64,000 bases of DNA from the NCBI RefSeq assembly GCF_004339575.1, contig NZ_SMFV01000001.1, positions 239,119 through 303,118 of the forward strand, read 5' to 3'. Under the pieces are notes generated by a model. The model had not been told where the DNA came from and searched no databases. It was given only the letters and a program-made list of their open reading frames with translations. The translations under genes were made by a program, and so were the position numbers. Shown one piece after another: positions 1 through 64,000 of the stretch (the stretch's first letter is position 1; each line of letters opens with the position of its first letter). This stretch comes from Phorcysia thermohydrogeniphila (GTDB lineage Bacteria; Aquificota; Aquificia; Desulfurobacteriales; Desulfurobacteriaceae).

Positions 1-1403
1 CCCATAACGGCCTTAGCTTTTACGCTAAGCAAGCCTTCCGCTGTTGAACGGGCGTAGTAGAGGAACTGTTTCCAACCTGAAAGGAATTCTGTAACTTGAG
101 GAGAGTAAGGTGAAACTTTTTCTCCCATTCTTAGGAGGTGACCAGACTGAGAGGAGATGAGAATGTAGGTGGAAATTGCCGTCCCAACGCTACCACCAAC
201 AAGCCTTAAAAGGTTCTGAAGGGCAGAGGCCTGTCTTAGGAGCTCCCCTTGGAAGTTCCCCAGGGAAATCTGCGAAAGCGCCGGGAAGAAGAATCCCATT
301 CCCGCTCCCCAAGGAAGGAGAAGAAGGATTATCTGGGTCTTACTCATATCAAGGTCAAGCCTTGACTGGATGTAAGTTCCAAGAGTAAAGACGAGAATTC
401 CTACGATTATAGATGTTTTGTAACTTAAGAGCTTTCTGTCTAAGAGAAAACCTACAATGAGACTTACAATACCAGTCGTAGCTGCTGGGAAAAAGAGTAT
501 TTCTCCTGCATCTACTGTAGGAAAGCCCCTTAGTTTCTCAAGGTAGAGGGGGAGCAAAAAGTATGATGCGTAAACTCCCATTCCAAACAGCGCAAGAGAA
601 AGAACCGGGAAGCTAAAGAAGCGATACCTAAAGAGTTCTAAGTTCACAAGGGGGTTACCTGTCCTTAACTCGTAATAAATGAAAAGAATCGCCGTAACCG
701 CCGCGACGTAAAGGAGCACTACCGTCCTTTCGTCGCTCCATCCCCAGTCATTACCCTTAGAAAGGGCAGTTATAAGCGAAGCCAGTGAAACAGAAAGCAG
801 TGCAAAGCCAATAACGTCAAGTTTTTCATCTCCTCTGTGCTCTTTTCTATCATCCTTCATCAAAAGCATCAGAAGGTAAATTACGAGAACTCCCGGCAAA
901 AGGTTGACGTAAAAGACCCAGCGCCAGCTCAAGTGCTCTGAAAGGTATCCTCCAAGTGTAGGCCCTAAGGAAGGACCAAAAGTTGCTCCGAGGGCAAACA
1001 TTCCCATAGCCATTCCACGCTTTTCTGGCGGGTAGAGCTCAAAAAGAAGGGTCATTGTCATCGGAACGGCAATTCCTTCTCCTACGCCCTGAAGAACCCT
1101 TCCAGCAATCATTGTCTCAAGGTTCGGAGCTATGCCGCAAACAGCACTCATAACGGTAAAGAGAGCTATCCCGAGAAGGTACGTATTCCTGTGTCCCAGT
1201 TTCCCACCAAGCCACCCAACTACTGGCATAGCAACGGCAGAGGCAATCATATAGGAGGTTATGACCCACTGGATATCGTCGGGCTCTGCCTCAAAGGCGC
1301 TCATCATGTGGGGAAGAACAATGTCAACAATGGTTGTGTCAAGGAGAGTCATGAACATACCGGCAACTATAAGGACAGAGATAACAATGAGACGCCTCTC
1401 CAA
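1..1403 (-). CDS. emrB: EmrB/QacA-type (DHA2) MFS drug exporter, 3' end off the window
   Basis: This frame is open from a TTG at 1403 to the left edge (about 467 residues seen). It encodes a 14-helix-type major facilitator of the DHA2/EmrB family, which exports hydrophobic drugs in exchange for protons through the inner membrane. Visible family signs are the first-helix 'LLDTTIVDIVLPHM' motif, 'WVITSYMIASA', the loop 'GWLGGKLGHR' and 'GRVLQGVGEG' (motif C region). EmrB proteins are about 510-530 residues, so roughly 40-60 are missing beyond base 1. The TTG sits 2 bases after the emrA stop and is preceded by AGAGG inside the emrA 3' end, which supports this start and translational coupling. 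With EmrA it should form a tripartite efflux route across both membranes. Confidence 0.93.
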   Translation of the reverse strand, partial: MERRLIVISVLIVAGMFMTLLDTTIVDIVLPHMMSAFEAEPDDIQWVITSYMIASAVAMPVVGWLGGKLGHRNTYLLGIALFTVMSAVCGIAPNLETMIAGRVLQGVGEGIAVPMTMTLLFELYPPEKRGMAMGMFALGATFGPSLGPTLGGYLSEHLSWRWVFYVNLLPGVLVIYLLMLLMKDDRKEHRGDEKLDVIGFALLSVSLASLITALSKGNDWGWSDERTVVLLYVAAVTAILFIYYELRTGNPLVNLELFRYRFFSFPVLSLALFGMGVYASYFLLPLYLEKLRGFPTVDAGEILFFPAATTGIVSLIVGFLLDRKLLSYKTSIIVGILVFTLGTYIQSRLDLDMSKTQIILLLLPWGAGMGFFFPALSQISLGNFQGELLRQASALQNLLRLVGGSVGTAISTYILISSQSGHLLRMGEKVSPYSPQVTEFLSGWKQFLYYARSTAEGLLSVKAKAVM

Positions 1404-1405
1404 GG

Positions 1406-2665
1406 CTACCTCTTTATGTAAACTGTGACGTTTGTTCCCGGCTTGATGCACTCTGGAGGAACTCCGTCAAGAAGGATTTTCACTGGTACCCGTTGAGTCA
1501 CGCGGGTATACTCTCCTTGAGACGTATCCCTTGGAATGAGGGAAAAGATAGAGCCGGCAGAAACGCCAACAGAAGAAACTTTCCCCTTTAGTTCCCTCCC
1601 GCACGCTTCAAGAACTGCCTTTACAGGACTTCCAGCCTTTACATACGAGGCCTTATCCTCGTCTATCCAGGCAAGGACGTAAAAGGTGGAAGGATCATAG
1701 ACAGAGTAAACTGGCAGTCCCGGTGAAACGAAATCACCAATCTCCCTCCACTTTTTAGCAACAAGGCCTGAAACGGGAGATCTAACTTCCGTATGGGAGA
1801 GGAGAATCTTTGCCTTCTCAAGGGCTTTTTCAGTAGCCCTTATCTGGGCGGAAAGTTGTTCAATGCTCTTCTTTAGCTCTTCTATCTTCCTTAAGTCTGC
1901 CTCTGAAACTTTCAAGTTCTCACGGAGAGCTCTCTTCTCTTCTTCAAGCTCTCTTATCTGCCTTTCAACTATTCCAACCTTTAAGGAAGTAGACTCTGCA
2001 AGCTTTAGGTCCTCTTTAGCAGCTTCTAAACGTGAAAGGGCCGCAGCGTAGTCAGCCTTAGCCTTTTTGTAGAGGTTTTCCACCTCTTCAAACTGCTCTT
2101 TGGAGATTACTCTCTTCTTATATAAACGCGAATACCTCTCATATTTGTTCTTGGAGCTCTTTAAGAAAGTTTCTGCAGCCTTAACGGCTTCTTGAGCGGC
2201 TTTAAGGGAGCTCTTAGCCTTTTCAACAGACGTTTCATAGCTTACTTGGGCAATCTCCTTTTGTTTCTTGAGCTGGTTTAGTTTCTCCTGTAGAGCTCTT
2301 AGCTTCGCACGGACAATTTCCACTTGAAGAGGTAACTGCTCTTCTGTTCTCTTAAGCTCCTCTAAGAGCCTCTCCTTAGAGGCGACAAGTGCAGAGAGCC
2401 TTTCCTTTAGCTCCTCGTAGTTTTTTCTATAAACGGAATCGTCAACCTTAAAGAGAACATCACCTTTCTTTACAGAATCGTACTCCTTGGCGTTCATCGC
2501 AACTATTTTGCCGGAAACATCCTGAGTGGAAACCGTTACAACATCAGCCATCTGAAAGGCGTTATCGGTTATAACGTAAATCTGGCGCAGATAGAAGTAG
2601 CGACCAAGCCAAAAGGTAAGCGCTCCTATCAAAAGGATACCCACGAGAGAAGAGAACTTTTTCAT
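1406..2665 (-). CDS. emrA: EmrA/HlyD-family membrane fusion protein
   Basis: A periplasmic adaptor of 419 residues that would link EmrB to an outer-membrane channel. It has one N-terminal membrane anchor (about residues 5-23), a first half-lipoyl segment ('DVSGKIVAMNAKEYDSVKKG', about 48-67), a very long Glu/Lys/Leu-rich coiled coil (about 80-290), the second half-lipoyl segment ('VRSPVSGLVAKKWREIGDFV') and a C-terminal beta-barrel domain. The coiled coil is long for the family, which typically fits a long periplasmic hairpin. It is followed by emrB after 2 bases. A TetR-type gene lies immediately upstream, and a sigma-70 promoter plus an inverted repeat lie in the gap, so the pump is probably ligand-inducible. 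No outer-membrane TolC homologue is in the window. Confidence 0.93.
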   Translation of the reverse strand: MKKFSSLVGILLIGALTFWLGRYFYLRQIYVITDNAFQMADVVTVSTQDVSGKIVAMNAKEYDSVKKGDVLFKVDDSVYRKNYEELKERLSALVASKERLLEELKRTEEQLPLQVEIVRAKLRALQEKLNQLKKQKEIAQVSYETSVEKAKSSLKAAQEAVKAAETFLKSSKNKYERYSRLYKKRVISKEQFEEVENLYKKAKADYAAALSRLEAAKEDLKLAESTSLKVGIVERQIRELEEEKRALRENLKVSEADLRKIEELKKSIEQLSAQIRATEKALEKAKILLSHTEVRSPVSGLVAKKWREIGDFVSPGLPVYSVYDPSTFYVLAWIDEDKASYVKAGSPVKAVLEACGRELKGKVSSVGVSAGSIFSLIPRDTSQGEYTRVTQRVPVKILLDGVPPECIKPGTNVTVYIKR

Positions 2666-2683
2666 CTTAGACCCCTTCTGAAC

Positions 2684-2701
2684 AGTGAATCACCGTTCAC
2701 T
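2684..2701 (-). promoter_or_regulatory. Probable TetR operator in front of emrAB
   Basis: A perfect inverted repeat with 6-bp arms, AGTGAA-N6-TTCACT, lies between the tetR-type gene and emrA. It sits just downstream of the predicted -10 box, where a bound repressor would block transcription initiation. Seen directly; assignment to the neighbouring TetR protein is inference. Confidence 0.6.
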
Positions 2702-2710
2702 ACAGTTCCA

Positions 2711-2739
2711 AAATTAGACTCGCTAACGCTCATTGTCAA
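2711..2739 (-). promoter_or_regulatory. Sigma-70-type promoter of emrAB inside the 3' end of tetR
   Basis: On the minus strand a consensus -35 TTGACA (2739-2734) is followed after exactly 17 bases by TAATTT (2716-2711). The -35 lies within the last codons of the regulator gene. Transcription would start near 2704, just before the operator-like inverted repeat at 2684-2701. Confidence 0.6.
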
Positions 2740-3295
2740 GAAGCCCAGAAAGAACGACTTCAAGAACAAGCTTTTTAACCTCCTCAGGCTCTATAGAGAG
2801 GAACCCTTTGAGCCGGAAGTAATCAATGTTTGCCAGAGCTCCAGAAATAAGGAGGAAAACTCCTTCTGGGTCCAGCTCCTTAAAAGTTCCTTCCGCAATT
2901 CCTCTCTCTATAATACCAGAAAACTTACGGACGTAGTCCTTGTACCAGTCCGAAAGGTTAAACCTCTCTGTGTCTATAATGAAGGAGCTCCCCAGCTCCC
3001 TCATAAATATCTCAAAGAAATCTCTCTCCCTTGAAAAGAAATCAACAACCGTGTTAACGTAAGCTTCAAGAGCTTCCAAGGGCGATTTCCCTTCAACAGC
3101 TTCCTCAACCTCCCTTTCCATCTCCTTAAGCTTCTTCCTAATAACCTCGCTATAAAGTTCTTCCTTACTCCTATAAAACCTATAAATAGTTCCCACAGAG
3201 ACGCCAGCTTCCTCTGCTATCTTTGTTATCTTCGCTTCATAAAAACCTTTCTCCGAGAAAACTTTTTCGGCAGCTTCAAGAATTCTCTCTTTCAA
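2723..3295 (-). CDS. TetR-family repressor
   Basis: A regulator of about 190 residues. The N-terminal helix-turn-helix is clear ('ILEAAEKVFSEKGF', then 'ITKIAEEAGVSVGTIYRFY'), followed by an all-helical ligand-binding domain. The frame is open up to a GTG at 3358 that would overlap bioF, but that codon has no ribosome site. The TTG at 3295 follows GGAGG by 6 bases and starts the protein right at the conserved first helix, so I prefer it. It lies directly upstream of emrAB, with an inverted repeat at 2684-2701 in the emrA promoter, so it most likely represses the pump. It shares the dnaX-bioF transcript direction and may be made from that transcript, leaving emrAB on its own promoter. Confidence 0.88.
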   Translation of the reverse strand: MKERILEAAEKVFSEKGFYEAKITKIAEEAGVSVGTIYRFYRSKEELYSEVIRKKLKEMEREVEEAVEGKSPLEALEAYVNTVVDFFSRERDFFEIFMRELGSSFIIDTERFNLSDWYKDYVRKFSGIIERGIAEGTFKELDPEGVFLLISGALANIDYFRLKGFLSIEPEEVKKLVLEVVLSGLLDNER

Positions 3296-3344
3296 CCCAA
3301 CCCTCCAAGAGTTAAGTCCATGCGGGATTTTACCAGACACCCCA

Positions 3345-4451
3345 CTAAGGCTTCTCACTGAACGAAGATACTAATTCCCACAACCTTTTCAGTTCTTCTT
3401 CCGTGTGTTCGTAGTTGATGGTAATCCTGAGCCTGCTCTCCTTAACTGTAGGAGGTCTTATGGCAGGAACAAGGTAACCTTCTCTTAAAAGATACTCTGA
3501 AAGTTTAAGAGCTCTCTCCTCACTCCCCGTGATAAAGGGAAATATCGCCGACTGGGAGTCAATCCCCGTGAGTTTCCTAAAAAAGTCTATCTTTTCCCTT
3601 AGAGCTCTCATCCTCTCTGGGACAAGTTTCAGGTTCTTTAAAGTCTGACAGGCTATTGCCGGCGGGAGAGCAGTTGTAAAGATAAAGGTTCTACACCTGT
3701 TTATTAAGTAGTCCTTTAAAAGTTTCGTTCCACAGACGAAAGCTCCGAAGGTTCCAAGAGCTTTACCGAGAGTTCCGATAATAACCGTTGATTCGTCGGG
3801 AGTAAGGTTAAAGAGCTCCAGTGACGACCAGCCGACAACTCCTGTGGCGTGGGCATCGTCTATAAGGAGAACTGCCTCATATTCGTTCTTAAGGCGGAAA
3901 AGTCCTTCAAGAGGCGCTATATCGCCGTCCATACTGAAAACTGAATCGGTAACGATGAGGCAGCGCCGATAGTTCTTCCTCTCCTTTGAGAGGATAAATT
4001 CAAGAGTCTCAAGGTCTTTATGGGGATAAACCTTAACGGTTGCCTTTGATAGCCTACAGCCGTCTATGATTGAGGCGTGGTTGAGCTCATCAGAGAGTAT
4101 CAGGTCTCCCTCCTTAACGAGGGTAGAGATAACCCCAACGTTTGCCATGTAGCCGGAGGAGAAAAGGAGGGAACTCTCGGTCTTTTTCAGCTTGGCAAGT
4201 TTTTCTTCAAGTTCCTCGTGAACGGCAAAGTTGCCACAGACGAGCCTTGAGGCACCTGAACCAGCTCCCCACTCCCTTAAACACTCAGGGCTATAGTTTT
4301 TTGCAAGGGCCAAGTAATCGTTTGAGGAGAAGTTAATGAGCCTCTTGCCGTTTATAACTACTTCCTTTCCTTGAGGTGTGGAAAGGGTTCTTAGGACGCG
4401 GAAGAGGTGTCTTTCTCTAAGGCTTTCAAGCTCTTCCCTAATCCAATCCAA
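3345..4451 (-). CDS. bioF: 8-amino-7-oxononanoate synthase (BioF)
   Basis: A PLP-dependent alpha-oxoamine synthase of 368 residues, condensing pimeloyl thioester with alanine in biotin synthesis. The PLP lysine is K230 in 'GTLGKALG'; 'LLIDDAHATGVVG' (about 196-208) carries the cofactor-binding Asp and His; 'NFSSNDYLALA' near residue 40 is typical for BioF. The close relative Kbl (2-amino-3-ketobutyrate CoA ligase) shares these motifs, but the length and N-terminus fit BioF better. No other bio genes are in the window. The gene lies 13 bases downstream of the response-regulator gene and is probably cotranscribed with dnaX. Confidence 0.88.
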   Translation of the reverse strand: MDWIREELESLRERHLFRVLRTLSTPQGKEVVINGKRLINFSSNDYLALAKNYSPECLREWGAGSGASRLVCGNFAVHEELEEKLAKLKKTESSLLFSSGYMANVGVISTLVKEGDLILSDELNHASIIDGCRLSKATVKVYPHKDLETLEFILSKERKNYRRCLIVTDSVFSMDGDIAPLEGLFRLKNEYEAVLLIDDAHATGVVGWSSLELFNLTPDESTVIIGTLGKALGTFGAFVCGTKLLKDYLINRCRTFIFTTALPPAIACQTLKNLKLVPERMRALREKIDFFRKLTGIDSQSAIFPFITGSEERALKLSEYLLREGYLVPAIRPPTVKESRLRITINYEHTEEELKRLWELVSSFSEKP

Positions 4452-4464
4452 GGCTTTTCCCGCT

Positions 4465-5031
4465 TTAATGGTGGTTGAGTCCGTACTTATTAATTTTCCT
4501 ATATAGGTTAGATATATCTATCTCCATGAAAGCTGCCGCCTTTTTAAGGTCTCCGTTAAATTTTTTGAGAACTTCAAGGATGTAGAGTTTCTCAAACTCC
4601 TCCCTTGCCTTTTTTAAAGGGAGTTCTAAAAATTCAGAGAGAGCTCTACTATCTAACCTCTGACCGGATAGGAAAGAGCGGGCACTCTCTATCACTGAAA
4701 GGAGCTTATCGTACTTAATCGGTTTTTCTATAAAGTCAAAGGCGCCGAGTTTCATGGCCTTTACCGAAGTTTCAACAGTGCCATGACCGGAAACTATGAT
4801 TACGGCTATTTTCTGGGTTAGCCCCTCTTCGTGAAGTGTTTTGAGAACTTCCATGCCAGAAGTTCCCGGTAAGAAAAGGTCAAGAATCAGGATATCGGGT
4901 TCAAGCTCTGAAAGCCTTTCCAGAACTTTAGTACCTATCTCCTCCGTAAATACCTCAAAACCTTCCTCTTCAAGAATTTCCCTCAGGGTTTCCCTGATAC
5001 TTCTCTCGTCATCAACGATTAGAACTCTCAT
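4465..5031 (-). CDS. Response regulator: receiver plus Fis-type HTH, no AAA+ domain
   Basis: A 188-residue protein with an NtrC-like receiver (acid pocket D7/D8, phosphoacceptor D51, S81 in 'VSGHG', K103 in 'IEKP') and an NtrC-like C-terminal Fis helix-turn-helix (about 160-184, 'LYRKINKYGL'). The linker 'LPLKKAREEFEKLYILEVL' is the usual NtrC sequence just before the Fis domain. The roughly 240-residue AAA+ sigma-54 activation domain that normally lies between them is absent. It therefore cannot act as a standard sigma-54 activator; RegA/PrrA/ActR-type regulators have a comparable layout. It overlaps the dnaX stop by 4 bases (ATGA coupling). No histidine kinase is nearby, so partner and regulon are unknown. 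Confidence 0.9.
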   Translation of the reverse strand: MRVLIVDDERSIRETLREILEEEGFEVFTEEIGTKVLERLSELEPDILILDLFLPGTSGMEVLKTLHEEGLTQKIAVIIVSGHGTVETSVKAMKLGAFDFIEKPIKYDKLLSVIESARSFLSGQRLDSRALSEFLELPLKKAREEFEKLYILEVLKKFNGDLKKAAAFMEIDISNLYRKINKYGLNHH

Positions 5032-6404
5032 CTCCCCTCTAAAGGCTCTAAGGAAATTATTTTCGCTCCAAACATGTTAGCTATCTTGTTTATCTTCTCG
5101 TTAGATTCAGGAGAAAGCTTCAACTCCTTCCTTTTCTGTTCAGCCTTTACCTCAATGAGCTTTACCCTCTTTCCAAATTTCTTCTCAAGCTCGCTCAGTC
5201 TATCGGATAAGACCCTATAGGCTACCGAGTTCCTTGGAACAACCTCTACCACTTCCCCTAAATCGCGAACTTCCTTGATATACCTATCAACAAATGAAGT
5301 ATTCAGTTCAGTTTTTTTTTCTGGCGGCGGAGCTCCAAGCGTAACGCTAACGTTTCCCTGAAGAATCTCCTCTATCCTCTTTAGCTCCTTAAAGTAGGAG
5401 AGCTTATACAGGTGGAAAAAGAGCGCCATGTAAGGATAGGGATGAAAGGCAACCTCCCTGTGGGCGTTGGAGAGAATCCTAAAGGCCGCTACCATTTCCT
5501 CTTCTGTAAACTCTCCACCCTGTAAAAACTCCCTCTCAACAACTTCAAGGAGCTGTCTAAGGACGAAGAGGGGATTGTAACCGCTGGCCTCAAGTTTCTT
5601 TAACCTCTCCCTTAAGGCCTGCTTATCTCCGGAGAAGGCAAGTTTAAGGAGGTCAAGGATGTCCCTTACAGTTAAAACGCCAAGGAACTCAGAAACCTCC
5701 TTAGCCCTAACTTTTCCTCCTCCAAGGGCTATCGCTTGGTCAAGGAGGCTTTCTGCGTCCCTCATACACCCTTCAGAGGCAATAGCAATCAGGTGAAGGG
5801 CTTCCTCCTCAAACTCTACATTCTCCTTCGTGCAGATGTCTTTTAAAGTTTCAACCATTAACTCTTTTGGAATCTTTCGGAAGATGAACTTCTGGCACCT
5901 TGAGAGTATTGTCGGAGGAATCTTGTCAATCTCCGTTGTAGCGAGGATGAAGACAACGTGCTCAGGAGGCTCTTCAAGGGTCTTAAGGAGGGCGTTAAAG
6001 GCCTCCTTTGTAAGCATGTGGAATTCGTCTATGATGTAGACCTTCTTCTTCCCTTTAGCAGGGGCATAGTGGACGGACTCGCGGAGCTCCCTTATCTGGT
6101 CTATACCCCTGTTTGTTGCAGCGTCCACTTCTATAACGTCCGGGAAAGCTCCCTTGGCTATTTCAATACAGTTTGGACACTCGTTACAGGGTTCTCCCTC
6201 AAAAGGGTTTTCACAGTTTAAGGCCTTTGCCACAATCCTTGCAGTTGTCGTTTTACCTACTCCCCTTGGACCGGCAAAGATGTAGGCGTGGGATACCCTT
6301 CCCGTTTTTATAGCGTTCCTGAGAGTTTCTGTTATGAACTCCTGACCGGTAACCTCTGAAAATTTCGTCGGCCTGTACTTTCTCGGTATTGCTACGTACG
6401 CCAT
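5028..6404 (-). CDS. dnaX: DNA polymerase III subunit gamma/tau (clamp loader)
   Basis: The clamp-loader ATPase, 458 residues. Walker A is 'GPRGVGKT' (45-52), a C4 zinc site is formed by C64, C73, C76 and C79, and the DExH-type Walker B region is 'VYIIDEFHML'. The AAA+ and collar domains run to about residue 355; a short tau-like tail follows. At codons 362-365 the gene contains an uninterrupted run of nine A's (5320-5312 on the minus strand). One extra A gives Asn then a TGA stop, and one A fewer gives Leu-Asn then TGA, so either slip would yield a gamma-like product of about 365 residues. This matches the known slippage arrangement of Thermus thermophilus dnaX. It heads a minus-strand run with the response regulator and bioF. 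Confidence 0.95.
   Translation of the reverse strand: MAYVAIPRKYRPTKFSEVTGQEFITETLRNAIKTGRVSHAYIFAGPRGVGKTTTARIVAKALNCENPFEGEPCNECPNCIEIAKGAFPDVIEVDAATNRGIDQIRELRESVHYAPAKGKKKVYIIDEFHMLTKEAFNALLKTLEEPPEHVVFILATTEIDKIPPTILSRCQKFIFRKIPKELMVETLKDICTKENVEFEEEALHLIAIASEGCMRDAESLLDQAIALGGGKVRAKEVSEFLGVLTVRDILDLLKLAFSGDKQALRERLKKLEASGYNPLFVLRQLLEVVEREFLQGGEFTEEEMVAAFRILSNAHREVAFHPYPYMALFFHLYKLSYFKELKRIEEILQGNVSVTLGAPPPEKKTELNTSFVDRYIKEVRDLGEVVEVVPRNSVAYRVLSDRLSELEKKFGKRVKLIEVKAEQKRKELKLSPESNEKINKIANMFGAKIISLEPLEGR
5312..5320 (-). promoter_or_regulatory. A9 slippage tract in dnaX (gamma/tau switch candidate)
   Basis: Nine consecutive A's on the coding strand read GAA-AAA-AAA-ACT in the full-length frame. 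Adding one A gives AAC-TGA; removing one gives CTG-AAC-TGA. A stop is thus reached at once in both other frames, right after the collar domain. Confidence 0.65.
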
Positions 6405-6431
6405 CTTTCTCCTTCAACCAGTTTGTTGGAA

Positions 6432-6437
6432 ATTATA
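6432..6437 (-). promoter_or_regulatory. Possible -10 box of dnaX
   Basis: A perfect TATAAT on the minus strand lies 27 bases before the dnaX ATG in the 142-bp divergent gap with gltB. No good -35 was found at 16-18 bases, so this is tentative. On the plus strand, a weak TTCGTT-N17-TAAAAT pair about 20-50 bases before gltB is the best candidate for that operon. Confidence 0.3.
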
Positions 6438-6546
6438 GTATCCTCTTATAATCACCCACACAAGTTTTCTGCTCTTTATCTGACCTTCATTCGTTCAATT
6501 AGAAATTTTTAGTAAAATACTTCCACCACTTTTGGGGGTATAGACC

Positions 6547-8064
6547 ATGCTCTTTAAAAAGCCACAGGTTGCTTTTTACCCTTTCATGGTCTTAAGAGAC
6601 GACTACAAGTGCGTGCGCTGTAAGTCCTGCGTTGACCAGTGCTCATTTAACGCCACCTACTACGACGAAGACCTTGACGCGATAATGAACCACCACGAAA
6701 ACTGTGTAAACTGCAAAAGGTGTGAGGCCTTCTGCCCTACAGACGCAATCAAGGTGGTAAAAAATCCCTCTACCTTCCACCCAGATGCCAACTGGACGGC
6801 GGAGGCAATAAGGGACATTCACACACAGATGCTCACCGGAGCTGTAATCCTCACATCCACAGGAAACGACAAGCCAATAAGGAACTACTTTGACCACCTC
6901 CTCCTTGACGCCTGTCAGGTTACAAACCCTCCGATTGACCCACTAAGGGAACCTATGGAGTTAAAGACCTTTATCGGCAGGAAGAGGGACGACATCCAGT
7001 TTGACGAGGATGGTATTAACATAAAGACGAAGATTGGGAAACAGCTTGAACTTGAGATTCCCGTTATCTTCTCTGCAATGTCCTACGGTTCTATCAACCT
7101 CAACCTTCAAAAAGCTATGGCAAGGGCCGCCAAGGAGTTTGGAACTCTCTGGAATACAGGAGAGGGTGGCCTCCACAAGTCCTTAAAGGAGTATAAAGAC
7201 TGCACAATTGTTCAGGTAGCCTCCGGAAGGTTCGGCGTTGACCTTGATTACCTTGAAACGTCTGCCGCAATTGAAATAAAGATTGGACAGGGTGCAAAGC
7301 CGGGAATTGGTGGACATCTCCCCGGTGAGAAGGTAAACGAAGGAATTGCCGAAACCCGTATGATTCCCGTCGGTTCTGACGCCATTTCACCTGCTCCACA
7401 CCACGACATCTACTCAATTGAGGACCTAAGACAGCTCATCTACGCCCTCAAAGAGGCTACAAACTACGAAAAGCCCGTCTTTGTAAAGATTGCCGCAGTT
7501 CACAACGTTGCAGCAATTGCTTGCGGTATCGCCCACGCAGGCGCAGACGCCATTGCAATTGACGGTGTAAGGGGTGGAACTGGAGCTACTCCTAAATCCT
7601 TAAGGGACCACGTTGGAATCCCAATAGAACTTGCAATAGCAGCCGTTGACGACAGGCTCAGGAAAGAAGGTTTAAGGAACGAAGTTTCTCTCATAGCGGC
7701 CGGAGGTTTTAGAAGCGCCGTTGACGTCCTGAAGGCGATAGCTCTTGGAGCTGACGCTGTTTACATTGGAACGGTTGCAAAGATTGCCGCCGGATGTACC
7801 CAGTGTCAGCAGTGCCACACCGGAAGGTGCGCTTGGGGTATAACCACTAACGACCCGAAACTTGCCAAAAGGCTTAACCCCGATATCGTTGCAGAAAACC
7901 TCTACAACCTCCTTAGAGCTTGGGCACACGATATTAAGGAGCTCCTCGGAGCAATGGGTATAAACGCCATAGAGAGCATTAAGGGCAACAGGCTAAGGCT
8001 TAGGAGCTGGGGACTTACAGAACAGGAAAACAAAATCCTCGGCGTTCTACCTGCCGGAATGTAG
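6547..8064 (+). CDS. gltB: Glutamate synthase FMN/Fe-S subunit (archaeal-type GltB, domain 2)
   Basis: The 505-residue catalytic core of a split, archaeal-type glutamate synthase. It binds FMN and makes glutamate from 2-oxoglutarate and ammonia channelled from the amidotransferase. The N-terminus carries two ferredoxin-type [4Fe-4S] motifs ('CVRCKSCVDQC' and 'CVNCKRCEAFCP', about residues 20-65). The FMN/oxoglutarate barrel follows, with 'GQGAKPGIGGHLPG', 'DGVRGGTGATP' and the C-terminal Cys cluster 'CTQCQQCHTGRC'. In bacterial GOGAT this is one domain of a roughly 1500-residue chain; here the glutaminase and GXGXG domains are separate genes downstream. It is the first gene of a five-gene operon with very short gaps. 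A strong Shine-Dalgarno is not obvious: GGGGG precedes the ATG. Confidence 0.92.
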   Translation: MLFKKPQVAFYPFMVLRDDYKCVRCKSCVDQCSFNATYYDEDLDAIMNHHENCVNCKRCEAFCPTDAIKVVKNPSTFHPDANWTAEAIRDIHTQMLTGAVILTSTGNDKPIRNYFDHLLLDACQVTNPPIDPLREPMELKTFIGRKRDDIQFDEDGINIKTKIGKQLELEIPVIFSAMSYGSINLNLQKAMARAAKEFGTLWNTGEGGLHKSLKEYKDCTIVQVASGRFGVDLDYLETSAAIEIKIGQGAKPGIGGHLPGEKVNEGIAETRMIPVGSDAISPAPHHDIYSIEDLRQLIYALKEATNYEKPVFVKIAAVHNVAAIACGIAHAGADAIAIDGVRGGTGATPKSLRDHVGIPIELAIAAVDDRLRKEGLRNEVSLIAAGGFRSAVDVLKAIALGADAVYIGTVAKIAAGCTQCQQCHTGRCAWGITTNDPKLAKRLNPDIVAENLYNLLRAWAHDIKELLGAMGINAIESIKGNRLRLRSWGLTEQENKILGVLPAGM

Positions 8065-8075
8065 GAGAGGTGGAA

Positions 8076-8528
8076 ATGTCTGGAAAGAAGAGAAAGTTAA
8101 TGAAGGTATACCCAATAGAGGAAAACTGTATCTCCTGTCGCTACTGCGAAGTAGCCTGCACAATGGTTCACAGCGAGTCTCAGGACCCCGTAAAGGCCTA
8201 CAAGCTTGAGGGTCTAAAGCCAAGACCTACTGTAGAGGTAAAAGGAGCTGTTTCACTCTCTGTAATGTGCCGCCACTGTAAGCACCCGTTCTGTTTTGAC
8301 GCCTGCATCTCTGGCGCCATAACGGTTGACAAAAACGGCAAAGTGAACTTGGATGAGGATAAGTGCGTGGGGTGCTGGAACTGCGTTCTTGTATGTCCCT
8401 TCGGCGCTGCTCACCCGTTCGTTGAAAGGAAGCATTCTTTCAAGTGCGACCTCTGTGAAGAAAGAGGATTTCCTGCCTGCGTTGAGGCTTGTCCCAATAG
8501 AGCTCTCATTTACGACTTTGAAAGGTAA
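8076..8528 (+). CDS. Polyferredoxin electron-transfer subunit of the GOGAT operon
   Basis: A 150-residue iron-sulfur protein of the HycB/CooF/DmsB type with four Cys clusters, including 'CISCRYCEVACTMVH', 'CRHCKHPFCFDAC' and 'CVGCWNCVLVCPFGAA', able to hold about four [4Fe-4S] clusters. It probably carries electrons between the downstream FAD protein (or free ferredoxin) and GltB. I chose the ATG at 8076 because GGAGAGG ends 5 bases before it; a GTG at 8070 in the same frame overlaps that ribosome site. It starts 11 bases after gltB and is followed 11 bases later by the oxidoreductase gene. Confidence 0.85.
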   Translation: MSGKKRKLMKVYPIEENCISCRYCEVACTMVHSESQDPVKAYKLEGLKPRPTVEVKGAVSLSVMCRHCKHPFCFDACISGAITVDKNGKVNLDEDKCVGCWNCVLVCPFGAAHPFVERKHSFKCDLCEERGFPACVEACPNRALIYDFER

Positions 8529-8539
8529 GGAGCGAGGAA

Positions 8540-9829
8540 ATGAGATACGTCATAGTCGGTAACAGCGCAGCAGCGGTAGGCTGCATAACGGGAATCAGGA
8601 AAGTTGACAAAGAGAACGAGATTGTCGTTATCTCCTACGAGGATAGGTGCTACTCCAAACCTATGATTGCCGATGTCCTCGTTGACTTCCCGGAAGAAAA
8701 GCTCCTATACAGGGACGAGAAGTTCTTTGAAGAAAACGGAGTAACCCAGATACTCGGTCACAAGGCAATTAGCATAAACCCTGAGTCAAAGGTAGTTGTT
8801 CTTGATTCAGGGGAGCTCGTTCCTTACGACAAGCTCCTAATTTCAACAGGAGCAGTTCCGTTCGTTCCACCAATTGAGGGAAGCGATAAAAAAGGAGTGT
8901 TTACATTTACGGAGCTTGGCTCAGCTAAAGCCTTTAAGGAATACATAAAGGAAAACAACGTTAAAGAAGTCATCATAATAGGTTCAGGATTTATAGGCCT
9001 TGAAGTAGCTTACTTCTTAAGGGAGATAGGAATAAACGTAACGGTTGTGGAGCTCCTTGACAGGGTACTTGGCAAAGCCCTTGACAAGAGGGGCTCTGAA
9101 ATCGTTGAAAAGATGCTAAGGGATAAGGGCGTCAACTTCATATTTAACAACACCGTTGAAAGAATTGAAGGCGATGAAAAAGTTACAAGCGTAACCCTTA
9201 AGAGCGGCGACGTGCTAAGGGCCGACGCCGTTGTTGTAGCTATCGGCGTAAGGCCAAATGTAGAACTTGCAAAAACGGCAGGTGTTGAGGTCAACAGAGG
9301 TATAGTTACAGATGACCACATGGCGACAAACGTTCCAGACATCTACGCCGCCGGCGACTGTATAGAGTGTCTTGACATAACGGACGGACAGAGGAAACCC
9401 CTTCCACTTTTCCCGCTTGCCTTTGAACAGGGGTTCGTAGCCGGTCTAAACATGGCCGGCAAGAAAATGGAATACCTTGGAGGACTTCCTCTTAATTCTC
9501 TCAAGTTCCTTGAAAAGCCCGTCCTTAACGCCGGAATTGTTGAACCTCCAGACGACTCTTACGAAGTCATTCTCAACGACCAGTTTGAGAAGAAAGGTTA
9601 CTACAGAAAGGCAATTATCAAGGATAACAGGCTTGTTGGCTTTGTTGCAATAGGTGAGATAGACAGGGTTGGAATTCTCACAAACCTCATAAGGCAGAGG
9701 ATAGACGTATCTGGCATAAAAGACAGGCTCGTCTCCTTAGACTTTGGACTTGTTGACCTGCCACAAGAGTGGAGAAAGGAGAAACTCGTAGAGGACAAAA
9801 CGGCTTACAAAGACTGGAGGGCTGTGTAA
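8540..9829 (+). CDS. FAD-dependent NAD(P)H oxidoreductase (NirB/rubredoxin-reductase-like) of the GOGAT operon
   Basis: A 429-residue two-dinucleotide-binding flavoprotein. The N-terminal FAD site is of the 'GNSAAAVGCITGIRK' form, the NAD(P)H fold contains 'IGSGFIGLEVAYF' (about residues 148-160), and the conserved FAD motif 'DIYAAGDC' lies near residue 272. The family includes the reductase part of NirB, rubredoxin reductase and the oxidoreductase next to archaeal-type glutamate synthases. Here it probably feeds NAD(P)H electrons through the ferredoxin to GltB. Its stop codon shares a base with the start of the amidotransferase gene (TAATG), indicating coupling. The true electron donor is not shown by sequence. 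Confidence 0.85.
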   Translation: MRYVIVGNSAAAVGCITGIRKVDKENEIVVISYEDRCYSKPMIADVLVDFPEEKLLYRDEKFFEENGVTQILGHKAISINPESKVVVLDSGELVPYDKLLISTGAVPFVPPIEGSDKKGVFTFTELGSAKAFKEYIKENNVKEVIIIGSGFIGLEVAYFLREIGINVTVVELLDRVLGKALDKRGSEIVEKMLRDKGVNFIFNNTVERIEGDEKVTSVTLKSGDVLRADAVVVAIGVRPNVELAKTAGVEVNRGIVTDDHMATNVPDIYAAGDCIECLDITDGQRKPLPLFPLAFEQGFVAGLNMAGKKMEYLGGLPLNSLKFLEKPVLNAGIVEPPDDSYEVILNDQFEKKGYYRKAIIKDNRLVGFVAIGEIDRVGILTNLIRQRIDVSGIKDRLVSLDFGLVDLPQEWRKEKLVEDKTAYKDWRAV

Positions 9830-10950
9830 TGGCTTGCTACAGCGAAATGTCCGGTTGCGGCCTTGCCGGGATTGTAAATAGGGACGGCAAAAAAATTTCC
9901 GGAAAGTTCATATACGACTCCATCACATCTATGAAAGAGCGTGGAAACGGTATGGGAGCTGGGTATGCCGCCTACGGCATATACCCAGAGATGGCTGAAT
10001 ACTACGCCTTCCACGTAATGCTTGACGATATTAACTACGAGTCCGAAGTAAACGCAGTTCTCAACAGGTTCTTTAAAGTAGTAAAGAAGGAAATAATACC
10101 TACAAAAAGTGTACCTTCCCTCTACAAAAAAACGAAACCTCCCGTATTCTACAGGTACTTCGTTGAACCTAAGGAAGAAGCAAAGCTCCCAATGGAGACA
10201 GAAGAAGACCTCGTTGTTAGAGCCGTTATGACGATAAACGATGGAGTAAAAGGCGCTTACGTTATCTCAAGTGGAAAAAACATGGGAGCTTTTAAAGGGG
10301 TAGGTCACCCCGACGAGATAGGAGACTTCTTTGAGATAAAAGAGTATGAAGGTTACATCTGGCTTGCTCACACCCGTTTCCCCACAAACACTCCCGGATG
10401 GTGGGGCGGAGCTCACCCATTCACTCTTCTTGACTGGGCAATCGTCCACAACGGTGAGATAACCTCTTACGGAACGAACAAACGTTACGTAGAAATGTTC
10501 GGCTACAAGTGTACGCTCTTAACCGATACAGAAGTTGCTGCTTACATCTTTGATCTCCTCTTCAGGAAACACAAGCTTCCAATAAAGGCCGTATTTGCAG
10601 CAATGGCAGCTCCTTTCTGGAAGGATATTGAATACTACAAGGAGCGCGGAGAGGAAGAGCTCTACGAAATGGCAAAGATGATAAGGATGATCTACGCCCC
10701 CGCAATGCTAAACGGACCATTTGCAATGCTGTTTGCCTTTAAGGATGGAGTAATCGGCTTTAACGATAGAATCAAGTTAAGACCTTTTGTTGCAGCAGTT
10801 AACGGCGATACTGTATATATGGCAAGTGAGGAATCTGCAATAAGAGTAATCTGCCCAGAACCCGAAAAAGTCTGGATGCCAAAAGCTGGAGAACCTGTTA
10901 TAGCGCTTCTTAAACACTGCAGCGAAGATAGCGTATGCCACCCAGCATAA
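9829..10950 (+). CDS. Glutamate synthase glutamine amidotransferase subunit (GATase II)
   Basis: The 373-residue class-II glutaminase domain of the split glutamate synthase; it releases ammonia from glutamine for GltB. The N-terminal 'CGLAGI' places the nucleophile at Cys10 after a short removable leader. Substrate-binding parts are 'HTRFPTNTPGWWGGAHPF' and 'VHNGEI'. The frame is open back to 9769, but the ATG at 9829 overlaps the upstream stop as TAATG, is preceded by GGAGGG, and gives the natural N-terminus. The gene order (FMN subunit, ferredoxin, FAD protein, glutaminase, GXGXG subunit) is that of archaeal-type GOGAT operons. Confidence 0.9.
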   Translation: MACYSEMSGCGLAGIVNRDGKKISGKFIYDSITSMKERGNGMGAGYAAYGIYPEMAEYYAFHVMLDDINYESEVNAVLNRFFKVVKKEIIPTKSVPSLYKKTKPPVFYRYFVEPKEEAKLPMETEEDLVVRAVMTINDGVKGAYVISSGKNMGAFKGVGHPDEIGDFFEIKEYEGYIWLAHTRFPTNTPGWWGGAHPFTLLDWAIVHNGEITSYGTNKRYVEMFGYKCTLLTDTEVAAYIFDLLFRKHKLPIKAVFAAMAAPFWKDIEYYKERGEEELYEMAKMIRMIYAPAMLNGPFAMLFAFKDGVIGFNDRIKLRPFVAAVNGDTVYMASEESAIRVICPEPEKVWMPKAGEPVIALLKHCSEDSVCHPA

Positions 10951-10968
10951 ACTAAAGGGAGTTAGGAG

Positions 10969-11763
10969 ATGGAAGTAAGACAGATTGCAGAGAAAGTTTA
11001 CGAGATAACCTGCGGAACAACTCATTACCGCATCGTTAACCAGAAGATAAAGGAACTTGTTGCTGAAGGCGCCGAAAGAATCGTTCTAAAAGAGGTTTAC
11101 GGCCAGAGATACATAGGAACAGGCATAAGGGGAAACGTAAAGATAGAAATTCACGGAACTGCAGGTAACGACCTTGGCATTTTCCTCTATGGCCCTGAAA
11201 TAGAGGTTTTCGGCAACGCTCAGGACGGCGTTGGTAACACGATGATGGCCGGCAAAATCATCGTTAGAGGACACGCCGGCGACGTCTGCGGCTACGGAAT
11301 GAGGGGAGGAAAGGTTTACATAGAGGGAGACGTAGGTTACAGGGTCGGAATTCACATGAAGGGTTACAAGAACCTCATCCCGACCTTTATAGTCGGCGGT
11401 AAAGCAGGTAACTTCTTTGGCGAGTACATGGCAGGAGGAAGGTTAATCCTCTTGGGACTTAACAGGAAACCGGGTGAGGATATAGTTGGCGACTACTGCG
11501 CTACAGGAATGCACGGTGGCGTAATGTACGTAAGGGGAGAAGTACCTGAGAGGTACTTAGGAAAGGAAGTTAAAGTGTTTGAAACCGACGAAGAGGACAT
11601 GAAAATCCTGAGGGAGGAACTAAAAGGCTTTTCTGAAGCCTTTAACATACCTCTTGACGAGATACTCTCTGAGCCTTTCACCAAAATCGTTCCCGTCAGC
11701 GCAAGGCCTTACGGAAGGATGTACGCCCACAGATGGGGCATTGCAAGCGGTCTGATTAAGTAA
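10969..11763 (+). CDS. Glutamate synthase GXGXG-domain subunit (domain 3)
   Basis: A 264-residue right-handed beta-helix protein matching the C-terminal GXGXG domain of glutamate synthase large subunits, a structural scaffold holding the amidotransferase and synthase domains. Repeats of the GxxG type are visible ('GTGIRGNVKIEIHGTAGND', 'GHAGDVCGYGMRGGKVYIEG', 'ATGMHGGVMYVRGE'). It has GGAG 7 bases before the ATG and is the last gene of the GOGAT operon; trpB starts 33 bases later with no terminator in between, so read-through is possible. Confidence 0.9.
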   Translation: MEVRQIAEKVYEITCGTTHYRIVNQKIKELVAEGAERIVLKEVYGQRYIGTGIRGNVKIEIHGTAGNDLGIFLYGPEIEVFGNAQDGVGNTMMAGKIIVRGHAGDVCGYGMRGGKVYIEGDVGYRVGIHMKGYKNLIPTFIVGGKAGNFFGEYMAGGRLILLGLNRKPGEDIVGDYCATGMHGGVMYVRGEVPERYLGKEVKVFETDEEDMKILREELKGFSEAFNIPLDEILSEPFTKIVPVSARPYGRMYAHRWGIASGLIK

Positions 11764-11796
11764 GAAAATCTGTGAAAATTAACGGAGGTTCAAGGT

Positions 11797-13005
11797 TTGT
11801 ATAGCTATCCTGACGAAAGAGGTAAGTACGGTATTTATGGTGGCAAGTACGTTCCTGAAACGCTAATGGCGGCGCTTTCAGAGCTTGAGGAAAGTTACAG
11901 GAAGATAAAGAACGACCCTGAATTCCAGTCTGAGTTTAAAAGGCTCCTTGCCGAGTACGTTGGACGTCCAACACCACTTCAGTACGCTGAGAGGTTTTCT
12001 AAGTACTTAGGAGGAAACATTAAGGTCTACCTAAAGAGGGAAGACCTTAACCATACAGGAGCTCACAAGATAAACAATGCCCTCGGTCAGGCTCTCCTTG
12101 CCAAAAAAATGGGCAAGAAGAGAATCATTGCTGAAACGGGGGCTGGCCAGCACGGCGTTGCAACTGCAACGGCCTGCGCATTCTTAGGCCTTGAGTGTAT
12201 CGTCTACATGGGAGAGGAAGACGTCCACAGACAGGCACTGAACGTTTTCAGGATGGAGCTCCTTGGCGCAAAGGTTGAGGTCGTAAAGAGCGGCAGCAGA
12301 ACTTTAAAAGATGCCGTTAACGAGGCCATAAGGGACTGGGTTACAAACGTAAGGACAACCCACTACATAATAGGCTCTGTCGTAGGTCCTCACCCCTACC
12401 CTCAAATAGTTAGAGATTTTCAATCTATTATTGGAAAAGAGGCAAAAGAACAGATTCTAAAGGCTGAAGGGAGGTTACCCGATACAATCGTTGCCTGCGT
12501 AGGAGGGGGAAGTAACGCTATTGGAATTTTCCACCCCTTTATTGAGGACAAGGAAGTAAGGCTTGTCGGTGTTGAGGCTGCAGGCTACGGCCTTGAAACG
12601 GGTAAGCACGCAGCAACTCTTTGCAGGGGAAGTGTAGGAGTATTTCACGGTGCTAAATCCTACCTCCTTCAGACAGAGGACGGTCAGGTTACGCCAACCC
12701 ACTCCGTTTCTGCCGGTCTTGACTACCCCGGCGTTGGGCCAGAACACTCCTTCCTAAAGGACATTGGACGGGCAGAGTACGACGCCGTTACTGATGAAGA
12801 AGCCCTTGAAGCCTTCCAGATTCTTTCCAGAACAGAAGGAATAATTCCTGCTCTTGAGAGCTCCCACGCAGTTGCATGGGTAATAAAAAATAGAGATAAT
12901 CTCAGAGGACAACTTGTGATAATTAACCTGTCGGGAAGGGGAGACAAGGACGTAAATCAAGTTAAAGAAATTCTGGAGGAAAGGAAGGAACTACGCCTAT
13001 GGTAG
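11797..13005 (+). CDS. trpB: Tryptophan synthase beta chain (TrpB1 type)
   Basis: The PLP enzyme joining indole and serine to make tryptophan, 402 residues. The PLP lysine is in '[15 protein letters not shown]' (near residue 90), the phosphate loop is 'GGGSNAIG', and the length and N-terminus '[16 protein letters not shown]' are those of TrpB1, which pairs with TrpA. The start is a TTG preceded by GGAGG. No trpA is nearby; trpF lies 47 kb away, so the trp genes are scattered, as is common in Aquificota. The 3' end overlaps the GGDEF-EAL gene by 7 bases. Confidence 0.95.
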
Positions 13006-14213
13006 ACGAAACGACTGGGCTACCTTCGCGAAGGTCGTTCTTTCAGAAGCTCTACTCACTGGGAGATAAACAGGTAATAGTAGCCATATTTGACATAGAC
13101 GATTTCAGGTTCATTAACTTCTCTCACGGCTATAAAGTTGGAGACGCAATACTCAAGGCAACAGGAAGCTACATCGGTAAGGTATTCAGCAAGTATTTCT
13201 CAAATTTCTTCATAGCAAGAACAGGAGCTAACCAATTTTCCGTTATCCTCCTTGACGATGTCCCAACTGTAAGGATAGAGGAGGTATACAACAAGTACAT
13301 TCACTTGGTGGAGTTCAGGCTCAAGGACGAGCTCATTAGAGCAACTATTAGCGCAGGAGTTAGCAGAGGCACAGCAAAGTGTTTGGAAGTTTTCTCTCAG
13401 GCAGAAGACGCTCTATACTCGGTAAAAGCTTCTGGAAAAAATGCAATACTCTTCTTTGAATCCTTTAGCCTTCAGGATACAGAAAGATTCCGTGAAGTAA
13501 GGAAAAAACTTATAGAAGCAATAAGAAACAAGAGCATACACCCATACTTTCAGCCGATAGTCTCTTTAAGAACGGGAGACATCTTTGGTTACGAAGTCCT
13601 ATCAAGAATCAAGTATAGGGATGAAATTCTCAGGGGAGACTACGTCTTTGCCGTTGCTGACGCTTTAGCTTTAACGCCCGAGATAGACAAGATTCTCTTC
13701 CTCCATGCAATAAAGTTTTTTGGAGACTACAAGCTCTTCTTTAACCTCTCAATGAAGTACTTCTTTAGGGAGCTAAACAATATTTTCCAGATAGCAAAAA
13801 CTTATTCCCTTGACCTTTCAAACGTGATTTTTGAGATAACCGAGTCTCAAAAACTCATGCACGAAGGTTCTGCCATAAGCATCTTTACAATGTTTAAAGA
13901 GCTCAAGGCCGGTATTGCTATTGACGACTTCGGAGCTGGTTATTCCAACTTTATGTACCTCAAGAAATTCCCGGCAGACGTAATAAAGATTGATGGAGCT
14001 TTTATAAAGAACGCCAAGAACGACATAAAGGATTTAACTATCGTTAAGTCCATAGTCAACGTCGGTAAAGCTTTCAGAATAAGAACCTTAGCTGAGTTCA
14101 TAGAGGATGAAGAAACCTACAGGATAATGAAAGAAATTGGAGTTTCCCTCGGACAGGGTTGGTTCATAGGAAAACCTGAACCTGAACCAAAAGAGGTAAA
14201 AGTTAACATATAA
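12999..14213 (+). CDS. GGDEF-EAL protein: degenerate cyclase plus probable c-di-GMP phosphodiesterase
   Basis: A 404-residue cytoplasmic protein with no sensor domain: it begins with the typical GGDEF opening ('[14 protein letters not shown]'). The cyclase signature is degenerate (GANQF at 76-80 instead of GGDEF), so synthesis of c-di-GMP is unlikely. The EAL half looks intact: 'EVLSR' at 199-203, the Asn in 'FFNLSMK', 'FEITES', '[10 protein letters not shown]', Lys in 'VIKIDGAF', Glu in 'LAEF' and Gln in 'LGQGWF' supply the metal and base residues. It should therefore hydrolyse c-di-GMP, perhaps with GTP binding in the GGDEF half as an allosteric input. It overlaps trpB by 7 bases and ends before a bidirectional terminator. 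Confidence 0.88.
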
Positions 14214-14216
14214 AAA

Positions 14217-14237
14217 TGGGGCGCGGGAAACGCCCCA
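14217..14237. terminator. Bidirectional terminator between the GGDEF-EAL gene and clpC
   Basis: A 7-bp GC-rich stem TGGGGCG/CGCCCCA with a 7-base loop lies between two convergent stop codons. The A-run before it and the TTTACT after it give short U-tracts in both directions. Confidence 0.75.
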
Positions 14238-14241
14238 AGGT

Positions 14242-16773
14242 TTACTCTTCCTTCTTCTCCTCTTCAGAGTTTTCAGTATCGGCAGTCTTTATCTCTGCCT
14301 CCTTTGGAGGAAGCTCCAGCTGCTCCACAGTAAAGGTAAACTCTCCTTTCTCCTTATCGTAGTCAACCTTAACCGTATCACCATCCTTCACGCTACCCTC
14401 AAGTATCTTGACGGACAGTGGCGTCTCAATCTCCCTCTGAATCGTTCTCCTGAGGGGTCTTGCGCCAAACTCTGGAACGTAGCCTCTCTTGGCAAGCTCA
14501 GACTTGGCCTCTTCGCTAAGAATGACCTTGATACTCCTGTCTTCAAGTCTCTTATTGAGCCTGTCAATGAGGAGGTCAACAATCTTCTTAATCTCCTCCT
14601 CGCTGAGAGGATGGAAGATGATAATCTCGTCAATCCTGTTGAGGAACTCTGGCCTAAAGCGGAGTTTAAGCTCGTTCATAAGATCTTGTTTAATCTTGTC
14701 GTAGTTCTTCTCAAACTCTTCCTTTGTAAGGTTCATAATTTTCTCAGAACCAACGTTAGAGGTCATGATTATTACGGTGTTGCTAAAGTCAACTGTCCTA
14801 CCCTTAGCGTCTGTAAGCCTACCGTCGTCAAGAATCTGGAGGAGGATGTTGAATACGTCCGGATGAGCCTTCTCAATTTCGTCAAGGAGAATTACGCTGT
14901 AAGGCTTGCGCCTAACGGCCTCTGTAAGTAGGCCACCTTCTTCATAACCAACGTATCCGGGAGGAGCTCCTATCAGCTTAGAAACTGCGTGCTTCTCCAT
15001 GTATTCGGACATGTCAAACCTGATGATGGCGCTCTCATCTCCAAAGAGATACTCAGCTAAGGTCTTGGCAAGCTCCGTCTTACCAACGCCCGTTGGTCCA
15101 AGAAAGAGGAAGCTACCAAGTGGCCTGTTTGGTGGTTGAAGTCCTGCCCTTGCGCGTCTGATGGCCTCAGAAATGGCCTTAATAGCCCTCTCCTGACCGA
15201 TGACACGCTTGTGGAGCTCCTCTTCCATCCTGAGAAGCTTCTGAATCTCTTCCTCCTGAAGCTTAGAAGCAGGAATACCCGTCATTTCGGAGATAACTTC
15301 AGCAACGTCCTCAGCAGTTACAACGGGGAGCTCTCCCTCTTCCTTAGCTTTCTCTCTCTTCTCCTCAAGTTCCTTAATCTTGGCCTCTATATCCTTAATC
15401 TCCTTCTTGAGCTTCGCAGCTTTATCAAACTCCTCCTTCTTAACGGCGTCGTCAAGCTCAGCCCTCAAAGCGTGGAGCTTTTCTTTAAGCTCTGTAAGTT
15501 CAGGGGAGGTGTATGTTACTTCTATCTTCTTCCTTGCACAGGCCTCATCAAGGACGTCAATGGCTTTATCGGGAAGATATCTACCTTGAATGTACTTTTT
15601 GGAAAGCTTGACTGCAGCCTCAACGGCGTCGTCCGTAATCTTAACCTTGTGGTGCTCCTCAAGCTTTGGCCTTAGACCTTTAAGCATTCTGATTGCAGAT
15701 TCAACGGAAGGCTCGTCAACCCATACAGGGGCAAAACGTCTTTCAAGGGCTGGGTCTTTCTCTATGTACTTCCTGAATTCATCAACGGTTGTAGCACCAA
15801 TTACGCGGAGCTCTCCCCTTGCAAGAGCTGGCTTCATGATGTTGGCTGCGTCCATTGAACCTTCTGCCGCACCAGCACCAACAACGGTGTGGAGTTCGTC
15901 AATGAAGAGGATGATGTTCCCCTCTTCCTTCACTGCATCAAGAACCTGCTTAAGCCTCTCCTCAAACTCACCCCTGTACTTAGTTCCGGCTACAAGGGCA
16001 GCCATGTCAAGGGCAACAATTCTCTTGTCCTTCAGCTCATCAGGCACTTCACCGTTGGCAATCTTCTGGGCAACGCCCTCAACGATAGCTGTCTTACCAA
16101 CTCCTGCAGGACCAACAAGAACAGGATTGTTCTTAGTCCTCCTTGAGAGTATCTGAATGACCCTCTTAATTTCGTTCTCCCTGTCAATAACTGGGTCAAG
16201 TTTACCTTCCTCTGCAAGGCCGGTTAGGTCAATACCGAACTTCCTGAGAATCTCAGGAACTTGCTTTCCTCCTCTCCTTGCCTTGCTGGCAATCTCCCTT
16301 GAGAGCTTTGCTTTTCCTTCTCTGTACTTCTTGACAGCCTTCCAGAGCTCTTCCTTCTCAAGGCCAAGTTTTAGTAGAATTCTGTAGGCCATTCCCTCAG
16401 GAACTTCGTAGAAAGCAAGTAGCAGGTGCTCAAGGTCAACGTTCCTTGCCCTCATCTGACGGGCAACATCAATTGAAGCGTCAAAAACTTTTTTCATAGT
16501 CGGGGTTATGTAGATTTCCTCATAACCAGCATAACCAGAAGGAATTCCGAGTCTACCGACCCTGTCAACCTGCTCACGGATAAACTTCTTAGCCCTTACC
16601 GGGTCATAGCCGGCAAGCGTAAAGATGTCAAGTACTGGAGAACCGGGAAGTTCAACCATCGCAAGTAAAAGGTGTTCTGTATCTACATACCTTTCACCAA
16701 GCTGTCTTGCAATTTCCTGAGAAAGGAGAATTGCATCCTTTGCTCTTCCACTTAAGATGTCCCAGATGTTCAT
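14242..16773 (-). CDS. clpC: ClpC-type AAA+ unfoldase lacking a recognisable ClpP-docking loop
   Basis: An 843-residue Hsp100 protein. It has two Clp_N repeats (about 1-145), AAA+ domain 1 with Walker A 'GPAGVGKT' (221-228), a short UVR-type insert ('[13 protein letters not shown]') as in ClpC rather than the long ClpB middle domain, and AAA+ domain 2 with Walker A 'GPTGVGKT' (559-566). The stretch after '[10 protein letters not shown]' where ClpC/ClpA carry the VGF/IGL tripeptide has no such motif and is shortened, resembling ClpB. It may thus work without ClpP. It is 2 bases downstream of hspR and shares its heat-shock-type promoter. The C-tail is Glu/Lys-rich. Confidence 0.9.
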
Positions 16774-16775
16774 CC

Positions 16776-17150
16776 CTACCTCCTTTTTAAGATTTCAAGC
16801 AGCTTCTTAACATCAAGTTCCTCAAACTCCATCTCCTCTAAAAGGGAGATGAGAATATCCTTAGCAGCCTCATCAAGCTGCTCGGCAATTGCAGTGAAAA
16901 GTTTCTCAAGGTCATCCTCAAGTTTTAAGATAAGGTGCGTTCCAGCTACGTTCACCCCTCTTTCCCTCGTGAGAGAGACTATCCTCTTAACGCGTATCAA
17001 GTCCCTCTCTGAGTAAAGGCGAGTCCTGCCAGCAGTCCGCGAGGGCTTTATAAGACCCTCATTCTCGTAGAACCTGAGGGTCTGGGGGTGAACGCCGGCA
17101 ATTTTTGCAACGATGCTTATCATGTAAACTGGAGTATCCTTGTCAATCAC
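16776..17150 (-). CDS. hspR: HspR, MerR-family heat-shock repressor
   Basis: A 124-residue MerR-type regulator. The winged helix ('[20 protein letters not shown]', then '[16 protein letters not shown]') is followed by a helical tail and no metal-binding Cys. The '[18 protein letters not shown]' form is diagnostic for HspR, which represses chaperone operons with DnaK as co-repressor. The GTG start is preceded by GGGAAAGGCG. It is cotranscribed with clpC and has its own promoter overlapped by an inverted repeat (17182-17198), so autoregulation is expected. The C-terminus is Glu/Leu-rich and may be where the chaperone acts. Confidence 0.9.
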
Positions 17151-17181
17151 CGCCTTTCCCTCCCATTTCCTTATAATATGA

Positions 17182-17209
17182 ATTTAGCTATGCTAAATGA
17201 TAATGTCAA
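17182..17209 (-). promoter_or_regulatory. hspR-clpC promoter with overlapping inverted-repeat operator
   Basis: On the minus strand TTGACA (17209-17204) and TAAATT (17186-17181) are spaced by 17 bases. A perfect inverted repeat, ATTTAGC-N3-GCTAAAT (17182-17198), covers the spacer and most of the -10. A repressor bound here would exclude RNA polymerase. It differs from the actinobacterial HAIR sequence (CTTGAG-N7-CTCAAG) but has the same symmetry idea. Confidence 0.65.
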
Positions 17210-17213
17210 CTAT

Positions 17214-17232
17214 CTTAAAAAAACTTTTTAAG
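17214..17232 (-). terminator. AT-rich hairpin after hldD, directly upstream of the hspR -35
   Basis: An 8-bp perfect stem CTTAAAAA/TTTTTAAG with a 3-base loop follows hldD by about 25 bases. The stem is all A/T but for the end pair, so termination would be weak; it could equally serve as an UP element for the hspR promoter. Confidence 0.3.
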
Positions 17233-17258
17233 TTAAACAGAGGAAAAAAAAGAAGGGA

Positions 17259-18203
17259 CTAATAGGGAAGTTTATTAACGTTAACGTTTTCCTTTATCCA
17301 CTTAACGTAAGCTGGAATACCTTCCTCTATCTGGGTCTGGGGATACCACCCTAAGATTTCTTTTGTCTCTGTTAGGTCGGCCTCTGTGTAGTTCTGGTAA
17401 AAGTCGTAAGGGTTGTCAAAGTACTCGGTCTCTACTTCCACTCCCAAGGTTTTCTTGATTATTTCAACAACCTCGTTAAAGCTCCTTGCCCTCCCCGTTC
17501 CAACGTTTACAACTCCACTTTTTTCGGCAAAGAATCCCCTTATGTTTGCCTCAACGCAGTCCATCACGTAGACGAAATCCCTCTTCTGCTCCCCCCACTT
17601 AAAGAGTCTCGGCCTTTTACCCTTTAGTATCTGAACGGTGAGCTGAAGAACCATGCTGGCCATCTTACCCTTGTGGGTCTCCCTTGGACCGTAGACGTTA
17701 AAGTACCTAAGGCCGAGAACGGGAACGGTCGGGTTTTCTTTCACAAACCGGTAGGCTACCCTGTCCATTGCAAGCTTTGAGAAGCCGTAGACGTTTTCAG
17801 GTTTCAGCCCCTCATTAACTTTCATGGGAGGCTTGGTGTTCCCGTAAACAGCACCAGAGGAGGCATAAATGACGTTTGCCCTTGCCTCTTTTGCAACCCG
17901 CAGTATGTCTTTAAAGGCCTCACAGTTAACTTCCATCATTCTTCTTTGGTTCATGTCGGTCGTATCAACGTTGGCAGCCTGATGGAAAATAGCGTTAAAG
18001 CCGTACTTCCTTAGTTTCTCTATCGTCTCTGGCTCAGTTATTGAACCAGTTATTATTTCTCCCTCAAAGTCAATCAGGTTCTTAAAGTGTCCAGAGGAAA
18101 AGTCGTCAAGAACAAAAATCTCCCAGTCTGGAAACCTTTTTTGGAGCTCCAAAGCCAGATTAGAACCTATGAACCCTGCTCCTCCTGTAACGAGAACTCT
18201 CAT
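17259..18203 (-). CDS. hldD: ADP-L-glycero-D-manno-heptose 6-epimerase
   Basis: An extended short-chain dehydrogenase of 314 residues. The NAD(P) site is 'GGAGFIG' (7-13) and the catalytic Ser/Tyr/Lys are in 'YASSGAVYGN' and 'ENVYGFSKLAMDR'. The family members 'FNVYGPRETHKGKMASMV' and 'QKRDFVYVMDCVEAN' identify HldD, which makes the heptose of lipopolysaccharide inner core in the cytoplasm. This supports a Gram-negative envelope. It overlaps the small upstream gene by 4 bases (ATGA), so the two are translationally coupled. No other heptose genes are in the window. Confidence 0.92.
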   Translation of the reverse strand: MRVLVTGGAGFIGSNLALELQKRFPDWEIFVLDDFSSGHFKNLIDFEGEIITGSITEPETIEKLRKYGFNAIFHQAANVDTTDMNQRRMMEVNCEAFKDILRVAKEARANVIYASSGAVYGNTKPPMKVNEGLKPENVYGFSKLAMDRVAYRFVKENPTVPVLGLRYFNVYGPRETHKGKMASMVLQLTVQILKGKRPRLFKWGEQKRDFVYVMDCVEANIRGFFAEKSGVVNVGTGRARSFNEVVEIIKKTLGVEVETEYFDNPYDFYQNYTEADLTETKEILGWYPQTQIEEGIPAYVKWIKENVNVNKLPY

Positions 18204-18511
18204 TCTCCAAGCTCCCCCTTTAAGTTCGCTTCAAATCCCTGCTCCTTAAAGAAATTCACCAAGGCCTTAGCGTACCTTTTAGCCAAGCTCCACCTGTAAA
18301 AGGTAGCGTAAGTGGCAGCTTCAACGAGCTCATCTCCTTCAAAAATTACAACCGAAACACCCCACTTAAAGTTCTTTAAAGAGTCATCGGTATATACCCT
18401 CTGAACGAAAACATCACATACTTTTCCAGCTTCTCCCAGTATCCTACCGAGCTCCTCAGGAGACTTACCGAGGGCATCAGCCATTAACTCTCTAAAAAAC
18501 TCCTCTGCCAC
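18200..18511 (-). CDS. Small conserved-looking protein of unknown function
   Basis: A 103-residue acidic soluble protein I do not recognise. It is alpha+beta in character with a central 'WGVSVVIFEGDELVEAA' strand pair and a C-terminal helix 'SLAKRYAKALVNFFKEQGF'. There is no signal peptide or membrane segment. It begins 9 bases after the DHQ synthase stop with GGAGGAGG ahead of it and overlaps hldD by 4 bases, so it is clearly translated as part of this operon. No function can be assigned from sequence alone. Confidence 0.75.
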   Translation of the reverse strand: MAEEFFRELMADALGKSPEELGRILGEAGKVCDVFVQRVYTDDSLKNFKWGVSVVIFEGDELVEAATYATFYRWSLAKRYAKALVNFFKEQGFEANLKGELGE

Positions 18512-18520
18512 AGCCTCCTC

Positions 18521-19525
18521 CTACTTTTCTACGATGCTTTCTTTAACCTTCATTCCGAAGTGTCTTCCGGGCTCTTCTGTGTAGGCAAGAACTTCGTCCC
18601 CCTCTTTTAGCTCAACAACGGAAACGGGAGTGCCGTCAGGCCTTGTAAGCCTTATCGTTTCTGCGTTCTGTAGGATTGCAGATACCCTTTTACCCTCCTT
18701 GGTTTCTGCCTCAATTAGGAGCATTGGACGCTTTTCAACCTTCGCCCTTCCGACGCAGACAATCTTTCCTTCACCTTTATAGTTGTAAATCATTATCTCG
18801 TCGCCACTTTCTATCTCAGAAAGGTACTTAGTTCTACCTCCGGGAAGCTTAACGTACATGTGGACAGCTCCGGCGTTTACCCTAAAAGGTCTTGCAGCAA
18901 CGTAAGGGTTTGACTCAGTTTCTGCGTGAACTAAGAACATTCCGGCAGAGGAGTTTCCAACGAGAGCTCCCTCACCCCTTGTCATGTTTGAACAGGTGTC
19001 AATACAGACCCTATCGCACATACCTAAGGGCTTTACCCTCTTTATCCTTGCAACCTCAAGCTTAACGTTCTCGCCGGCAAGGTTTATCGCCTCTCCGGCA
19101 GCCTTTATCTCGTTTACGTCCTCAGTGTCAAGGACAACTCCTTTAACACCCTTTTCAAGGATTGTTATTGCTGTCTTTGCCTCTTCTGCGTTCCTTACCC
19201 AAGCGTAGACGTTATCGCCCTGAGCAAGGAGGTTTTCTAAGGGAATGATAGTCCAGTCGGTAGTCTTAACGATGACGTTTTTCCCCTGCTTTAGGAGTTC
19301 TGCAGCCCTCTCTTCATCCTGCTTACCCTTTATCTCAACGATAACGAAATCCTCACCGAGCTTGTAGTCCCCGTCGGGAGCTATCGTCTTAACCCTTGCG
19401 AGCTGTTTTACTTTCGCACTCTCTGGCTCTGTAAGGAGAAGGGCAAAAACTCCAGACTCAAGGGCTGACGTTACAACTTTCTTGTTGTTGGGGTCTTTCA
19501 CGTAAACGATAAGTTGCTTTTTCAT
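18521..19525 (-). CDS. 3-dehydroquinate synthase II (archaeal-type AroB')
   Basis: A 334-residue enzyme of the archaeal aromatic pathway, forming 3-dehydroquinate from 2-amino-3,7-dideoxy-D-threo-hept-6-ulosonate by NAD-dependent oxidative deamination. Diagnostic stretches are '[20 protein letters not shown]', '[13 protein letters not shown]' and '[20 protein letters not shown]'. It is unrelated to classical AroB, so this organism probably does not use DAHP for its shikimate pathway, at least not exclusively. The partner aldolase (AroA') is not in the window. It lies 2 bases after yggS and 9 before the small unknown gene. Confidence 0.9.
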
Positions 19526-19527
19526 TT

Positions 19528-20214
19528 TTAATACCTCCTCTCTCCGAATATAGCCGTCCCTATTCTTACAATTGTTGCTCCTTCTTCAATGGCCACCTCA
19601 AAGTCGTGGGACATACCCATAGAAAGTTGAGGAAGAGGAACTCCGAGGCTATCCTGAAGTCTATCTCTTATCTCCCTCAGTTTCTTAAAGTAAGGTCTGA
19701 CATCCTCCGGGTCGTCCAAGTAGGGAGGAACGGTCATTAAGCCTTCAAGCTTTAAGTGCTCTTTACCAAGTATGTAACGGGCAAGAGGCTCTACTTCCTC
19801 TGGGCTACAGCCGTGCTTTGTCTCCTCAGGGGAGAGTTTTACTTCAATAAAGACCCTCATGACCTTTCCAAGTTGAGAGAGCCTCTTTTCAAGCTCGTCA
19901 ACGAGCTTTTGTCTATCAACAGTTTCAATAACGTCAAAGAGCTTAACTGCATACTTTACCTTGTTGGTCTGAAGGTGGCCTATCATGTGCCACTCTGCAG
20001 GGAGCTCCTTTAAAACCGGAATCTTGTCCCTTGCCTCCTGAACCCTGTTCTCACCAAAAAGTCTTATTCCGGCCTCAAAGGCCTCTTTTATCTCCTCAGG
20101 AGTTCTCGTCTTTGTAGCAGCAAGGATTTGGACTCCTTCAGGATTCCTTCCAGCCCTCTCACAGGCGTTAACTATTCTCTTCCTAATCTCTTCAACGTTC
20201 CTCGCTATCGTCAT
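19528..20214 (-). CDS. yggS: YggS-family PLP homeostasis protein
   Basis: A 228-residue PLP-binding single-domain protein (fold type III, like the alanine racemase barrel) that buffers pyridoxal phosphate and affects amino-acid pools. The PLP lysine is in 'ILAATKTRTPEEI'; 'FGENRVQEA', 'WHMIGHLQTNK', 'GLMTVPP' and 'LSMGMSHDFEVAI' are family hallmarks. The frame is open to 20316, but the ATG at 20214 follows GAGAGG by 7 bases and gives the usual N-terminus; it overlaps the upstream gene by 23 bases. Confidence 0.92.
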   Translation of the reverse strand: MTIARNVEEIRKRIVNACERAGRNPEGVQILAATKTRTPEEIKEAFEAGIRLFGENRVQEARDKIPVLKELPAEWHMIGHLQTNKVKYAVKLFDVIETVDRQKLVDELEKRLSQLGKVMRVFIEVKLSPEETKHGCSPEEVEPLARYILGKEHLKLEGLMTVPPYLDDPEDVRPYFKKLREIRDRLQDSLGVPLPQLSMGMSHDFEVAIEEGATIVRIGTAIFGERRY

Positions 20215-21310
20215 CTTCAAGCCTCTCATAGACTTCATCTGCAAAGAACCAGAGGTCCTCGCTGAGCTCTGACTCAGCGTTATCCATAAAGCCTTTTGTC
20301 GTAGATAGATAACCAAGCTTAAAGACGTTAAAGCTTGCAGCTACAAAGCCTTCCTTTGAGAAGTCTTCACCGTTATACCTGAGGATATCAAGCTCAACGA
20401 ACCTGTTTATCCCGTAGTTAAAGCAAACCTCGGTAACCTTCCTCCAGAACTCAAAATTGGACTTTTTAAAAATTAACCTCGTCTTCCTCGTCTTTATAGG
20501 CTTTCCACTCTTGTAAAAGAGCTGATACCTTAAAGCTATTTTTAGGCCATAACCGTCGCCGGTAGGAACTAACTCAATGTCTCCTTCCTCTACGGGAAGG
20601 AGTTTTACGTAGTAACCCAACCTTTCTGCTATGGGGGATGAGTACTTGGCACTGTTAAATATATCTACTAAGTGGTTCACCTCTTCAAGGATGGCGTCAA
20701 TCTGGGGTTCTGACTGAGTATCTGGAAACTCAATCCTTTCCCAGAGCTCTCCAGAAAAGAGAACCTCCCCACTTAACTCATCAACTAAAACAACAGTTCC
20801 GGGCTTTAAAGTTAACGTTCTGCCGGTAGAGGAAATTAACCTTGCCTCCCTGTTTAAAACGGCTATCTGGAACTGTCTCTCTTCAGGCTGAGAGTCAAGC
20901 TCTTTCTTGTCAAGAGCTAAAGGCTTTCCCTTATAGACACCGTAAATAAAGTTATCATCTTCCTCTGAAACAACTACGACGCTACCCTGTAGAAGGTGAA
21001 GAGTTCCTTCTTCAGTTACAGCTTCAACTTCACCGGTTTCAACTAAACGTAACCTTAGCTCTCCGGTAACTGTAAACTCTGGAAGGTTGACCTCTGTAAA
21101 GTCAAGGTTGACCCAACCGTTTTCTCCCTTTCCCCAGAAGGAGAACTTTCCGTAAAGGGTCTGAACTTCTCCCCTTCCGAGAGTTCCGACAATTTCCCCG
21201 TTAGGAGCTGACCTAACAGAGGTGGCCTCTGTCAAAATTTTAAATTCACTTCCGTAAACGGGATAGAGGGAAAGAGCTACAAAAATCAAAGAGAGGAAAA
21301 ACTTTCCCAT
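20192..21310 (-). CDS. Exported SH3-like protein of unknown function
   Basis: A 372-residue protein with a cleavable signal peptide (hydrophobic 5-19, 'YPVYGS' cleavage region) followed by an SH3b-like domain ('ATSVRSAPNGEIVGTLGRGE', about 29-70). The rest is rich in beta strands with no family I recognise; the tail is very acidic. A periplasmic location is likely. SH3b domains often bind peptidoglycan, but nothing else here supports that. It directly follows the thioesterase gene (no gap) and overlaps yggS. Confidence 0.75.
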   Translation of the reverse strand: MGKFFLSLIFVALSLYPVYGSEFKILTEATSVRSAPNGEIVGTLGRGEVQTLYGKFSFWGKGENGWVNLDFTEVNLPEFTVTGELRLRLVETGEVEAVTEEGTLHLLQGSVVVVSEEDDNFIYGVYKGKPLALDKKELDSQPEERQFQIAVLNREARLISSTGRTLTLKPGTVVLVDELSGEVLFSGELWERIEFPDTQSEPQIDAILEEVNHLVDIFNSAKYSSPIAERLGYYVKLLPVEEGDIELVPTGDGYGLKIALRYQLFYKSGKPIKTRKTRLIFKKSNFEFWRKVTEVCFNYGINRFVELDILRYNGEDFSKEGFVAASFNVFKLGYLSTTKGFMDNAESELSEDLWFFADEVYERLEDDDSEER

Positions 21311-21718
21311 TTACTTCTCCCTTAAAACGAACATGAGGGCCTCTGCCTCTGCTAATTTTTTACCGTCAGAGAGCCTTACCATTTCAGCCCTTGTTATCTT
21401 GAATCTTTTACGCTCCTCAACGATTTCAGCTTTAACCTCAACCTCTTCACCGACGTAGAGAGGTTTGTGGAACTTTACAGTTATCTTTCCTGTAAGGAAG
21501 CGCTCCTCAAGGTTCTGGAGGTAGGCCATAGCTTCATCAAGTATCAGTGAGATAATTCCACCGTGAATTACGTTATCGTAACCTTGGTAGTACTTGGGCA
21601 GGGAAAAGCGGGCGTAGACTTTCCCATCCTTCCTTGTAAAGTTAAGGTGCATTCCCCTTGGGTTGTCCTTACCACAGACAAAACAGTAGTTATCTCTACG
21701 CAGTTCCTTTCCTTCCAT
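21311..21718 (-). CDS. PaaI-type hotdog-fold thioesterase
   Basis: A 135-residue hotdog protein, probably hydrolysing acyl-CoA thioesters. The N-terminal 'CFVCGKDNPRGMHL' pair of Cys and 'YDNVIHGGIISLILDEAM' (catalytic Asn/Asp loop and hotdog helix) are typical of this PaaI/YbgC-related group. The frame stays open to 21805 but would then overlap polX; the ATG at 21718 begins at the conserved N-terminus. Only 40 bases separate it from the divergent polX start. It is first in a minus-strand operon ending with hldD. Confidence 0.85.
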   Translation of the reverse strand: MEGKELRRDNYCFVCGKDNPRGMHLNFTRKDGKVYARFSLPKYYQGYDNVIHGGIISLILDEAMAYLQNLEERFLTGKITVKFHKPLYVGEEVEVKAEIVEERKRFKITRAEMVRLSDGKKLAEAEALMFVLREK

Positions 21719-21758
21719 AGCACTGGAAATTATAATAGAAATGAAAGTGAGGTAAAAA
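21719..21758. promoter_or_regulatory. 40-bp divergent promoter region (thioesterase / polX)
   Basis: The whole space between two divergent ATG codons is 40 bases. It contains ATTATAAT, which reads as TATAAT on the plus strand (21732-21737) and TATTATAAT on the minus strand. Both promoters must overlap each other and the opposite gene; leaders would be very short. Confidence 0.45.
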
Positions 21759-23483
21759 ATGAAAAACAAAGAACTGGCAGATATTTTTGACAGGTGGGCA
21801 GACATCTTAGAGTTTATGGGGGATAACCCCTACCATGTTCGCGCCTACAGGAATGCCGCAAGGCTGATAAGAGACCTATCGGAAGATATTGAAATCTTAG
21901 CCAAGGAAGGAAGGCTCACATCACTTCCCGGAATCGGTCAGCGACTTCAGGCCAAGATACTGGAGTTTTTAAGGACGGGAAAAATTTCAGAATTTGAAAA
22001 GTTAAAGCACCAAGTTCCAGATACAATCTTTACCCTCCTTGACATTCCGGGGGTAGGGCCCAAAACCGTAAAAGTTCTTTACGAAAAGCTCGGGATAAGA
22101 AGCCTTGAAGACCTTAAAAGGGCTATTGAGAGGGGAGAGCTCCTAAAGCTCCCCGGCTTCGGAGCTAAGAAGGTTGAGAAGATAAGGAAGGGGATAGAGC
22201 TCCTCGAAAAGAGCTCCGGTAGGATACTCCTTGGCGTTGCAGTCTTCATAGCAGATAGAATCGTTAACCAGCTAAAGGAGCTCCCTGCCGTAGAGAGAAT
22301 CTCCGTCTGTGGCTCTACAAGGAGGATGAAGGAGACGGTAGGGGACATAGACATACTGGCAACTGGGAAAAACGAGGAAATCATAAAGGCCTTTGTAAAC
22401 CTACCCAACGTAAAAGAGGTTCTCTGGCAGGGGACTAAAAAGGCAAGCGTTATCGTTGAAGAGGGGGAGCAGGTTGACCTGAGGGTCATTGAGAAGGACT
22501 CCTACGGAGCAGCCCTTCAGTACTTTACAGGCTCAAAGGCCCACAACATACACCTAAGGACGTTAGCCCTAAAAAGTGGCTATAAGCTAAATGAATACGG
22601 TCTCTTTAAAGGGGATACTCTGATAGCAGGAAAGAGCGAGGAGGAAATTTACAAGAGCTTAGGTATGGACACGCCACCACCGGAAATAAGGGAGAACACC
22701 GGAGAGATTGAGGCTGCACTTAACCACTCCCTCCCTAAGCTCGTGGATTACACAGACATAAAGGGAGACCTTCACGTCCACTCAAACTGGTCTGACGGTG
22801 CATCAACGATTGAGGAAATAGCCCTTAAAGCCATTGAGATGGGCTATGAATACGTAGCAATTACAGACCACTCCAAATCTTTAAAGGTTGCCGGGGGGCT
22901 TTCTGAGGAGGAGTTCCTAAAAAGGAACGAAGAGATAGACAAACTAAACGAAAAATTTAAAGGAAAGATAAAAATCCTAAAAGGCATAGAAGTTGACATA
23001 CTCCCCGATGGGAGTCTTGACCTTAGCGATGAAATCCTTTCTCAGCTTGACTTTGTAGTTGCAGCTATACACTCCCGCTTTACTCAGGACAACACAGAGA
23101 GAATCTTAAAGGCGATGGAAAACCCCTACGTAAACGCAATAGCCCACCCGACAGGAAGGATAATCGGACAGAGGGACGGTTACCCCCTTGACTTAGAGAC
23201 CCTCTTTAAAAAGGCAGCAGAAACGAGCACTGCCCTTGAAATTAACGCCTACTACAACCGTTTAGACCTAAGGGACTCCCACTGTCGCTTGGCTCAGGAG
23301 TTTGGCGTTCACTTTGTCATAAGCACCGACTCCCACCACGTAGACCACATGTGGATGGTCAAGTTAGGAGTAGGAACGGCAAGGAGAGGCTGGGTTCAGA
23401 AAAAGAGTGTCCTCAACGCCCACCCACTAAGGACACTACTGAGGTTCGTCAAAGAAAAGAGAATGAAATTCGGCGTTAAATGA
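21759..23483 (+). CDS. polX: Family X DNA polymerase / 3'-5' exonuclease
   Basis: A 574-residue repair polymerase. It has an N-terminal helix-hairpin-helix domain ('LPGIGQRLQAKI', 'IPGVGPKTVKVLYEKLG'), a palm with the metal-binding 'GDIDIL' (about residue 199-204), and a C-terminal PHP domain beginning 'DLHVHSNWSDGAST' and containing 'AIHSRF', 'AHPTGR' and 'STDSHH', which provide the metal-dependent exonuclease. This layout is that of bacterial PolX such as B. subtilis YshC, acting in gap filling during base-excision repair. The start follows GTGAGGT. Confidence 0.95.
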   Translation: MKNKELADIFDRWADILEFMGDNPYHVRAYRNAARLIRDLSEDIEILAKEGRLTSLPGIGQRLQAKILEFLRTGKISEFEKLKHQVPDTIFTLLDIPGVGPKTVKVLYEKLGIRSLEDLKRAIERGELLKLPGFGAKKVEKIRKGIELLEKSSGRILLGVAVFIADRIVNQLKELPAVERISVCGSTRRMKETVGDIDILATGKNEEIIKAFVNLPNVKEVLWQGTKKASVIVEEGEQVDLRVIEKDSYGAALQYFTGSKAHNIHLRTLALKSGYKLNEYGLFKGDTLIAGKSEEEIYKSLGMDTPPPEIRENTGEIEAALNHSLPKLVDYTDIKGDLHVHSNWSDGASTIEEIALKAIEMGYEYVAITDHSKSLKVAGGLSEEEFLKRNEEIDKLNEKFKGKIKILKGIEVDILPDGSLDLSDEILSQLDFVVAAIHSRFTQDNTERILKAMENPYVNAIAHPTGRIIGQRDGYPLDLETLFKKAAETSTALEINAYYNRLDLRDSHCRLAQEFGVHFVISTDSHHVDHMWMVKLGVGTARRGWVQKKSVLNAHPLRTLLRFVKEKRMKFGVK

Positions 23484-23562
23484 GACTTGCATTACCGAGA
23501 AAAGAGGACTAACTTAAAAGTAGAATTTAGATTACTTAAAAAACCATTTGAAGGAGGGAGAG

Positions 23563-24072
23563 ATGTTTGGAGGATTCTTCGGAAGAAGGAGGGGATTTGA
23601 CCCCTTTGAAGATATCTTCAGGCAGTTCCAAGAGATGGAAAGGCTCATGTCTGAAATGATGAGGGGCTTTGGAACTTTTGGCAGGGAGTTCACCTTTGAG
23701 TCAAGCTTTGAGCCAAGAATTGAGATGTACGAAACTCCAGACGAGGTTGTCGTAAAGGCAGAAATGCCCGGCCTTGACAAGGACAGCATAGACGTAAGGG
23801 TAAGGGACAACTACCTGATTATCCGTGGCGTCAGGAAGCAGGAGAAGAAGGAAGAGAAAGAAAACGTCTTCTTCAGTGAGAGCTTCTACGGTGAGTTCCA
23901 GAGGGTAATTCCTCTTCCGGTAGAGGTTAAGGAGGACGGCATAGAGGCCATATACGACAGGGGAATCCTTGAGATTAGGCTTCCTAAGGCCGACTCCGCA
24001 AGGAGAGAGGTCAAAATCATCGTTAAAGAGCCGGAAGAGGAAAAGAAAAAGGACAACAACGATAAGAAGTAA
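23563..24072 (+). CDS. Small heat-shock protein (Hsp20/alpha-crystallin)
   Basis: A 169-residue ATP-independent holdase. The N-terminus is Phe/Gly/Met-rich ('MFGGFFGRRRGFDPFEDIF'), the alpha-crystallin domain runs from about residue 50 ('VVVKAEMPGLDKDSIDV') to 150 and includes 'GILEIRLPKA', and the tail is Lys/Glu-rich. The ATG at 23563 is preceded by AAGGAGG; a TTG 15 bases earlier overlaps that site and is less likely. Upstream, at 23523-23530, lies GAATTTAG, the same 8-mer that forms half of the hspR operator, so HspR control is possible but only a half-site is seen. Confidence 0.93.
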   Translation: MFGGFFGRRRGFDPFEDIFRQFQEMERLMSEMMRGFGTFGREFTFESSFEPRIEMYETPDEVVVKAEMPGLDKDSIDVRVRDNYLIIRGVRKQEKKEEKENVFFSESFYGEFQRVIPLPVEVKEDGIEAIYDRGILEIRLPKADSARREVKIIVKEPEEEKKKDNNDKK

Positions 24073-24080
24073 AGTTAACG

Positions 24081-24105
24081 GGGAGACCCTCCTTCGGGTC
24101 TCTCC
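24081..24105. terminator. Bidirectional terminator between hsp20 and the alcohol dehydrogenase
   Basis: A GC-rich hairpin, GAGACCC/GGGTCTC (24083-24089 with 24096-24102) around a 6-base loop, lies directly between two convergent genes. Confidence 0.75.
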
Positions 24106-25239
24106 TTAAAGGTTCTTCTTAAGCATTTCTCTCACATCCCTTTCTGTAGGTATCCGAGGAAGGTTACCCATAAGAAACTTCTTTTCCATAACGAGGTTAA
24201 CAAAGTCTGGTATATCGGACTCCGTAAGTCCAACCTCCTTTAAGCTCTTTGGAATTCCAAGGAAAGAGAGGAACTCCCTTAACTTTTCTAAGACTCTGTA
24301 AACGTCCCCTTCAAACCCCATTAACCTTCCTATTTCTTCAATCTCCTCCTTTGCAGAGAGGCCGTAGAACTCAAGGACGGGAACTAAAAAGACTCCGTTT
24401 GCAAGGCCGTGGGGAACTCTGTACATTACGCCAAGGACGTGGGCCATCGTGTGGACAAGTCCAGCACCGGCGTCTGCTATGGCCATCCCACCAAGAAGGC
24501 TTGCAAGCATCATGTTTTCCCGAGCTTCAATGTCCCTCGGGTTTCCGTAGGAACGGGGTAAGAACCTACCTATCAGCTCTATGGCCTTTCCGGAGTAGAG
24601 CTTAGAAATTTCTGTAGCCCTCTTTGAAACAAAGGCCTCTACGGCGTGGGTTAGAGCGTCAACCCCGGTGTTTGTCGTTACTATGGGAGACATAGTAACC
24701 GTTAGCTCTGGGTCATCTATCGCAAGGACGGGATATAAGTAGCGGGAAATGAGGGGGGCTTTTTTGAACCTTCTCCTGTCTGTAAGGACGGCGTAAGGGG
24801 TAACTTCTGAGCCCGAGCCGGAGGTTGTCGGCACGGCAACGAGTGGAACTCCCGGTTTTTTAAAGGCCTCTGGAACGCCGATAAACTCTGAGAGCTCCCC
24901 CTCGTTTGTAAGCATCACAGAGACCACCTTTGCAACGTCTAAGGGGCTACCCCCTCCGACAGCGATGAGGAGCTCCGGAGAAAACTTCTTTACCTCCTCA
25001 ATAACCCTTAAAGCAACCTCAACAGTCGGCTCTGGCTCAACAATATCAAAAACCTCTACCTTACCGTTTATGTGTTTTTTGATAATTTCAACGTAGCCGT
25101 TACTAACAGCAGATTTTCCACAGATTACGGCCACCTTCTCAGTGCTAAGGCCTAAGCTCTCTATCTCCTCTCCAATTCTGTGTATGGTCTTCCTTCCAAA
25201 AACGACCTTTGTAGGCATAAAGTGCTTTATAGTTCTCAT
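24106..25239 (-). CDS. Iron-containing (class III) alcohol dehydrogenase
   Basis: A 377-residue NAD(P)-dependent alcohol/aldehyde oxidoreductase. The nucleotide loop 'AVGGGSPLDVAK' and 'VPTTSGSGSEVTPYAV' are clear. Metal ligands are the Asp and His of 'TGVDALTHAVEAF' and the His residues of 'HTMAHVLG' and 'RVPHGLANG'. The substrate is not predictable. The ATG at 25239 is preceded by GGAGAAGG; a TTG 18 bases upstream is possible. It is a single-gene unit, convergent with hsp20 and divergent from the reverse gyrase gene. Confidence 0.9.
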   Translation of the reverse strand: MRTIKHFMPTKVVFGRKTIHRIGEEIESLGLSTEKVAVICGKSAVSNGYVEIIKKHINGKVEVFDIVEPEPTVEVALRVIEEVKKFSPELLIAVGGGSPLDVAKVVSVMLTNEGELSEFIGVPEAFKKPGVPLVAVPTTSGSGSEVTPYAVLTDRRRFKKAPLISRYLYPVLAIDDPELTVTMSPIVTTNTGVDALTHAVEAFVSKRATEISKLYSGKAIELIGRFLPRSYGNPRDIEARENMMLASLLGGMAIADAGAGLVHTMAHVLGVMYRVPHGLANGVFLVPVLEFYGLSAKEEIEEIGRLMGFEGDVYRVLEKLREFLSFLGIPKSLKEVGLTESDIPDFVNLVMEKKFLMGNLPRIPTERDVREMLKKNL

Positions 25240-25294
25240 AGCCCTTCTCCATCTCAAAGTTTAGGAACATTATAGCCTAAGGGAGTTTGTGATA

Positions 25295-25317
25295 CACTTT
25301 TTTAAGTTTTAAAAGTG
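25295..25317. promoter_or_regulatory. Inverted repeat before reverse gyrase
   Basis: CACTTTT-N9-AAAAGTG lies 11 bases before the GTG start of rgy, next to the ribosome site GGAGGAAAGG. It could be an operator or an mRNA hairpin limiting initiation. Confidence 0.4.
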
Positions 25318-25328
25318 GAGGAAAGGAA

Positions 25329-28300
25329 GTGAAAATAGCCGAATTTCATAGAATGTGTCCAAACTGTGAAGGAATAATATCCGACGAAAGGTTAAAGGCA
25401 GGACTTCCCTGTGAAAGCTGTCTTAAGGAGAAAATTAACTACAGAAATCCGAGCGAAATCTGTAAGGCCTTAGGGGATAAGCTGTTAAACTTTGAGGATA
25501 TATGTAAGCTTGATGCCTTTACAGAGGACTATTCACGCTTTTTCAAAGAAAAAACCGGTTTTACTCCTTGGAGTCTTCAACTTACTTGGGCAAAAAGGGT
25601 TGCACTAAAAAAATCCTTCACGATGATTGCCCCTACGGGGGTTGGAAAGACAACTTGGGGACTCGTTACCTCTGCGTACATAGACGGTAAGGTCTACATC
25701 CTCGTCCCGACAAAACTCTTAGTCCTCCAGACTGTTCAAAAACTTTCTAAACTAACCGACAAAAAAATAGTTGCCTACACTGGAAAGAAAAAGGAAAAAG
25801 AGGCAATCCAGAGTGGCGACTACGACATCCTGATAACCACGACAAACTTCCTATACAGGAACTTTGACATTATTCCAAAACCCTTTGATTTTGTCTTTGT
25901 TGATGATGTTGACTCACTGCTAAAAAGTGCAAAGAACATAGATAAAGTCATAAAGCTACTGGGATTTACCGACGAGGACGTAAATACTGCACTAAGAGTT
26001 ATTGAGCTTAAAGGTCTTGCTGCAAAACTCGGAAGTAAAGCAGACAAAAAAATCTACGAGGAAATAAAGGAACTTGAAGAGCGCCTTTTAGAAAGGAGAA
26101 AGGAGATAGAAAACGTCCTCGTTGTCGCTTCGGCCACCTCACAGCCAAGGTCAAAGAGGGTAAAGCTATTTAGGGAGCTCCTTGGCTTTGAAGTCGGAAA
26201 GTCGGCTACAGCCCTAAGGAACGTTGAGGACGTTCTGGTCTATACAGAGAGCAACCACTTAGCCAAAGCTGTTGAGTTCATAAAAGAGTTTGGCAGTGGC
26301 GTCTTCGTCTTTACTTCTGCCGACATGGGAAGGGAGTACGTTGATGAGGTTGTTGAGTTTTTAAACAGGAATGGAATTAACGCAATTTCCTACGAGAGAT
26401 TTACACCGGAGGGGCAGGAAAGTTTCGTAAAAGGGGAGATACAAGCTGCAGTCGGAATAGCCAGCTACAGGAATCCCCTTGCAAGGGGTATAGACCTGCC
26501 TCAGGCCGTCAGGTACGCCATCTTCTTGGGCGTTCCCAAGATGGAGTTCAGCATAAAGCTGACACTTTCTCCTTCTAAGCTCTTCGGGGTTCTCCTGGCG
26601 ATAAGGGAGCTCCTACCACAGGAAGAGCAGACAAAAGTTGCCTCTTACCTCTCCTTCCTCAAGAAGTACTTAGGTCTAAAGGAAGAGACTATAAAGAGCT
26701 CCACAGTAAAAGAAAGACTTGAAAAGGTAAAAGAGTACATAGAGAGCTACCTAAGCAACCCTGAATTCCTTGAAAAGGTAAAGAAGTCTGAAACCGTCTC
26801 CTTAAAGGAAAAGGAAGGAGAGCTCTACATCGTTGTAGGAGATGCTGCCGGCTACATTCAGGCCTCTGGCAGAACCTCAAGGATGTTCGCAGGAGGACTT
26901 ACAAAGGGCGTTAGCATTATGTTCGTTGACGACTTAAAGGCCTTTAACTCATTAAGGCGAAGGGTTCACATCTTCCTTGAGGATGTTTCCTTTAGAGTCT
27001 TAAACGTAGAAAGGGGAAAGGAGCTCTCTGAGAAGTTTGGGCTTCCACTAATTGAAAAGGAAGAGCTCCTTAAAGTCTTTGAAACCGTTGACAGGGACAG
27101 GAAGAGGGTAAGGGAAATCCTTGAAGGAAAGGTAAAGGCAGAAACGAAGAACCTACTAAAAACGGCCTTAGTCGTTGTTGAGTCCCCGAACAAGGCAAGA
27201 ACCATTGCAAACTTCTTCGGAAAGCCGGTCAAAAGGAGAGTTAGGGACGTTGACGCCTACGAGATAAACATAGGAAACAAGCTCTTACTCCTCACAGCAT
27301 CAAAAGGACACGTCTTTGACCTAACGGTTAGGGATGGAATCTGGGGAGTAAAAGAGGAGGAAGGTAGGCACATACCGGTCTACGACACAATAAAGTACTG
27401 TACAAAGTGTGGGGAACAGACAACAGAAGAGCACTGCTCAAAGTGCAGCGGAAAGCCCGACGTGGACAAACTCACCACAGTAAAAGCCCTTAGGGATTTA
27501 GCCCTTGAGATAGACGAGGTCTATATAGCCAGCGACCCGGATACGGAAGGGGAGAAGATAGGTTGGGACGTTGGAACTGTCCTAAAACCCTACCAGAAGA
27601 ACATGAAAAGAATGGAGTTTCATGAGGTAACAAAGAGAGCCTTCCTTGAAGCCCTTGAAAACCCGAGGGAGCTGGACGAAAACCTTGTAAAGGCTCAGAT
27701 AGTCCGTAGAGTGGCAGACAGGTGGGTAGGCTTTTCACTAAGCCAGCACCTCTGGAAGGTATTTAAAAAGTTCTGGCTCTCTGCCGGAAGAGTCCAGACA
27801 CCGGTTCTCGGCTGGGTTATAGAGCGGTACAGAGAAAGCAAAGAAAAAGTAGGAATACTGACGGTAGAAACAGAGGCCGGAAGCTTTAAGTTCCGCTTTG
27901 AGGACATAAAGGCCTTTAAAGAAGCCGTAGCCGACAAGGTAAAGGTAAGGGTAAAGAGGAAAGAAGTTGTTGAGAAGAATCCCCTCCCACCTTTTAACAC
28001 GGGGGAGCTCCTAAAAGAGGCCTCCCGAATCCTCGGACTTTCAGCAAACGACGTGATGGAGATAGCTCAGGAGCTCTTTGAAAACGGATTCATCACCTAC
28101 CACAGGACGGACTCCACAAGGGTTTCTACTGCCGGTATGGGAGTTGCAAAGGAGTACATATCCGAAAAGTTTGGAGCAGAATTCCTGAAACTTAGAAGCT
28201 GGGGGGAAGGTGGAGCTCACGAGTGTATAAGACCGACAAGGCCTCTTGACGTAAACGGTTTAAGAACCCTTGTAACCGTTTCAGGCTCTACCTCCACGAT

Positions 28301-28895
28301 GACAAAGAACCACTACAGGGTCTACGACCTAATCTTTAGGCGTTTTATGGCCTCTCAAATGATTCCAGCAGAGGTTGAAACCGTTGAGTTAGCCGTTAAG
28401 TTGCTCCCCGAAAACATTGAAGTTGAAGAGGAAAAAGTTACGTCCATAGTTAAAGAGGGCTGGAATCTCTTAGTTCCCTTAAAGGTTGAACCTTTCCCGA
28501 CAGAACTTAAAGAGGGCGAAACCTACTACCTTAACGTTCTCTCATTCACAAAAAGGCAAGTTCCCAAAGTATTCCCATACACCCAAGGTGAACTCGTTGA
28601 AGAGATGAGAAAGAGAGGTTTGGGAAGACCTTCAACCTACGCCAAGATAGTCCAGACCCTCCTTGACAGGCGCTACGTCGTAGAGAAAGGGAAGTTCCTA
28701 TACCCGACAAAACTTGGAATAGACGTTTACACCTACCTTTCAAATAAGTTTCCCGAGTACACCTCGGAAGAGTTCACAAGGGAGCTTGAATCCCTCATGG
28801 ACAAGGTTGAGAGTGGAGAGGAGGACTATCAGGAGATACTTAAAAGGCTCAAAGTCGTGCTCCAGTTCACTCGACTAAAACCTTCTCAGGTTTAA
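25329..28895 (+). CDS. rgy: Reverse gyrase
   Basis: A single 1188-residue chain combining an SF2 helicase-like and a type IA topoisomerase half; it introduces positive supercoils using ATP and is the hallmark enzyme of hyperthermophiles. Order: N-terminal zinc finger (C10, C13, C28, C31), Walker A 'APTGVGKTTW' (101-110), DEAD-like 'VDDVD' (191-195), helicase motif VI region 'QASGRTSRMF', TOPRIM beginning at 'VVESPNKARTIANFF' (Glu 618), second zinc finger (C691, C694, C703, C706), and the nucleophile Tyr924 in 'TYHRTDSTRVS'. Both zinc fingers are complete. GTG start after GGAGGAAAGGAA. The 3' end overlaps truB by 29 bases in convergent orientation. Confidence 0.97.
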   Translation: MKIAEFHRMCPNCEGIISDERLKAGLPCESCLKEKINYRNPSEICKALGDKLLNFEDICKLDAFTEDYSRFFKEKTGFTPWSLQLTWAKRVALKKSFTMIAPTGVGKTTWGLVTSAYIDGKVYILVPTKLLVLQTVQKLSKLTDKKIVAYTGKKKEKEAIQSGDYDILITTTNFLYRNFDIIPKPFDFVFVDDVDSLLKSAKNIDKVIKLLGFTDEDVNTALRVIELKGLAAKLGSKADKKIYEEIKELEERLLERRKEIENVLVVASATSQPRSKRVKLFRELLGFEVGKSATALRNVEDVLVYTESNHLAKAVEFIKEFGSGVFVFTSADMGREYVDEVVEFLNRNGINAISYERFTPEGQESFVKGEIQAAVGIASYRNPLARGIDLPQAVRYAIFLGVPKMEFSIKLTLSPSKLFGVLLAIRELLPQEEQTKVASYLSFLKKYLGLKEETIKSSTVKERLEKVKEYIESYLSNPEFLEKVKKSETVSLKEKEGELYIVVGDAAGYIQASGRTSRMFAGGLTKGVSIMFVDDLKAFNSLRRRVHIFLEDVSFRVLNVERGKELSEKFGLPLIEKEELLKVFETVDRDRKRVREILEGKVKAETKNLLKTALVVVESPNKARTIANFFGKPVKRRVRDVDAYEINIGNKLLLLTASKGHVFDLTVRDGIWGVKEEEGRHIPVYDTIKYCTKCGEQTTEEHCSKCSGKPDVDKLTTVKALRDLALEIDEVYIASDPDTEGEKIGWDVGTVLKPYQKNMKRMEFHEVTKRAFLEALENPRELDENLVKAQIVRRVADRWVGFSLSQHLWKVFKKFWLSAGRVQTPVLGWVIERYRESKEKVGILTVETEAGSFKFRFEDIKAFKEAVADKVKVRVKRKEVVEKNPLPPFNTGELLKEASRILGLSANDVMEIAQELFENGFITYHRTDSTRVSTAGMGVAKEYISEKFGAEFLKLRSWGEGGAHECIRPTRPLDVNGLRTLVTVSGSTSTMTKNHYRVYDLIFRRFMASQMIPAEVETVELAVKLLPENIEVEEEKVTSIVKEGWNLLVPLKVEPFPTELKEGETYYLNVLSFTKRQVPKVFPYTQGELVEEMRKRGLGRPSTYAKIVQTLLDRRYVVEKGKFLYPTKLGIDVYTYLSNKFPEYTSEEFTRELESLMDKVESGEEDYQEILKRLKVVLQFTRLKPSQV

Positions 28896-29711
28896 GAGAA
28901 CCGGATTTAACAACACCTATACCCAAGAAAGTCCCCTTAGAGTAGACCTTATAGTGGCCTTCCGAAAGGTTCAATCTTATTCTTCCTCCGTTTTTAAACA
29001 GTCTTGCTTCCCTTTCGCCGAGCTCTACCTCTGGAAAGTCAATCAGACTGTCGGGGGGAAGAATGTAGTGAGATATGTTCTCCCTGTTCAGTTTCTCAAG
29101 GGGGACGGCGTCCTCAAGAGAAACGTTTCCTACTCTTGTTCTTCTCAGCTCAACGACAACGGCATCACAGCCGAGAGCTCTCCCTATATCGTGAACGAGT
29201 GAGCGAATGTAGGTCCCCGAAGAGCAACAGACTTCAAGGGTAAAGTCGGGGTAGCTAAATTCAAGGAGTTTCAGGGAATAAATTGTAACGCGACGAGGGG
29301 GGAGCTCCACCTTTTCCCCTTTCCTTGCAAGCTCGTAGGCCCTTTTACCCTTTACACGAATTGCTGAGAAAGGAGGAGGAACTTGCTCAATCTCTCCGGT
29401 AAAGTTTTTCAGAACTTCCCCGAGTTTTCCCTCCTCTACCTTTTGACAGGGAACTTCTTTTACCTCACCGTCAACGTCGTAGGTGTTACTTGAAAGCCCC
29501 AAACGTCCCTTAACAACGTAACACTTATCCTTTTTAAGCAAATACTCTGAAAGCTTCGTAGCCTTACCAATAGCCAGAATGAGAACCCCAGTGGCAAGGG
29601 GGTCAAGGGTTCCCGTATGGCCTACCTTTACATTTAGTTTTTTTTTACCCTATTAACAACTTCAAAAGAAGTTAAATTAGTTGGCTTATCTATAACTAAG
29701 AACCCCATCAT
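28867..29711 (-). pseudogene. truB: tRNA pseudouridine-55 synthase, out of frame at an A9 tract (possibly rescued by slippage)
   Basis: TruB makes pseudouridine 55 in the tRNA T-loop. The first 25 codons read from the ATG at 29711 ('MGFLVIDKPTNLTSFEVVNR') up to nine A's (29646-29638), where the frame ends in AAC-TAA. Adding one A restores 'VKKKLNVKVGHTGTLDPLATG' with the catalytic Asp and continues to the normal C-terminus. The whole gene would then have 281 residues; the measured 845 bases plus one is exactly divisible by three. The second-frame part alone (from a TTG at 29541) lacks the catalytic motif. Explanations: base-calling error, real pseudogene, or RNA polymerase slippage. It starts 2 bases after the lipoprotein stop. 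Confidence 0.85.
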
Positions 29712-29713
29712 TT

Positions 29714-30313
29714 TTATCCGCCCGTAGTACACATATCGTTAGTTTCATAAATAAAGTTAGCAAACTCTATAAAAGTCTGATAGGGAACAGTTATTTTCGT
29801 AACTCCATCATCTCCCACGTAGACGAGGTTTACTTTAAGAGTGAACAAAAGTGGCTTTCCGTAAGTGCTGTAGTATCTTTCCATCTCTTCTACTAACGTA
29901 CTACTTAGGGAAATTGCTCCTTCAGCTTCCCCTCCTTCGGAAAGGTCAACAGATTCAACTGAAATAAGGCTTGAAAGGTACTCTAAGGTGTTTCCATCCT
30001 TAAGTTCATCTGGAAGAGAAGAAGAAGGTAATAGTTCCACTGTTGTATCCACAGGAGAGAAATGAAAGTTTTGTCCTCCACAGCCTGAAAAGTCCAAACA
30101 GTAATCATAAGAAACCTTAAAAGTAAAAGTTAGAGGAGGTGGAATTGTATATGCAAGACAGATAGAATTCGTATCATCCCAGTTAGCACAACACTTAACG
30201 TCTTGCTGTTTCACCCCTCTCTGAAGCTCAGAAAAATAAATGCTCTCACTTCCCATTCCTCCACCACAGGCCGGGAGGAAAAGAAGAAGAGATGCTAAAA
30301 GAAGCTTTCTCAT
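29714..30313 (-). CDS. Cys-rich lipoprotein at the end of the secretion/pilus operon
   Basis: A 199-residue protein with a lipoprotein signal ('LLLASLLLFLPAC', lipidated Cys16). The mature part holds several more Cys (a CC pair, 'YDYC', 'GCGG' and a C-terminal 'MCTTGG'), suggesting disulfides in an exported, possibly outer-membrane protein. I recognise no family. It begins just after the pilQ stop, with GGGGGG as ribosome site for the ATG at 30313, and is followed by truB after 2 bases. The position suggests a pilotin-like or accessory role for the secretin, but that is only contextual. Confidence 0.7.
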   Translation of the reverse strand: MRKLLLASLLLFLPACGGGMGSESIYFSELQRGVKQQDVKCCANWDDTNSICLAYTIPPPLTFTFKVSYDYCLDFSGCGGQNFHFSPVDTTVELLPSSSLPDELKDGNTLEYLSSLISVESVDLSEGGEAEGAISLSSTLVEEMERYYSTYGKPLLFTLKVNLVYVGDDGVTKITVPYQTFIEFANFIYETNDMCTTGG

Positions 30314-30324
30314 TGTACCCCCCA

Positions 30325-32244
30325 CTACTCAACAATTTCTGGAGTTATAAATATCAAAAGCTTTCTATTTACAGTCTCTATATGCTCGTTCTTAAACAGC
30401 CATCCAAGAAGAGGTATCTGGGATATTATCGGAACGGCGTTCTTATTCCCTTGCTTTATCTTTTCATAGATTCCTCCAATTACAACAGTCTCCCCAGATG
30501 AGACTTTCACGCGGGATTTAACGTTCCTCGTATCAATAGCCGGTTCAGCAGTTCCTCCACCGTACTGAGGGTTAGGAGAGTCTTTCCTGACCTCTATATC
30601 CATTATGATTTGGCCATCGTTAGTTACGTGGGGCTTCACTTTAAGAATTAAAGAAGCTTTCTTAAACTGGAGCTGGTAAGTAGTTGTTCCTCCAGAGCCA
30701 ACGGTTGCTTCCCTATAAGGAATTTCTATACCCTGCTCAATGGTCGCTTCCTCGTTGTCAAGGGTTAAGACCTTTGGACTTGAAACAGTTTTGGCATTTC
30801 CGTCAACTTCCAAGGCTTTTAAGGCAAGTTCAACTTTTAGAGTTTGGGTTGGGTTCAAGATTCCAAGGGCTAAAGTTCCGGGTTGGGCAGGAATTTGAGA
30901 GACCTTTCCAAAAGTGTCGGGAGTTATTATCTGGGTGAAACCTGCATCCTCTTTCCAGAAGCCGTAACTACCGCTTAAGTAGGTAGAGTGAAAGCTATCT
31001 CCAAGTCTATCGTAACCGCTAACAAACCAAGAAAAACCTAAGTCCTTCGTGGCAGAGTTCTCCACCTGAACAATCTTTGCCTTTACGAGAACCTGCTTAA
31101 CGGGTCTGTCAACCTTCTTTACAATCTTCATTATCTCCCTGTAGTGGGACTCTGTAACCTTCAAAATCAGCGAGTTTGTCTCCTTGTTTACGGTTATAAC
31201 CTCTCTCTTGTCGCCCTTGATTAGCTTTTCAAGGTCATCCTTGAGCTTCTTAGCGTCGGCATAGTTTAGGGGAACTATGAAGGTTCTAACAGGTTCTGTA
31301 ATTTCTTGCTTTATTATCTTGGTCTTAGGAAGTATCCTCATGTAGTCCTTAGTTTCCTCATAGGTGAGTCCAAGGGGGTCAAGAACCGCTCTTAAGGCCT
31401 CCTTCCAGTAGACAGGCTTTTTAAAGTTAATACTAACGTTTCCTTTTACTTCTGGGTCAAAAACAACGTTTACTCCAGCTACCTCAGCGATGGCTTTAAC
31501 GACTGCTCTAACGTCAGCGTTCGTGAAATTTAAAGAAACTTTTGTAGATTCTTCCTTCTGAACTGTCCCCGCAAGGGCTTTCTTTGCTGAACCGCCGTAG
31601 ATGTTGAGAATTACTTTGCTTCCTTTCGTTGTGAGCTCTACCCCTTTAACGCCCGGGAATAAGGTTACATCTATAATTCCCCCTTCCCGAACGGAACGCA
31701 CTTTCACAAGCTTAACGAAGTTGGAGTAAGGGGAAGAGCTCTCCTCCTCAAACTTTACGCCAGCAACTTTTATTTCAAAAGTATTCCCTTTACGAAGGTA
31801 AGATACTCCCAGAGGCTTCACCTTTAAATCAAATACTATCCTCTCTCCCTTGGGAATGCGGGAAACTGTAATTTCCGGCTTCACGTAATTAAAAGGCTTT
31901 ACAACAATCTTTATGGTGTCATCAGAAACGCTTGCTTGAACCTTTCCTTCCTGCTTCAGCCTTATGCTAAGGAGGGTATCTCCATTAACGGGCTTTATAT
32001 CAACCTTTTCTATCAGGTCTCCTCTCTCTCCTATCGTAAAGGGCCTGCCTATCTTGCAGTTTTCAAGCTTGTACTCTATGTTCTTTCCTCTGCTAAGCAG
32101 CGGAACTGCTTCACACTCCCCCTCTTTTTGAAAGTCTATTTCAAGGACTTCCCCGTCAAAAACCGCATCAACCTTTTTTATCGTCCCCGCTTCCGCAACA
32201 CCAGCAGAGAGCAGGAAAACTAAGGGAAGAAGCCACCTGTTCAT
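30325..32244 (-). CDS. pilQ: Type IV pilus-type secretin (PilQ)
   Basis: A 639-residue outer-membrane channel subunit. It has a signal peptide (cleavage near 'GVAEAG'), an AMIN-like N-terminal region of beta strands, a secretin/TonB short N-terminal domain ('VSLNFTNADVRAVVKAIAEV', about residue 236-255), one N1/KH-like domain ('RTFIVPLNYADAKKLKDDLE') and the conserved secretin core ending 'VPIISQIPLLGWLFK'. The AMIN plus single N1 layout is PilQ rather than GspD. It directly follows pilP and completes a pilM-N-O-P-Q set, yet the same operon also encodes a GspD. Confidence 0.9.
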   Translation of the reverse strand: MNRWLLPLVFLLSAGVAEAGTIKKVDAVFDGEVLEIDFQKEGECEAVPLLSRGKNIEYKLENCKIGRPFTIGERGDLIEKVDIKPVNGDTLLSIRLKQEGKVQASVSDDTIKIVVKPFNYVKPEITVSRIPKGERIVFDLKVKPLGVSYLRKGNTFEIKVAGVKFEEESSSPYSNFVKLVKVRSVREGGIIDVTLFPGVKGVELTTKGSKVILNIYGGSAKKALAGTVQKEESTKVSLNFTNADVRAVVKAIAEVAGVNVVFDPEVKGNVSINFKKPVYWKEALRAVLDPLGLTYEETKDYMRILPKTKIIKQEITEPVRTFIVPLNYADAKKLKDDLEKLIKGDKREVITVNKETNSLILKVTESHYREIMKIVKKVDRPVKQVLVKAKIVQVENSATKDLGFSWFVSGYDRLGDSFHSTYLSGSYGFWKEDAGFTQIITPDTFGKVSQIPAQPGTLALGILNPTQTLKVELALKALEVDGNAKTVSSPKVLTLDNEEATIEQGIEIPYREATVGSGGTTTYQLQFKKASLILKVKPHVTNDGQIIMDIEVRKDSPNPQYGGGTAEPAIDTRNVKSRVKVSSGETVVIGGIYEKIKQGNKNAVPIISQIPLLGWLFKNEHIETVNRKLLIFITPEIVE

Positions 32245-32248
32245 TATT

Positions 32249-32674
32249 TTATCCCTCCGTATCTACTTTGAGAGTTACGGTCTCCTTCTTTATTTTTCCA
32301 CCTTCCATTACGTACTTTGTAAGAATCACCGTGTCAAAGGTTATCCTCTTTATCACCGTATCGGGAGCAACAGCATCACCTTCCTTAAGGAAAAAGGTTC
32401 TACCGGTAGTTGGATCGGTTACTATTAGACGGTAAGAACCTTTGCTTCCTATAATTCCTTCAACGGTGTAGCTATCAAGGCTTTCTGGAAGAACTGGCTC
32501 AAATCTGTTTACAGTTACCGGTTTATTGAGAACAACCTTCTGACCCTGAGCAGCCATTGAAGCTAATCTCTTCTTAACAGCGCTCCTTACGGGGTCTGCA
32601 AAAGGGTCTGTCTGAGCATGAACCGCCGAAAGAGGAACTAAGAGTGCAAACAAAGCCCCCAAAAGAAGTCTCAT
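32249..32674 (-). CDS. pilP: PilP-like periplasmic protein
   Basis: A 141-residue exported protein with signal peptide (cleavage at 'VHAQ'). The mature beta domain ('YTVEGIIGSKGSYRLIVTD', 'FFLKEGDAV') matches PilP/GspC homology-region folds. Unlike enteric PilP it has no lipobox. It should link the PilN/PilO inner-membrane pair to the secretin. It has 2-4 base gaps to pilO and pilQ. Confidence 0.8.
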   Translation of the reverse strand: MRLLLGALFALLVPLSAVHAQTDPFADPVRSAVKKRLASMAAQGQKVVLNKPVTVNRFEPVLPESLDSYTVEGIIGSKGSYRLIVTDPTTGRTFFLKEGDAVAPDTVIKRITFDTVILTKYVMEGGKIKKETVTLKVDTEG

Positions 32675-32676
32675 CC

Positions 32677-33270
32677 CTACCTCTTTAGGTTAAAGGCTTT
32701 TATTTGAAGTTCAACTAAAGTTGTGTACCTCTCGTCTTCCAACTTTTTATCTTTTTCGTCAACTTCTATCGCCTTTAAAGAGAGGTCCCCAAAGTTTAAG
32801 ATTCTGTTTGCTCTTGAAAGTTTTTCGCACCAAGAGAGGAACTCGGGATAGGTAGCCTTCAGTTTGAGGGAGTAAGGGACTTCCACGTAGTACTTCTTTT
32901 CTACGGGAGCTCCCCTCTCAATACTGACAACCTGAACGCCGCTGTCAGCATCGGAGATGGACTTTATAATTCTGCTCACATCTTCCCTACCGGAAGGCAA
33001 CTCAGACTCTATCTGTTCAATTCTCCTTTCAAGTTTCCGGATAGTCTTCTCAAGGTCAAGCTTCCTTCTCTCTATAGTCTTAAGCCTGTTAACAACTAAA
33101 GAGAGGGATTCCATTCTCCTCTTTTCAGCCTCTAAGGTATCCTGAAGGGGAACGATGCGAATGTAGTAAAGTAAAGCAAAGATAATCGCTCCTATAGCAG
33201 AGATGATTAGCCACTTCTGCCACCGTGGAATTTCCAACCAACGCTCGTAAAGGCTAATTAGAAACTCCAT
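32677..33270 (-). CDS. pilO: PilO-like inner-membrane alignment protein
   Basis: A 197-residue bitopic protein with one transmembrane helix ('WLIISAIGAIIFALLYYI', about 20-37), a coiled coil (about 42-95) and a periplasmic ferredoxin-like domain. This is the PilO/GspM layout. The gene overlaps pilN by 17 bases and lies 2 bases before pilP. It probably dimerises with PilN to form the inner-membrane platform of the pilus or secretion machine. Confidence 0.85.
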   Translation of the reverse strand: MEFLISLYERWLEIPRWQKWLIISAIGAIIFALLYYIRIVPLQDTLEAEKRRMESLSLVVNRLKTIERRKLDLEKTIRKLERRIEQIESELPSGREDVSRIIKSISDADSGVQVVSIERGAPVEKKYYVEVPYSLKLKATYPEFLSWCEKLSRANRILNFGDLSLKAIEVDEKDKKLEDERYTTLVELQIKAFNLKR

Positions 33271-33826
33271 TTTTTAGCTCCGCACTCAAGCTAAAGTTGT
33301 AGTAATTTACCTTAAAGTTGAGCTTCTCCTCCTCAAAAGTTTCCAACTTCGCTTCTTTGAAAGTTACCGTTCCTAACTTTCTGTCAACTTTATCTATAAA
33401 GCGGTACATTTCCTCTAAGGTTTTGCAGTTTCCTTCCAGTTCAAGCTGATTGCCTTTTACAGCTAAAGAAGTTAACCAAACCCCCTGCATGTTCTCAGGG
33501 TCAGCGAAGAAGTAGAGGAAAGCGGGAACTTTTCTCCTTTCACTAAGCTCACGAACGATAGCAAGTTTCCTCTCAAGCTCCTGCTGCTTTTCCCGGAGGA
33601 CTTTTTCCTGCTTTTCTATTTTCCTCAGTCGCTTCTTCTCAGCCTCTAACTGGGCTATTCTGCTCTTCACTACAGATACTTCCTCTTTTAGGTTGCTCTC
33701 CATCAAAGCGCCTACTGCTAATGCAAGAAACACGATAAGTACCGCAAAGATAACATCCGGCTTTAGGTACTTTTCAAGGCGTGACTCTTTAACATCAGCA
33801 AAGTTAAACCTTAGCATTGCTGTCAC
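33254..33826 (-). CDS. pilN: PilN-like inner-membrane alignment protein
   Basis: A 190-residue protein with a short cytoplasmic N-terminus ('MLRFNFADVKESRLEKYL', the PilM-binding type), one transmembrane helix ('VIFAVLIVFLALAVGALM', about 25-42), a coiled coil (about 48-92) and a periplasmic domain. The gene overlaps pilM by 23 bases and pilO by 17, consistent with stoichiometric synthesis. GspL-type N-terminal actin domain is absent because it is supplied by the separate pilM. Confidence 0.87.
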   Translation of the reverse strand: MTAMLRFNFADVKESRLEKYLKPDVIFAVLIVFLALAVGALMESNLKEEVSVVKSRIAQLEAEKKRLRKIEKQEKVLREKQQELERKLAIVRELSERRKVPAFLYFFADPENMQGVWLTSLAVKGNQLELEGNCKTLEEMYRFIDKVDRKLGTVTFKEAKLETFEEEKLNFKVNYYNFSLSAELKNGVSN

Positions 33827-34853
33827 CCTTATACCTTAGGCTTAGTCCAACAGCAACCTCGTACTCCTCGTAACCCGCTATCCCGGCAAAACTAAAGGGA
33901 AAGCCCACCAGAACATCCTTCCCCGTTAGCATCCTGAACTCTTCAACAAGTCCCCTAATTTTTGAAGAACCACCGTAGAGGTAAATGGTATCAACGTCTA
34001 AGTTAAATCTGTCTTTAAAGTTCTCTATGGTCCACATGGTTTCGGTAGCTATCTTTTTAATGGACTTTGTGATAACTCTTTCAAAGGCCTCCTCATAAGT
34101 GATTTCCTTAACGTTGTTCCCCCTCTTAAGCTCTTCTGCATCCTCCATACTGAGCATAAACTCTTTTTGAAGTTGCTCTGTTATGGAAAACCCTCCGAGC
34201 TCCAAGTTCCTCGTCGTGTAAGGGTATCCCCCAAAACTAATCACTATCTTCGTAAAAGAAGCTCCTATGTCAACTATGCAGACAGGAACATTCGTGCTCT
34301 CTGGATGGTTGAGGTAGAACTGGTTATTTATAGCTGCAGGCTCTATGTCTATAACAACGGGATTAAGACCTGCGTGGGTTAGAACGGATATCCTCTCGTC
34401 AAGAAAGTCCTTTTTAACGGCCGCTATTGCTATGTCAACTGTATCCTGTTCTATGGAAATTGGAAGTATTTTGTAGTCTATCTTAACCTGAGAGAGTTCT
34501 TCCGGCGTGATTATGCTCTGCATATAGTTCATTACGGCTTCTTCCGGATTTTTTGAAGAGGGAATACTTATAACGCTGTAAAAGCAGGCAGCGAGTGGAA
34601 CGTGAATAGCAACATCCCGCTCACTTACGTTGTTCTCTTCAATGAGCTGTCTTATGTAGTTAGCAAGGACAAATCTATCAATTATTTCTGTTCCTGCAAA
34701 GACCTGCTCATCGTATACAAGCTCTCCGTAAACGACAGGCTTAAAAGCGTTCTTTTTCTTCTCAAGTTGAACAAGTTTGAGGCTGTAAGTACCTATATCA
34801 ATAGCCGGAAGGTGATATCCTCCTCCCTTCAAGAACCTTATTAACCACTTCAT
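33804..34853 (-). CDS. pilM: PilM, actin-like cytoplasmic assembly ATPase
   Basis: A 349-residue actin/FtsA-fold protein. The phosphate loops are 'AIDIGTYSLKLVQL' (about 17-30) and 'CIVDIGASFTKIVI' (about 192-205), with 'LYGGSSKIRGL' as the adenosine motif. It forms a ring bound to the PilN N-terminus on the cytoplasmic face. It begins 1 base after the gspF stop and overlaps pilN. Confidence 0.92.
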   Translation of the reverse strand: MKWLIRFLKGGGYHLPAIDIGTYSLKLVQLEKKKNAFKPVVYGELVYDEQVFAGTEIIDRFVLANYIRQLIEENNVSERDVAIHVPLAACFYSVISIPSSKNPEEAVMNYMQSIITPEELSQVKIDYKILPISIEQDTVDIAIAAVKKDFLDERISVLTHAGLNPVVIDIEPAAINNQFYLNHPESTNVPVCIVDIGASFTKIVISFGGYPYTTRNLELGGFSITEQLQKEFMLSMEDAEELKRGNNVKEITYEEAFERVITKSIKKIATETMWTIENFKDRFNLDVDTIYLYGGSSKIRGLVEEFRMLTGKDVLVGFPFSFAGIAGYEEYEVAVGLSLRYKGDSNAKV

Positions 34854-34854
34854 T

Positions 34855-36069
34855 CTATCCTCTTATTCCCGTAATGGTGCTTATGCTCACCACAGGGAGC
34901 AGGAGCGAGTACACTATAAAACCGATTATCAAACCTACAAGCAGCATCATAGCAGGCTCTAAGAGCGATGTCAAGTTATTGAGTTTAATCTTTATCTCTT
35001 CCTGTATAAAGTGGGATGCTCTGAGGAGCATTTCGCCAAATAAACCGGTTTCCTCCCCTGTCTTAATAAGGTGAATAACTAAACTGTAGCTTCTCGGAAA
35101 AGCAGAAGAGAAACTTCTGTGAAAAGGAATTCCTTTTTTAATTTCTTCTTTAACCTCAAATATTAATCCGGCAATGTAACTATTTTTAACAGCTCCGGCT
35201 GCTACAGGAATTGCTTCTACTATCGGAATTCCGGAAGATACTAAACTTCCGAGTATTTCCAGAAAGCGTTGAATTTCTATATAAAAGAGAAACTTCCCGA
35301 CAACGGGCAATCGGAGTTTAAGTTTATCAAGTTGATTTTTCAGCTTTTTACTTAGGAAAACGTAAGCGGAAAAAACAACAAAAATAGAGACTACCAAAAG
35401 GGCGTAGTGCTCAATTAGAAAGTTGCTTACGCCGAGGGTAATCCTCGTGCTAAGCGGCAAGCTCAGCTTAACGGATTTGTATATGGAAGTGACTTTGGGA
35501 ATCACCGTTACCATCATAAAAACGACCGTGCCAAGGGCAACCAGAATGAGAACTGTAGGGTAAATCAGGGCACTTACTAAGAGGTGCTTGATTTCTTCTT
35601 TCCTCTCCAAGATTTGAGCAATAGTTTTCAGACTCCTTGGCAGCATTCCTCCTTTTTCTCCTGCCTGAACCAAGCTAAGGACCACGGGGTCGGTAATTCC
35701 GGCAAGCTCCAAGGCCTCTTTGAAGCTTTTTCCCTCTTTCAGAGCTCCCGTTAACCTCGTCAGGAAGACTTCCTTCCCCTTAGAATCTACGTCGCGGGAA
35801 AAGGCCGTAATTGCGTCAGTAAGGGGTATTCCTGCCTCCAGCATGGCAGCGAGGGTTCTGAAGAAAATGAGGAGCTCCTTATCAGAAAGTCCTTTCCGTA
35901 AAGAGAACTGCACAAAAGATTTCTTCTTTTCCTTCTCCTCCTTAACCTCGTAAGGGAATATACCTCGGGACTTTAACTTCTCTATCGCTCCGGCACGGGA
36001 AGAAGCCTCTACTACCCCTTTTACTTCTTTTCCCTTCCTATCAACACCTTTATAACTAAAAACTGCCAT
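34855..36069 (-). CDS. gspF: GspF/PilC-type inner-membrane platform protein
   Basis: A 404-residue polytopic protein with two T2SSF repeats, each with 'FFRTLAAMLEAGIPLTDAI' and 'IQRFLEILGSLVSSGIPIVE' style signatures, and three hydrophobic helical regions (about 168-190, 218-238 and 370-395). It couples the ATPase to pilin assembly. PilC and GspF cannot be separated by sequence inspection. It shares its start base with the gspE stop. Confidence 0.92.
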   Translation of the reverse strand: MAVFSYKGVDRKGKEVKGVVEASSRAGAIEKLKSRGIFPYEVKEEKEKKKSFVQFSLRKGLSDKELLIFFRTLAAMLEAGIPLTDAITAFSRDVDSKGKEVFLTRLTGALKEGKSFKEALELAGITDPVVLSLVQAGEKGGMLPRSLKTIAQILERKEEIKHLLVSALIYPTVLILVALGTVVFMMVTVIPKVTSIYKSVKLSLPLSTRITLGVSNFLIEHYALLVVSIFVVFSAYVFLSKKLKNQLDKLKLRLPVVGKFLFYIEIQRFLEILGSLVSSGIPIVEAIPVAAGAVKNSYIAGLIFEVKEEIKKGIPFHRSFSSAFPRSYSLVIHLIKTGEETGLFGEMLLRASHFIQEEIKIKLNNLTSLLEPAMMLLVGLIIGFIVYSLLLPVVSISTITGIRG

Positions 36070-37670
36070 TACCCTCTCGTAACTCTCAGAACCTCTTCCG
36101 GAGTTGTTATCCCCATTTTAACTTTTTCAGCACCGTCCACCCTCAGCGTCTTCATTCCCCTGTCAACGGCAAGCTTCTTTATCTCGTCAGAGTCCCTGTT
36201 ATCAAGAATCGCCCTCCTTACAGCACTATCCACGAGCAGTATCTCGTAAATTGCAGTTCTCCCGAGATAACCCGTTCCCATACAGTTCTCACAGCCCTTC
36301 CCTCTATAGAAAGAACCCTTAAAGTTTTCAATTCCGAGCTCTCGGAGCTCTTCAAAGGTCGGGGTGTATTCTTCCTTACAGTAGGGGCACACCTTCCTAA
36401 CAAGGCGCTGAGCGATAACCCCTACAACGGAAGAGGCGACTAAGAAAGGTTCAATTCCCATATCAAGGAGCCTTGTAACGGAAGAGGCCGCATCGTTTGT
36501 GTGGAGGGTTGAAAAGACCAAGTGGCCAGTAAGAGCAGCTTGAATGGCAATTTCGGCCGTTTCAACGTCGCGGATTTCACCAATCATTATTACGTCGGGG
36601 TCCTGCCTTAAGATGCTCCTCAAAGCGCTCGCGAAGGTCAGCCCAATGTCGGGTTTCACCTGAACCTGAGAGATACCGTCAAGCTGGTACTCAACAGGGT
36701 CTTCAACCGTTATGATGTTAATTTCCTCGTTGTTTATCTCAGAAAGGGCGGCATAGAGAGTTGTGGTTTTACCTGAGCCTGTAGGTCCCGTTACAAGGAC
36801 TATCCCGTGGGGAGTGTGGATTAACTTTTCAAACAGCCTGTAGTCTTCCTCAAGAAGCCCCAGCTCTTTTGTAGAGTAGAGAATGCTCTCCTTTGAGAGG
36901 AGTCTTAAAACCACCCTCTCTCCAAAGTAGGTCGGGAGTGTAGAAACCCTTATATCAACCTCTTTTCCCCCTACCCTTACCATTATCCTTCCGTCCTGAG
37001 GAAGGCGCTTTTCCGCAATGTCAAGGTTCGCCATTATCTTTAGCCTTGAAACAACTGCCGGCACTTTTGAAACTGGAATCTCTCTGAAAGTTTTAAGGAC
37101 ACCGTCTACTCTAAAACGAATCCTCATTCTGTCCTTAAAAGGCTCAAAGTGAATGTCACTCGCCCTTACTCTAAGGGCAGTCATAAGAATATCGTTTATA
37201 AACTGAACGGTAGGGGCTTCTTCCGTAGAAGCGAGTATGTCCTCGCCAAGAACTTCTTCAAACTCTTCCTGTTCCTGTTCTTCCGATTCCTCTCCTTCCA
37301 TCAGAAAGGCGTTAATTTCGTCAAAGGGAACTACAAAGGCTTTTACAGGCTTTGAGAACATCCACTCAAGCTTCTTAAGCCCTTCAAAGTTGAAAGGGTT
37401 ATCGGTGGCAACTTCTACGTAATGTTCTCCTTCTTTTAAGGGAATAATCCTCTCTCTCCTCAGGAAAAGGGAAGGAACCCTAGAGAGAACTTCTCTTTCT
37501 ATTTCTGGAAGCTTTTCAAGGAACGGGATGCCAGCTTCTTTAAAGAGCTCCTTGATTTCGGGGGAGCTCCACTTAACAATCCCCACCAAATCTCTGAACT
37601 TACTGCCTGCTTTCTGCGGGATAAGTCCCCTTTTCTTTAATCTCTCAATAAACTCCCTCTCACTTAACAT
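36069..37670 (-). CDS. gspE: GspE/PilB-type secretion/pilus extension ATPase
   Basis: A 533-residue hexameric ATPase. The N-terminal MshEN-like domain is followed by 'HFEPFKDRMRIRFRVDGVL', Walker A '[15 protein letters not shown]', Asp box 'TVEDPVEYQL', Walker B 'SILRQDPDVIMIGEIRD', the His box 'TGHLVFSTLHTNDA' and a tetracysteine zinc motif ('CPYCKEEY' and 'CENCMGTGYLGR'). It drives pseudopilin or pilin polymerisation. It overlaps gspD by 11 bases. No retraction ATPase (PilT) is present in this cluster. Confidence 0.93.
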   Translation of the reverse strand: MLSEREFIERLKKRGLIPQKAGSKFRDLVGIVKWSSPEIKELFKEAGIPFLEKLPEIEREVLSRVPSLFLRRERIIPLKEGEHYVEVATDNPFNFEGLKKLEWMFSKPVKAFVVPFDEINAFLMEGEESEEQEQEEFEEVLGEDILASTEEAPTVQFINDILMTALRVRASDIHFEPFKDRMRIRFRVDGVLKTFREIPVSKVPAVVSRLKIMANLDIAEKRLPQDGRIMVRVGGKEVDIRVSTLPTYFGERVVLRLLSKESILYSTKELGLLEEDYRLFEKLIHTPHGIVLVTGPTGSGKTTTLYAALSEINNEEINIITVEDPVEYQLDGISQVQVKPDIGLTFASALRSILRQDPDVIMIGEIRDVETAEIAIQAALTGHLVFSTLHTNDAASSVTRLLDMGIEPFLVASSVVGVIAQRLVRKVCPYCKEEYTPTFEELRELGIENFKGSFYRGKGCENCMGTGYLGRTAIYEILLVDSAVRRAILDNRDSDEIKKLAVDRGMKTLRVDGAEKVKMGITTPEEVLRVTRG

Positions 37671-39552
37671 CTACTCTTAGACCCTCTCCCATCTGAAATT
37701 CTCCAAAGCCCTTTATGTCCGAGGTTATACCCTTTCTGGACTCCTGAATTTTCCTTATGTTCTCGTAGTAGAGTTTTAACCTATCCTTTGTAAGCTGGTT
37801 CTCCTCCTCCCTGCTCCTAACTATCCTTGGCGTAATAAAAACGAGGAGGTTCGTCTTCTCAATCTGGTGTCCCGTCTTCTTAAAGAGGTTTCCTATTATA
37901 GGCAGGTTACCAAGAATAGGGACTCTTTCAACCGTTGTTAGTTTTTTACTCTTTATAAGTCCACCTATAACGAGGGTCTGTCCATCCTGAACGTCAACTG
38001 TGGTCCTCGCCTCCCTCTTTGACGTAATGGGAGCTGTCTGGTCGGCGTTTGCGTAGCCTACTACATCCTCTACTTTTTCGTAAATCTTTAGCCTGACCTC
38101 TCCGGAGGCTGTTATGTGGGGAGTAATCTTAAGAGTTATACCAACGTCCTTGTAGTCGTAGCTGATAACGGGATTGTTGTTTGCGTCGTACTTAACCCCG
38201 GTTGAGTAGGGAATTACTTTGGTGATATTAATCTCTGCTTCCTCGTTATCAAGGGTGAGAATCTGGGGAGTAGCTATAACGTTAACTCCACCTTCCTTAG
38301 CGTAGGCGTTAAGGAGGAGACCAATATCCGGCATACCGTTTCTCCACTTGGCAAGTCCAAGGAGAAGCCCCGGAGAAGCTGTAGGATATCCTTCCTGCAG
38401 GGGCAGGTTACCGTAAAGGCTTCCTCCAAAGGGAACAAGCTCTCCACGGGAGAGGAACTTCCACTCAACGCCAAGCTGGAGGAGCTTGTCCATAGACATC
38501 TCAACTATTTGAACCTCAACAAAGACCTGTGGCCTCTTTATGTCTATGCTCGCAACAACTTCCTTCACCACCTTAAAGTCGTTCGGGGAGGAAAGAACTA
38601 TTAGCGAGTTACTGGATTTATCCGCAACGACCTTTACCTCACCAGTTAGGCCCACGCTCTTTTTAGCGTTTCCCTTAAAGAGGCTATCAAGAACCTTCGC
38701 CATATCCTCGGCAAAGGCGTACCTAAGCCTTATAATGTGAATGTTCCCTTCCTCAACGTTTAAGGGCTTGTCAAGTTTCTTAACGAGGGAAGCTACCTCT
38801 TCAATAACTTTGCGAGTTCCAACAAGGTAGAGAGTGTTCGTCCTCTCATCTACGGCAAAGTGGTAGTAATCCCTTCCGGGAATCGGAAGGACTTTTGCAA
38901 TGTCAAAGGCAAAGGTCTTATCAAGGAGAGCTCTCAAGACCCTCTCTGCGTCTTTGGCCTTACCGTTCTTAAACTCAAAAGAAGTTATCTCCATCTTGAC
39001 GGGAGCTCTGTCAATCCTCCTTATAACCGTCTCTATCCTGTGGATGTTCTTCTCTTTATCCGTTACGACAATTGCGTTTGCATCCCTAACAAAGCTTACC
39101 CTACCTACAGGAGAGAGTAGATTCCTAACAAGGTTTTGAATCGGCGTAACCTGCAAGTGCTCGGGAACTATGATGTAGGTAAGTATTTTGTCTCCCCCGT
39201 CCACTTTTCCCGACTTAACGTCAGCACTCTCCTTAGGAGCGTTCCTGTTCCTGATTACCTTTACGTAGCTTCCGTAATCAACCACCTGATACCCGAGCTC
39301 ATCTAAAGCTGCAACGTAGAGGTTAAAGAGCTCTTTTTTAGGAATCGGCTTTGGGGAAATAACCGTAATTTTCCCCTTTAAAGTTGGAGGTATTATGAAG
39401 TTCTTGCCGATAGCTTGACTTACCACTTTCGTAAAATCCTGAATGTCAACCGAGTCAAAGTTTATCTGAACGCTCTCAGGAGGCTGTGCCAAAGAAACAA
39501 GGGGTGAGAGCGAAAAGAGAGAGACGAAAAGTGCAATTACAGTTTTCCTCAT
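37660..39552 (-). CDS. gspD: Type II secretion secretin (GspD)
   Basis: A 630-residue outer-membrane secretin. After a signal peptide ('LFSLSPLVSLAQ') come an N0 domain ('NFDSVDIQDFTKVVSQAIG') and three N1-N3-type KH domains ('YIIVPEHLQVTPIQNLVRNL', 'KMEITSFEFKNGKAKDAERV', 'NIHIIRLRYAFAEDMAKVL'), then the secretin core ('VFVEVQIVEMSMDKLLQLGV', 'VPILGNLPIIGNLF'). This N0-N1-N2-N3 order defines GspD. The frame is open to 39603, but ATG 39552 with GGAGGG upstream starts the signal peptide. It follows gspC by 13 bases. Confidence 0.92.
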   Translation of the reverse strand: MRKTVIALFVSLFSLSPLVSLAQPPESVQINFDSVDIQDFTKVVSQAIGKNFIIPPTLKGKITVISPKPIPKKELFNLYVAALDELGYQVVDYGSYVKVIRNRNAPKESADVKSGKVDGGDKILTYIIVPEHLQVTPIQNLVRNLLSPVGRVSFVRDANAIVVTDKEKNIHRIETVIRRIDRAPVKMEITSFEFKNGKAKDAERVLRALLDKTFAFDIAKVLPIPGRDYYHFAVDERTNTLYLVGTRKVIEEVASLVKKLDKPLNVEEGNIHIIRLRYAFAEDMAKVLDSLFKGNAKKSVGLTGEVKVVADKSSNSLIVLSSPNDFKVVKEVVASIDIKRPQVFVEVQIVEMSMDKLLQLGVEWKFLSRGELVPFGGSLYGNLPLQEGYPTASPGLLLGLAKWRNGMPDIGLLLNAYAKEGGVNVIATPQILTLDNEEAEINITKVIPYSTGVKYDANNNPVISYDYKDVGITLKITPHITASGEVRLKIYEKVEDVVGYANADQTAPITSKREARTTVDVQDGQTLVIGGLIKSKKLTTVERVPILGNLPIIGNLFKKTGHQIEKTNLLVFITPRIVRSREEENQLTKDRLKLYYENIRKIQESRKGITSDIKGFGEFQMGEGLRVDVK

Positions 39553-39565
39553 AACCCCGACCCTC

Positions 39566-40375
39566 CTACTCAAGCTCGTAGTGGAGCTTAATCTCCCTGC
39601 CATGCCTTACCACCGTTATAGTTACAGTATCAGAGTTTTTAAGCTGCTCAAAGGCGGAGAAGGAATCCTCCGGCGTCTTTATATGGACGTCGTTTATAGA
39701 AGTTATAACATCCCCGGGACGCAGTCCCAGCTTGTAGATGAAACTCCTGCGGTTAACGTAAGTAACCTTTAAACCTTCGGGGTTTTTCCAAGGAATGATG
39801 CTTATATACTTGAGAAAGTTGCCGGAGGATATTTCATCTATTATTTCCCTTCTCTCCACTTTAAAAACGTTTCTTTCCCCCTGCTTAGAATCCAGAAGAC
39901 TGGAACTTCGGTTAAACTTCTTCTCAAAGAGCTTTAGAACAACCGTCCTTCCTTTACCCTTTAGAACAACTCTGTCTGGGTAGACTGCAACTACTCTAAA
40001 GCCATCTACCTTTTGACCTGAAGTTACAGTTAGACTCTTACCGCTTTTTTTCTCTTTAAGAATGGCTATACTGTGTTCACACTGGCTACAGACTATAGTC
40101 CCTTTGAGGACATAGTTATCAAGTGAATAAACTTCTTCCCCCTGACTTTCAACTTCGCGCACTTCCTCTACTTTCTTCTCACCTGAGCTAAAGAAACCGG
40201 GCTTTTCTAAGGAAGAAATAAGCTTTTCTTTTTTTGAAGAAACAGAAGTAGAAGGAAAATCAATCTTGTAACAAGGCTTTAACCCAAATGTGGCTACAGC
40301 AGAAGCAAGTTGAGCCAAGCTGTAGGAGAGAAAAAGTACACAAGAAGCAACAAGCAAATCAGCGCTTTTCTGCAT
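39566..40375 (-). CDS. gspC: GspC-like protein with HR and PDZ domains
   Basis: A 269-residue bitopic protein: N-terminal membrane helix (about 5-27), a Ser/Glu/Lys-rich linker, a homology-region beta domain ('SLDNYVLKGTIVCSQCEHSI', about 83-140) and a C-terminal PDZ domain ('LGLRPGDVITSINDVHIKTP', about 196-269). In type II secretion GspC links the inner-membrane platform to GspD and selects substrates. A CxxC pair (VCSQC) in the HR domain is unusual and could bind metal or form a disulfide. The start overlaps the upstream tRNA-nucleotidyltransferase gene by 17 bases. Confidence 0.87.
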   Translation of the reverse strand: MQKSADLLVASCVLFLSYSLAQLASAVATFGLKPCYKIDFPSTSVSSKKEKLISSLEKPGFFSSGEKKVEEVREVESQGEEVYSLDNYVLKGTIVCSQCEHSIAILKEKKSGKSLTVTSGQKVDGFRVVAVYPDRVVLKGKGRTVVLKLFEKKFNRSSSLLDSKQGERNVFKVERREIIDEISSGNFLKYISIIPWKNPEGLKVTYVNRRSFIYKLGLRPGDVITSINDVHIKTPEDSFSAFEQLKNSDTVTITVVRHGREIKLHYELE

Positions 40376-42989
40376 CTACAAGCTCCTTAGCTCGTGTAAG
40401 CTGTTCTTCCCTGTCATTGGGTAACTCTCCATCTATAATTGCATATTTTAGCTTACTTAGAATCTTCTTAAAGACAGGTCCCGGCTTAAGCCCCATACTT
40501 TTAAGGTCTTCACCGTTTACAAGGGGTTTTATAAATCGCCAGCTTTTAAGGTAGTTGAGAACCCTGTTTCTGGTCTCTTCATCCTGTGGAAGTGCTGCCA
40601 AGAAAAGTAAAAACTCTTCAGGAAGGTTCTGCAGAAGTTCGTAAACTTCACTATTTTTCCCTGCAAGCCTTACCTTTTTGATGAGAGGCAGGGAATTTTT
40701 AAGAATCTGGAATAGGAGCTCTGCCTCTTTCTGCGGAACGGCAAGCTCTTTTATGTACTTTTCAACACGGTTTAAAGGTTCTCTTAAGAAGAGAGCTCCG
40801 AAGTAAAGGATATGGTACTTAGTCTCCTTCTCCGGAAAGTTAAGCTTATGCCAGATAATTACTTTCCTAATTCTTTCAAAGAGATCTTTCTTAAATCTGT
40901 CCCAAGAGATTGAGGGGAAAAGTGAAGAAATTATTCTGTACTTTTCCAGCTTGTTCATTACCCTTAGAGGGTTATCTTCAAGGAATATCTGCTTAAGCTC
41001 GTGGTATATCCTCTGACCCTCTACCGTTTTAAACAGTTTCCTCTGAACGGCTATCTTAAGGAGCCTCTCTGTGTGCTTTCCAAGCTCAAAGCGGTACCTT
41101 GTGGCAAAGCGGAGAGCTCTTAAAATCCTCGTCGGGTCTTCAACAAAGGAAAGGGAGTGGAGAACCCTTATTTTCTTGTCCTTTATGTCTTTAAGTCCAC
41201 CGAAAAAGTCTATGAGTTTTCCAAACTCCTTCTCGTTTATCTTTATGGCCAAAGTGTTTATCGTAAAGTCCCTCCTCATTAAATCTTTCTTTAATGGTGC
41301 CATATCAACTTCTGGGAGAGCTCCGGGAGCTCTGTAAACTTCCGTCCTTGCAGAAGCAAAGTCTATTCTCTTCCCTCCCTTAAAAACGACCGTTGCAGTT
41401 TTAAACCTTTCATAGGTGTGAACTTTTGCACCAAAACGTTTAGCAAGCTCTTTGGCAAAAACTGTCGCATCCCCCTCTATAACGATGTCAACGTCAAAGT
41501 TCTTCCTTCCGATGATTAAATCCCTGACAAAACCGCCAATTATGTAAGCGTTAACCTTCCTCTCATCTGCAAACTTACCTATCTCCTTGATGAGGTTAAA
41601 GAGCTCTTCAGGAAGGACTTCCTTTAACTTCGCAGCAACGTTTTTAAAGCGAGGTGATAGACTCGCCCTTTTTTCGTAAAAACGGGAAATATCCGCTAAT
41701 TCATTCCTGTAGAGGTTCATAAGGATATCGGTTCTCGTTATGACTCCAACCGGGCGGCCTTTCTCAACTACCGGGACAAAGGTTTGATGTCTTTCAACGA
41801 TGATTTCTTCAACCTCGTCAAGGGAAGTCTCTGGCGATACGGAGAAAAAGTCCCTTTCCATAACGTCAGAAACCCTTTCCTCTTCAAGTCCCATGTAGAC
41901 GGCCTTATCAAGGAGAGCTCTACTTACAATTCCAACAATCTTTCCTTCTCTATCAACAACTGGAGCGGCGTTTATGCTGTTCTTCATTAGGAGAGCTCTC
42001 GCCTCTTTTACACTTGCTCCTGCTTTCACCGTAATCGGAGGTGAGGTCATGATATCGGCAGCTCTTCTAAGGGGCTCTACCTCCTCGTAGAGGACTCTTC
42101 GGAGCTCCTCTAAAACCTCAAAAGCTGTTTTTCCCTTCACCGTAGCCGAGGCGGCCTCTGGGTGTCCTCCTCCACCGAAACGGCCTACCACCTTAGAAAC
42201 ATCAACCTTTTCGGTCTGAGACCTACCTATAAGGAAGGTAGCCCCCTGAGTTTCTACAGCCGCTAAAAGGGCCGGAAGTCCCGTAATTTCAAGGAGCTTA
42301 CTGACAAGGTGGGCAACCTCTCCAACGTAGGAATCAAACCGGGCGTAGGTAATGCCTATGCGGTTGCCGTGAACTTCCGTAACTACGAGGTTATCCTTTA
42401 AAACCTTCAGGACGTCAAGCTCTCTGTCTGACATCTCAAGGGGAAGGTACTTCTTTACAAACTCCAAGCGAGCTCCAAGGGCAAGGAGGTAGGCAGCGGC
42501 AACAAAGTCAAGGGGAGAAGTCGTAGGAAACCTAAAACTTCCCGTATCAGCGTAAATCCCAGTTAACATAACGGAAGCTTCTAAGGGAGAAGGGATTATT
42601 CCCTTTCCTTTAAGGAGGAGAACCATCAAAGAAGTTACAGAGCCAGAGTGCTTGTAGTGAACATCAGCCTCCTCTACCTGAGAGAAAACGGGGGAGTGGT
42701 GGTCGTAGACGATAACCTCTGAATCTGGAGAAAGCCCTGAGGCAACGCTCTTAGGAATTCTCTCTAAGGAATCGGTATCAACAACGATTAACTTCTTAAT
42801 CTTTCCCTTAAAGGAGCTCTCCCCTACAAACTCCAAAAGGTCTGGGTTTTCAGAAAGGAGTTTAATAACGTCACTTCCCTTGGCGTCCGGTAAAACTACC
42901 GTAGCCTCAGGAAAGAGCTTCTTTGCTGCAACTACTGCCCCAAGGGAGTCTAAGTCCATATTCTTGTGGGTTGTTATTACGGATTCCAT
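40359..42989 (-). CDS. DHH-DHHA1-CBS-CBS-nucleotidyltransferase fusion (A-adding/CCA-type)
   Basis: An 876-residue multidomain protein. Residues 1-310 form a DHH/DHHA1 phosphoesterase ('NMDLDSLGAVVAAKKLFP', 'VIVYDHHSPVF', 'GRFGGGGHPEAAS') like nanoRNases; two CBS domains follow (about 312-430); then a class-II tRNA nucleotidyltransferase/poly(A) polymerase head ('IIGGFVRDLIIGRKNFDVDI', about 476-495) with 'RRDFTINTLAIKIN' and 'EDPTRILRALRFATRYRFEL'. In Aquifex the CCA end is added by separate CC- and A-adding enzymes, and the A-adding one belongs to this group; the CC partner is not in the window. CBS domains suggest adenylate sensing. It overlaps both neighbours by 13-17 bases. Confidence 0.9.
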   Translation of the reverse strand: MESVITTHKNMDLDSLGAVVAAKKLFPEATVVLPDAKGSDVIKLLSENPDLLEFVGESSFKGKIKKLIVVDTDSLERIPKSVASGLSPDSEVIVYDHHSPVFSQVEEADVHYKHSGSVTSLMVLLLKGKGIIPSPLEASVMLTGIYADTGSFRFPTTSPLDFVAAAYLLALGARLEFVKKYLPLEMSDRELDVLKVLKDNLVVTEVHGNRIGITYARFDSYVGEVAHLVSKLLEITGLPALLAAVETQGATFLIGRSQTEKVDVSKVVGRFGGGGHPEAASATVKGKTAFEVLEELRRVLYEEVEPLRRAADIMTSPPITVKAGASVKEARALLMKNSINAAPVVDREGKIVGIVSRALLDKAVYMGLEEERVSDVMERDFFSVSPETSLDEVEEIIVERHQTFVPVVEKGRPVGVITRTDILMNLYRNELADISRFYEKRASLSPRFKNVAAKLKEVLPEELFNLIKEIGKFADERKVNAYIIGGFVRDLIIGRKNFDVDIVIEGDATVFAKELAKRFGAKVHTYERFKTATVVFKGGKRIDFASARTEVYRAPGALPEVDMAPLKKDLMRRDFTINTLAIKINEKEFGKLIDFFGGLKDIKDKKIRVLHSLSFVEDPTRILRALRFATRYRFELGKHTERLLKIAVQRKLFKTVEGQRIYHELKQIFLEDNPLRVMNKLEKYRIISSLFPSISWDRFKKDLFERIRKVIIWHKLNFPEKETKYHILYFGALFLREPLNRVEKYIKELAVPQKEAELLFQILKNSLPLIKKVRLAGKNSEVYELLQNLPEEFLLFLAALPQDEETRNRVLNYLKSWRFIKPLVNGEDLKSMGLKPGPVFKKILSKLKYAIIDGELPNDREEQLTRAKELVDAEKR

Positions 42990-43171
42990 AGCCTATTACA
43001 GTAACTCTCGTTATCTATATGTTTCTCCAACTTATTGCTAAAAGTATTTAAAACTGCTTTATGAAACGGCGCATTTCTATTGCTTTCTGCATCTTCCAGA
43101 GAATTATCGAATCGGGACTTTAAAACCCTCAGGATTTCAAGAGCTATGAGCTGAGCTTCCTTCTCCATCAT
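42977..43171 (-). CDS. Small 64-residue ORF between the putative endonuclease and the DHH fusion gene
   Basis: The frame starts at tandem ATG codons preceded by AAGGT, overlaps the putative endonuclease gene by 35 bases and the DHH gene by 13 bases, and fills what would otherwise be a 147-bp gap in a tightly packed operon. The product is polar, starts with a helix ('AQLIALEILRVLKSRF') and ends with two Cys-containing turns. I recognise no family. It could be a genuine small protein or a chance frame. Confidence 0.45.
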   Translation of the reverse strand: MMEKEAQLIALEILRVLKSRFDNSLEDAESNRNAPFHKAVLNTFSNKLEKHIDNESYCNRLWNP

Positions 43172-44420
43172 CTTTACCTTTTAAAATTTTTTTAAAAATT
43201 TCCTCTATCTTAAGAATTTTTTTCTTCAAAGTGATAATTTCCTGCCCTAAGATTATTTTTTTAAATAGACCTTCAAATCCACTGTAATATAGAATGTGCG
43301 TTTTTATGGCTCTATTTCCTTTTTGTTTTATTTGTTCTATTGTCTCGCTATTAAGGTTATTTAGTACACACTTCCAATGATAATGTTTTCCATCAGCAAA
43401 TTTATGAGAGTTATAAGTTGATTTACCTCTTTCTTGCTTATACTTTGAATAAGGGCATTTCCCATTGAGAATTTCCTCTTTTTTATATTTATTACATTCT
43501 TCCAAACATTTTATTTCAAATTTACCTTTAAGTAATCGTTCTTTTACTTCTGGTTCTGTAAATCTTTCAATAACATAAGGACACAGTTGTATCCAACTTT
43601 TGCAAATGGGGCATCTATCGGAAACTCTCGAATTTGAAGTATCTATCGTTATTGTAGGTATTCCTGTCTTTGCAGAGAATAACCCAGACTGTATTTCTTT
43701 TTTTCCTCCAACCTCAATCCCGTATAATTTTGAATCATAAGTTAATAATAGAAAGTCAGGAGGAACTAAATAATCCGAATAGCTGAAAATTCTTTGATGA
43801 ATCAGTAAAGGAATAATATAACCTAAATCTAAGTTTAACATAAAAGCATACGTTCCTAATTCATGCCATAAGCCACCAGCTGTTTTGGGTAGAACAGAGT
43901 CATAAACTTTATTTAGTTCCTTTATAAAATTTTCTAACTTCTTTTTATTTCCTTTCTTAAGATTCTGAAACCCTCTTAAAGAATTAAGAATTTCCTTTAA
44001 AGGCATCCCTATGGGTCTATTCCAAACTTTTAGCATCATCAAATTTTTTCTATCTTGCTCATCTAAATATAACTTCTCATTCAGAAGTTTTTTTATAAAT
44101 GATTTTCTCCTATTTTCAGATACTGAGAGACTATCTATTTTCATTAATAAATTAATCAAACCCAAAAGGAACTCCAAAAAAAGCTTCTTATTAGACTCGT
44201 TAGGCCTACTTTGCATAAAATACGCAAGTCTTCCGAAAATTATAAACTCTATAAGGTCTGACAATACTATCTGTCTATTACCCAAAATATAATCCATCCT
44301 AAAATTAACTTGTTGCAGTATCTTTGAAACCTCCTTAAACTCATCTTCCCTGTCGAAAAATTCAAATAAACCTATTAAGTGATCCATCAACTTTTTTAAC
44401 TTTTCCAATTCTTCCTTCAT
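43137..44420 (-). CDS. Putative restriction endonuclease (PD-(D/E)xK-like with Cys clusters)
   Basis: A 427-residue, AT-rich gene product I do not recognise as a named family. The N-terminal half is helical. At 183-241 there is a candidate nuclease core: 'GLWHELGTYAF' with Glu187, then PD at 221-222 and 'YGIEVGGKK' with Glu236 and Lys240/241. Behind it lie several Cys/His groups (C270, C273, C280; C305, C309; C322; H347/C351) that may bind zinc. Its ATG overlaps the methyltransferase stop by 4 bases, which makes a restriction partner the best guess. Base composition is clearly more AT-rich than the neighbours, suggesting transfer. The lysine spacing is not canonical, so catalysis is unproven. 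Confidence 0.75.
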   Translation of the reverse strand: MKEELEKLKKLMDHLIGLFEFFDREDEFKEVSKILQQVNFRMDYILGNRQIVLSDLIEFIIFGRLAYFMQSRPNESNKKLFLEFLLGLINLLMKIDSLSVSENRRKSFIKKLLNEKLYLDEQDRKNLMMLKVWNRPIGMPLKEILNSLRGFQNLKKGNKKKLENFIKELNKVYDSVLPKTAGGLWHELGTYAFMLNLDLGYIIPLLIHQRIFSYSDYLVPPDFLLLTYDSKLYGIEVGGKKEIQSGLFSAKTGIPTITIDTSNSRVSDRCPICKSWIQLCPYVIERFTEPEVKERLLKGKFEIKCLEECNKYKKEEILNGKCPYSKYKQERGKSTYNSHKFADGKHYHWKCVLNNLNSETIEQIKQKGNRAIKTHILYYSGFEGLFKKIILGQEIITLKKKILKIEEIFKKILKGKDDGEGSSAHSS

Positions 44421-45994
44421 TTAATCCTCCTCATTAAAAACACACTTTCCCCATAAGGATTTTTATCTCTTGCCGTTCTATTTAAAACGGGCCTTTTATA
44501 CTCCTCCACTATTTTCAATCCTGCCCTTCTGGCTATTTCTGGATACAAATTATACTTATCATTAGCAACTATAAAAACGTAAGGATCATCAATTGAATAT
44601 CTCAAGCAATTTTTCAAGACTTGTGAAACTCCCTCAATATAGCTTCTTCTAGCTTCTAACCCCTCACCTTTAAAGAGAGGTCCTATTTCAAGTTCGTCCC
44701 TCCTCTCTATTCCAAAGAGTTCATAGGCATAAGCATGCTGTTCGTGATAATCTATCTGTCCTACGTAAGGGGGTGAAGTAAAAATACCCTTTATCTTTTG
44801 CCTTTTAAGGAGCTCATAAAATTTCCTATTCTTCCTTTTCACCTCCTCAAATATGTCTATCTTTCTACTATCCCCTGTAAGAACCACCTGAAAAGCATCA
44901 GTTTTTAGTTTCTTATACTCGGATAACCTTCTTAAAGTATCCTTCGCGTATCTTTGGAATATAGGAAGCAACCGAAAGACAGGCTTACAGATTTTAAAAT
45001 GTTTATAGCAGTAATAAGGAACATACTGAGGTTCTTTTAACCTATCCAAGTCCATATGAGTTGTCGCTCGTGCAGAGCGAACTGAGCGGCTCAAGATTAC
45101 CATTAAAGTCTTTTTCAATATTTCATCTTTCACCCTCTCTATACGTGAGAGAACAATCTCTGCTTCTCTTCTAACGCTCGGCAAATACCACCTATCAAGG
45201 AATTTCCCTTGAGATGGACTTTCTAAGGATACGCCATACTTCCTTAGAAGATTTAGGTAAATTTCTAAAAACTCCCTCTCTTTTTCCTTTAAGTAGCTCT
45301 TTTCTACTTTGTTGGCTCTGAAAAGTTTCTTGAACTCAGGAGAGGGAAAGTATCTTTGGTTGAACTCTTGAAGCTTTTTCTTTAGCTCTTCTTCAAATTC
45401 TGTCAGCTTTTCCTGAGACTCGTACGCTTTTAAGTCTCTCAAAATACTTCTCACTGAAAGTTCAAGCTCTGTAAGATCAACATTTGCAAACTTTACTTCA
45501 GCAATAATAGTGTTGAATTCAGAGACATCTATACCTATGCTGTGAATGCCAAGTTCATTGGCCTGAATCAAGGTTGTTCCACTACCGCAGAAAGGGTCAA
45601 GTACTATATCCCCCGGCCTAAAAAAGACCTCTCTTTTAAACTCATCTGTATGCTCGTCAAGAAAGTACTCAACAAGCTGAGGAATAAACTTTCCCTTGTA
45701 AGGGTGAAGACGATGGACATGCTTTGTCCTTTCAGATTCCTTAACCCAGTCAAAGGATAAGTGCCAGTTTATCTCCTTCCCTAAGTAGGCCTCATACTTC
45801 CTTCTCTCTTCCTCCTGCTTTTTTTCGTAATACTCCTTTAGCTCCCTTAGGGAAACAAACAGCTTTCCGTCTCTTCTGTAACCGTTTACTCTTCCGTAGT
45901 TTATCAAGTAGGATATGTTCGTCTCCGAAATACTCCTGTTAAACAGCTCTGATAGAAGCTGAGCGGCCTCTTTTAGGGAAAGAAGCTCTTCCAC
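44417..45994 (-). CDS. DNA methyltransferase (N4-cytosine/N6-adenine type, TSPPY) with N-terminal HTH
   Basis: A 525-residue SAM-dependent DNA methyltransferase. A MerR/excisionase-like helix-turn-helix opens it ('LLSLKEAAQLLSEL', 'LINYGRVNGYRRDGKLFV'). Then come 'HRLHPYKGKFIPQLV' (motif X-like), motif I 'DPFCGSGTT' (133-141) followed by 'GIDVSEF', a long 265-residue insert, and motif IV 'TSPPY' (406-410). TSPPY favours N4-cytosine but adenine cannot be excluded. The frame is open to 46126; I chose GTG 45994 because AAAGGAGGT lies 4-5 bases before it, and the longer form would overlap folP. It is the first gene of a 17-kb minus-strand run. Confidence 0.88.
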   Translation of the reverse strand: MEELLSLKEAAQLLSELFNRSISETNISYLINYGRVNGYRRDGKLFVSLRELKEYYEKKQEEERRKYEAYLGKEINWHLSFDWVKESERTKHVHRLHPYKGKFIPQLVEYFLDEHTDEFKREVFFRPGDIVLDPFCGSGTTLIQANELGIHSIGIDVSEFNTIIAEVKFANVDLTELELSVRSILRDLKAYESQEKLTEFEEELKKKLQEFNQRYFPSPEFKKLFRANKVEKSYLKEKEREFLEIYLNLLRKYGVSLESPSQGKFLDRWYLPSVRREAEIVLSRIERVKDEILKKTLMVILSRSVRSARATTHMDLDRLKEPQYVPYYCYKHFKICKPVFRLLPIFQRYAKDTLRRLSEYKKLKTDAFQVVLTGDSRKIDIFEEVKRKNRKFYELLKRQKIKGIFTSPPYVGQIDYHEQHAYAYELFGIERRDELEIGPLFKGEGLEARRSYIEGVSQVLKNCLRYSIDDPYVFIVANDKYNLYPEIARRAGLKIVEEYKRPVLNRTARDKNPYGESVFLMRRIK

Positions 45995-46055
45995 TGCCAC
46001 CTCCTTTGAGGTTGACAGTATAATAGTAAAGCAATAAAGATAGCAAGAGGAAAGG
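45995..46055. promoter_or_regulatory. Divergent promoter region (methyltransferase / folP)
   Basis: Sixty-one bases separate the two starts. On the plus strand TTGACA (46012-46017) is 17 bases before TAAAGA (46035-46040). On the minus strand the same stretch offers TATTATAC, about 15-17 bases after TTGCTA. The two promoters overlap and could compete. Confidence 0.45.
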
Positions 46056-47264
46056 ATGCTTATTGTCCCTAAGGAATTCAAAGACCCGGAAGAGTTAAAA
46101 GAGTACCTGCTGAAAATAGGTAACACCCCTCAAGGTGTAGAAATTCTTTCAAAGAAAGGGAAGGTCTTACTCTTTGAAGTAAAGGACATTGACACAAGAG
46201 CCGCAAACATTTTAAAGCAGGACGCTATAGCTCTTGGAGGGGACTGTGCCGTCCCAAGGAAGGCCTCAAGTTTTGAAAAGGGAAAGTGCACTGTCCTTCT
46301 AATGGTTACAGAAAGGGAACTTGAAAGGCTAATTGAGAAACTCAAGCTACAACCTTTTGGTCTTAAAAAGCTCTCCGAAAAGCTCCAAAAAACCCTCTCA
46401 GAATATAGGAAAGACTCCTTCACGATTTCCTACAGGGGAAAAGAACTTTCCCTAAAAAAACCTGTCATAATGGGAATCCTGAACGTAACTCCCGATTCCT
46501 TTTCTGACGGAGGACTTTACAGCTCTACCGATAGAGCTCTCAAAAGATGCGAAGAGATGCTAAAAGAAGGCGCACAGATTATTGACATCGGCGGCGAATC
46601 AACCCGCCCCGGCGCAGAGCCCGTTCCTTTGGAGGAAGAGATAAGAAGAACCATTCCGGTAATTGAGGAGATGAGGAAGAAACTTGGAGATGACTTCTTT
46701 ATCTCCATAGACACCTACAAGTCTTCCGTTGCTGAGAGAGCTCTTAACGCAGGAGCAGACATCGTTAACGACATAAGCGGTTTTCACTTTGACAGCAAAA
46801 TGGCACAGCTCGTGGCAAAGAGGAAGTGTCCTGCAGTAATCATGCACATTAAGGGAACTCCGAAGGACATGCAGAAGAACCCTTACTACGAGGACGTAGT
46901 TAAGGAAATTGTTGAGTACTTTGAGAGAACCATAAAAATGGCAGAAGAAAGGGGCGTAGAACGTTCCCAGCTCATCATTGACCCGGGAATAGGTTTTGGT
47001 AAGAGGGTCACAGACAACCTTTGCATTCTCAAAAGGCTTTCAGAGCTCAAAGTATTCGGACTACCAATACTCATAGGAGCCTCAAGGAAGAGTTTCATAG
47101 GTGCTGTAACGGGAGAAGAAATTCCAGCCCGTAGAGTACCGGGAAGCCTCGCAGCAGCGGCAATAGCCGTCCTAAAAGGTGCAAAAATCCTTAGAGTTCA
47201 CGACGTAAAGGAAACAAAGCAGTTCCTTGACACCCTTTTAGCCATTGAGGAGGCAAGTTGTTAG
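46056..47264 (+). CDS. folP: Dihydropteroate synthase with N-terminal extension
   Basis: A 402-residue folate-pathway enzyme joining 4-aminobenzoate to the pterin diphosphate. The catalytic TIM barrel starts near residue 137 with 'IMGILNVTPDSFSDGG' and includes 'IDIGGESTRPGA', 'IVNDISG', 'PAVIMHIKGTP', 'IIDPGIGFGK' and 'IGASRKSFIG'. About 130 residues precede it, which short FolP proteins lack; this region starts 'MLIVPKEFKDPEELKEYLLK' and has no clear catalytic motif. Ribosome site GAGGAAAGG. The cdaA start lies inside its last codons. Confidence 0.93.
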   Translation: MLIVPKEFKDPEELKEYLLKIGNTPQGVEILSKKGKVLLFEVKDIDTRAANILKQDAIALGGDCAVPRKASSFEKGKCTVLLMVTERELERLIEKLKLQPFGLKKLSEKLQKTLSEYRKDSFTISYRGKELSLKKPVIMGILNVTPDSFSDGGLYSSTDRALKRCEEMLKEGAQIIDIGGESTRPGAEPVPLEEEIRRTIPVIEEMRKKLGDDFFISIDTYKSSVAERALNAGADIVNDISGFHFDSKMAQLVAKRKCPAVIMHIKGTPKDMQKNPYYEDVVKEIVEYFERTIKMAEERGVERSQLIIDPGIGFGKRVTDNLCILKRLSELKVFGLPILIGASRKSFIGAVTGEEIPARRVPGSLAAAAIAVLKGAKILRVHDVKETKQFLDTLLAIEEASC

Positions 47265-48070
47265 AGACTTTCCCCAAAATAACGCTCTGGGACGTAATAG
47301 ATATACTAATTGTAGCCTTCCTCATCTACAGGATTTTCATTTACCTCTCTCAAACCCGAGCAATTCAGATACTGATAGGTCTCCTGTTCCTTCTCATTTT
47401 GAGCGTTATTGCGAAGTTCTTCCACCTCTACACTTTATCATTCATCTTTAACAACCTGATAACAATCGGTATCTTTGCACTCCTCGTCATCTTTCAGCCA
47501 GAAATTAGGAGAATCCTTGCACGAATTGGCGAAAAACACTTTGGCATCTTTTCTTCCGAAGAAGAGGCTGAAAAAGTAATAGAAGAAATCGTTAGAGCTG
47601 CAGCTGCAATGTCTGAAGATAGGATAGGAGCTCTTATGGTCATTGAGAGGGAGGTTAACCTTGACAACTACGTTGAGGCTGGAACGGCCATTAACGGAGA
47701 GGTTTCTAAGGAGCTCCTTATCACAATTTTCTGGCCGGGAACTCCCCTCCACGACGGCGCAACGATAATAAGGAGAAACAAAATCTACAAGGCCGGAGCC
47801 TTCTTACCTCTTTCCCTTAACCCCAACCTCCCTCAGACAGTAGGAACAAGGCACAGGGCTGCCATAGGGATAACCGAGGAAACAGATGCAGTTGTCGTCG
47901 TTGTCTCTGAAGAAACCGGCGCCGTTTCCGTTGCCTATACCGGAAAGCTCATAAAGGACCTTGACCCCCAAAAGCTTAAGAAAGTTCTCAAAGGACTGCT
48001 CGTTAAGAAGGCAAAGGAGAAAAACTCCTTTTTCAGCTTAAGGAGAAGCAAGAGTGAAGAAGCTGCTTGA
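47258..48070 (+). CDS. cdaA: Diadenylate cyclase CdaA (DacA)
   Basis: A 270-residue membrane cyclase making c-di-AMP from two ATP. Three hydrophobic helices occupy about 12-85, followed by the DisA_N catalytic domain with the signatures 'PLHDGATIIR' (DGA) and 'TRHRAAIGI' (RHR), both intact. The TTG start is preceded by GAGGAGGCAAG within the folP 3' end. It is followed by cdaR (17-base overlap) and glmM (4-base overlap), the conserved c-di-AMP module tied to peptidoglycan precursor synthesis. Confidence 0.94.
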   Translation: MLETFPKITLWDVIDILIVAFLIYRIFIYLSQTRAIQILIGLLFLLILSVIAKFFHLYTLSFIFNNLITIGIFALLVIFQPEIRRILARIGEKHFGIFSSEEEAEKVIEEIVRAAAAMSEDRIGALMVIEREVNLDNYVEAGTAINGEVSKELLITIFWPGTPLHDGATIIRRNKIYKAGAFLPLSLNPNLPQTVGTRHRAAIGITEETDAVVVVVSEETGAVSVAYTGKLIKDLDPQKLKKVLKGLLVKKAKEKNSFFSLRRSKSEEAA

Positions 48071-48689
48071 CGCAGTGTTTTACAGGTTCCACTACAAGGT
48101 TCTTGCTCTGCTTTTTGCCACCCTACTATGGCTACTGGCAGTGAACAGGGAAATCTCGGAGGTGGAGCTCCAGCTTAAAATCCACCCCATTCCGACGGGC
48201 AACTACAGGATAATTGACTACCACCCGAAGGTGGTAACGATACTCGTTGAAGGCTACAGAAAAGACCTCATCATACTGAGAGAGAAAGGAACCGTTAAAT
48301 TCGTCTTACCGGCAAATCTACTCCCCAACAAAGACGGCAAGATATCAGTAAAAATAGACAAGTCAAGACTTATCCTTCCTATCCAGTCCGTAAAGGTTAA
48401 AAAAATACATCCCGAGAGCATTACCGTAGAAGTAGAAAATCTCATAGAAAAGGCTGTTCCAGTAAAGCTAAACATCGTTGGCCTGAAAAAAGGTTTAAAA
48501 CTTGACATCTCCCCTAACTACGTTATCGTTTACCTCCCGAAAGACGCGAAAAACAGCGTAAAATACGTTGAAACAGAAAAGGTTGACTTGTCATCAGTTA
48601 AAGGGAAAGGAGAGATTCACCTGAAACTCGTTAGCAAGTACCGGGTAGAACCGAACACAGTAAAAATCACGGTAAGGGAGGCAAAATGA
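48054..48689 (+). CDS. cdaR: CdaA regulatory protein (YbbR domains)
   Basis: A 211-residue bitopic protein: one N-terminal membrane helix ('VLALLFATLLWLLAV', about 15-31) and two YbbR beta-domains outside ('VVTILVEGYRKDL' and 'PVKLNIVGLKKGLKLDISPN'). Its gene lies between cdaA and glmM and overlaps both; CdaR binds and modulates CdaA in Firmicutes. It is shorter than Firmicute CdaR, which usually has four YbbR repeats. Confidence 0.88.
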   Translation: MKKLLDAVFYRFHYKVLALLFATLLWLLAVNREISEVELQLKIHPIPTGNYRIIDYHPKVVTILVEGYRKDLIILREKGTVKFVLPANLLPNKDGKISVKIDKSRLILPIQSVKVKKIHPESITVEVENLIEKAVPVKLNIVGLKKGLKLDISPNYVIVYLPKDAKNSVKYVETEKVDLSSVKGKGEIHLKLVSKYRVEPNTVKITVREAK

Positions 48690-50032
48690 AGGCAAAGAGG
48701 AAGCTCTTCGGTACGGACGGAATAAGAGGCATTGCCAATAAATATCCCCTGACTCCTGAAATGGTTCAAAAGATAGGTATAGCCTACGGCGTTTACCTCA
48801 ACGCTAAGTTTCCAGACGAAAGGCACACAGTCGTTATCGGTAAAGATACTCGCCTCTCTTCTGACATGATTAAGAGCGCCTTTATTAGCGGACTTACAGC
48901 CACGGGCGTTGACGTAATAGACGTCGGCACAGTTCCAACCCCCGCCATCTCCTACTTCGTAAGGGAAGGTAACCTCTCCGGCGGCGTAATGGTATCGGCC
49001 TCCCACAACCCTTACGAGTACAACGGCCTAAAGTTCTTTACAAGGGAAGGAAAGAAGTTCTCTGAAGTAGAAGAGGGGGGACTGGAACTCGTTGTATTCA
49101 ACAAGTACGAACTACCCAAAGCCTTGCCGGAAAATATCGGAAGGGTCTTTGACGGAGAGAACCTCGTTGAGTCTTACGAAAAACACCTTGAATCTGCTGG
49201 AAGGTACTTGGCAGGTCTAAAGATAGGAATTGACTGCGCAAACGGCGCTACTTTTCAGATAGCACCGCAGGTCTTTAGATCCCTCGGAGCAAGGGTTTTC
49301 GTTTTTAACGCTGAACCCGACGGGAAGAACATAAACGAAGGGTGTGGAGCTCTCCACCCAGAGTTTATAGCCCAGAAAGTCAGAGACCTTAACCTCCACA
49401 TGGGCTTTGCCTTTGACGGAGATGGCGATAGGTGCATTGCCGTTGATGAGAACGGCAATATAGTGGACGGCGACAAGCTCATAGCCATTCTCGCAGCCCA
49501 CTACGCTCAAAAGAGTAAAGAAGTGGTCGCAACAGTTATGAGCAACATGGGACTTGAAGTGTTCCTTAAAGAGATGGGACTCAACCTCCACAGGACTCCC
49601 GTAGGTGATAGGTTTGTGGCAGAGAAGATGGATGAGGTCGGAGCTCTCGTTGGCGGCGAACAGTCAGGCCACGTAATTATCAAAGAGTTCAGCGAAACTG
49701 GAGATGGAATCCTGACAGCAATTCTCATTGCCTCAATCGCTAAATCCGTCAAGAAACCGCTGAGCCAGCTCGCTTCCATGGTAAAGACCTTCCCTCAGAA
49801 GCTAAAGAACATAAGGGTCAAAGAAAAACCTCCTCTTGAGAAACTTGAAAAGCTCCAGAACGCAATAAAGGAAGCTGAAGAGAAACTGGCCGGAAAGGGC
49901 AGGGTTTTAGTCCGCTACTCCGGAACTGAGCCCGTCCTCAGGATAATGGTTGAAGCAGAGGACGAGAACCTAATTGACGTCATAATAGAAGACTTACAAA
50001 AAGCAGTAAAAGAAGAAGGTATAGCCCTTTAA
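48686..50032 (+). CDS. glmM: Phosphoglucosamine mutase
   Basis: A 448-residue alpha-D-phosphohexomutase converting glucosamine-6-phosphate to the 1-phosphate for UDP-GlcNAc. Key parts are the N-terminal 'KLFGTDGIRGIANK', the phosphoserine loop 'MVSASHNPYEYNGLKFF' (around Ser100), the metal loop 'FDGDGDRCIAVDE', 'VGGEQSGHVIIKEF' and the phosphate-binding 'VRYSGTEPVLR'. These identify GlmM rather than phosphoglucomutase. GlmM is known to inhibit CdaA in some bacteria. Confidence 0.95.
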   Translation: MKAKRKLFGTDGIRGIANKYPLTPEMVQKIGIAYGVYLNAKFPDERHTVVIGKDTRLSSDMIKSAFISGLTATGVDVIDVGTVPTPAISYFVREGNLSGGVMVSASHNPYEYNGLKFFTREGKKFSEVEEGGLELVVFNKYELPKALPENIGRVFDGENLVESYEKHLESAGRYLAGLKIGIDCANGATFQIAPQVFRSLGARVFVFNAEPDGKNINEGCGALHPEFIAQKVRDLNLHMGFAFDGDGDRCIAVDENGNIVDGDKLIAILAAHYAQKSKEVVATVMSNMGLEVFLKEMGLNLHRTPVGDRFVAEKMDEVGALVGGEQSGHVIIKEFSETGDGILTAILIASIAKSVKKPLSQLASMVKTFPQKLKNIRVKEKPPLEKLEKLQNAIKEAEEKLAGKGRVLVRYSGTEPVLRIMVEAEDENLIDVIIEDLQKAVKEEGIAL

Positions 50033-50044
50033 TAGGAGGTCTCC

Positions 50045-51928
50045 ATGGGACGGCTTCTAACCGCCATACTGTTTATTGTTCTCCTTCCCCTTAGCGTTCT
50101 TGCGAAAGACTTTGGAGCTCTCATCCTCTACGACCACTCTGAAGTAAAGTTCTTCCCCGATGGAAGAAAGGTCTGGAAAGAGGAAAGGGCGGTAAAAATC
50201 CTTGACAAGAGAGGGATAAAAGATTTTGGAGAGATTGTTATTCCTTTCTCCACAGAGCACCAGAAGCTAAAGATTCTTTACGCCTATACGGTCCTCCCTG
50301 ATGGCACTGTAGTAAAGCCCGATAAAAAGGCCTTTAACATTGTCTACCCGCCCTTTGTCTCTGAAGCTCCTATTTACTCAGACCTTAAATACCAAACTAT
50401 TTCAATGCCGGCAGTCACGAAAGGAGCCGTTATTAAGTACGCCTTTGTATTAGAGACCTTTAAACCCTACATGGAGAATGAGTTCTGGACAACGAACTTC
50501 TTTCAGGACGAATATCCCGTGAAAGAAGCAACCTTCAAGGCTTACATTCCAAAGAACAAGTACTACAAGTTCAAGACCTACAACATGACCGATGAGGAGG
50601 CAAATCCTCAAGTCTCGGAAGAAGGAGATTACGTCGTCCTTAGCTGGAAGTTAGAAGACGTTCCTCCTATAGAGAAAGAACCAAACGCTCCTCCCCTTGG
50701 AGAACTTGCAAAGAAAGTCGTCATTACATCGCTAAAAAGCTGGGATCAGGTTGCTAAGTGGTACTCAGAGCTTGCAAGAGAAGCTTTAAAACCAGATGAG
50801 ACCGTAAGAAAGACTGTTGAAGAGATAGTTAAGGGTAAAAAGACTCAGGAAGAGAAGATAAGAGCTATTTACAACTTTGTCGCCAAGAACATCCGTTACG
50901 TTGGAATGGAGTTTGGGATAAACGGCTACAAGCCCCATAAAGCCTCTGAAGTCCTAAAGAACAGGTATGGAGACTGTAAGGACCACGCTACGCTCCTTAT
51001 AGCTATGCTTAAAGTCATAGGAGTAAAAGGGTATCCCGTTCTAATTCCTACCTTAAGCAGGTCAAACATGGACCCTGAAGTGCCCCTCCCAACGGCCTTC
51101 AACCACGAAATCGCCGCCATAAAGGTTAACGGCCAATTCCTCTACATGGACACAACGTCTGACTACGTTCCCTATAAACACCTTCCTGCCAGCGATCAGG
51201 GAAGGAACGTCTTAGTTGTAGATACCGAAAAAGAGAAAGGCACTGTTGATAGAACTCCTGTAGCCCCGCCTTTAGAAAACCTTGAAGGGTTTAAAGGAAG
51301 CTTTAGTCTAAGTCCATTAGGAGAGCTCCACGGCCACTTCACTTTTATTTACAAAGGAGTCTACAGCGTCTTTGAAAGAGCAAGGCTTATAAACTCAACA
51401 CCTTCCTCCGTAAAAAGACACGTTGAAGGACTTGCCTCACAGGTTTCCCCGGGGTTTGACGTAGAGGAGTTCAAGCTCTCTGACTATAAAGACTTAAACG
51501 TTCCAGACGTAACCATAGAGATAGAAGGAAAAGATAGAAACTACGGAACTCTTACATCCCACTTTCTCCTTGCAAAGTTCCCCGCTCCCGACTACAGCAG
51601 AATTGTCTCCTTAGTTGCAGCAAAGAAGAGGAAGTACCCCTACGTTGTCGGCTATAAAATGTCAAAGGTTAGCGAAGTTGAACTAAAAATTCCAAAAAAG
51701 TACAAGCTCTACCTAAAGCCCGAAAACTTTTTCTTCCAGAACAGGGTAGGTAGCTTCTCCATAGAATGGAAGGTAGAAGACTCTAAGGTGAGAATGCGCT
51801 CCCGGATGGTTCTTACAAAGAACGTTATCAGTCCAGAAGAGTATCAGGACTTGAGGGACCTCTTTAATACCGCAGTTAAAACAATCAGGAACCAGATAAT
51901 TGTTCTAAAGAAGGAGCAGGAGGAATGA
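50045..51928 (+). CDS. Exported DUF3857/transglutaminase-like protein
   Basis: A 627-residue protein with a signal peptide ('LLTAILFIVLLPLSVLAK'), an N-terminal DUF3857-type beta domain, a transglutaminase-like domain with Cys in 'RYGDCKDHATLLIAML' (near residue 316), His in 'AFNHEIAAIKV' and Asp in 'MDTTSDYVPY' forming a Cys-His-Asp triad, and a C-terminal DUF3858-like beta region. Located in the periplasm; likely a peptidase or transglutaminase-fold enzyme with unknown substrate. GGAGGT precedes the ATG. Its stop overlaps the next gene by 4 bases. Confidence 0.85.
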   Translation: MGRLLTAILFIVLLPLSVLAKDFGALILYDHSEVKFFPDGRKVWKEERAVKILDKRGIKDFGEIVIPFSTEHQKLKILYAYTVLPDGTVVKPDKKAFNIVYPPFVSEAPIYSDLKYQTISMPAVTKGAVIKYAFVLETFKPYMENEFWTTNFFQDEYPVKEATFKAYIPKNKYYKFKTYNMTDEEANPQVSEEGDYVVLSWKLEDVPPIEKEPNAPPLGELAKKVVITSLKSWDQVAKWYSELAREALKPDETVRKTVEEIVKGKKTQEEKIRAIYNFVAKNIRYVGMEFGINGYKPHKASEVLKNRYGDCKDHATLLIAMLKVIGVKGYPVLIPTLSRSNMDPEVPLPTAFNHEIAAIKVNGQFLYMDTTSDYVPYKHLPASDQGRNVLVVDTEKEKGTVDRTPVAPPLENLEGFKGSFSLSPLGELHGHFTFIYKGVYSVFERARLINSTPSSVKRHVEGLASQVSPGFDVEEFKLSDYKDLNVPDVTIEIEGKDRNYGTLTSHFLLAKFPAPDYSRIVSLVAAKKRKYPYVVGYKMSKVSEVELKIPKKYKLYLKPENFFFQNRVGSFSIEWKVEDSKVRMRSRMVLTKNVISPEEYQDLRDLFNTAVKTIRNQIIVLKKEQEE

Positions 51929-52170
51929 CAGAAAAGGATTTAACAACGAAACTGGTTGAAGCCCTTGAAAAATTACCGGAAGTAAAAAAGGTAGAAGTTG
52001 TTCCCATATGTGAGATCTACATAGATACATGTTTAAAGGTTTTCGTTCACGAAAAGAGCACTGATGTAAAGATGAAAGTGGCAGATGCAGTTACAAGAGT
52101 TGCAATGGAGGAGCAGGAAAGGCTCGGTAAGTACCCCGAAATTTACTGGGACATAGAGGTTGAGAAATGA
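51925..52170 (+). CDS. Small protein of unknown function before tsaD
   Basis: An 81-residue soluble protein: an N-terminal helix ('DLTTKLVEALEKLPEVKK'), two beta strands around two Cys ('PICEIYIDTCLKVFVHE') and a second helix with acidic tail. I recognise no family. It overlaps the upstream gene (ATGA) and tsaD (ATGA), so it is surely translated within the operon. Confidence 0.75.
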   Translation: MTEKDLTTKLVEALEKLPEVKKVEVVPICEIYIDTCLKVFVHEKSTDVKMKVADAVTRVAMEEQERLGKYPEIYWDIEVEK

Positions 52171-53141
52171 TTGTTCTTGGAATAGATACCTCCTGTGATG
52201 ATACATCTATAGCCGTTTATGATAGCTCTAAAAACACGGTTCTCTCCAACATAGTTTCATCCCAACACCAGTTTCACCTACCCTTTGGAGGGGTTGTTCC
52301 AGAGATTGCAGCAAGAAAGCACGCAGAGAACATAGATATAGTCTTTGAAGAAGCTTTAAAAGTTGCAGGCATAAAGGTTAAGGATATTGAACTCATTACA
52401 GTTACGAGAGCTCCCGGCCTCCTGCCTGCACTCCTTGTCGGGCTAACCTTTGGCAAGGGTATCGCCTACTGTCTGAACATTCCTTTTAAAGGAGTTCACC
52501 ACATTGAGGCCCATGTCTTCTCCCCCTTCATAGGTTCTACGCCTCCAGAAGTCTTTTTAGCCTTAGTAGTAAGCGGAGGACACACGCTTTTAATCTTGGT
52601 TGAGGGACTCGGGAAATACAGGGTAATCGGGAAAACCCTTGATGATGCCGTCGGCGAGGCCTACGACAAAGTTGCCAAAATGCTCGGTCTTGGCTATCCG
52701 GGGGGCCCGATAATAGATAGAATCTTTAAGAGCTACAGCGGAGAGTATTTAGAGCTCCCCAAACCAAAAGTTCCCGGTTTTAACTACAGCTTTAGCGGTC
52801 TTAAAACGGCAGTAAGGCGATTAGTAGAAAAGGGCTACCCAGCAGAGCAGATTGCAGCTTCCTTTCAGAAAACGGCAATAGAGTACTTAGTCGGAAAGCT
52901 AAAAAAAGCCCTAAAAGAGTTTAACGTTAAAGACATTGCCGTTTCCGGTGGAGTTTCCGCAAACTCCCTACTAAGGGAGAAGCTGTTGGAGCTCCAAGAA
53001 GAAGGCTACAGAGTACACTTACCAAAAATGGAATACACCTCAGATAACGGTGCAATGGTTGCCTACGTCGGCTTTAAAAGATTCTTACTAGAAGGAGAGG
53101 ACCCCTTAACCCTAAACGCTGTCGCAAGGTTAGGTCTTTAA
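52167..53141 (+). CDS. tsaD: tRNA N6-adenosine threonylcarbamoyltransferase
   Basis: A 324-residue ASKHA-fold enzyme transferring threonylcarbamoyl to A37 of ANN-decoding tRNAs. 'VLGIDTSCDDTSIAVYD' is the ATP loop, the metal site is 'HHIEAH' (about residues 111-116), with 'VSGGHTLLI', 'DDAVGEAYDKVAKMLGLGYP' and 'VSGGVSANSLLR' following. TsaB, TsaC and TsaE are not in the window. Essential gene in most bacteria. Confidence 0.95.
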   Translation: MIVLGIDTSCDDTSIAVYDSSKNTVLSNIVSSQHQFHLPFGGVVPEIAARKHAENIDIVFEEALKVAGIKVKDIELITVTRAPGLLPALLVGLTFGKGIAYCLNIPFKGVHHIEAHVFSPFIGSTPPEVFLALVVSGGHTLLILVEGLGKYRVIGKTLDDAVGEAYDKVAKMLGLGYPGGPIIDRIFKSYSGEYLELPKPKVPGFNYSFSGLKTAVRRLVEKGYPAEQIAASFQKTAIEYLVGKLKKALKEFNVKDIAVSGGVSANSLLREKLLELQEEGYRVHLPKMEYTSDNGAMVAYVGFKRFLLEGEDPLTLNAVARLGL

Positions 53142-53226
53142 CGATAAACATACTTTCCTTTTTTCTGCTATAATTGCAAACAATATTAGATAAATAATAC
53201 AAGGGAAAGCAGAAACGGGGGAAACC

Positions 53227-54963
53227 GTGAAACTGAAGCTTAAGGGGATTAAAATCAAGAACTTTAGGTCTTTCAACATTTTTCCAGATACAGAGGAGTT
53301 TTTGGAAATCGGCGATTTCACAGTTATTGTTGGAAAAAATGATGCAGGGAAATCAAACCTATTAAGAGCTATAAAAATACTCTTGAATGGAGAAAAAGTA
53401 ACAACAAGTGATTTCCATAAAGGAAACTTTGAACAGCCTATTGAAATTATCGCAGTTTTTGAGCCATCCTCCGAACATGGAGAGAAGGGAATAAAACTTC
53501 TATCAATTGAAAATAATCAAGATAGGAGAATTTTTATCAGAAAGCAATTCTCATATGAAAAAAAGCAATCATCAGAGGAAGAAGGAAAAATAAAATCTCA
53601 AGAAGATATTTTTATTGGAGAAAGCTCTCTTAAAGCTGGACAATCTCTTGGAAGTAGGCAAAAGATTAAAGCCATTAAGCAATACTTGCCAAAAGTGATA
53701 TTTATTCCTGCATTGAAAAACGTAGAAGAGGAAGTAAAACTTCAAAGAAACACGATAATGTCAGGACTTTTAATTCCTATTATTGAGAAATCAAATACGG
53801 TAAGCGAAAAAGATAAAAAAGACGAAAAGAATACAAAGAAAACAATAGAAGACCTAAAAAGAGAACTAAAAAATTCAATAGAAAAAGCTACAGAAGGCAT
53901 AGCTAAAAGTTTAAAAGACGAATTAGTAAAACTGTGGGACGATGTTGAAGACATCCGGATAGAGATAGAAGGTTTAGATATAAAAAAGGCCTTTGTTCCA
54001 AAAATAAAAATTAAAGATAAGTATTTAAACGACCATGTAGAGGTTAACTACAAAGGTAACGGTTTCCAAAGATACATGATTCTATCACTATTAGAAATAT
54101 ATAGAAAACAAAAAATCGGTGACGGCTATATCCTACTTTTTGAAGAGCCTGAAGTGTTCCTCCATGCTGGTGCTCAAAAGAAACTTCTCGGTATATTAAA
54201 GGATTTCTGTCTACGAGGTCAGGTTATATTAACAACCCATTCCCCGATATTTATTGATAATTCCAATACTGAAACTACCTGCCTACTTTACAAAAGCAAT
54301 GGAGAAACAAGAATAAGAAAATTAGAAAGTCAACTACAAATTCTTGAAGAACTTGAAATAAGGCCAAGCGACATTTACCTATCAAATGGTGTAATATTTG
54401 TTGAAGGACCTTCAGATGTCCTAATTCTTAAAAAAATAATTAACCTGCTAATGGAAAACCTCAGAGATAAACTCAACGTTTCTTCTTGGGAAGAACTAAA
54501 CGTTTCCATACTGCACTTAGGAGGCAAAGGAAATGCTAAACATATAGTTAGAAATGTTGACTCCGTTCGCTCTATAAATCCAAACATTGCTATCCTATTA
54601 GATGGAGATGCTATAGAAGACTTTTCTAATGATGACTTCAATCATCTAGAAGAAAAAGGTATTAAGTGCTATCTATGGAAGAAAGATGATGCAACTGTAA
54701 AAAGTATAGAAAATCTTTTTAGCAGAAAAGCCATAGAGAAGGTTTTCAATATTTCTTTAGATAGGGACATACTACCCGATGATGATGTTAAAGAATTGAT
54801 AGCAAGTAAAGTAAGACAAAAAAGGAATATTCCTAACTGGGAGTATAACGAAATAAAGCACGGAGAAAGAATAATTAGGCAAATGATAGAAGACAAAAGT
54901 GATAATTTGCAGTATTTCATCAATCAAATAGTCCAAATCATTAGAGACTTTAAACTAACATAA
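53227..54963 (+). CDS. OLD-family ATPase/TOPRIM nuclease
   Basis: A 578-residue, AT-rich gene. The N-terminus is an SMC/RecF-like ATPase ('KNFRSFNIF', Walker A 'GKNDAGKSN' at about 36-44, signature and Walker B 'LLFEEPEVFLHAGAQ', 'TTHSPIFID'). A coiled-coil Lys/Glu-rich arm interrupts it (about 190-240). The C-terminus is a TOPRIM nuclease ('VIFVEGPSDVLILKKI' and 'AILLDGDAIEDF'). This is OLD class 2-like but no UvrD-type GajB partner adjoins, so it fits the solitary class 1. Such proteins act in phage defence or DNA repair. GTG start. It sits alone between tsaD and convergent glnD, and its composition suggests acquisition. Confidence 0.88.
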   Translation: MKLKLKGIKIKNFRSFNIFPDTEEFLEIGDFTVIVGKNDAGKSNLLRAIKILLNGEKVTTSDFHKGNFEQPIEIIAVFEPSSEHGEKGIKLLSIENNQDRRIFIRKQFSYEKKQSSEEEGKIKSQEDIFIGESSLKAGQSLGSRQKIKAIKQYLPKVIFIPALKNVEEEVKLQRNTIMSGLLIPIIEKSNTVSEKDKKDEKNTKKTIEDLKRELKNSIEKATEGIAKSLKDELVKLWDDVEDIRIEIEGLDIKKAFVPKIKIKDKYLNDHVEVNYKGNGFQRYMILSLLEIYRKQKIGDGYILLFEEPEVFLHAGAQKKLLGILKDFCLRGQVILTTHSPIFIDNSNTETTCLLYKSNGETRIRKLESQLQILEELEIRPSDIYLSNGVIFVEGPSDVLILKKIINLLMENLRDKLNVSSWEELNVSILHLGGKGNAKHIVRNVDSVRSINPNIAILLDGDAIEDFSNDDFNHLEEKGIKCYLWKKDDATVKSIENLFSRKAIEKVFNISLDRDILPDDDVKELIASKVRQKRNIPNWEYNEIKHGERIIRQMIEDKSDNLQYFINQIVQIIRDFKLT

Positions 54964-54971
54964 AATAATTT

Positions 54972-57620
54972 CTATCTTACAACTTCCAATATTTTTCCTG
55001 AGAGCTCCCTCAAGAAATCTTCATCGGTAATCTTCCTGTATTCCATATCGGTTATGTAGAAGCTGTCTATAACCCTGTTACCTTCCGTAGTGATAATTGC
55101 CCTTCTAAGGCGCGTTCCCATGTCAATAAGAACTTTCGTTATAGCATAGAGAACTCCAAGCCTGTCGTAGGTGGAAACTTCAACGATTGTGTACCTTTCA
55201 GAAGTTTTGTTGTCAATCTTAACCTTGTTTTCCGGTAGCGGAACGTTCCGCCTAAAGGATTTAGGTTTCATAAGGTCGGGAGGTAAATCTTTTGAGGAAA
55301 ACTCTCCAGAATAGAGCTTAGAAAGGAGCTCCTCAAACTTCTCTATCCTCTCGCAGGGTAGAGCCTCTCCGGCAACTGTTGAGACGTGAATTGTATAGAC
55401 CATACACTCGCAATCGTCCTCAATAGCTCTATTGATATTTGCCCCCTTAATGTTTATGCCAAGGTAAGAGAGGATTCCCGCTATCTCGTTAAAGAGCCCC
55501 CTCCTGTACTTTGTAACGATTGTAAGTTTTGTAAAGCCAATATCTGGATAGCTTTCACTATAGATAGCGTACTCTTTACCTTCTTTCCGTATCTTTTTCA
55601 TAAGGAGAAGGTGATTCGCTATCTCATCAGAAGGATACGTAATCAGGTAATCCCTATCGGCATTCTCAAAGAAGCGCTCTATGGATTCAGGTTTAATCTT
55701 TCCTTTAAGGAGCTCCTTAACCTTCCCCTTCCTTCTCTTAAGCTTTTCGGCTATCAGCTCCTCAGCACTCTTTTTCTCCGTAAAGAGGGCAAGGGTTGAA
55801 CGGTAGAGGGTCCAAAGGAGTGTACTCTTCCAGTTGTCCCAAGCACCGGGGCCAACCGCTTTTATGTCTGCATAGGTTAAAAGAAAGAGTTTCTTTAGTC
55901 TCTCCTCTGTTCCACACTCATTTTTAAACTGTTCAACAAGCTCTGGGTCTGATATATCTCTCCTAAAGGCAAGGTGAAACATCCTCAGGTGATTCTTTAC
56001 AAGCCATGCAACTTCCTCTATCTCTTCTTTAGAAAAGCCCATCTCAGAGAGGTATTTTCTCGTGAGCCCTGCCCCGACTATCTCGTGCCTTCCCGGTTTA
56101 CCCTTGCCGATGTCGTGAAAGAGAGCTCCAACAAAGAGAACGTGAGGAGTTTCCAAATCTTGCAGTATCTGATAAAAGTCCTGCTTTTCCTTAACGGAAG
56201 CCGCGTTTGTTCCCTTTTCTTCTATCTTCTCAAGCTCCCTTACAGTGAGGATTGAGTGGATGTCCGTCGTAAATTTGTGGTAGGTGTCGTACTGGAAGTG
56301 TCCCCTTAACCTCTCAAAGTCCGGAATGAGAGCACCAAGAACCTTTGTGTCGTGCATTATCTCTAAGGTATAAGAGAGCCTCTTTCTGGCAGTTAGTATC
56401 TCCCTGAAGAGGGAGAGAACTTCTTTTTTCCTGAACTTTTCCTTGTTCGTCTCTGCAGAGAGCTTGAAGAGTGAAAAGGTTCCTGCGGAGAGCTCCAATC
56501 CCCTCTCCTGAACTAGCCTAAAACCTTTAAGGACAAGGGTAGGGTCTTTCAGAACATCGCCTTCTTTCTCTTCACTTACAAACAGAACGTTACCTTCTAC
56601 GTAGAAGACGCCGTCAATTAGCTTGTTCTCTGAAAGAACTGCAGGAATAAATACTTTAGTCTCTTCCCTTTCAAGTTCTTCAAGTGCGCCCTTTATGACC
56701 TCTTTTGTTATTACAGAGAGGTCAGTAGCAGCGTTAAAGTAGTTCTTCATAAACTGTTCTACGCCCCTCCTTGTCTGAGGAAAGCCGAAGTACTCAGCAA
56801 CTACTCTCTGCATCTCAAAGGAGAGAATATCGCTCTTCCTGCCAGAAGTAATATGAAGGTGGTTTCTCACCCTAAGGAGGAAATCGTATGCAGATATCAC
56901 GTCCCTAAAGTTCTTTCTGTCAAGTATCTTCCTGTCAAGGAAACCGGAGTAGTTCTCTATACCGTAAACGATTTTTGAAACCCAGAAGGCCTCGTGGAGG
57001 TCTCTGAGCCCTCCTTTACTTTCCTTGACGTTTGGCTCCTGATAATAGACAGTCCCGTAGAACTTCCTATACCTATCACTCCTTGCAACAACAATTTCAA
57101 GAACTAACGATTTCCTGTTTTTCTCAAGAAACTCACTGAACTTCTCAGAAAAGAGGCGGTCAAGCTCTCTACTTCCTGAGAGAAACCTTCGCTGGAGGAT
57201 GTTAGTAAAGATTGAAAGGTCCTTTTGAGAGAGCTCCAAGGCCTCATCAACGCTCCTTGGAGAAAAACCAAGGTCAAGCTTTAATGAAAGGAGAAAGTAG
57301 TAGAAGGCTTCAATATCTTCAAGGTGAGCCTCAGTAAGTTTTCCCTGATATATGAGATTTAGGTCAATGTCTGAGTGGAAATTGAGCTCTCCCCGTCCGT
57401 AACCGCCCAAAGCATAGCAGGTAACGGGTATATCCCACTCCCCAAAAAAGTGCTCAAAAGCCGGCTTTATAAGGGAATCAAGGCTCTTTTTAAGAGCATC
57501 GGCAACTGCAAATCCAGTTTCTTTGTTAAAGTGGAGCTCCTTTACCCTCTCCCTCTCCCTGAAAAATTTCTCCTTTAAGGACTCTAAATCCTTCAATTTG
57601 TTAGCCCCGCAAGCTCCCAT
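54972..57620 (-). CDS. glnD: Bifunctional PII uridylyltransferase/uridylyl-removing enzyme
   Basis: An 882-residue nitrogen sensor that uridylylates PII when glutamine is low. Order: nucleotidyltransferase ('ALGGYGRGELNFHSDIDLNL', about 70-90), GlnD helical linker, HD hydrolase ('FHDIGKGKPGRHEIVGAGL') and two C-terminal ACT domains ('YRRGLFNEIAGILSYLGINI', 'YDRLGVLYAITKVLIDMGTR') for glutamine sensing. All catalytic motifs are present. The start overlaps the PLD gene by 28 bases; a TTG 24 bases inside is an alternative, as neither start has a strong ribosome site. No PII gene is in the window. Confidence 0.93.
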   Translation of the reverse strand: MGACGANKLKDLESLKEKFFRERERVKELHFNKETGFAVADALKKSLDSLIKPAFEHFFGEWDIPVTCYALGGYGRGELNFHSDIDLNLIYQGKLTEAHLEDIEAFYYFLLSLKLDLGFSPRSVDEALELSQKDLSIFTNILQRRFLSGSRELDRLFSEKFSEFLEKNRKSLVLEIVVARSDRYRKFYGTVYYQEPNVKESKGGLRDLHEAFWVSKIVYGIENYSGFLDRKILDRKNFRDVISAYDFLLRVRNHLHITSGRKSDILSFEMQRVVAEYFGFPQTRRGVEQFMKNYFNAATDLSVITKEVIKGALEELEREETKVFIPAVLSENKLIDGVFYVEGNVLFVSEEKEGDVLKDPTLVLKGFRLVQERGLELSAGTFSLFKLSAETNKEKFRKKEVLSLFREILTARKRLSYTLEIMHDTKVLGALIPDFERLRGHFQYDTYHKFTTDIHSILTVRELEKIEEKGTNAASVKEKQDFYQILQDLETPHVLFVGALFHDIGKGKPGRHEIVGAGLTRKYLSEMGFSKEEIEEVAWLVKNHLRMFHLAFRRDISDPELVEQFKNECGTEERLKKLFLLTYADIKAVGPGAWDNWKSTLLWTLYRSTLALFTEKKSAEELIAEKLKRRKGKVKELLKGKIKPESIERFFENADRDYLITYPSDEIANHLLLMKKIRKEGKEYAIYSESYPDIGFTKLTIVTKYRRGLFNEIAGILSYLGINIKGANINRAIEDDCECMVYTIHVSTVAGEALPCERIEKFEELLSKLYSGEFSSKDLPPDLMKPKSFRRNVPLPENKVKIDNKTSERYTIVEVSTYDRLGVLYAITKVLIDMGTRLRRAIITTEGNRVIDSFYITDMEYRKITDEDFLRELSGKILEVVR

Positions 57621-58147
57621 AGTTTCTCAAAATTTTCCTCGTAAGCCTTAACAACAGCGGGAAGCCCTTTTATTACCAATAAGTTCTCATCGTTTCGCTT
57701 TTCTGCACTTACCGTCCAGTTAAAACTTCCAGTTATAACGGTTTCCCCGTCCACTACGGCATACTTGTTGTGCATAAGGCCGCCACCGCTTCCTCTCTTG
57801 TACCTTACCGGAATTCCAGCAGATTCAAGGAGCGGAAGAACACTGTTCCTTGACCTTGCTGACCCTTCATCTGCAACTATCCTTACCCTTATTCCCCTTT
57901 TGTGGGCAGCTATTAGAGCCCTTGCTATCTTCCTACTGGTAAAAGAATAGATGGCCACGTCAATGCTCTTTTCGGCTCTTTTAATTTCCGAAACAATGGC
58001 AGAAGTAGCCCCTCCTCGGGGAGAGAAGTAGACAGAAATTGAAGGCGAGCCGCTAACAGTGGTTGTAGAGCTCTGCTGACAACTTGCAAAGGCCCAAAAT
58101 AGCGGGAAAAGAAGGAATACAAAAAGGAATCTTTTTAAGCCTCTCAT
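57593..58147 (-). CDS. Phospholipase D-superfamily nuclease, predicted lipoprotein
   Basis: A 184-residue single-HKD protein of the Nuc/BfiI group. The lipoprotein signal ends at 'WAFASC' (Cys23). The mature part has 'ISVYFSPRGGATSAIVSEI', 'SIDVAIYSFTSRKIARALI', and the HKD motif 'HNKYAVVDGETVITGSFN'. With only one HKD it should act as a dimer, probably an envelope-anchored nuclease that degrades or processes DNA, possibly for nutrition or uptake. It lies 18 bases after secG and overlaps glnD. Confidence 0.87.
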   Translation of the reverse strand: MRGLKRFLFVFLLFPLFWAFASCQQSSTTTVSGSPSISVYFSPRGGATSAIVSEIKRAEKSIDVAIYSFTSRKIARALIAAHKRGIRVRIVADEGSARSRNSVLPLLESAGIPVRYKRGSGGGLMHNKYAVVDGETVITGSFNWTVSAEKRNDENLLVIKGLPAVVKAYEENFEKLWELAGLTN

Positions 58148-58165
58148 AAGACCAAAACCCCTCCG

Positions 58166-58447
58166 TTACTTGTTCCCTTGCTGCTGTGAAACAACCTTCT
58201 CAATAACTGAAGGAGGTTCCGCCACTTTAGAGCCTACAATGGAAAGGAGGAGGGAGTTGAGTATGAAAATCGCTCCAAGGATTGCGGTGGTCTTTGTGAG
58301 AACCGCTCCCGTATCGGCTCCAAAGGCAGAAGTGGAACCTGCTCCTCCCAGCATAGCCCCACTGTCGCCCTGCCCCGGCTGGATGAGGATAACAATTATC
58401 AGCAAGATAGCTATGAGAGCGTGAAAAATGAGAAGCGCAGTAAACAT
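58166..58447 (-). CDS. secG: Preprotein translocase subunit SecG
   Basis: A 93-residue protein with two transmembrane helices (about 3-22 and 55-75) flanking the conserved 'ILIQPGQGDSGAMLGG' loop and 'AFGADTGAVLTKTTAILG'. It supports SecYEG-dependent export. The ATG at 58447 overlaps the tpiA stop (TGATG), with GGAGGAG upstream; a GTG one codon earlier is less likely. The tpiA-secG order is common in bacteria. Confidence 0.93.
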   Translation of the reverse strand: MFTALLIFHALIAILLIIVILIQPGQGDSGAMLGGAGSTSAFGADTGAVLTKTTAILGAIFILNSLLLSIVGSKVAEPPSVIEKVVSQQQGNK

Positions 58448-59202
58448 CACTCCTCCACATCAAACTTTATAATCTTGGCAAAGCTCTCTGCTTTAAGACT
58501 TGCACCTCCAACTAAGCTTCCGTCAATGTTAGGCTGTCTCAAAAGGCCTGCTGCGTTTTCTGGCTTTACACTTCCACCGTAAAGAATCCTAACGCTATCT
58601 GCTTTTTCAGCTCCAAACATTTCAGAAAGTACTTCCCTGATAAAGGAGTGGACTTCTTCTGCAAGTTCAGGAGTTGCAGTCTTGCCCGTTCCGATAGCCC
58701 AAACCGGCTCGTAGGCTATCACAAACTCTGAAGTCTCGTTAAGCCCTTTAAGCCCTTCCCTCACCTGCCTTTCAACTACATCCTTTGTCTTACCCTCTTC
58801 CCTCTCCTGTAGAGTCTCTCCTACACAGAGGATAGGAATAAGTCCGTGGCGAGCGGCAGAGAGAACCTTCTTGTTTATCAGCTCGTCTGTTTCGCCGAAG
58901 ATGTGTCTTCTTTCAGAGTGGCCAAGAATAACGTAAGAACAGCCAACGTCTTTAATCATTAAAGGAGAAATTTCTCCGGTAAAAGCTCCCTTTTCTTCGT
59001 AGAACATATTCTGAGCGCCAAGGGCTATGTTACTGCCCTCAAGTTCCTTTTTCACAGCGTAGAGAGCCGTAAAAGGAGGACAGACGAGTATATCCCTATC
59101 GTTAACGTCTGAAACTAAGTTTTTCAGCTCCCTGACAAGCTCAACTGCTTCCTGAACCGTCTTGTGCATTTTCCAGTTACCAGCGATGAGAAGTCTCCTC
59201 AC
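58447..59202 (-). CDS. tpiA: Triosephosphate isomerase
   Basis: A 251-residue TIM-barrel enzyme interconverting dihydroxyacetone phosphate and glyceraldehyde 3-phosphate in gluconeogenesis. Substrate loop 'AGNWKMHKT' (Lys13 region), the catalytic His in 'VILGHSERRHIFGE', the catalytic Glu in 'IAYEPVWAIGTGKTATPE' and the phosphate-binding 'ILYGGSVKPENA' are intact. It follows clpX by 9 bases and is coupled to secG. Confidence 0.96.
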   Translation of the reverse strand: MRRLLIAGNWKMHKTVQEAVELVRELKNLVSDVNDRDILVCPPFTALYAVKKELEGSNIALGAQNMFYEEKGAFTGEISPLMIKDVGCSYVILGHSERRHIFGETDELINKKVLSAARHGLIPILCVGETLQEREEGKTKDVVERQVREGLKGLNETSEFVIAYEPVWAIGTGKTATPELAEEVHSFIREVLSEMFGAEKADSVRILYGGSVKPENAAGLLRQPNIDGSLVGGASLKAESFAKIIKFDVEE

Positions 59203-59211
59203 CCTACCCTC

Positions 59212-60447
59212 CTAAGATGCCCTCACAAGCTCATATTTTGGTTTCCCTGTTTTTACAGAATCGGCATCAATTATAACTTTTTTAATGTCCTTTCTGGTAG
59301 GAACTTCAAACATAACGTCTGTCATTATCTTCTCCATAATTGCCCTGAGACCCCTTGCCCCCGTCTTCCTCCTTATGGCCTCCTTAGCTATTGCTCTTAG
59401 GGCATCATCGGTAAACTCAAGTTCAACACCTTCAAGCTCTAAGAGCTTTTTGTACTGCTTAACGAGAGCATTCTTAGGTTCTTTGAGAACTCTAATAAGG
59501 TCCTCCTCTTTTAGCTCGCTCAAAGTAGCAACGACAGGAAGCCTTCCTATGAGTTCTGGGATAAGCCCAAACTTTACAAGGTCATCAGGCTCAACATGCT
59601 TTAGAAGTTCGTCCCTATCAACCTTCTTCTTGTCAACATCCGCAGTAAAGCCCATCGCTCCCTTACCTATCCTGCGGGCAATAATGTCTTCAAGTCCTAC
59701 AAAAGCACCACCGCAAATAAAGAGAATGTTCGTCGTATCTATCTGTATGTACTGCTGGTGGGGATGCTTACGTCCTCCCTGTGGAGGAACGTTGGCAATA
59801 GTACCCTCCAAGATTTTAAGGAGCGCCTGCTGAACGCCCTCTCCTGAGACATCCCTCGTAATTGAGGGATTCTCACTCTTCCTTGAGATTTTGTCTATCT
59901 CATCAATGTAAATGATGCCCCTCTCTGCCTTCTCAATGTCGTAGTCGGCCGCCTGAATGAGCCTAAGGAGTATGTTCTCAACGTCCTCACCAACGTAACC
60001 GGCCTCTGTCAGGGTCGTTGCGTCTGCAATGGCAAAGGGAACATCAAGAAGCCTTGCTAAAGAGCGGGCAAGGAGAGTTTTTCCAGAACCGGTAGGACCT
60101 ATGAGAAGGATGTTGCTCTTCTCTATCTCAACGTCGTCAGTATCTTTCCCTGACATAATCCTCTTATAGTGGTTGTAAACTGCAACGGAGAGAACCTTTT
60201 TGGCCTCATCCTGACCGATTACGTACTGGTCAAGGAACTCCTTAATCTCTTTCGGAGTGGGGAGTCTGTCTATAGATATTGGAGAGCTCTCTTTCTTCTC
60301 CCCCTCGTGGTGAATCATATCGTAGCACTCATCTATGCAGTAGTTACATATGGCAACACCACCGGGACCTGTAATCAAGGCCTCTACTTTTGTCTGGTCT
60401 CTCCCGCAGAAAGAACACTTCCTTAGAGGAACTTTTGTCTCAAACAT
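59212..60447 (-). CDS. clpX: ATP-dependent Clp protease ATP-binding subunit ClpX
   Basis: A 411-residue unfoldase. The N-terminal C4 zinc domain uses C11, C14, C34 and C37; Walker A is 'GPTGSGKT' (about 116-123); '[20 protein letters not shown]' and '[15 protein letters not shown]'-type regions identify ClpX. The ClpP-docking loop reads '[10 protein letters not shown]', i.e. an MGF in place of IGF, so it should still dock with ClpP, unlike the ClpC in this window. clpP is not adjacent. A 15-bp palindrome (60469-60483) lies just upstream of the start. Confidence 0.95.
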
Positions 60448-60468
60448 ATTCTCTCCTTCAGAACTCGT

Positions 60469-60483
60469 TTTTGTCAGACAAAA
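60469..60483. promoter_or_regulatory. Perfect palindrome in the clpX-trpF divergent region
   Basis: TTTTGTC-A-GACAAAA, with 7-bp arms around one base, lies 22-36 bases before the clpX ATG and next to a TATATT that could be the clpX -10. It looks like an operator; the protein that binds it is unknown. Confidence 0.5.
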
Positions 60484-60548
60484 TATAATCCGTTAAGCAG
60501 TTGGTGTGCTATAGTATGCCAGATACTGGAGAAGTAAGGAGGTCAGGA

Positions 60549-61178
60549 ATGGTTAAAGTCAAAATCTGCGGCCTTACCAACCGAGAGGACGCTTTTAGCG
60601 CCTTAGAGGCTGGAGCAGATGCCTTAGGCTTTATCATGTATGAAAAGAGTAAAAGGTTTATAAAAGCCATAGACGTTAGACAAATCACTTCACAGCTTCC
60701 GCCCTTTGTGACGAAAGTTGGCGTTTTTGTTAACGAAGACCCAAGAAAAGTTCTGGAAATTTTAAGCTACGCCCACTTAGACTTTGCCCAGCTACACGGC
60801 GATGAACCACCAGAAGTTTGTGACTACATCGGGGCTAATAGGGTAATAAAGGTCTTTAGACTCAAATCTGTAGAAGAAGTTGAAAAAATCGGGCCTTACG
60901 TTGGAAAGATAAGAGCCATCCTCCTTGATACCTTCTCAAAGGACTCTTACGGAGGAACTGGAAAAACCTTTGACTGGAAGATTGCAAAGGCTGTTAAGGA
61001 AACATTTCCCGAGATCCCGCTAATTCTTTCTGGAGGCTTAAACCCTGAGAATGTCTCCTTAGCGGTGAAAGAGGTAGAACCTTTTGCCGTTGACGTAAGC
61101 AGCGGCGTTGAGGAAAGCCCCGGTAAAAAGGACAGGGAAAAGGTCAGGGCTTTCGTAAAAGCAGCAAAGTGCAGATAA
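60549..61178 (+). CDS. trpF: Phosphoribosylanthranilate isomerase
   Basis: A 209-residue TIM-barrel enzyme of tryptophan synthesis. The catalytic Cys is in 'VKICGLTNREDAFSALEAG', the general acid Asp in 'AILLDTFSKDSYGGTGKTFDW', and the phosphate sites are 'ILSGGLNPENV' and 'VDVSSGVEESPGKKD'. The frame extends to 60501, but ATG 60549 follows AAGGAGG and starts the conserved N-terminus. It is isolated from other trp genes; trpB is near 12 kb. Confidence 0.95.
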   Translation: MVKVKICGLTNREDAFSALEAGADALGFIMYEKSKRFIKAIDVRQITSQLPPFVTKVGVFVNEDPRKVLEILSYAHLDFAQLHGDEPPEVCDYIGANRVIKVFRLKSVEEVEKIGPYVGKIRAILLDTFSKDSYGGTGKTFDWKIAKAVKETFPEIPLILSGGLNPENVSLAVKEVEPFAVDVSSGVEESPGKKDREKVRAFVKAAKCR

Positions 61179-61250
61179 AAACTTGCAGTTAATCTTCATG
61201 GGTAATAGCTTAAAGGCAAGGAATAGCTAAACACCAGTAAGGAGAACACT

Positions 61251-61751
61251 ATGGGAACGAAAGCCCGCCAGCTCGTCGGCGAGCACGCCGACAGGATAAT
61301 TGAACTACTTAACAGAGCTCTCTGCGACGAGTGGCTCGCCTACTACCAGTACTGGATAGGTGCGAAGGTTGTTAAAGGGCCAATGAAGGATGCAGTAATT
61401 GCGGAGCTTGTCCAGCACGCAAACGATGAGCTCAGGCACGCCGATATGCTCGTAATGAGGATACTGGAGCTTGGAGGAACTCCCGTTCTATCTCCCAAGC
61501 GGTGGTTTGAGCTGACAAACTGCGGTTACGACACTCCAGAAGACCCCTTTGTTAGAAAAATTCTTGAGCAGAACATAAAGGGAGAGCAGTGCGCAATTGA
61601 CACCTACAACGAGATAATGAAGATAACAAAAGACATTGACCCGGTAACTTACAACCTTGCCCTTCAGATAATGACCGATGAGATGGAGCACGAGGAGGAT
61701 TTACAGTCTCTCCTTGAAGATTTAGAAAACTTAAATTTCTTAAAAGGATAA
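61251..61751 (+). CDS. Dps-like ferritin (thioferritin/DPSL type)
   Basis: A 166-residue four-helix ferritin-like protein. The di-iron ligands fit E27, E60-x-x-H63, E112 and E144-x-x-H147. A Cys pair close to the metal site (C91 in 'NCGYDTP', C114 in 'EQCAIDTYNE') is the mark of the archaeal and anaerobe DPSL group, which assembles 12-mers and protects against peroxide and iron. This separates it from ordinary bacterioferritin. AAGGAGA precedes the ATG. A direct repeat AATAGCT (about 61204 and 61227) lies in its leader. Confidence 0.87.
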   Translation: MGTKARQLVGEHADRIIELLNRALCDEWLAYYQYWIGAKVVKGPMKDAVIAELVQHANDELRHADMLVMRILELGGTPVLSPKRWFELTNCGYDTPEDPFVRKILEQNIKGEQCAIDTYNEIMKITKDIDPVTYNLALQIMTDEMEHEEDLQSLLEDLENLNFLKG

Positions 61752-61757
61752 AAAACT

Positions 61758-61778
61758 GCGGTGGCCTTCGGCCACCGC
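61758..61778. terminator. Bidirectional terminator between the ferritin gene and aspS
   Basis: A perfect 9-bp stem GCGGTGGCC/GGCCACCGC with a TTC loop sits between two convergent stop codons, with an A-run on the left that gives a U-tract for aspS transcripts. Confidence 0.85.
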
Positions 61779-61783
61779 TTGGA

Positions 61784-63571
61784 TTACTCCTCTTCCTCAA
61801 CTTCAACAGAGATGTGGAGCTCTTCAAGCTGCTCTGGCCTGACGGTATCGGGAGCTCCGGTAAGGAGACACTGCCCTCTCTGTGTCTTCGGAAATGCTAT
61901 AACGTCCCTGATGGACTCTTCCCCTCTCATTATGGCACAGAGTCTATCAAGGCCAAAGGCCATTCCGCCGTGGGGAGGAGCTCCAAACTTTAGAGCCTCA
62001 AGGAGAAAGCCAAACCTTTCTTTTGCCTCTTCGTCAGAGAGTCCAATAACCTTAAATACTTTCTCCTGTATATCCTCCCTGTGAATACGGATACTACCGC
62101 CGCCAATTTCAACGCCGTTTAGAACCATATCGTAGGCCCTTGCCCTGACGCTTGCTGGGTCTTCAAGGAGCTTTTCAACGTCCTCCTCTTTTGGACTTGT
62201 AAAGGGATGGTGAAGGGCCTCCCACCTGTTCTCTTCCTCGTTCCACTCAAACATCGGAAAGTCAACAACCCAGAGAACGTTAATCTTACTGTCGTCTATA
62301 AGGCCTGCCATCCTTCCAAGCTTTAAGCGCAAGTTAGAGAGGGCTGCGTTAACGACGTCAGGCTTATCAGCAACGAAGAAGAGTATGTCTCCAACTTCTG
62401 CCTCAAGCCTCTTTAGGATTTCATTCATCTCCCCTTCTGTAAAGAACTTAACTATCGGGGACTGAAGGCCGTTTGTAGTAACCTTTATCCAAGCAAGACC
62501 TTTAGCACCGTAAATTCCGACAAACTTTGTTAAATCATCTATCTCTTTCCTTGAGAGTTTAGCTCCGCCCTTAAAGTTTATAGCCTTAACTATTCCGCCG
62601 TTCTCAACAACAGTCCTAAAGACTTTAAAACCGCAAGTTTTAGCTACATCAGTAATTTCCTTTAGCTCAAGGCCGAACCTTGTGTCAGGCCTGTCCGTTC
62701 CAAAGCGTTTCATAGCCTCATCGTAGGTCATTACGGGAATCTCGCCAATTTCTACGCCAAGGAGCTCCTTATAAACAGTCCTAATAACCTTTTCGGCAAC
62801 GTCCATAACGTCCCGCTCACTAACGAAGGACATCTCAAAGTCTATCTGTGTAAACTCGGGCTGTCTGTCTGCCCTTAGGTCCTCATCTCTAAAACAGCGA
62901 GCTATCTGGTAGTACTTATCAAAGCCTGCCACCATGAGTATTTGCTTAAAGAGCTGAGGGGACTGTGGAAGGGCGTAGAACTTTCCGGGGTAGATTCTGC
63001 TCGGAACTAAAAAGTCCCTTGCTCCCTCCGGAGTACTTTTTGTAAGGTAGGGGGTCTCTATCTCTATAAAACCTTCCTCGTTAAAGACTCTCCTTACTGT
63101 CTGGTAGAGCTTGTGGCGAAAGATAATGTTTTCCATCATTTTGTTTCTTCTTAGGTCAAGGAAGCGGTACTTGAGCCTTACGTCCTCCCCTACCTTAATA
63201 TCATCCTCAATGAGAAACGGTAGCGGTAGGGACTTGTTGAGTATCTTTAGCTTTTCAGCGTATATCTCAACCTCCCCGGTCTTTAACTTTGGGTTCTCCG
63301 TTCCGGGAGGCCTCCTCCTTACAGTTCCTTCAACAGCTATAACAAACTCGTGTTTTAACTTTTTCGCCTTCTCAACAAGCTCCTCGCTTATATCAGGAGT
63401 AAAGACAACCTGAACTATGCCCGTTCTATCCCTTAAGTCGGTAAAAACAACTCCTCCGTGATCCCTCGTGGTGTCAACCCATCCGGCGACTCTAACTTTC
63501 TTACCTACGTCCGCAGTAGAAATCTCACCGCAGTAGTGGGTTCTCTTAAAGTCTCCAAGATGCTCAAGCAT
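61784..63571 (-). CDS. aspS: Aspartyl-tRNA synthetase (bacterial type)
   Basis: A 595-residue class IIb synthetase with an N-terminal OB-fold anticodon domain ('VRVAGWVDTTRDHGGVVFTD'), motif 1 onwards ('FNEEGFIEIETPYLTKSTPE'), motif 2 ('QIARCFRDEDLRADRQPEFT'), the bacterial GAD insertion (about 300-420) and motif 3 ('GMAFGLDRLCAIM'). Bacterial-type enzymes in organisms without AsnRS also charge tRNA-Asn; whether this one does cannot be read here. It follows the membrane-protein gene by 5 bases. Confidence 0.95.
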   Translation of the reverse strand: MLEHLGDFKRTHYCGEISTADVGKKVRVAGWVDTTRDHGGVVFTDLRDRTGIVQVVFTPDISEELVEKAKKLKHEFVIAVEGTVRRRPPGTENPKLKTGEVEIYAEKLKILNKSLPLPFLIEDDIKVGEDVRLKYRFLDLRRNKMMENIIFRHKLYQTVRRVFNEEGFIEIETPYLTKSTPEGARDFLVPSRIYPGKFYALPQSPQLFKQILMVAGFDKYYQIARCFRDEDLRADRQPEFTQIDFEMSFVSERDVMDVAEKVIRTVYKELLGVEIGEIPVMTYDEAMKRFGTDRPDTRFGLELKEITDVAKTCGFKVFRTVVENGGIVKAINFKGGAKLSRKEIDDLTKFVGIYGAKGLAWIKVTTNGLQSPIVKFFTEGEMNEILKRLEAEVGDILFFVADKPDVVNAALSNLRLKLGRMAGLIDDSKINVLWVVDFPMFEWNEEENRWEALHHPFTSPKEEDVEKLLEDPASVRARAYDMVLNGVEIGGGSIRIHREDIQEKVFKVIGLSDEEAKERFGFLLEALKFGAPPHGGMAFGLDRLCAIMRGEESIRDVIAFPKTQRGQCLLTGAPDTVRPEQLEELHISVEVEEEE

Positions 63572-63576
63572 TCCCC

Positions 63577-64000
63577 TTACCTCTCACTTTGTTTTGACGG
63601 GTGAATTATAGCCCTTTTGTCTATAAGTTCATTCTCAGGAAGAAACTTCCTTGTAACCGGTAGAACGTAACTTGAATAAATTTGGCAATTCCTTAGAACT
63701 CTCCCCTCTGTTGAGATAAAGCGGAAGGAGTTAAGTCTCCAGCCTTCAATCTCTATTTTCTTACCTTCAATAGTAGAAGAAGTAAAAAGAGCATAAGCAA
63801 GAAGTAACACCGGCGGAACAAGCAAGAGATTTCTCCTGCCGGCAAGGATGAGAGTGAGCATTAGAACCATACAGACTCCTGAAAGCCAAAAAGGTACTTT
63901 AAAGTAAAAGACAAAACTTTTAGTCAAATTAAATAGGAACTGAGAAACTTTCAAGAAGTAAAAGCCGGCAAACTCAAGAGCTCTGACCAAGAAATCCAGC
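63577..64000 (-). CDS. Membrane protein, 5' part beyond the right edge
   Basis: The frame is open to the right edge; the first in-frame start-like codon inside is a TTG at 63990, without a ribosome site, so the gene is probably cut. The visible 137-140 residues contain an amphipathic N-terminal helix region ('RALEFAGFYFLKVSQFLF'), two hydrophobic helices (about 30-50 and 54-70) and a polar C-terminal tail. The spacing of the last helices resembles the end of a ComEC/Rec2 competence domain without the metallo-beta-lactamase part, but this is a weak resemblance. It lies 5 bases upstream of aspS. Confidence 0.55.
   Translation of the reverse strand, partial: LDFLVRALEFAGFYFLKVSQFLFNLTKSFVFYFKVPFWLSGVCMVLMLTLILAGRRNLLLVPPVLLLAYALFTSSTIEGKKIEIEGWRLNSFRFISTEGRVLRNCQIYSSYVLPVTRKFLPENELIDKRAIIHPSKQSER

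Follow-up and report, generated by a model that had tools for sequence, protein, structure and literature searches.

A Run of Nine A's Breaks the Single truB Gene of Phorcysia thermohydrogeniphila: A Lesion Possibly Tolerated by Transcriptional Slippage as Predicted for dnaX

The 64,000 nucleotides of Phorcysia thermohydrogeniphila DNA analysed here (the window) contain a truB gene whose reading frame breaks at a run of nine A's (A9), which raises the question of whether, and by what route, an active TruB can still be made. The gene lies on the minus strand, as do all features given below with window coordinates, and starts with the ATG at 29711, the stop codon of the upstream gene being located two bases before. 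Its 0-frame consists of 25 codons and TAA (29634–29711; MMGFLVIDKPTNLTSFEVVNRVKKN followed by the stop at 29636–29634); the run itself occupies 29638–29646 and the site reads GTA AAA AAA AAC TAA. One added A leads into the −1 frame, which begins LNVKVGHTGTLDPLATG and remains open for 256 codons from the run to a normal stop at 28867 (28867–29637). This remainder carries the catalytic motif GTLDPLATG and in a Pfam domain search matches TruB_N (PF01509), from profile position 8 onward, and both C-terminal domains, TruB_C_2 (PF16198) and TruB-C_2 (PF09157). A preliminary description had reported 25 truB codons running into A9 and then AAC TAA, a break that one added A would mend; the window sequence and a reading of both frames bear this out, and the homopolymer count agrees with its statement that the A9 runs of truB and dnaX are the longest of the window.

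The −1 frame, read from stop to stop, opens a few codons before LNVKVGH, ahead of which it has no start codon. There is also none between A9 and the catalytic GHTGTLDP, the first ATG, GTG or TTG 3′ of the run being a TTG at codon 32 after it, past the catalytic Asp. An internal start 3′ of the run is thereby ruled out, and the two frames must be joined for an active enzyme, which requires slippage, −1 ribosomal frameshifting or an error in the assembly. The position of the break does not by itself discriminate, since a replication slip, a sequencing error and a tolerated breakage would all be expected to leave their indel in the longest run.

The assembly of the source genome (Desulfurobacteriaceae; a draft of 1.62 Mb in 8 contigs, 99.4% complete) contains no further match to TruB_N, and thus no second truB, for which the preliminary description had advised looking. 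TruB matches were found in 38 of 40 relatives (genomes of the family, the order and the class), all 38 of them without internal stops, and in the 25 relatives that were read, a genome of the same genus included, the motif region is intact. The homologues thus form one uninterrupted open reading frame, as those of a pseudogene rescued by slippage should. It should be noted, however, that neither the A9 run nor the break is present in any of these 25 relatives, which counts against a rescue by slippage, and that the run and frame layout are not kept in homologues as in a programmed, conserved slippage site; as judged from these genomes the run is private to the source species. In a tree of the part 3′ of the run the terminal branch of truB is 0.14, close to the 0.13 of the sister of the same genus, so the gene has not decayed. 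Constraint on the frame has thus been normal, and has either lapsed very recently or persists. Such a branch length speaks against an old pseudogene but is equally compatible with a break of recent date, with a rescued gene and with an error in the assembly.

The gene that makes slippage a plausible answer is dnaX, which in the window encodes a full-length tau-type product of 458 amino acids (5028–6404; open reading frame and Pfam) and contains an A9 run (5312–5320) that is in frame for tau. One added A would result in a gamma-type product ending in PPEKKN. Exactly nine A's are found at the same place in 19 of the 20 assessable Desulfurobacteriaceae genomes (loci L081–L098, L189 and L190, G010 and G020 being included in the count); the exception, G013, has eight A's, and G001 and G011, in which the gene is cut by contig ends, were left out. 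The codon context is GAA AAA AAA A.. or TTA/ATA AAA AAA AA., giving the peptide EKKT in most genera and LKKN or IKKN in genus g7. The run is always spelled with AAA in spite of the fact that AAG is the commoner lysine codon of the window (1030 AAG and 760 AAA, i.e., 42% AAA), and in the family both other frames stop within about 20 codons. None of eight dnaX genes from other families of the class has a run above seven.

Conservation of run length among homologues is a criterion for purposeful slippage (PMC1088944). In Thermus thermophilus dnaX, an A9 run is described as giving rise to tau and gamma by transcriptional slippage (Larsen et al., 2000; PMC1088944; PMC5009743), and the window dnaX has the same layout: nine A's on the sense strand, near stops in both other frames, and conservation. 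The A9 of dnaX in the Desulfurobacteriaceae is therefore likely, on this comparative evidence, to be a site of programmed polymerase slippage making gamma. An earlier report of dnaX slippage in Aquificales was not found in a literature search. With respect to truB there is one difference from the dnaX of T. thermophilus: the slipped product of truB would be the long functional one rather than the truncated one.

A closer parallel to truB is provided by G022 and G023, genomes of another family of the same order, where the zero frame of dnaX stops just past A9 (KKNLKKLLPT, then a stop; runs at position 1336 of L101 and 2588 of L102). In these genomes the frame reached by one added A adds an extension of 102 amino acids that is 54% identical between the two. 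BLAST of this extension against the tau tail of the window gave no significant match, and it is by position that the segment is assigned as the tau extension. The sites read ATA or GTA followed by AAA AAA AAC TTG and are in the same phase as truB; for example, GTA AAA AAA AAC TTG of G023 matches the GTA AAA AAA AAC TAA of truB in phase. As read from its frames, the dnaX of the sister family is the mirror image of that of the window. Such a reversed organization, in which the zero frame stops past the A run and the longer product needs recoding, has been described for split dnaX genes found with GeneTack (PMC3711429). The dnaX of G022 and G023 and truB share this layout, truB differing in that it is not a conserved case. 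This suggests that +1 slippage at such sites serves the order to make a needed long dnaX product. Because the dnaX A9 is conserved in one family and dnaX is split in the other, the polymerases of the order probably, on comparative grounds, slip at A9.

Slippage being probably used for dnaX in this lineage, some in-frame truB mRNA is to be expected if the A9 of truB is real. The preliminary description had drawn this consequence on condition that the polymerase slips in dnaX, with a sequencing error as the main alternative; the single copy and the restoration by one A are in its favor. We consider it somewhat more probable than not that truB carries a recent, private lesion that is tolerated via the polymerase slippage predicted for dnaX. 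The A9 would then be genuine and recent in the source species, putting a single-copy gene out of frame, and RNA polymerase slipping on it would generate a mixed pool of transcripts, of which those with 10 (or 7, 13, and so on) A's would yield full-length TruB and the others a short dead-end peptide. The dose of TruB would drop, yet enough enzyme would be made for the lesion to be tolerated. The run would thus be an unconserved accident riding on slippage that the lineage probably uses for dnaX rather than an evolved switch. Nothing suggests regulation at truB: of the earlier wording "tolerated or even regulatory" the first half is supported by the comparative evidence from dnaX, and the second is spoken against by the run occurring in 0 of 25 relatives. 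What the analysis shows is the sequence itself, a truB present once, an A9 conserved in dnaX and a truB frame free of decay; that RNA polymerase slips at the truB run, how much TruB results and that the assembly has its A's counted correctly are inferred.

The main alternative is a missing base: truB would then be intact in the genome, its run being of ten A's or of mixed length. We regard such an error of assembly or base calling as possible, with a probability of little more than one in four. The truB run is one of the two longest of the window, the remainder of the gene is well conserved, the assembly is a draft in 8 contigs, and singleton frameshifts are often errors (PMC3711429). However, no further split gene is apparent in the tiling of open reading frames of the window, and a true run of ten A's would be the only one in the source genome, in which no A run is longer than nine. 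There are nine A9 sites in this genome. At three of them (dnaX, a ribD-like gene and a gene of 297 amino acids) the gene is in frame throughout, three are intergenic, and the one at C4:19363 lies near the end of an open reading frame of 398 amino acids on the opposite strand. Of the 55 A8 sites 30 were read, and 25 of these are in frame within clear open reading frames; those at L121 and L129 fall on gene junctions, where two genes that look unrelated overlap. The other clearly coding A8 and A9 runs that were examined thus being in frame, pervasive homopolymer errors are unsupported, which argues against wholesale errors, though a single error may have occurred. In favor of slippage, long runs are scarce. 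Below the two A9 the homopolymers of the window reach 8 once and 7 in 21 cases, and A runs of at least eight give 5 matches where 23 are expected, 4.6-fold below the dinucleotide expectation. Against synonymous shuffles, A8 and longer runs in the coding sequence of the window number 1 versus 4.5 expected, a shortfall that is reached in 7.5% of the shuffles and so falls short of significance within the window taken by itself, whereas A7 is in excess (19 versus 12.3). Slippage-prone runs thus look avoided.

If the nine A's are real, the frame could also be restored by the ribosome, a route left out of the preliminary description: a −1 shift on A_AAA_AAC gives the same frame as one added A. The heptamer is indeed present (29643–29637) in the 0-frame phase of −1 slippery sites with a stop following, and in dnaX an A_AAA_AAA heptamer is likewise in phase. 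A stimulatory structure 3′ of the truB run is unsupported, however, the fold being not unusual relative to shuffles (z = +0.91), and the run of dnaX is held at nine A's although seven would be enough for a ribosomal site. For these two reasons polymerase slippage is preferred to a ribosomal shift, which we think very improbable. Still less probable, if only slightly, is phase variation, in which replication slippage within the population would switch the run back and forth between nine A's and ten; a homopolymer near the 5′ end of truB and one base off the intact frame would suit it, but truB does housekeeping and belongs neither to the surface nor to the defence genes, and the run is absent from the relatives read. 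Finally, the A9 could be real and too little TruB made, so that pseudouridine 55 has recently been lost. Deletion of truB has no effect on exponential growth of Escherichia coli, T. thermophilus needs pseudouridine 55 only at low temperature (PMC6313347), and a recent loss would have left no decay yet. But the 38 other genomes of the family, order and class with a match keep the frame open, and a polymerase that slips at A9, if the lineage has one, is bound to give some product; genuine loss therefore seems to us unlikely, at roughly one chance in ten.

With tolerance by polymerase slippage as the preferred explanation, truB is probably a "pseudo-pseudogene" of a known kind, here in a free-living thermophile. 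Like the A9 pseudo-pseudogenes of Baranov et al. (2005; PMC1088944), its open reading frame is broken at nine A's and would be mended by a slipped A, the homologues are single open reading frames and the split is not conserved. It differs from them in that it occurs in a free-living thermophile, that comparative evidence points to A9 slippage in the dnaX of the same order and that its expression is predicted. In the poly(A)-frameshifted genes of Buchnera and Blochmannia, for which rescue by transcriptional slippage has been proposed, there is likewise a single indel in an A run and no acceleration of rate; these endosymbionts, however, are rich in AT and have over 100 coding runs of at least nine, against nine A9 sites in all here (PMC3017870). 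The dose of TruB may matter, because T. thermophilus depends on pseudouridine 55 at temperatures under 55 °C and its truB disruptant grows abnormally at 80 °C (PMC6313347). That a free-living thermophile should make an enzyme otherwise nearly universal, the tRNA pseudouridine-55 synthase, from slipped transcripts only, with A9 lesions elsewhere buffered by a slippage-prone polymerase kept throughout the lineage for dnaX and with a dose of TruB perhaps even set by slippage, for instance according to temperature, is an unlikely extension. If the preferred explanation is true, a truB that is a pseudogene to pipelines is alive, and programmed slippage for the replicase would let other genes outlive single-base lesions in A9 runs. 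The dnaX A9 across the Desulfurobacteriaceae and the split form in the sister family together offer a ready-made set of cases in which to test what a polymerase prone to slip does to a genome.

A few other A runs may be recorded. In the source genome the A9 at C4:119275 (L080/L141 in G000) lies directly 5′ of the ATG of an orphan HEPN-type protein of 219–221 amino acids, preceded by a short open reading frame in another frame; relatives of the protein are absent from the family and class, so that it is left out of account as a possible second gene broken at A9, and the ATG at the run is its own. In 13 genomes of the family about 30 of approximately 80 A9 sites besides dnaX are in frame in long open reading frames. 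G021 carries an in-frame A9 in an infC-like gene (IF-3, by motif only; L210, run at 1553). The draft genome G006 has several apparent splits at A9 or A10, among them L191 (run at 1472) and L224 and L229 (both A10). These are a point against the preferred reading, since they could reflect an assembly error or phase variation as well as tolerance. One A9 case there is an Fe-S protein (212 + 168 amino acids), which needs the other frame. In G006, too, a GH114-domain protein (L193, run at 1528) is split at A9 into 381 amino acids and a continuation of 494 in the phase of truB, so that one added A would join them; with the domain N-terminal, it is a single open reading frame of about 860–925 amino acids in eight relatives.
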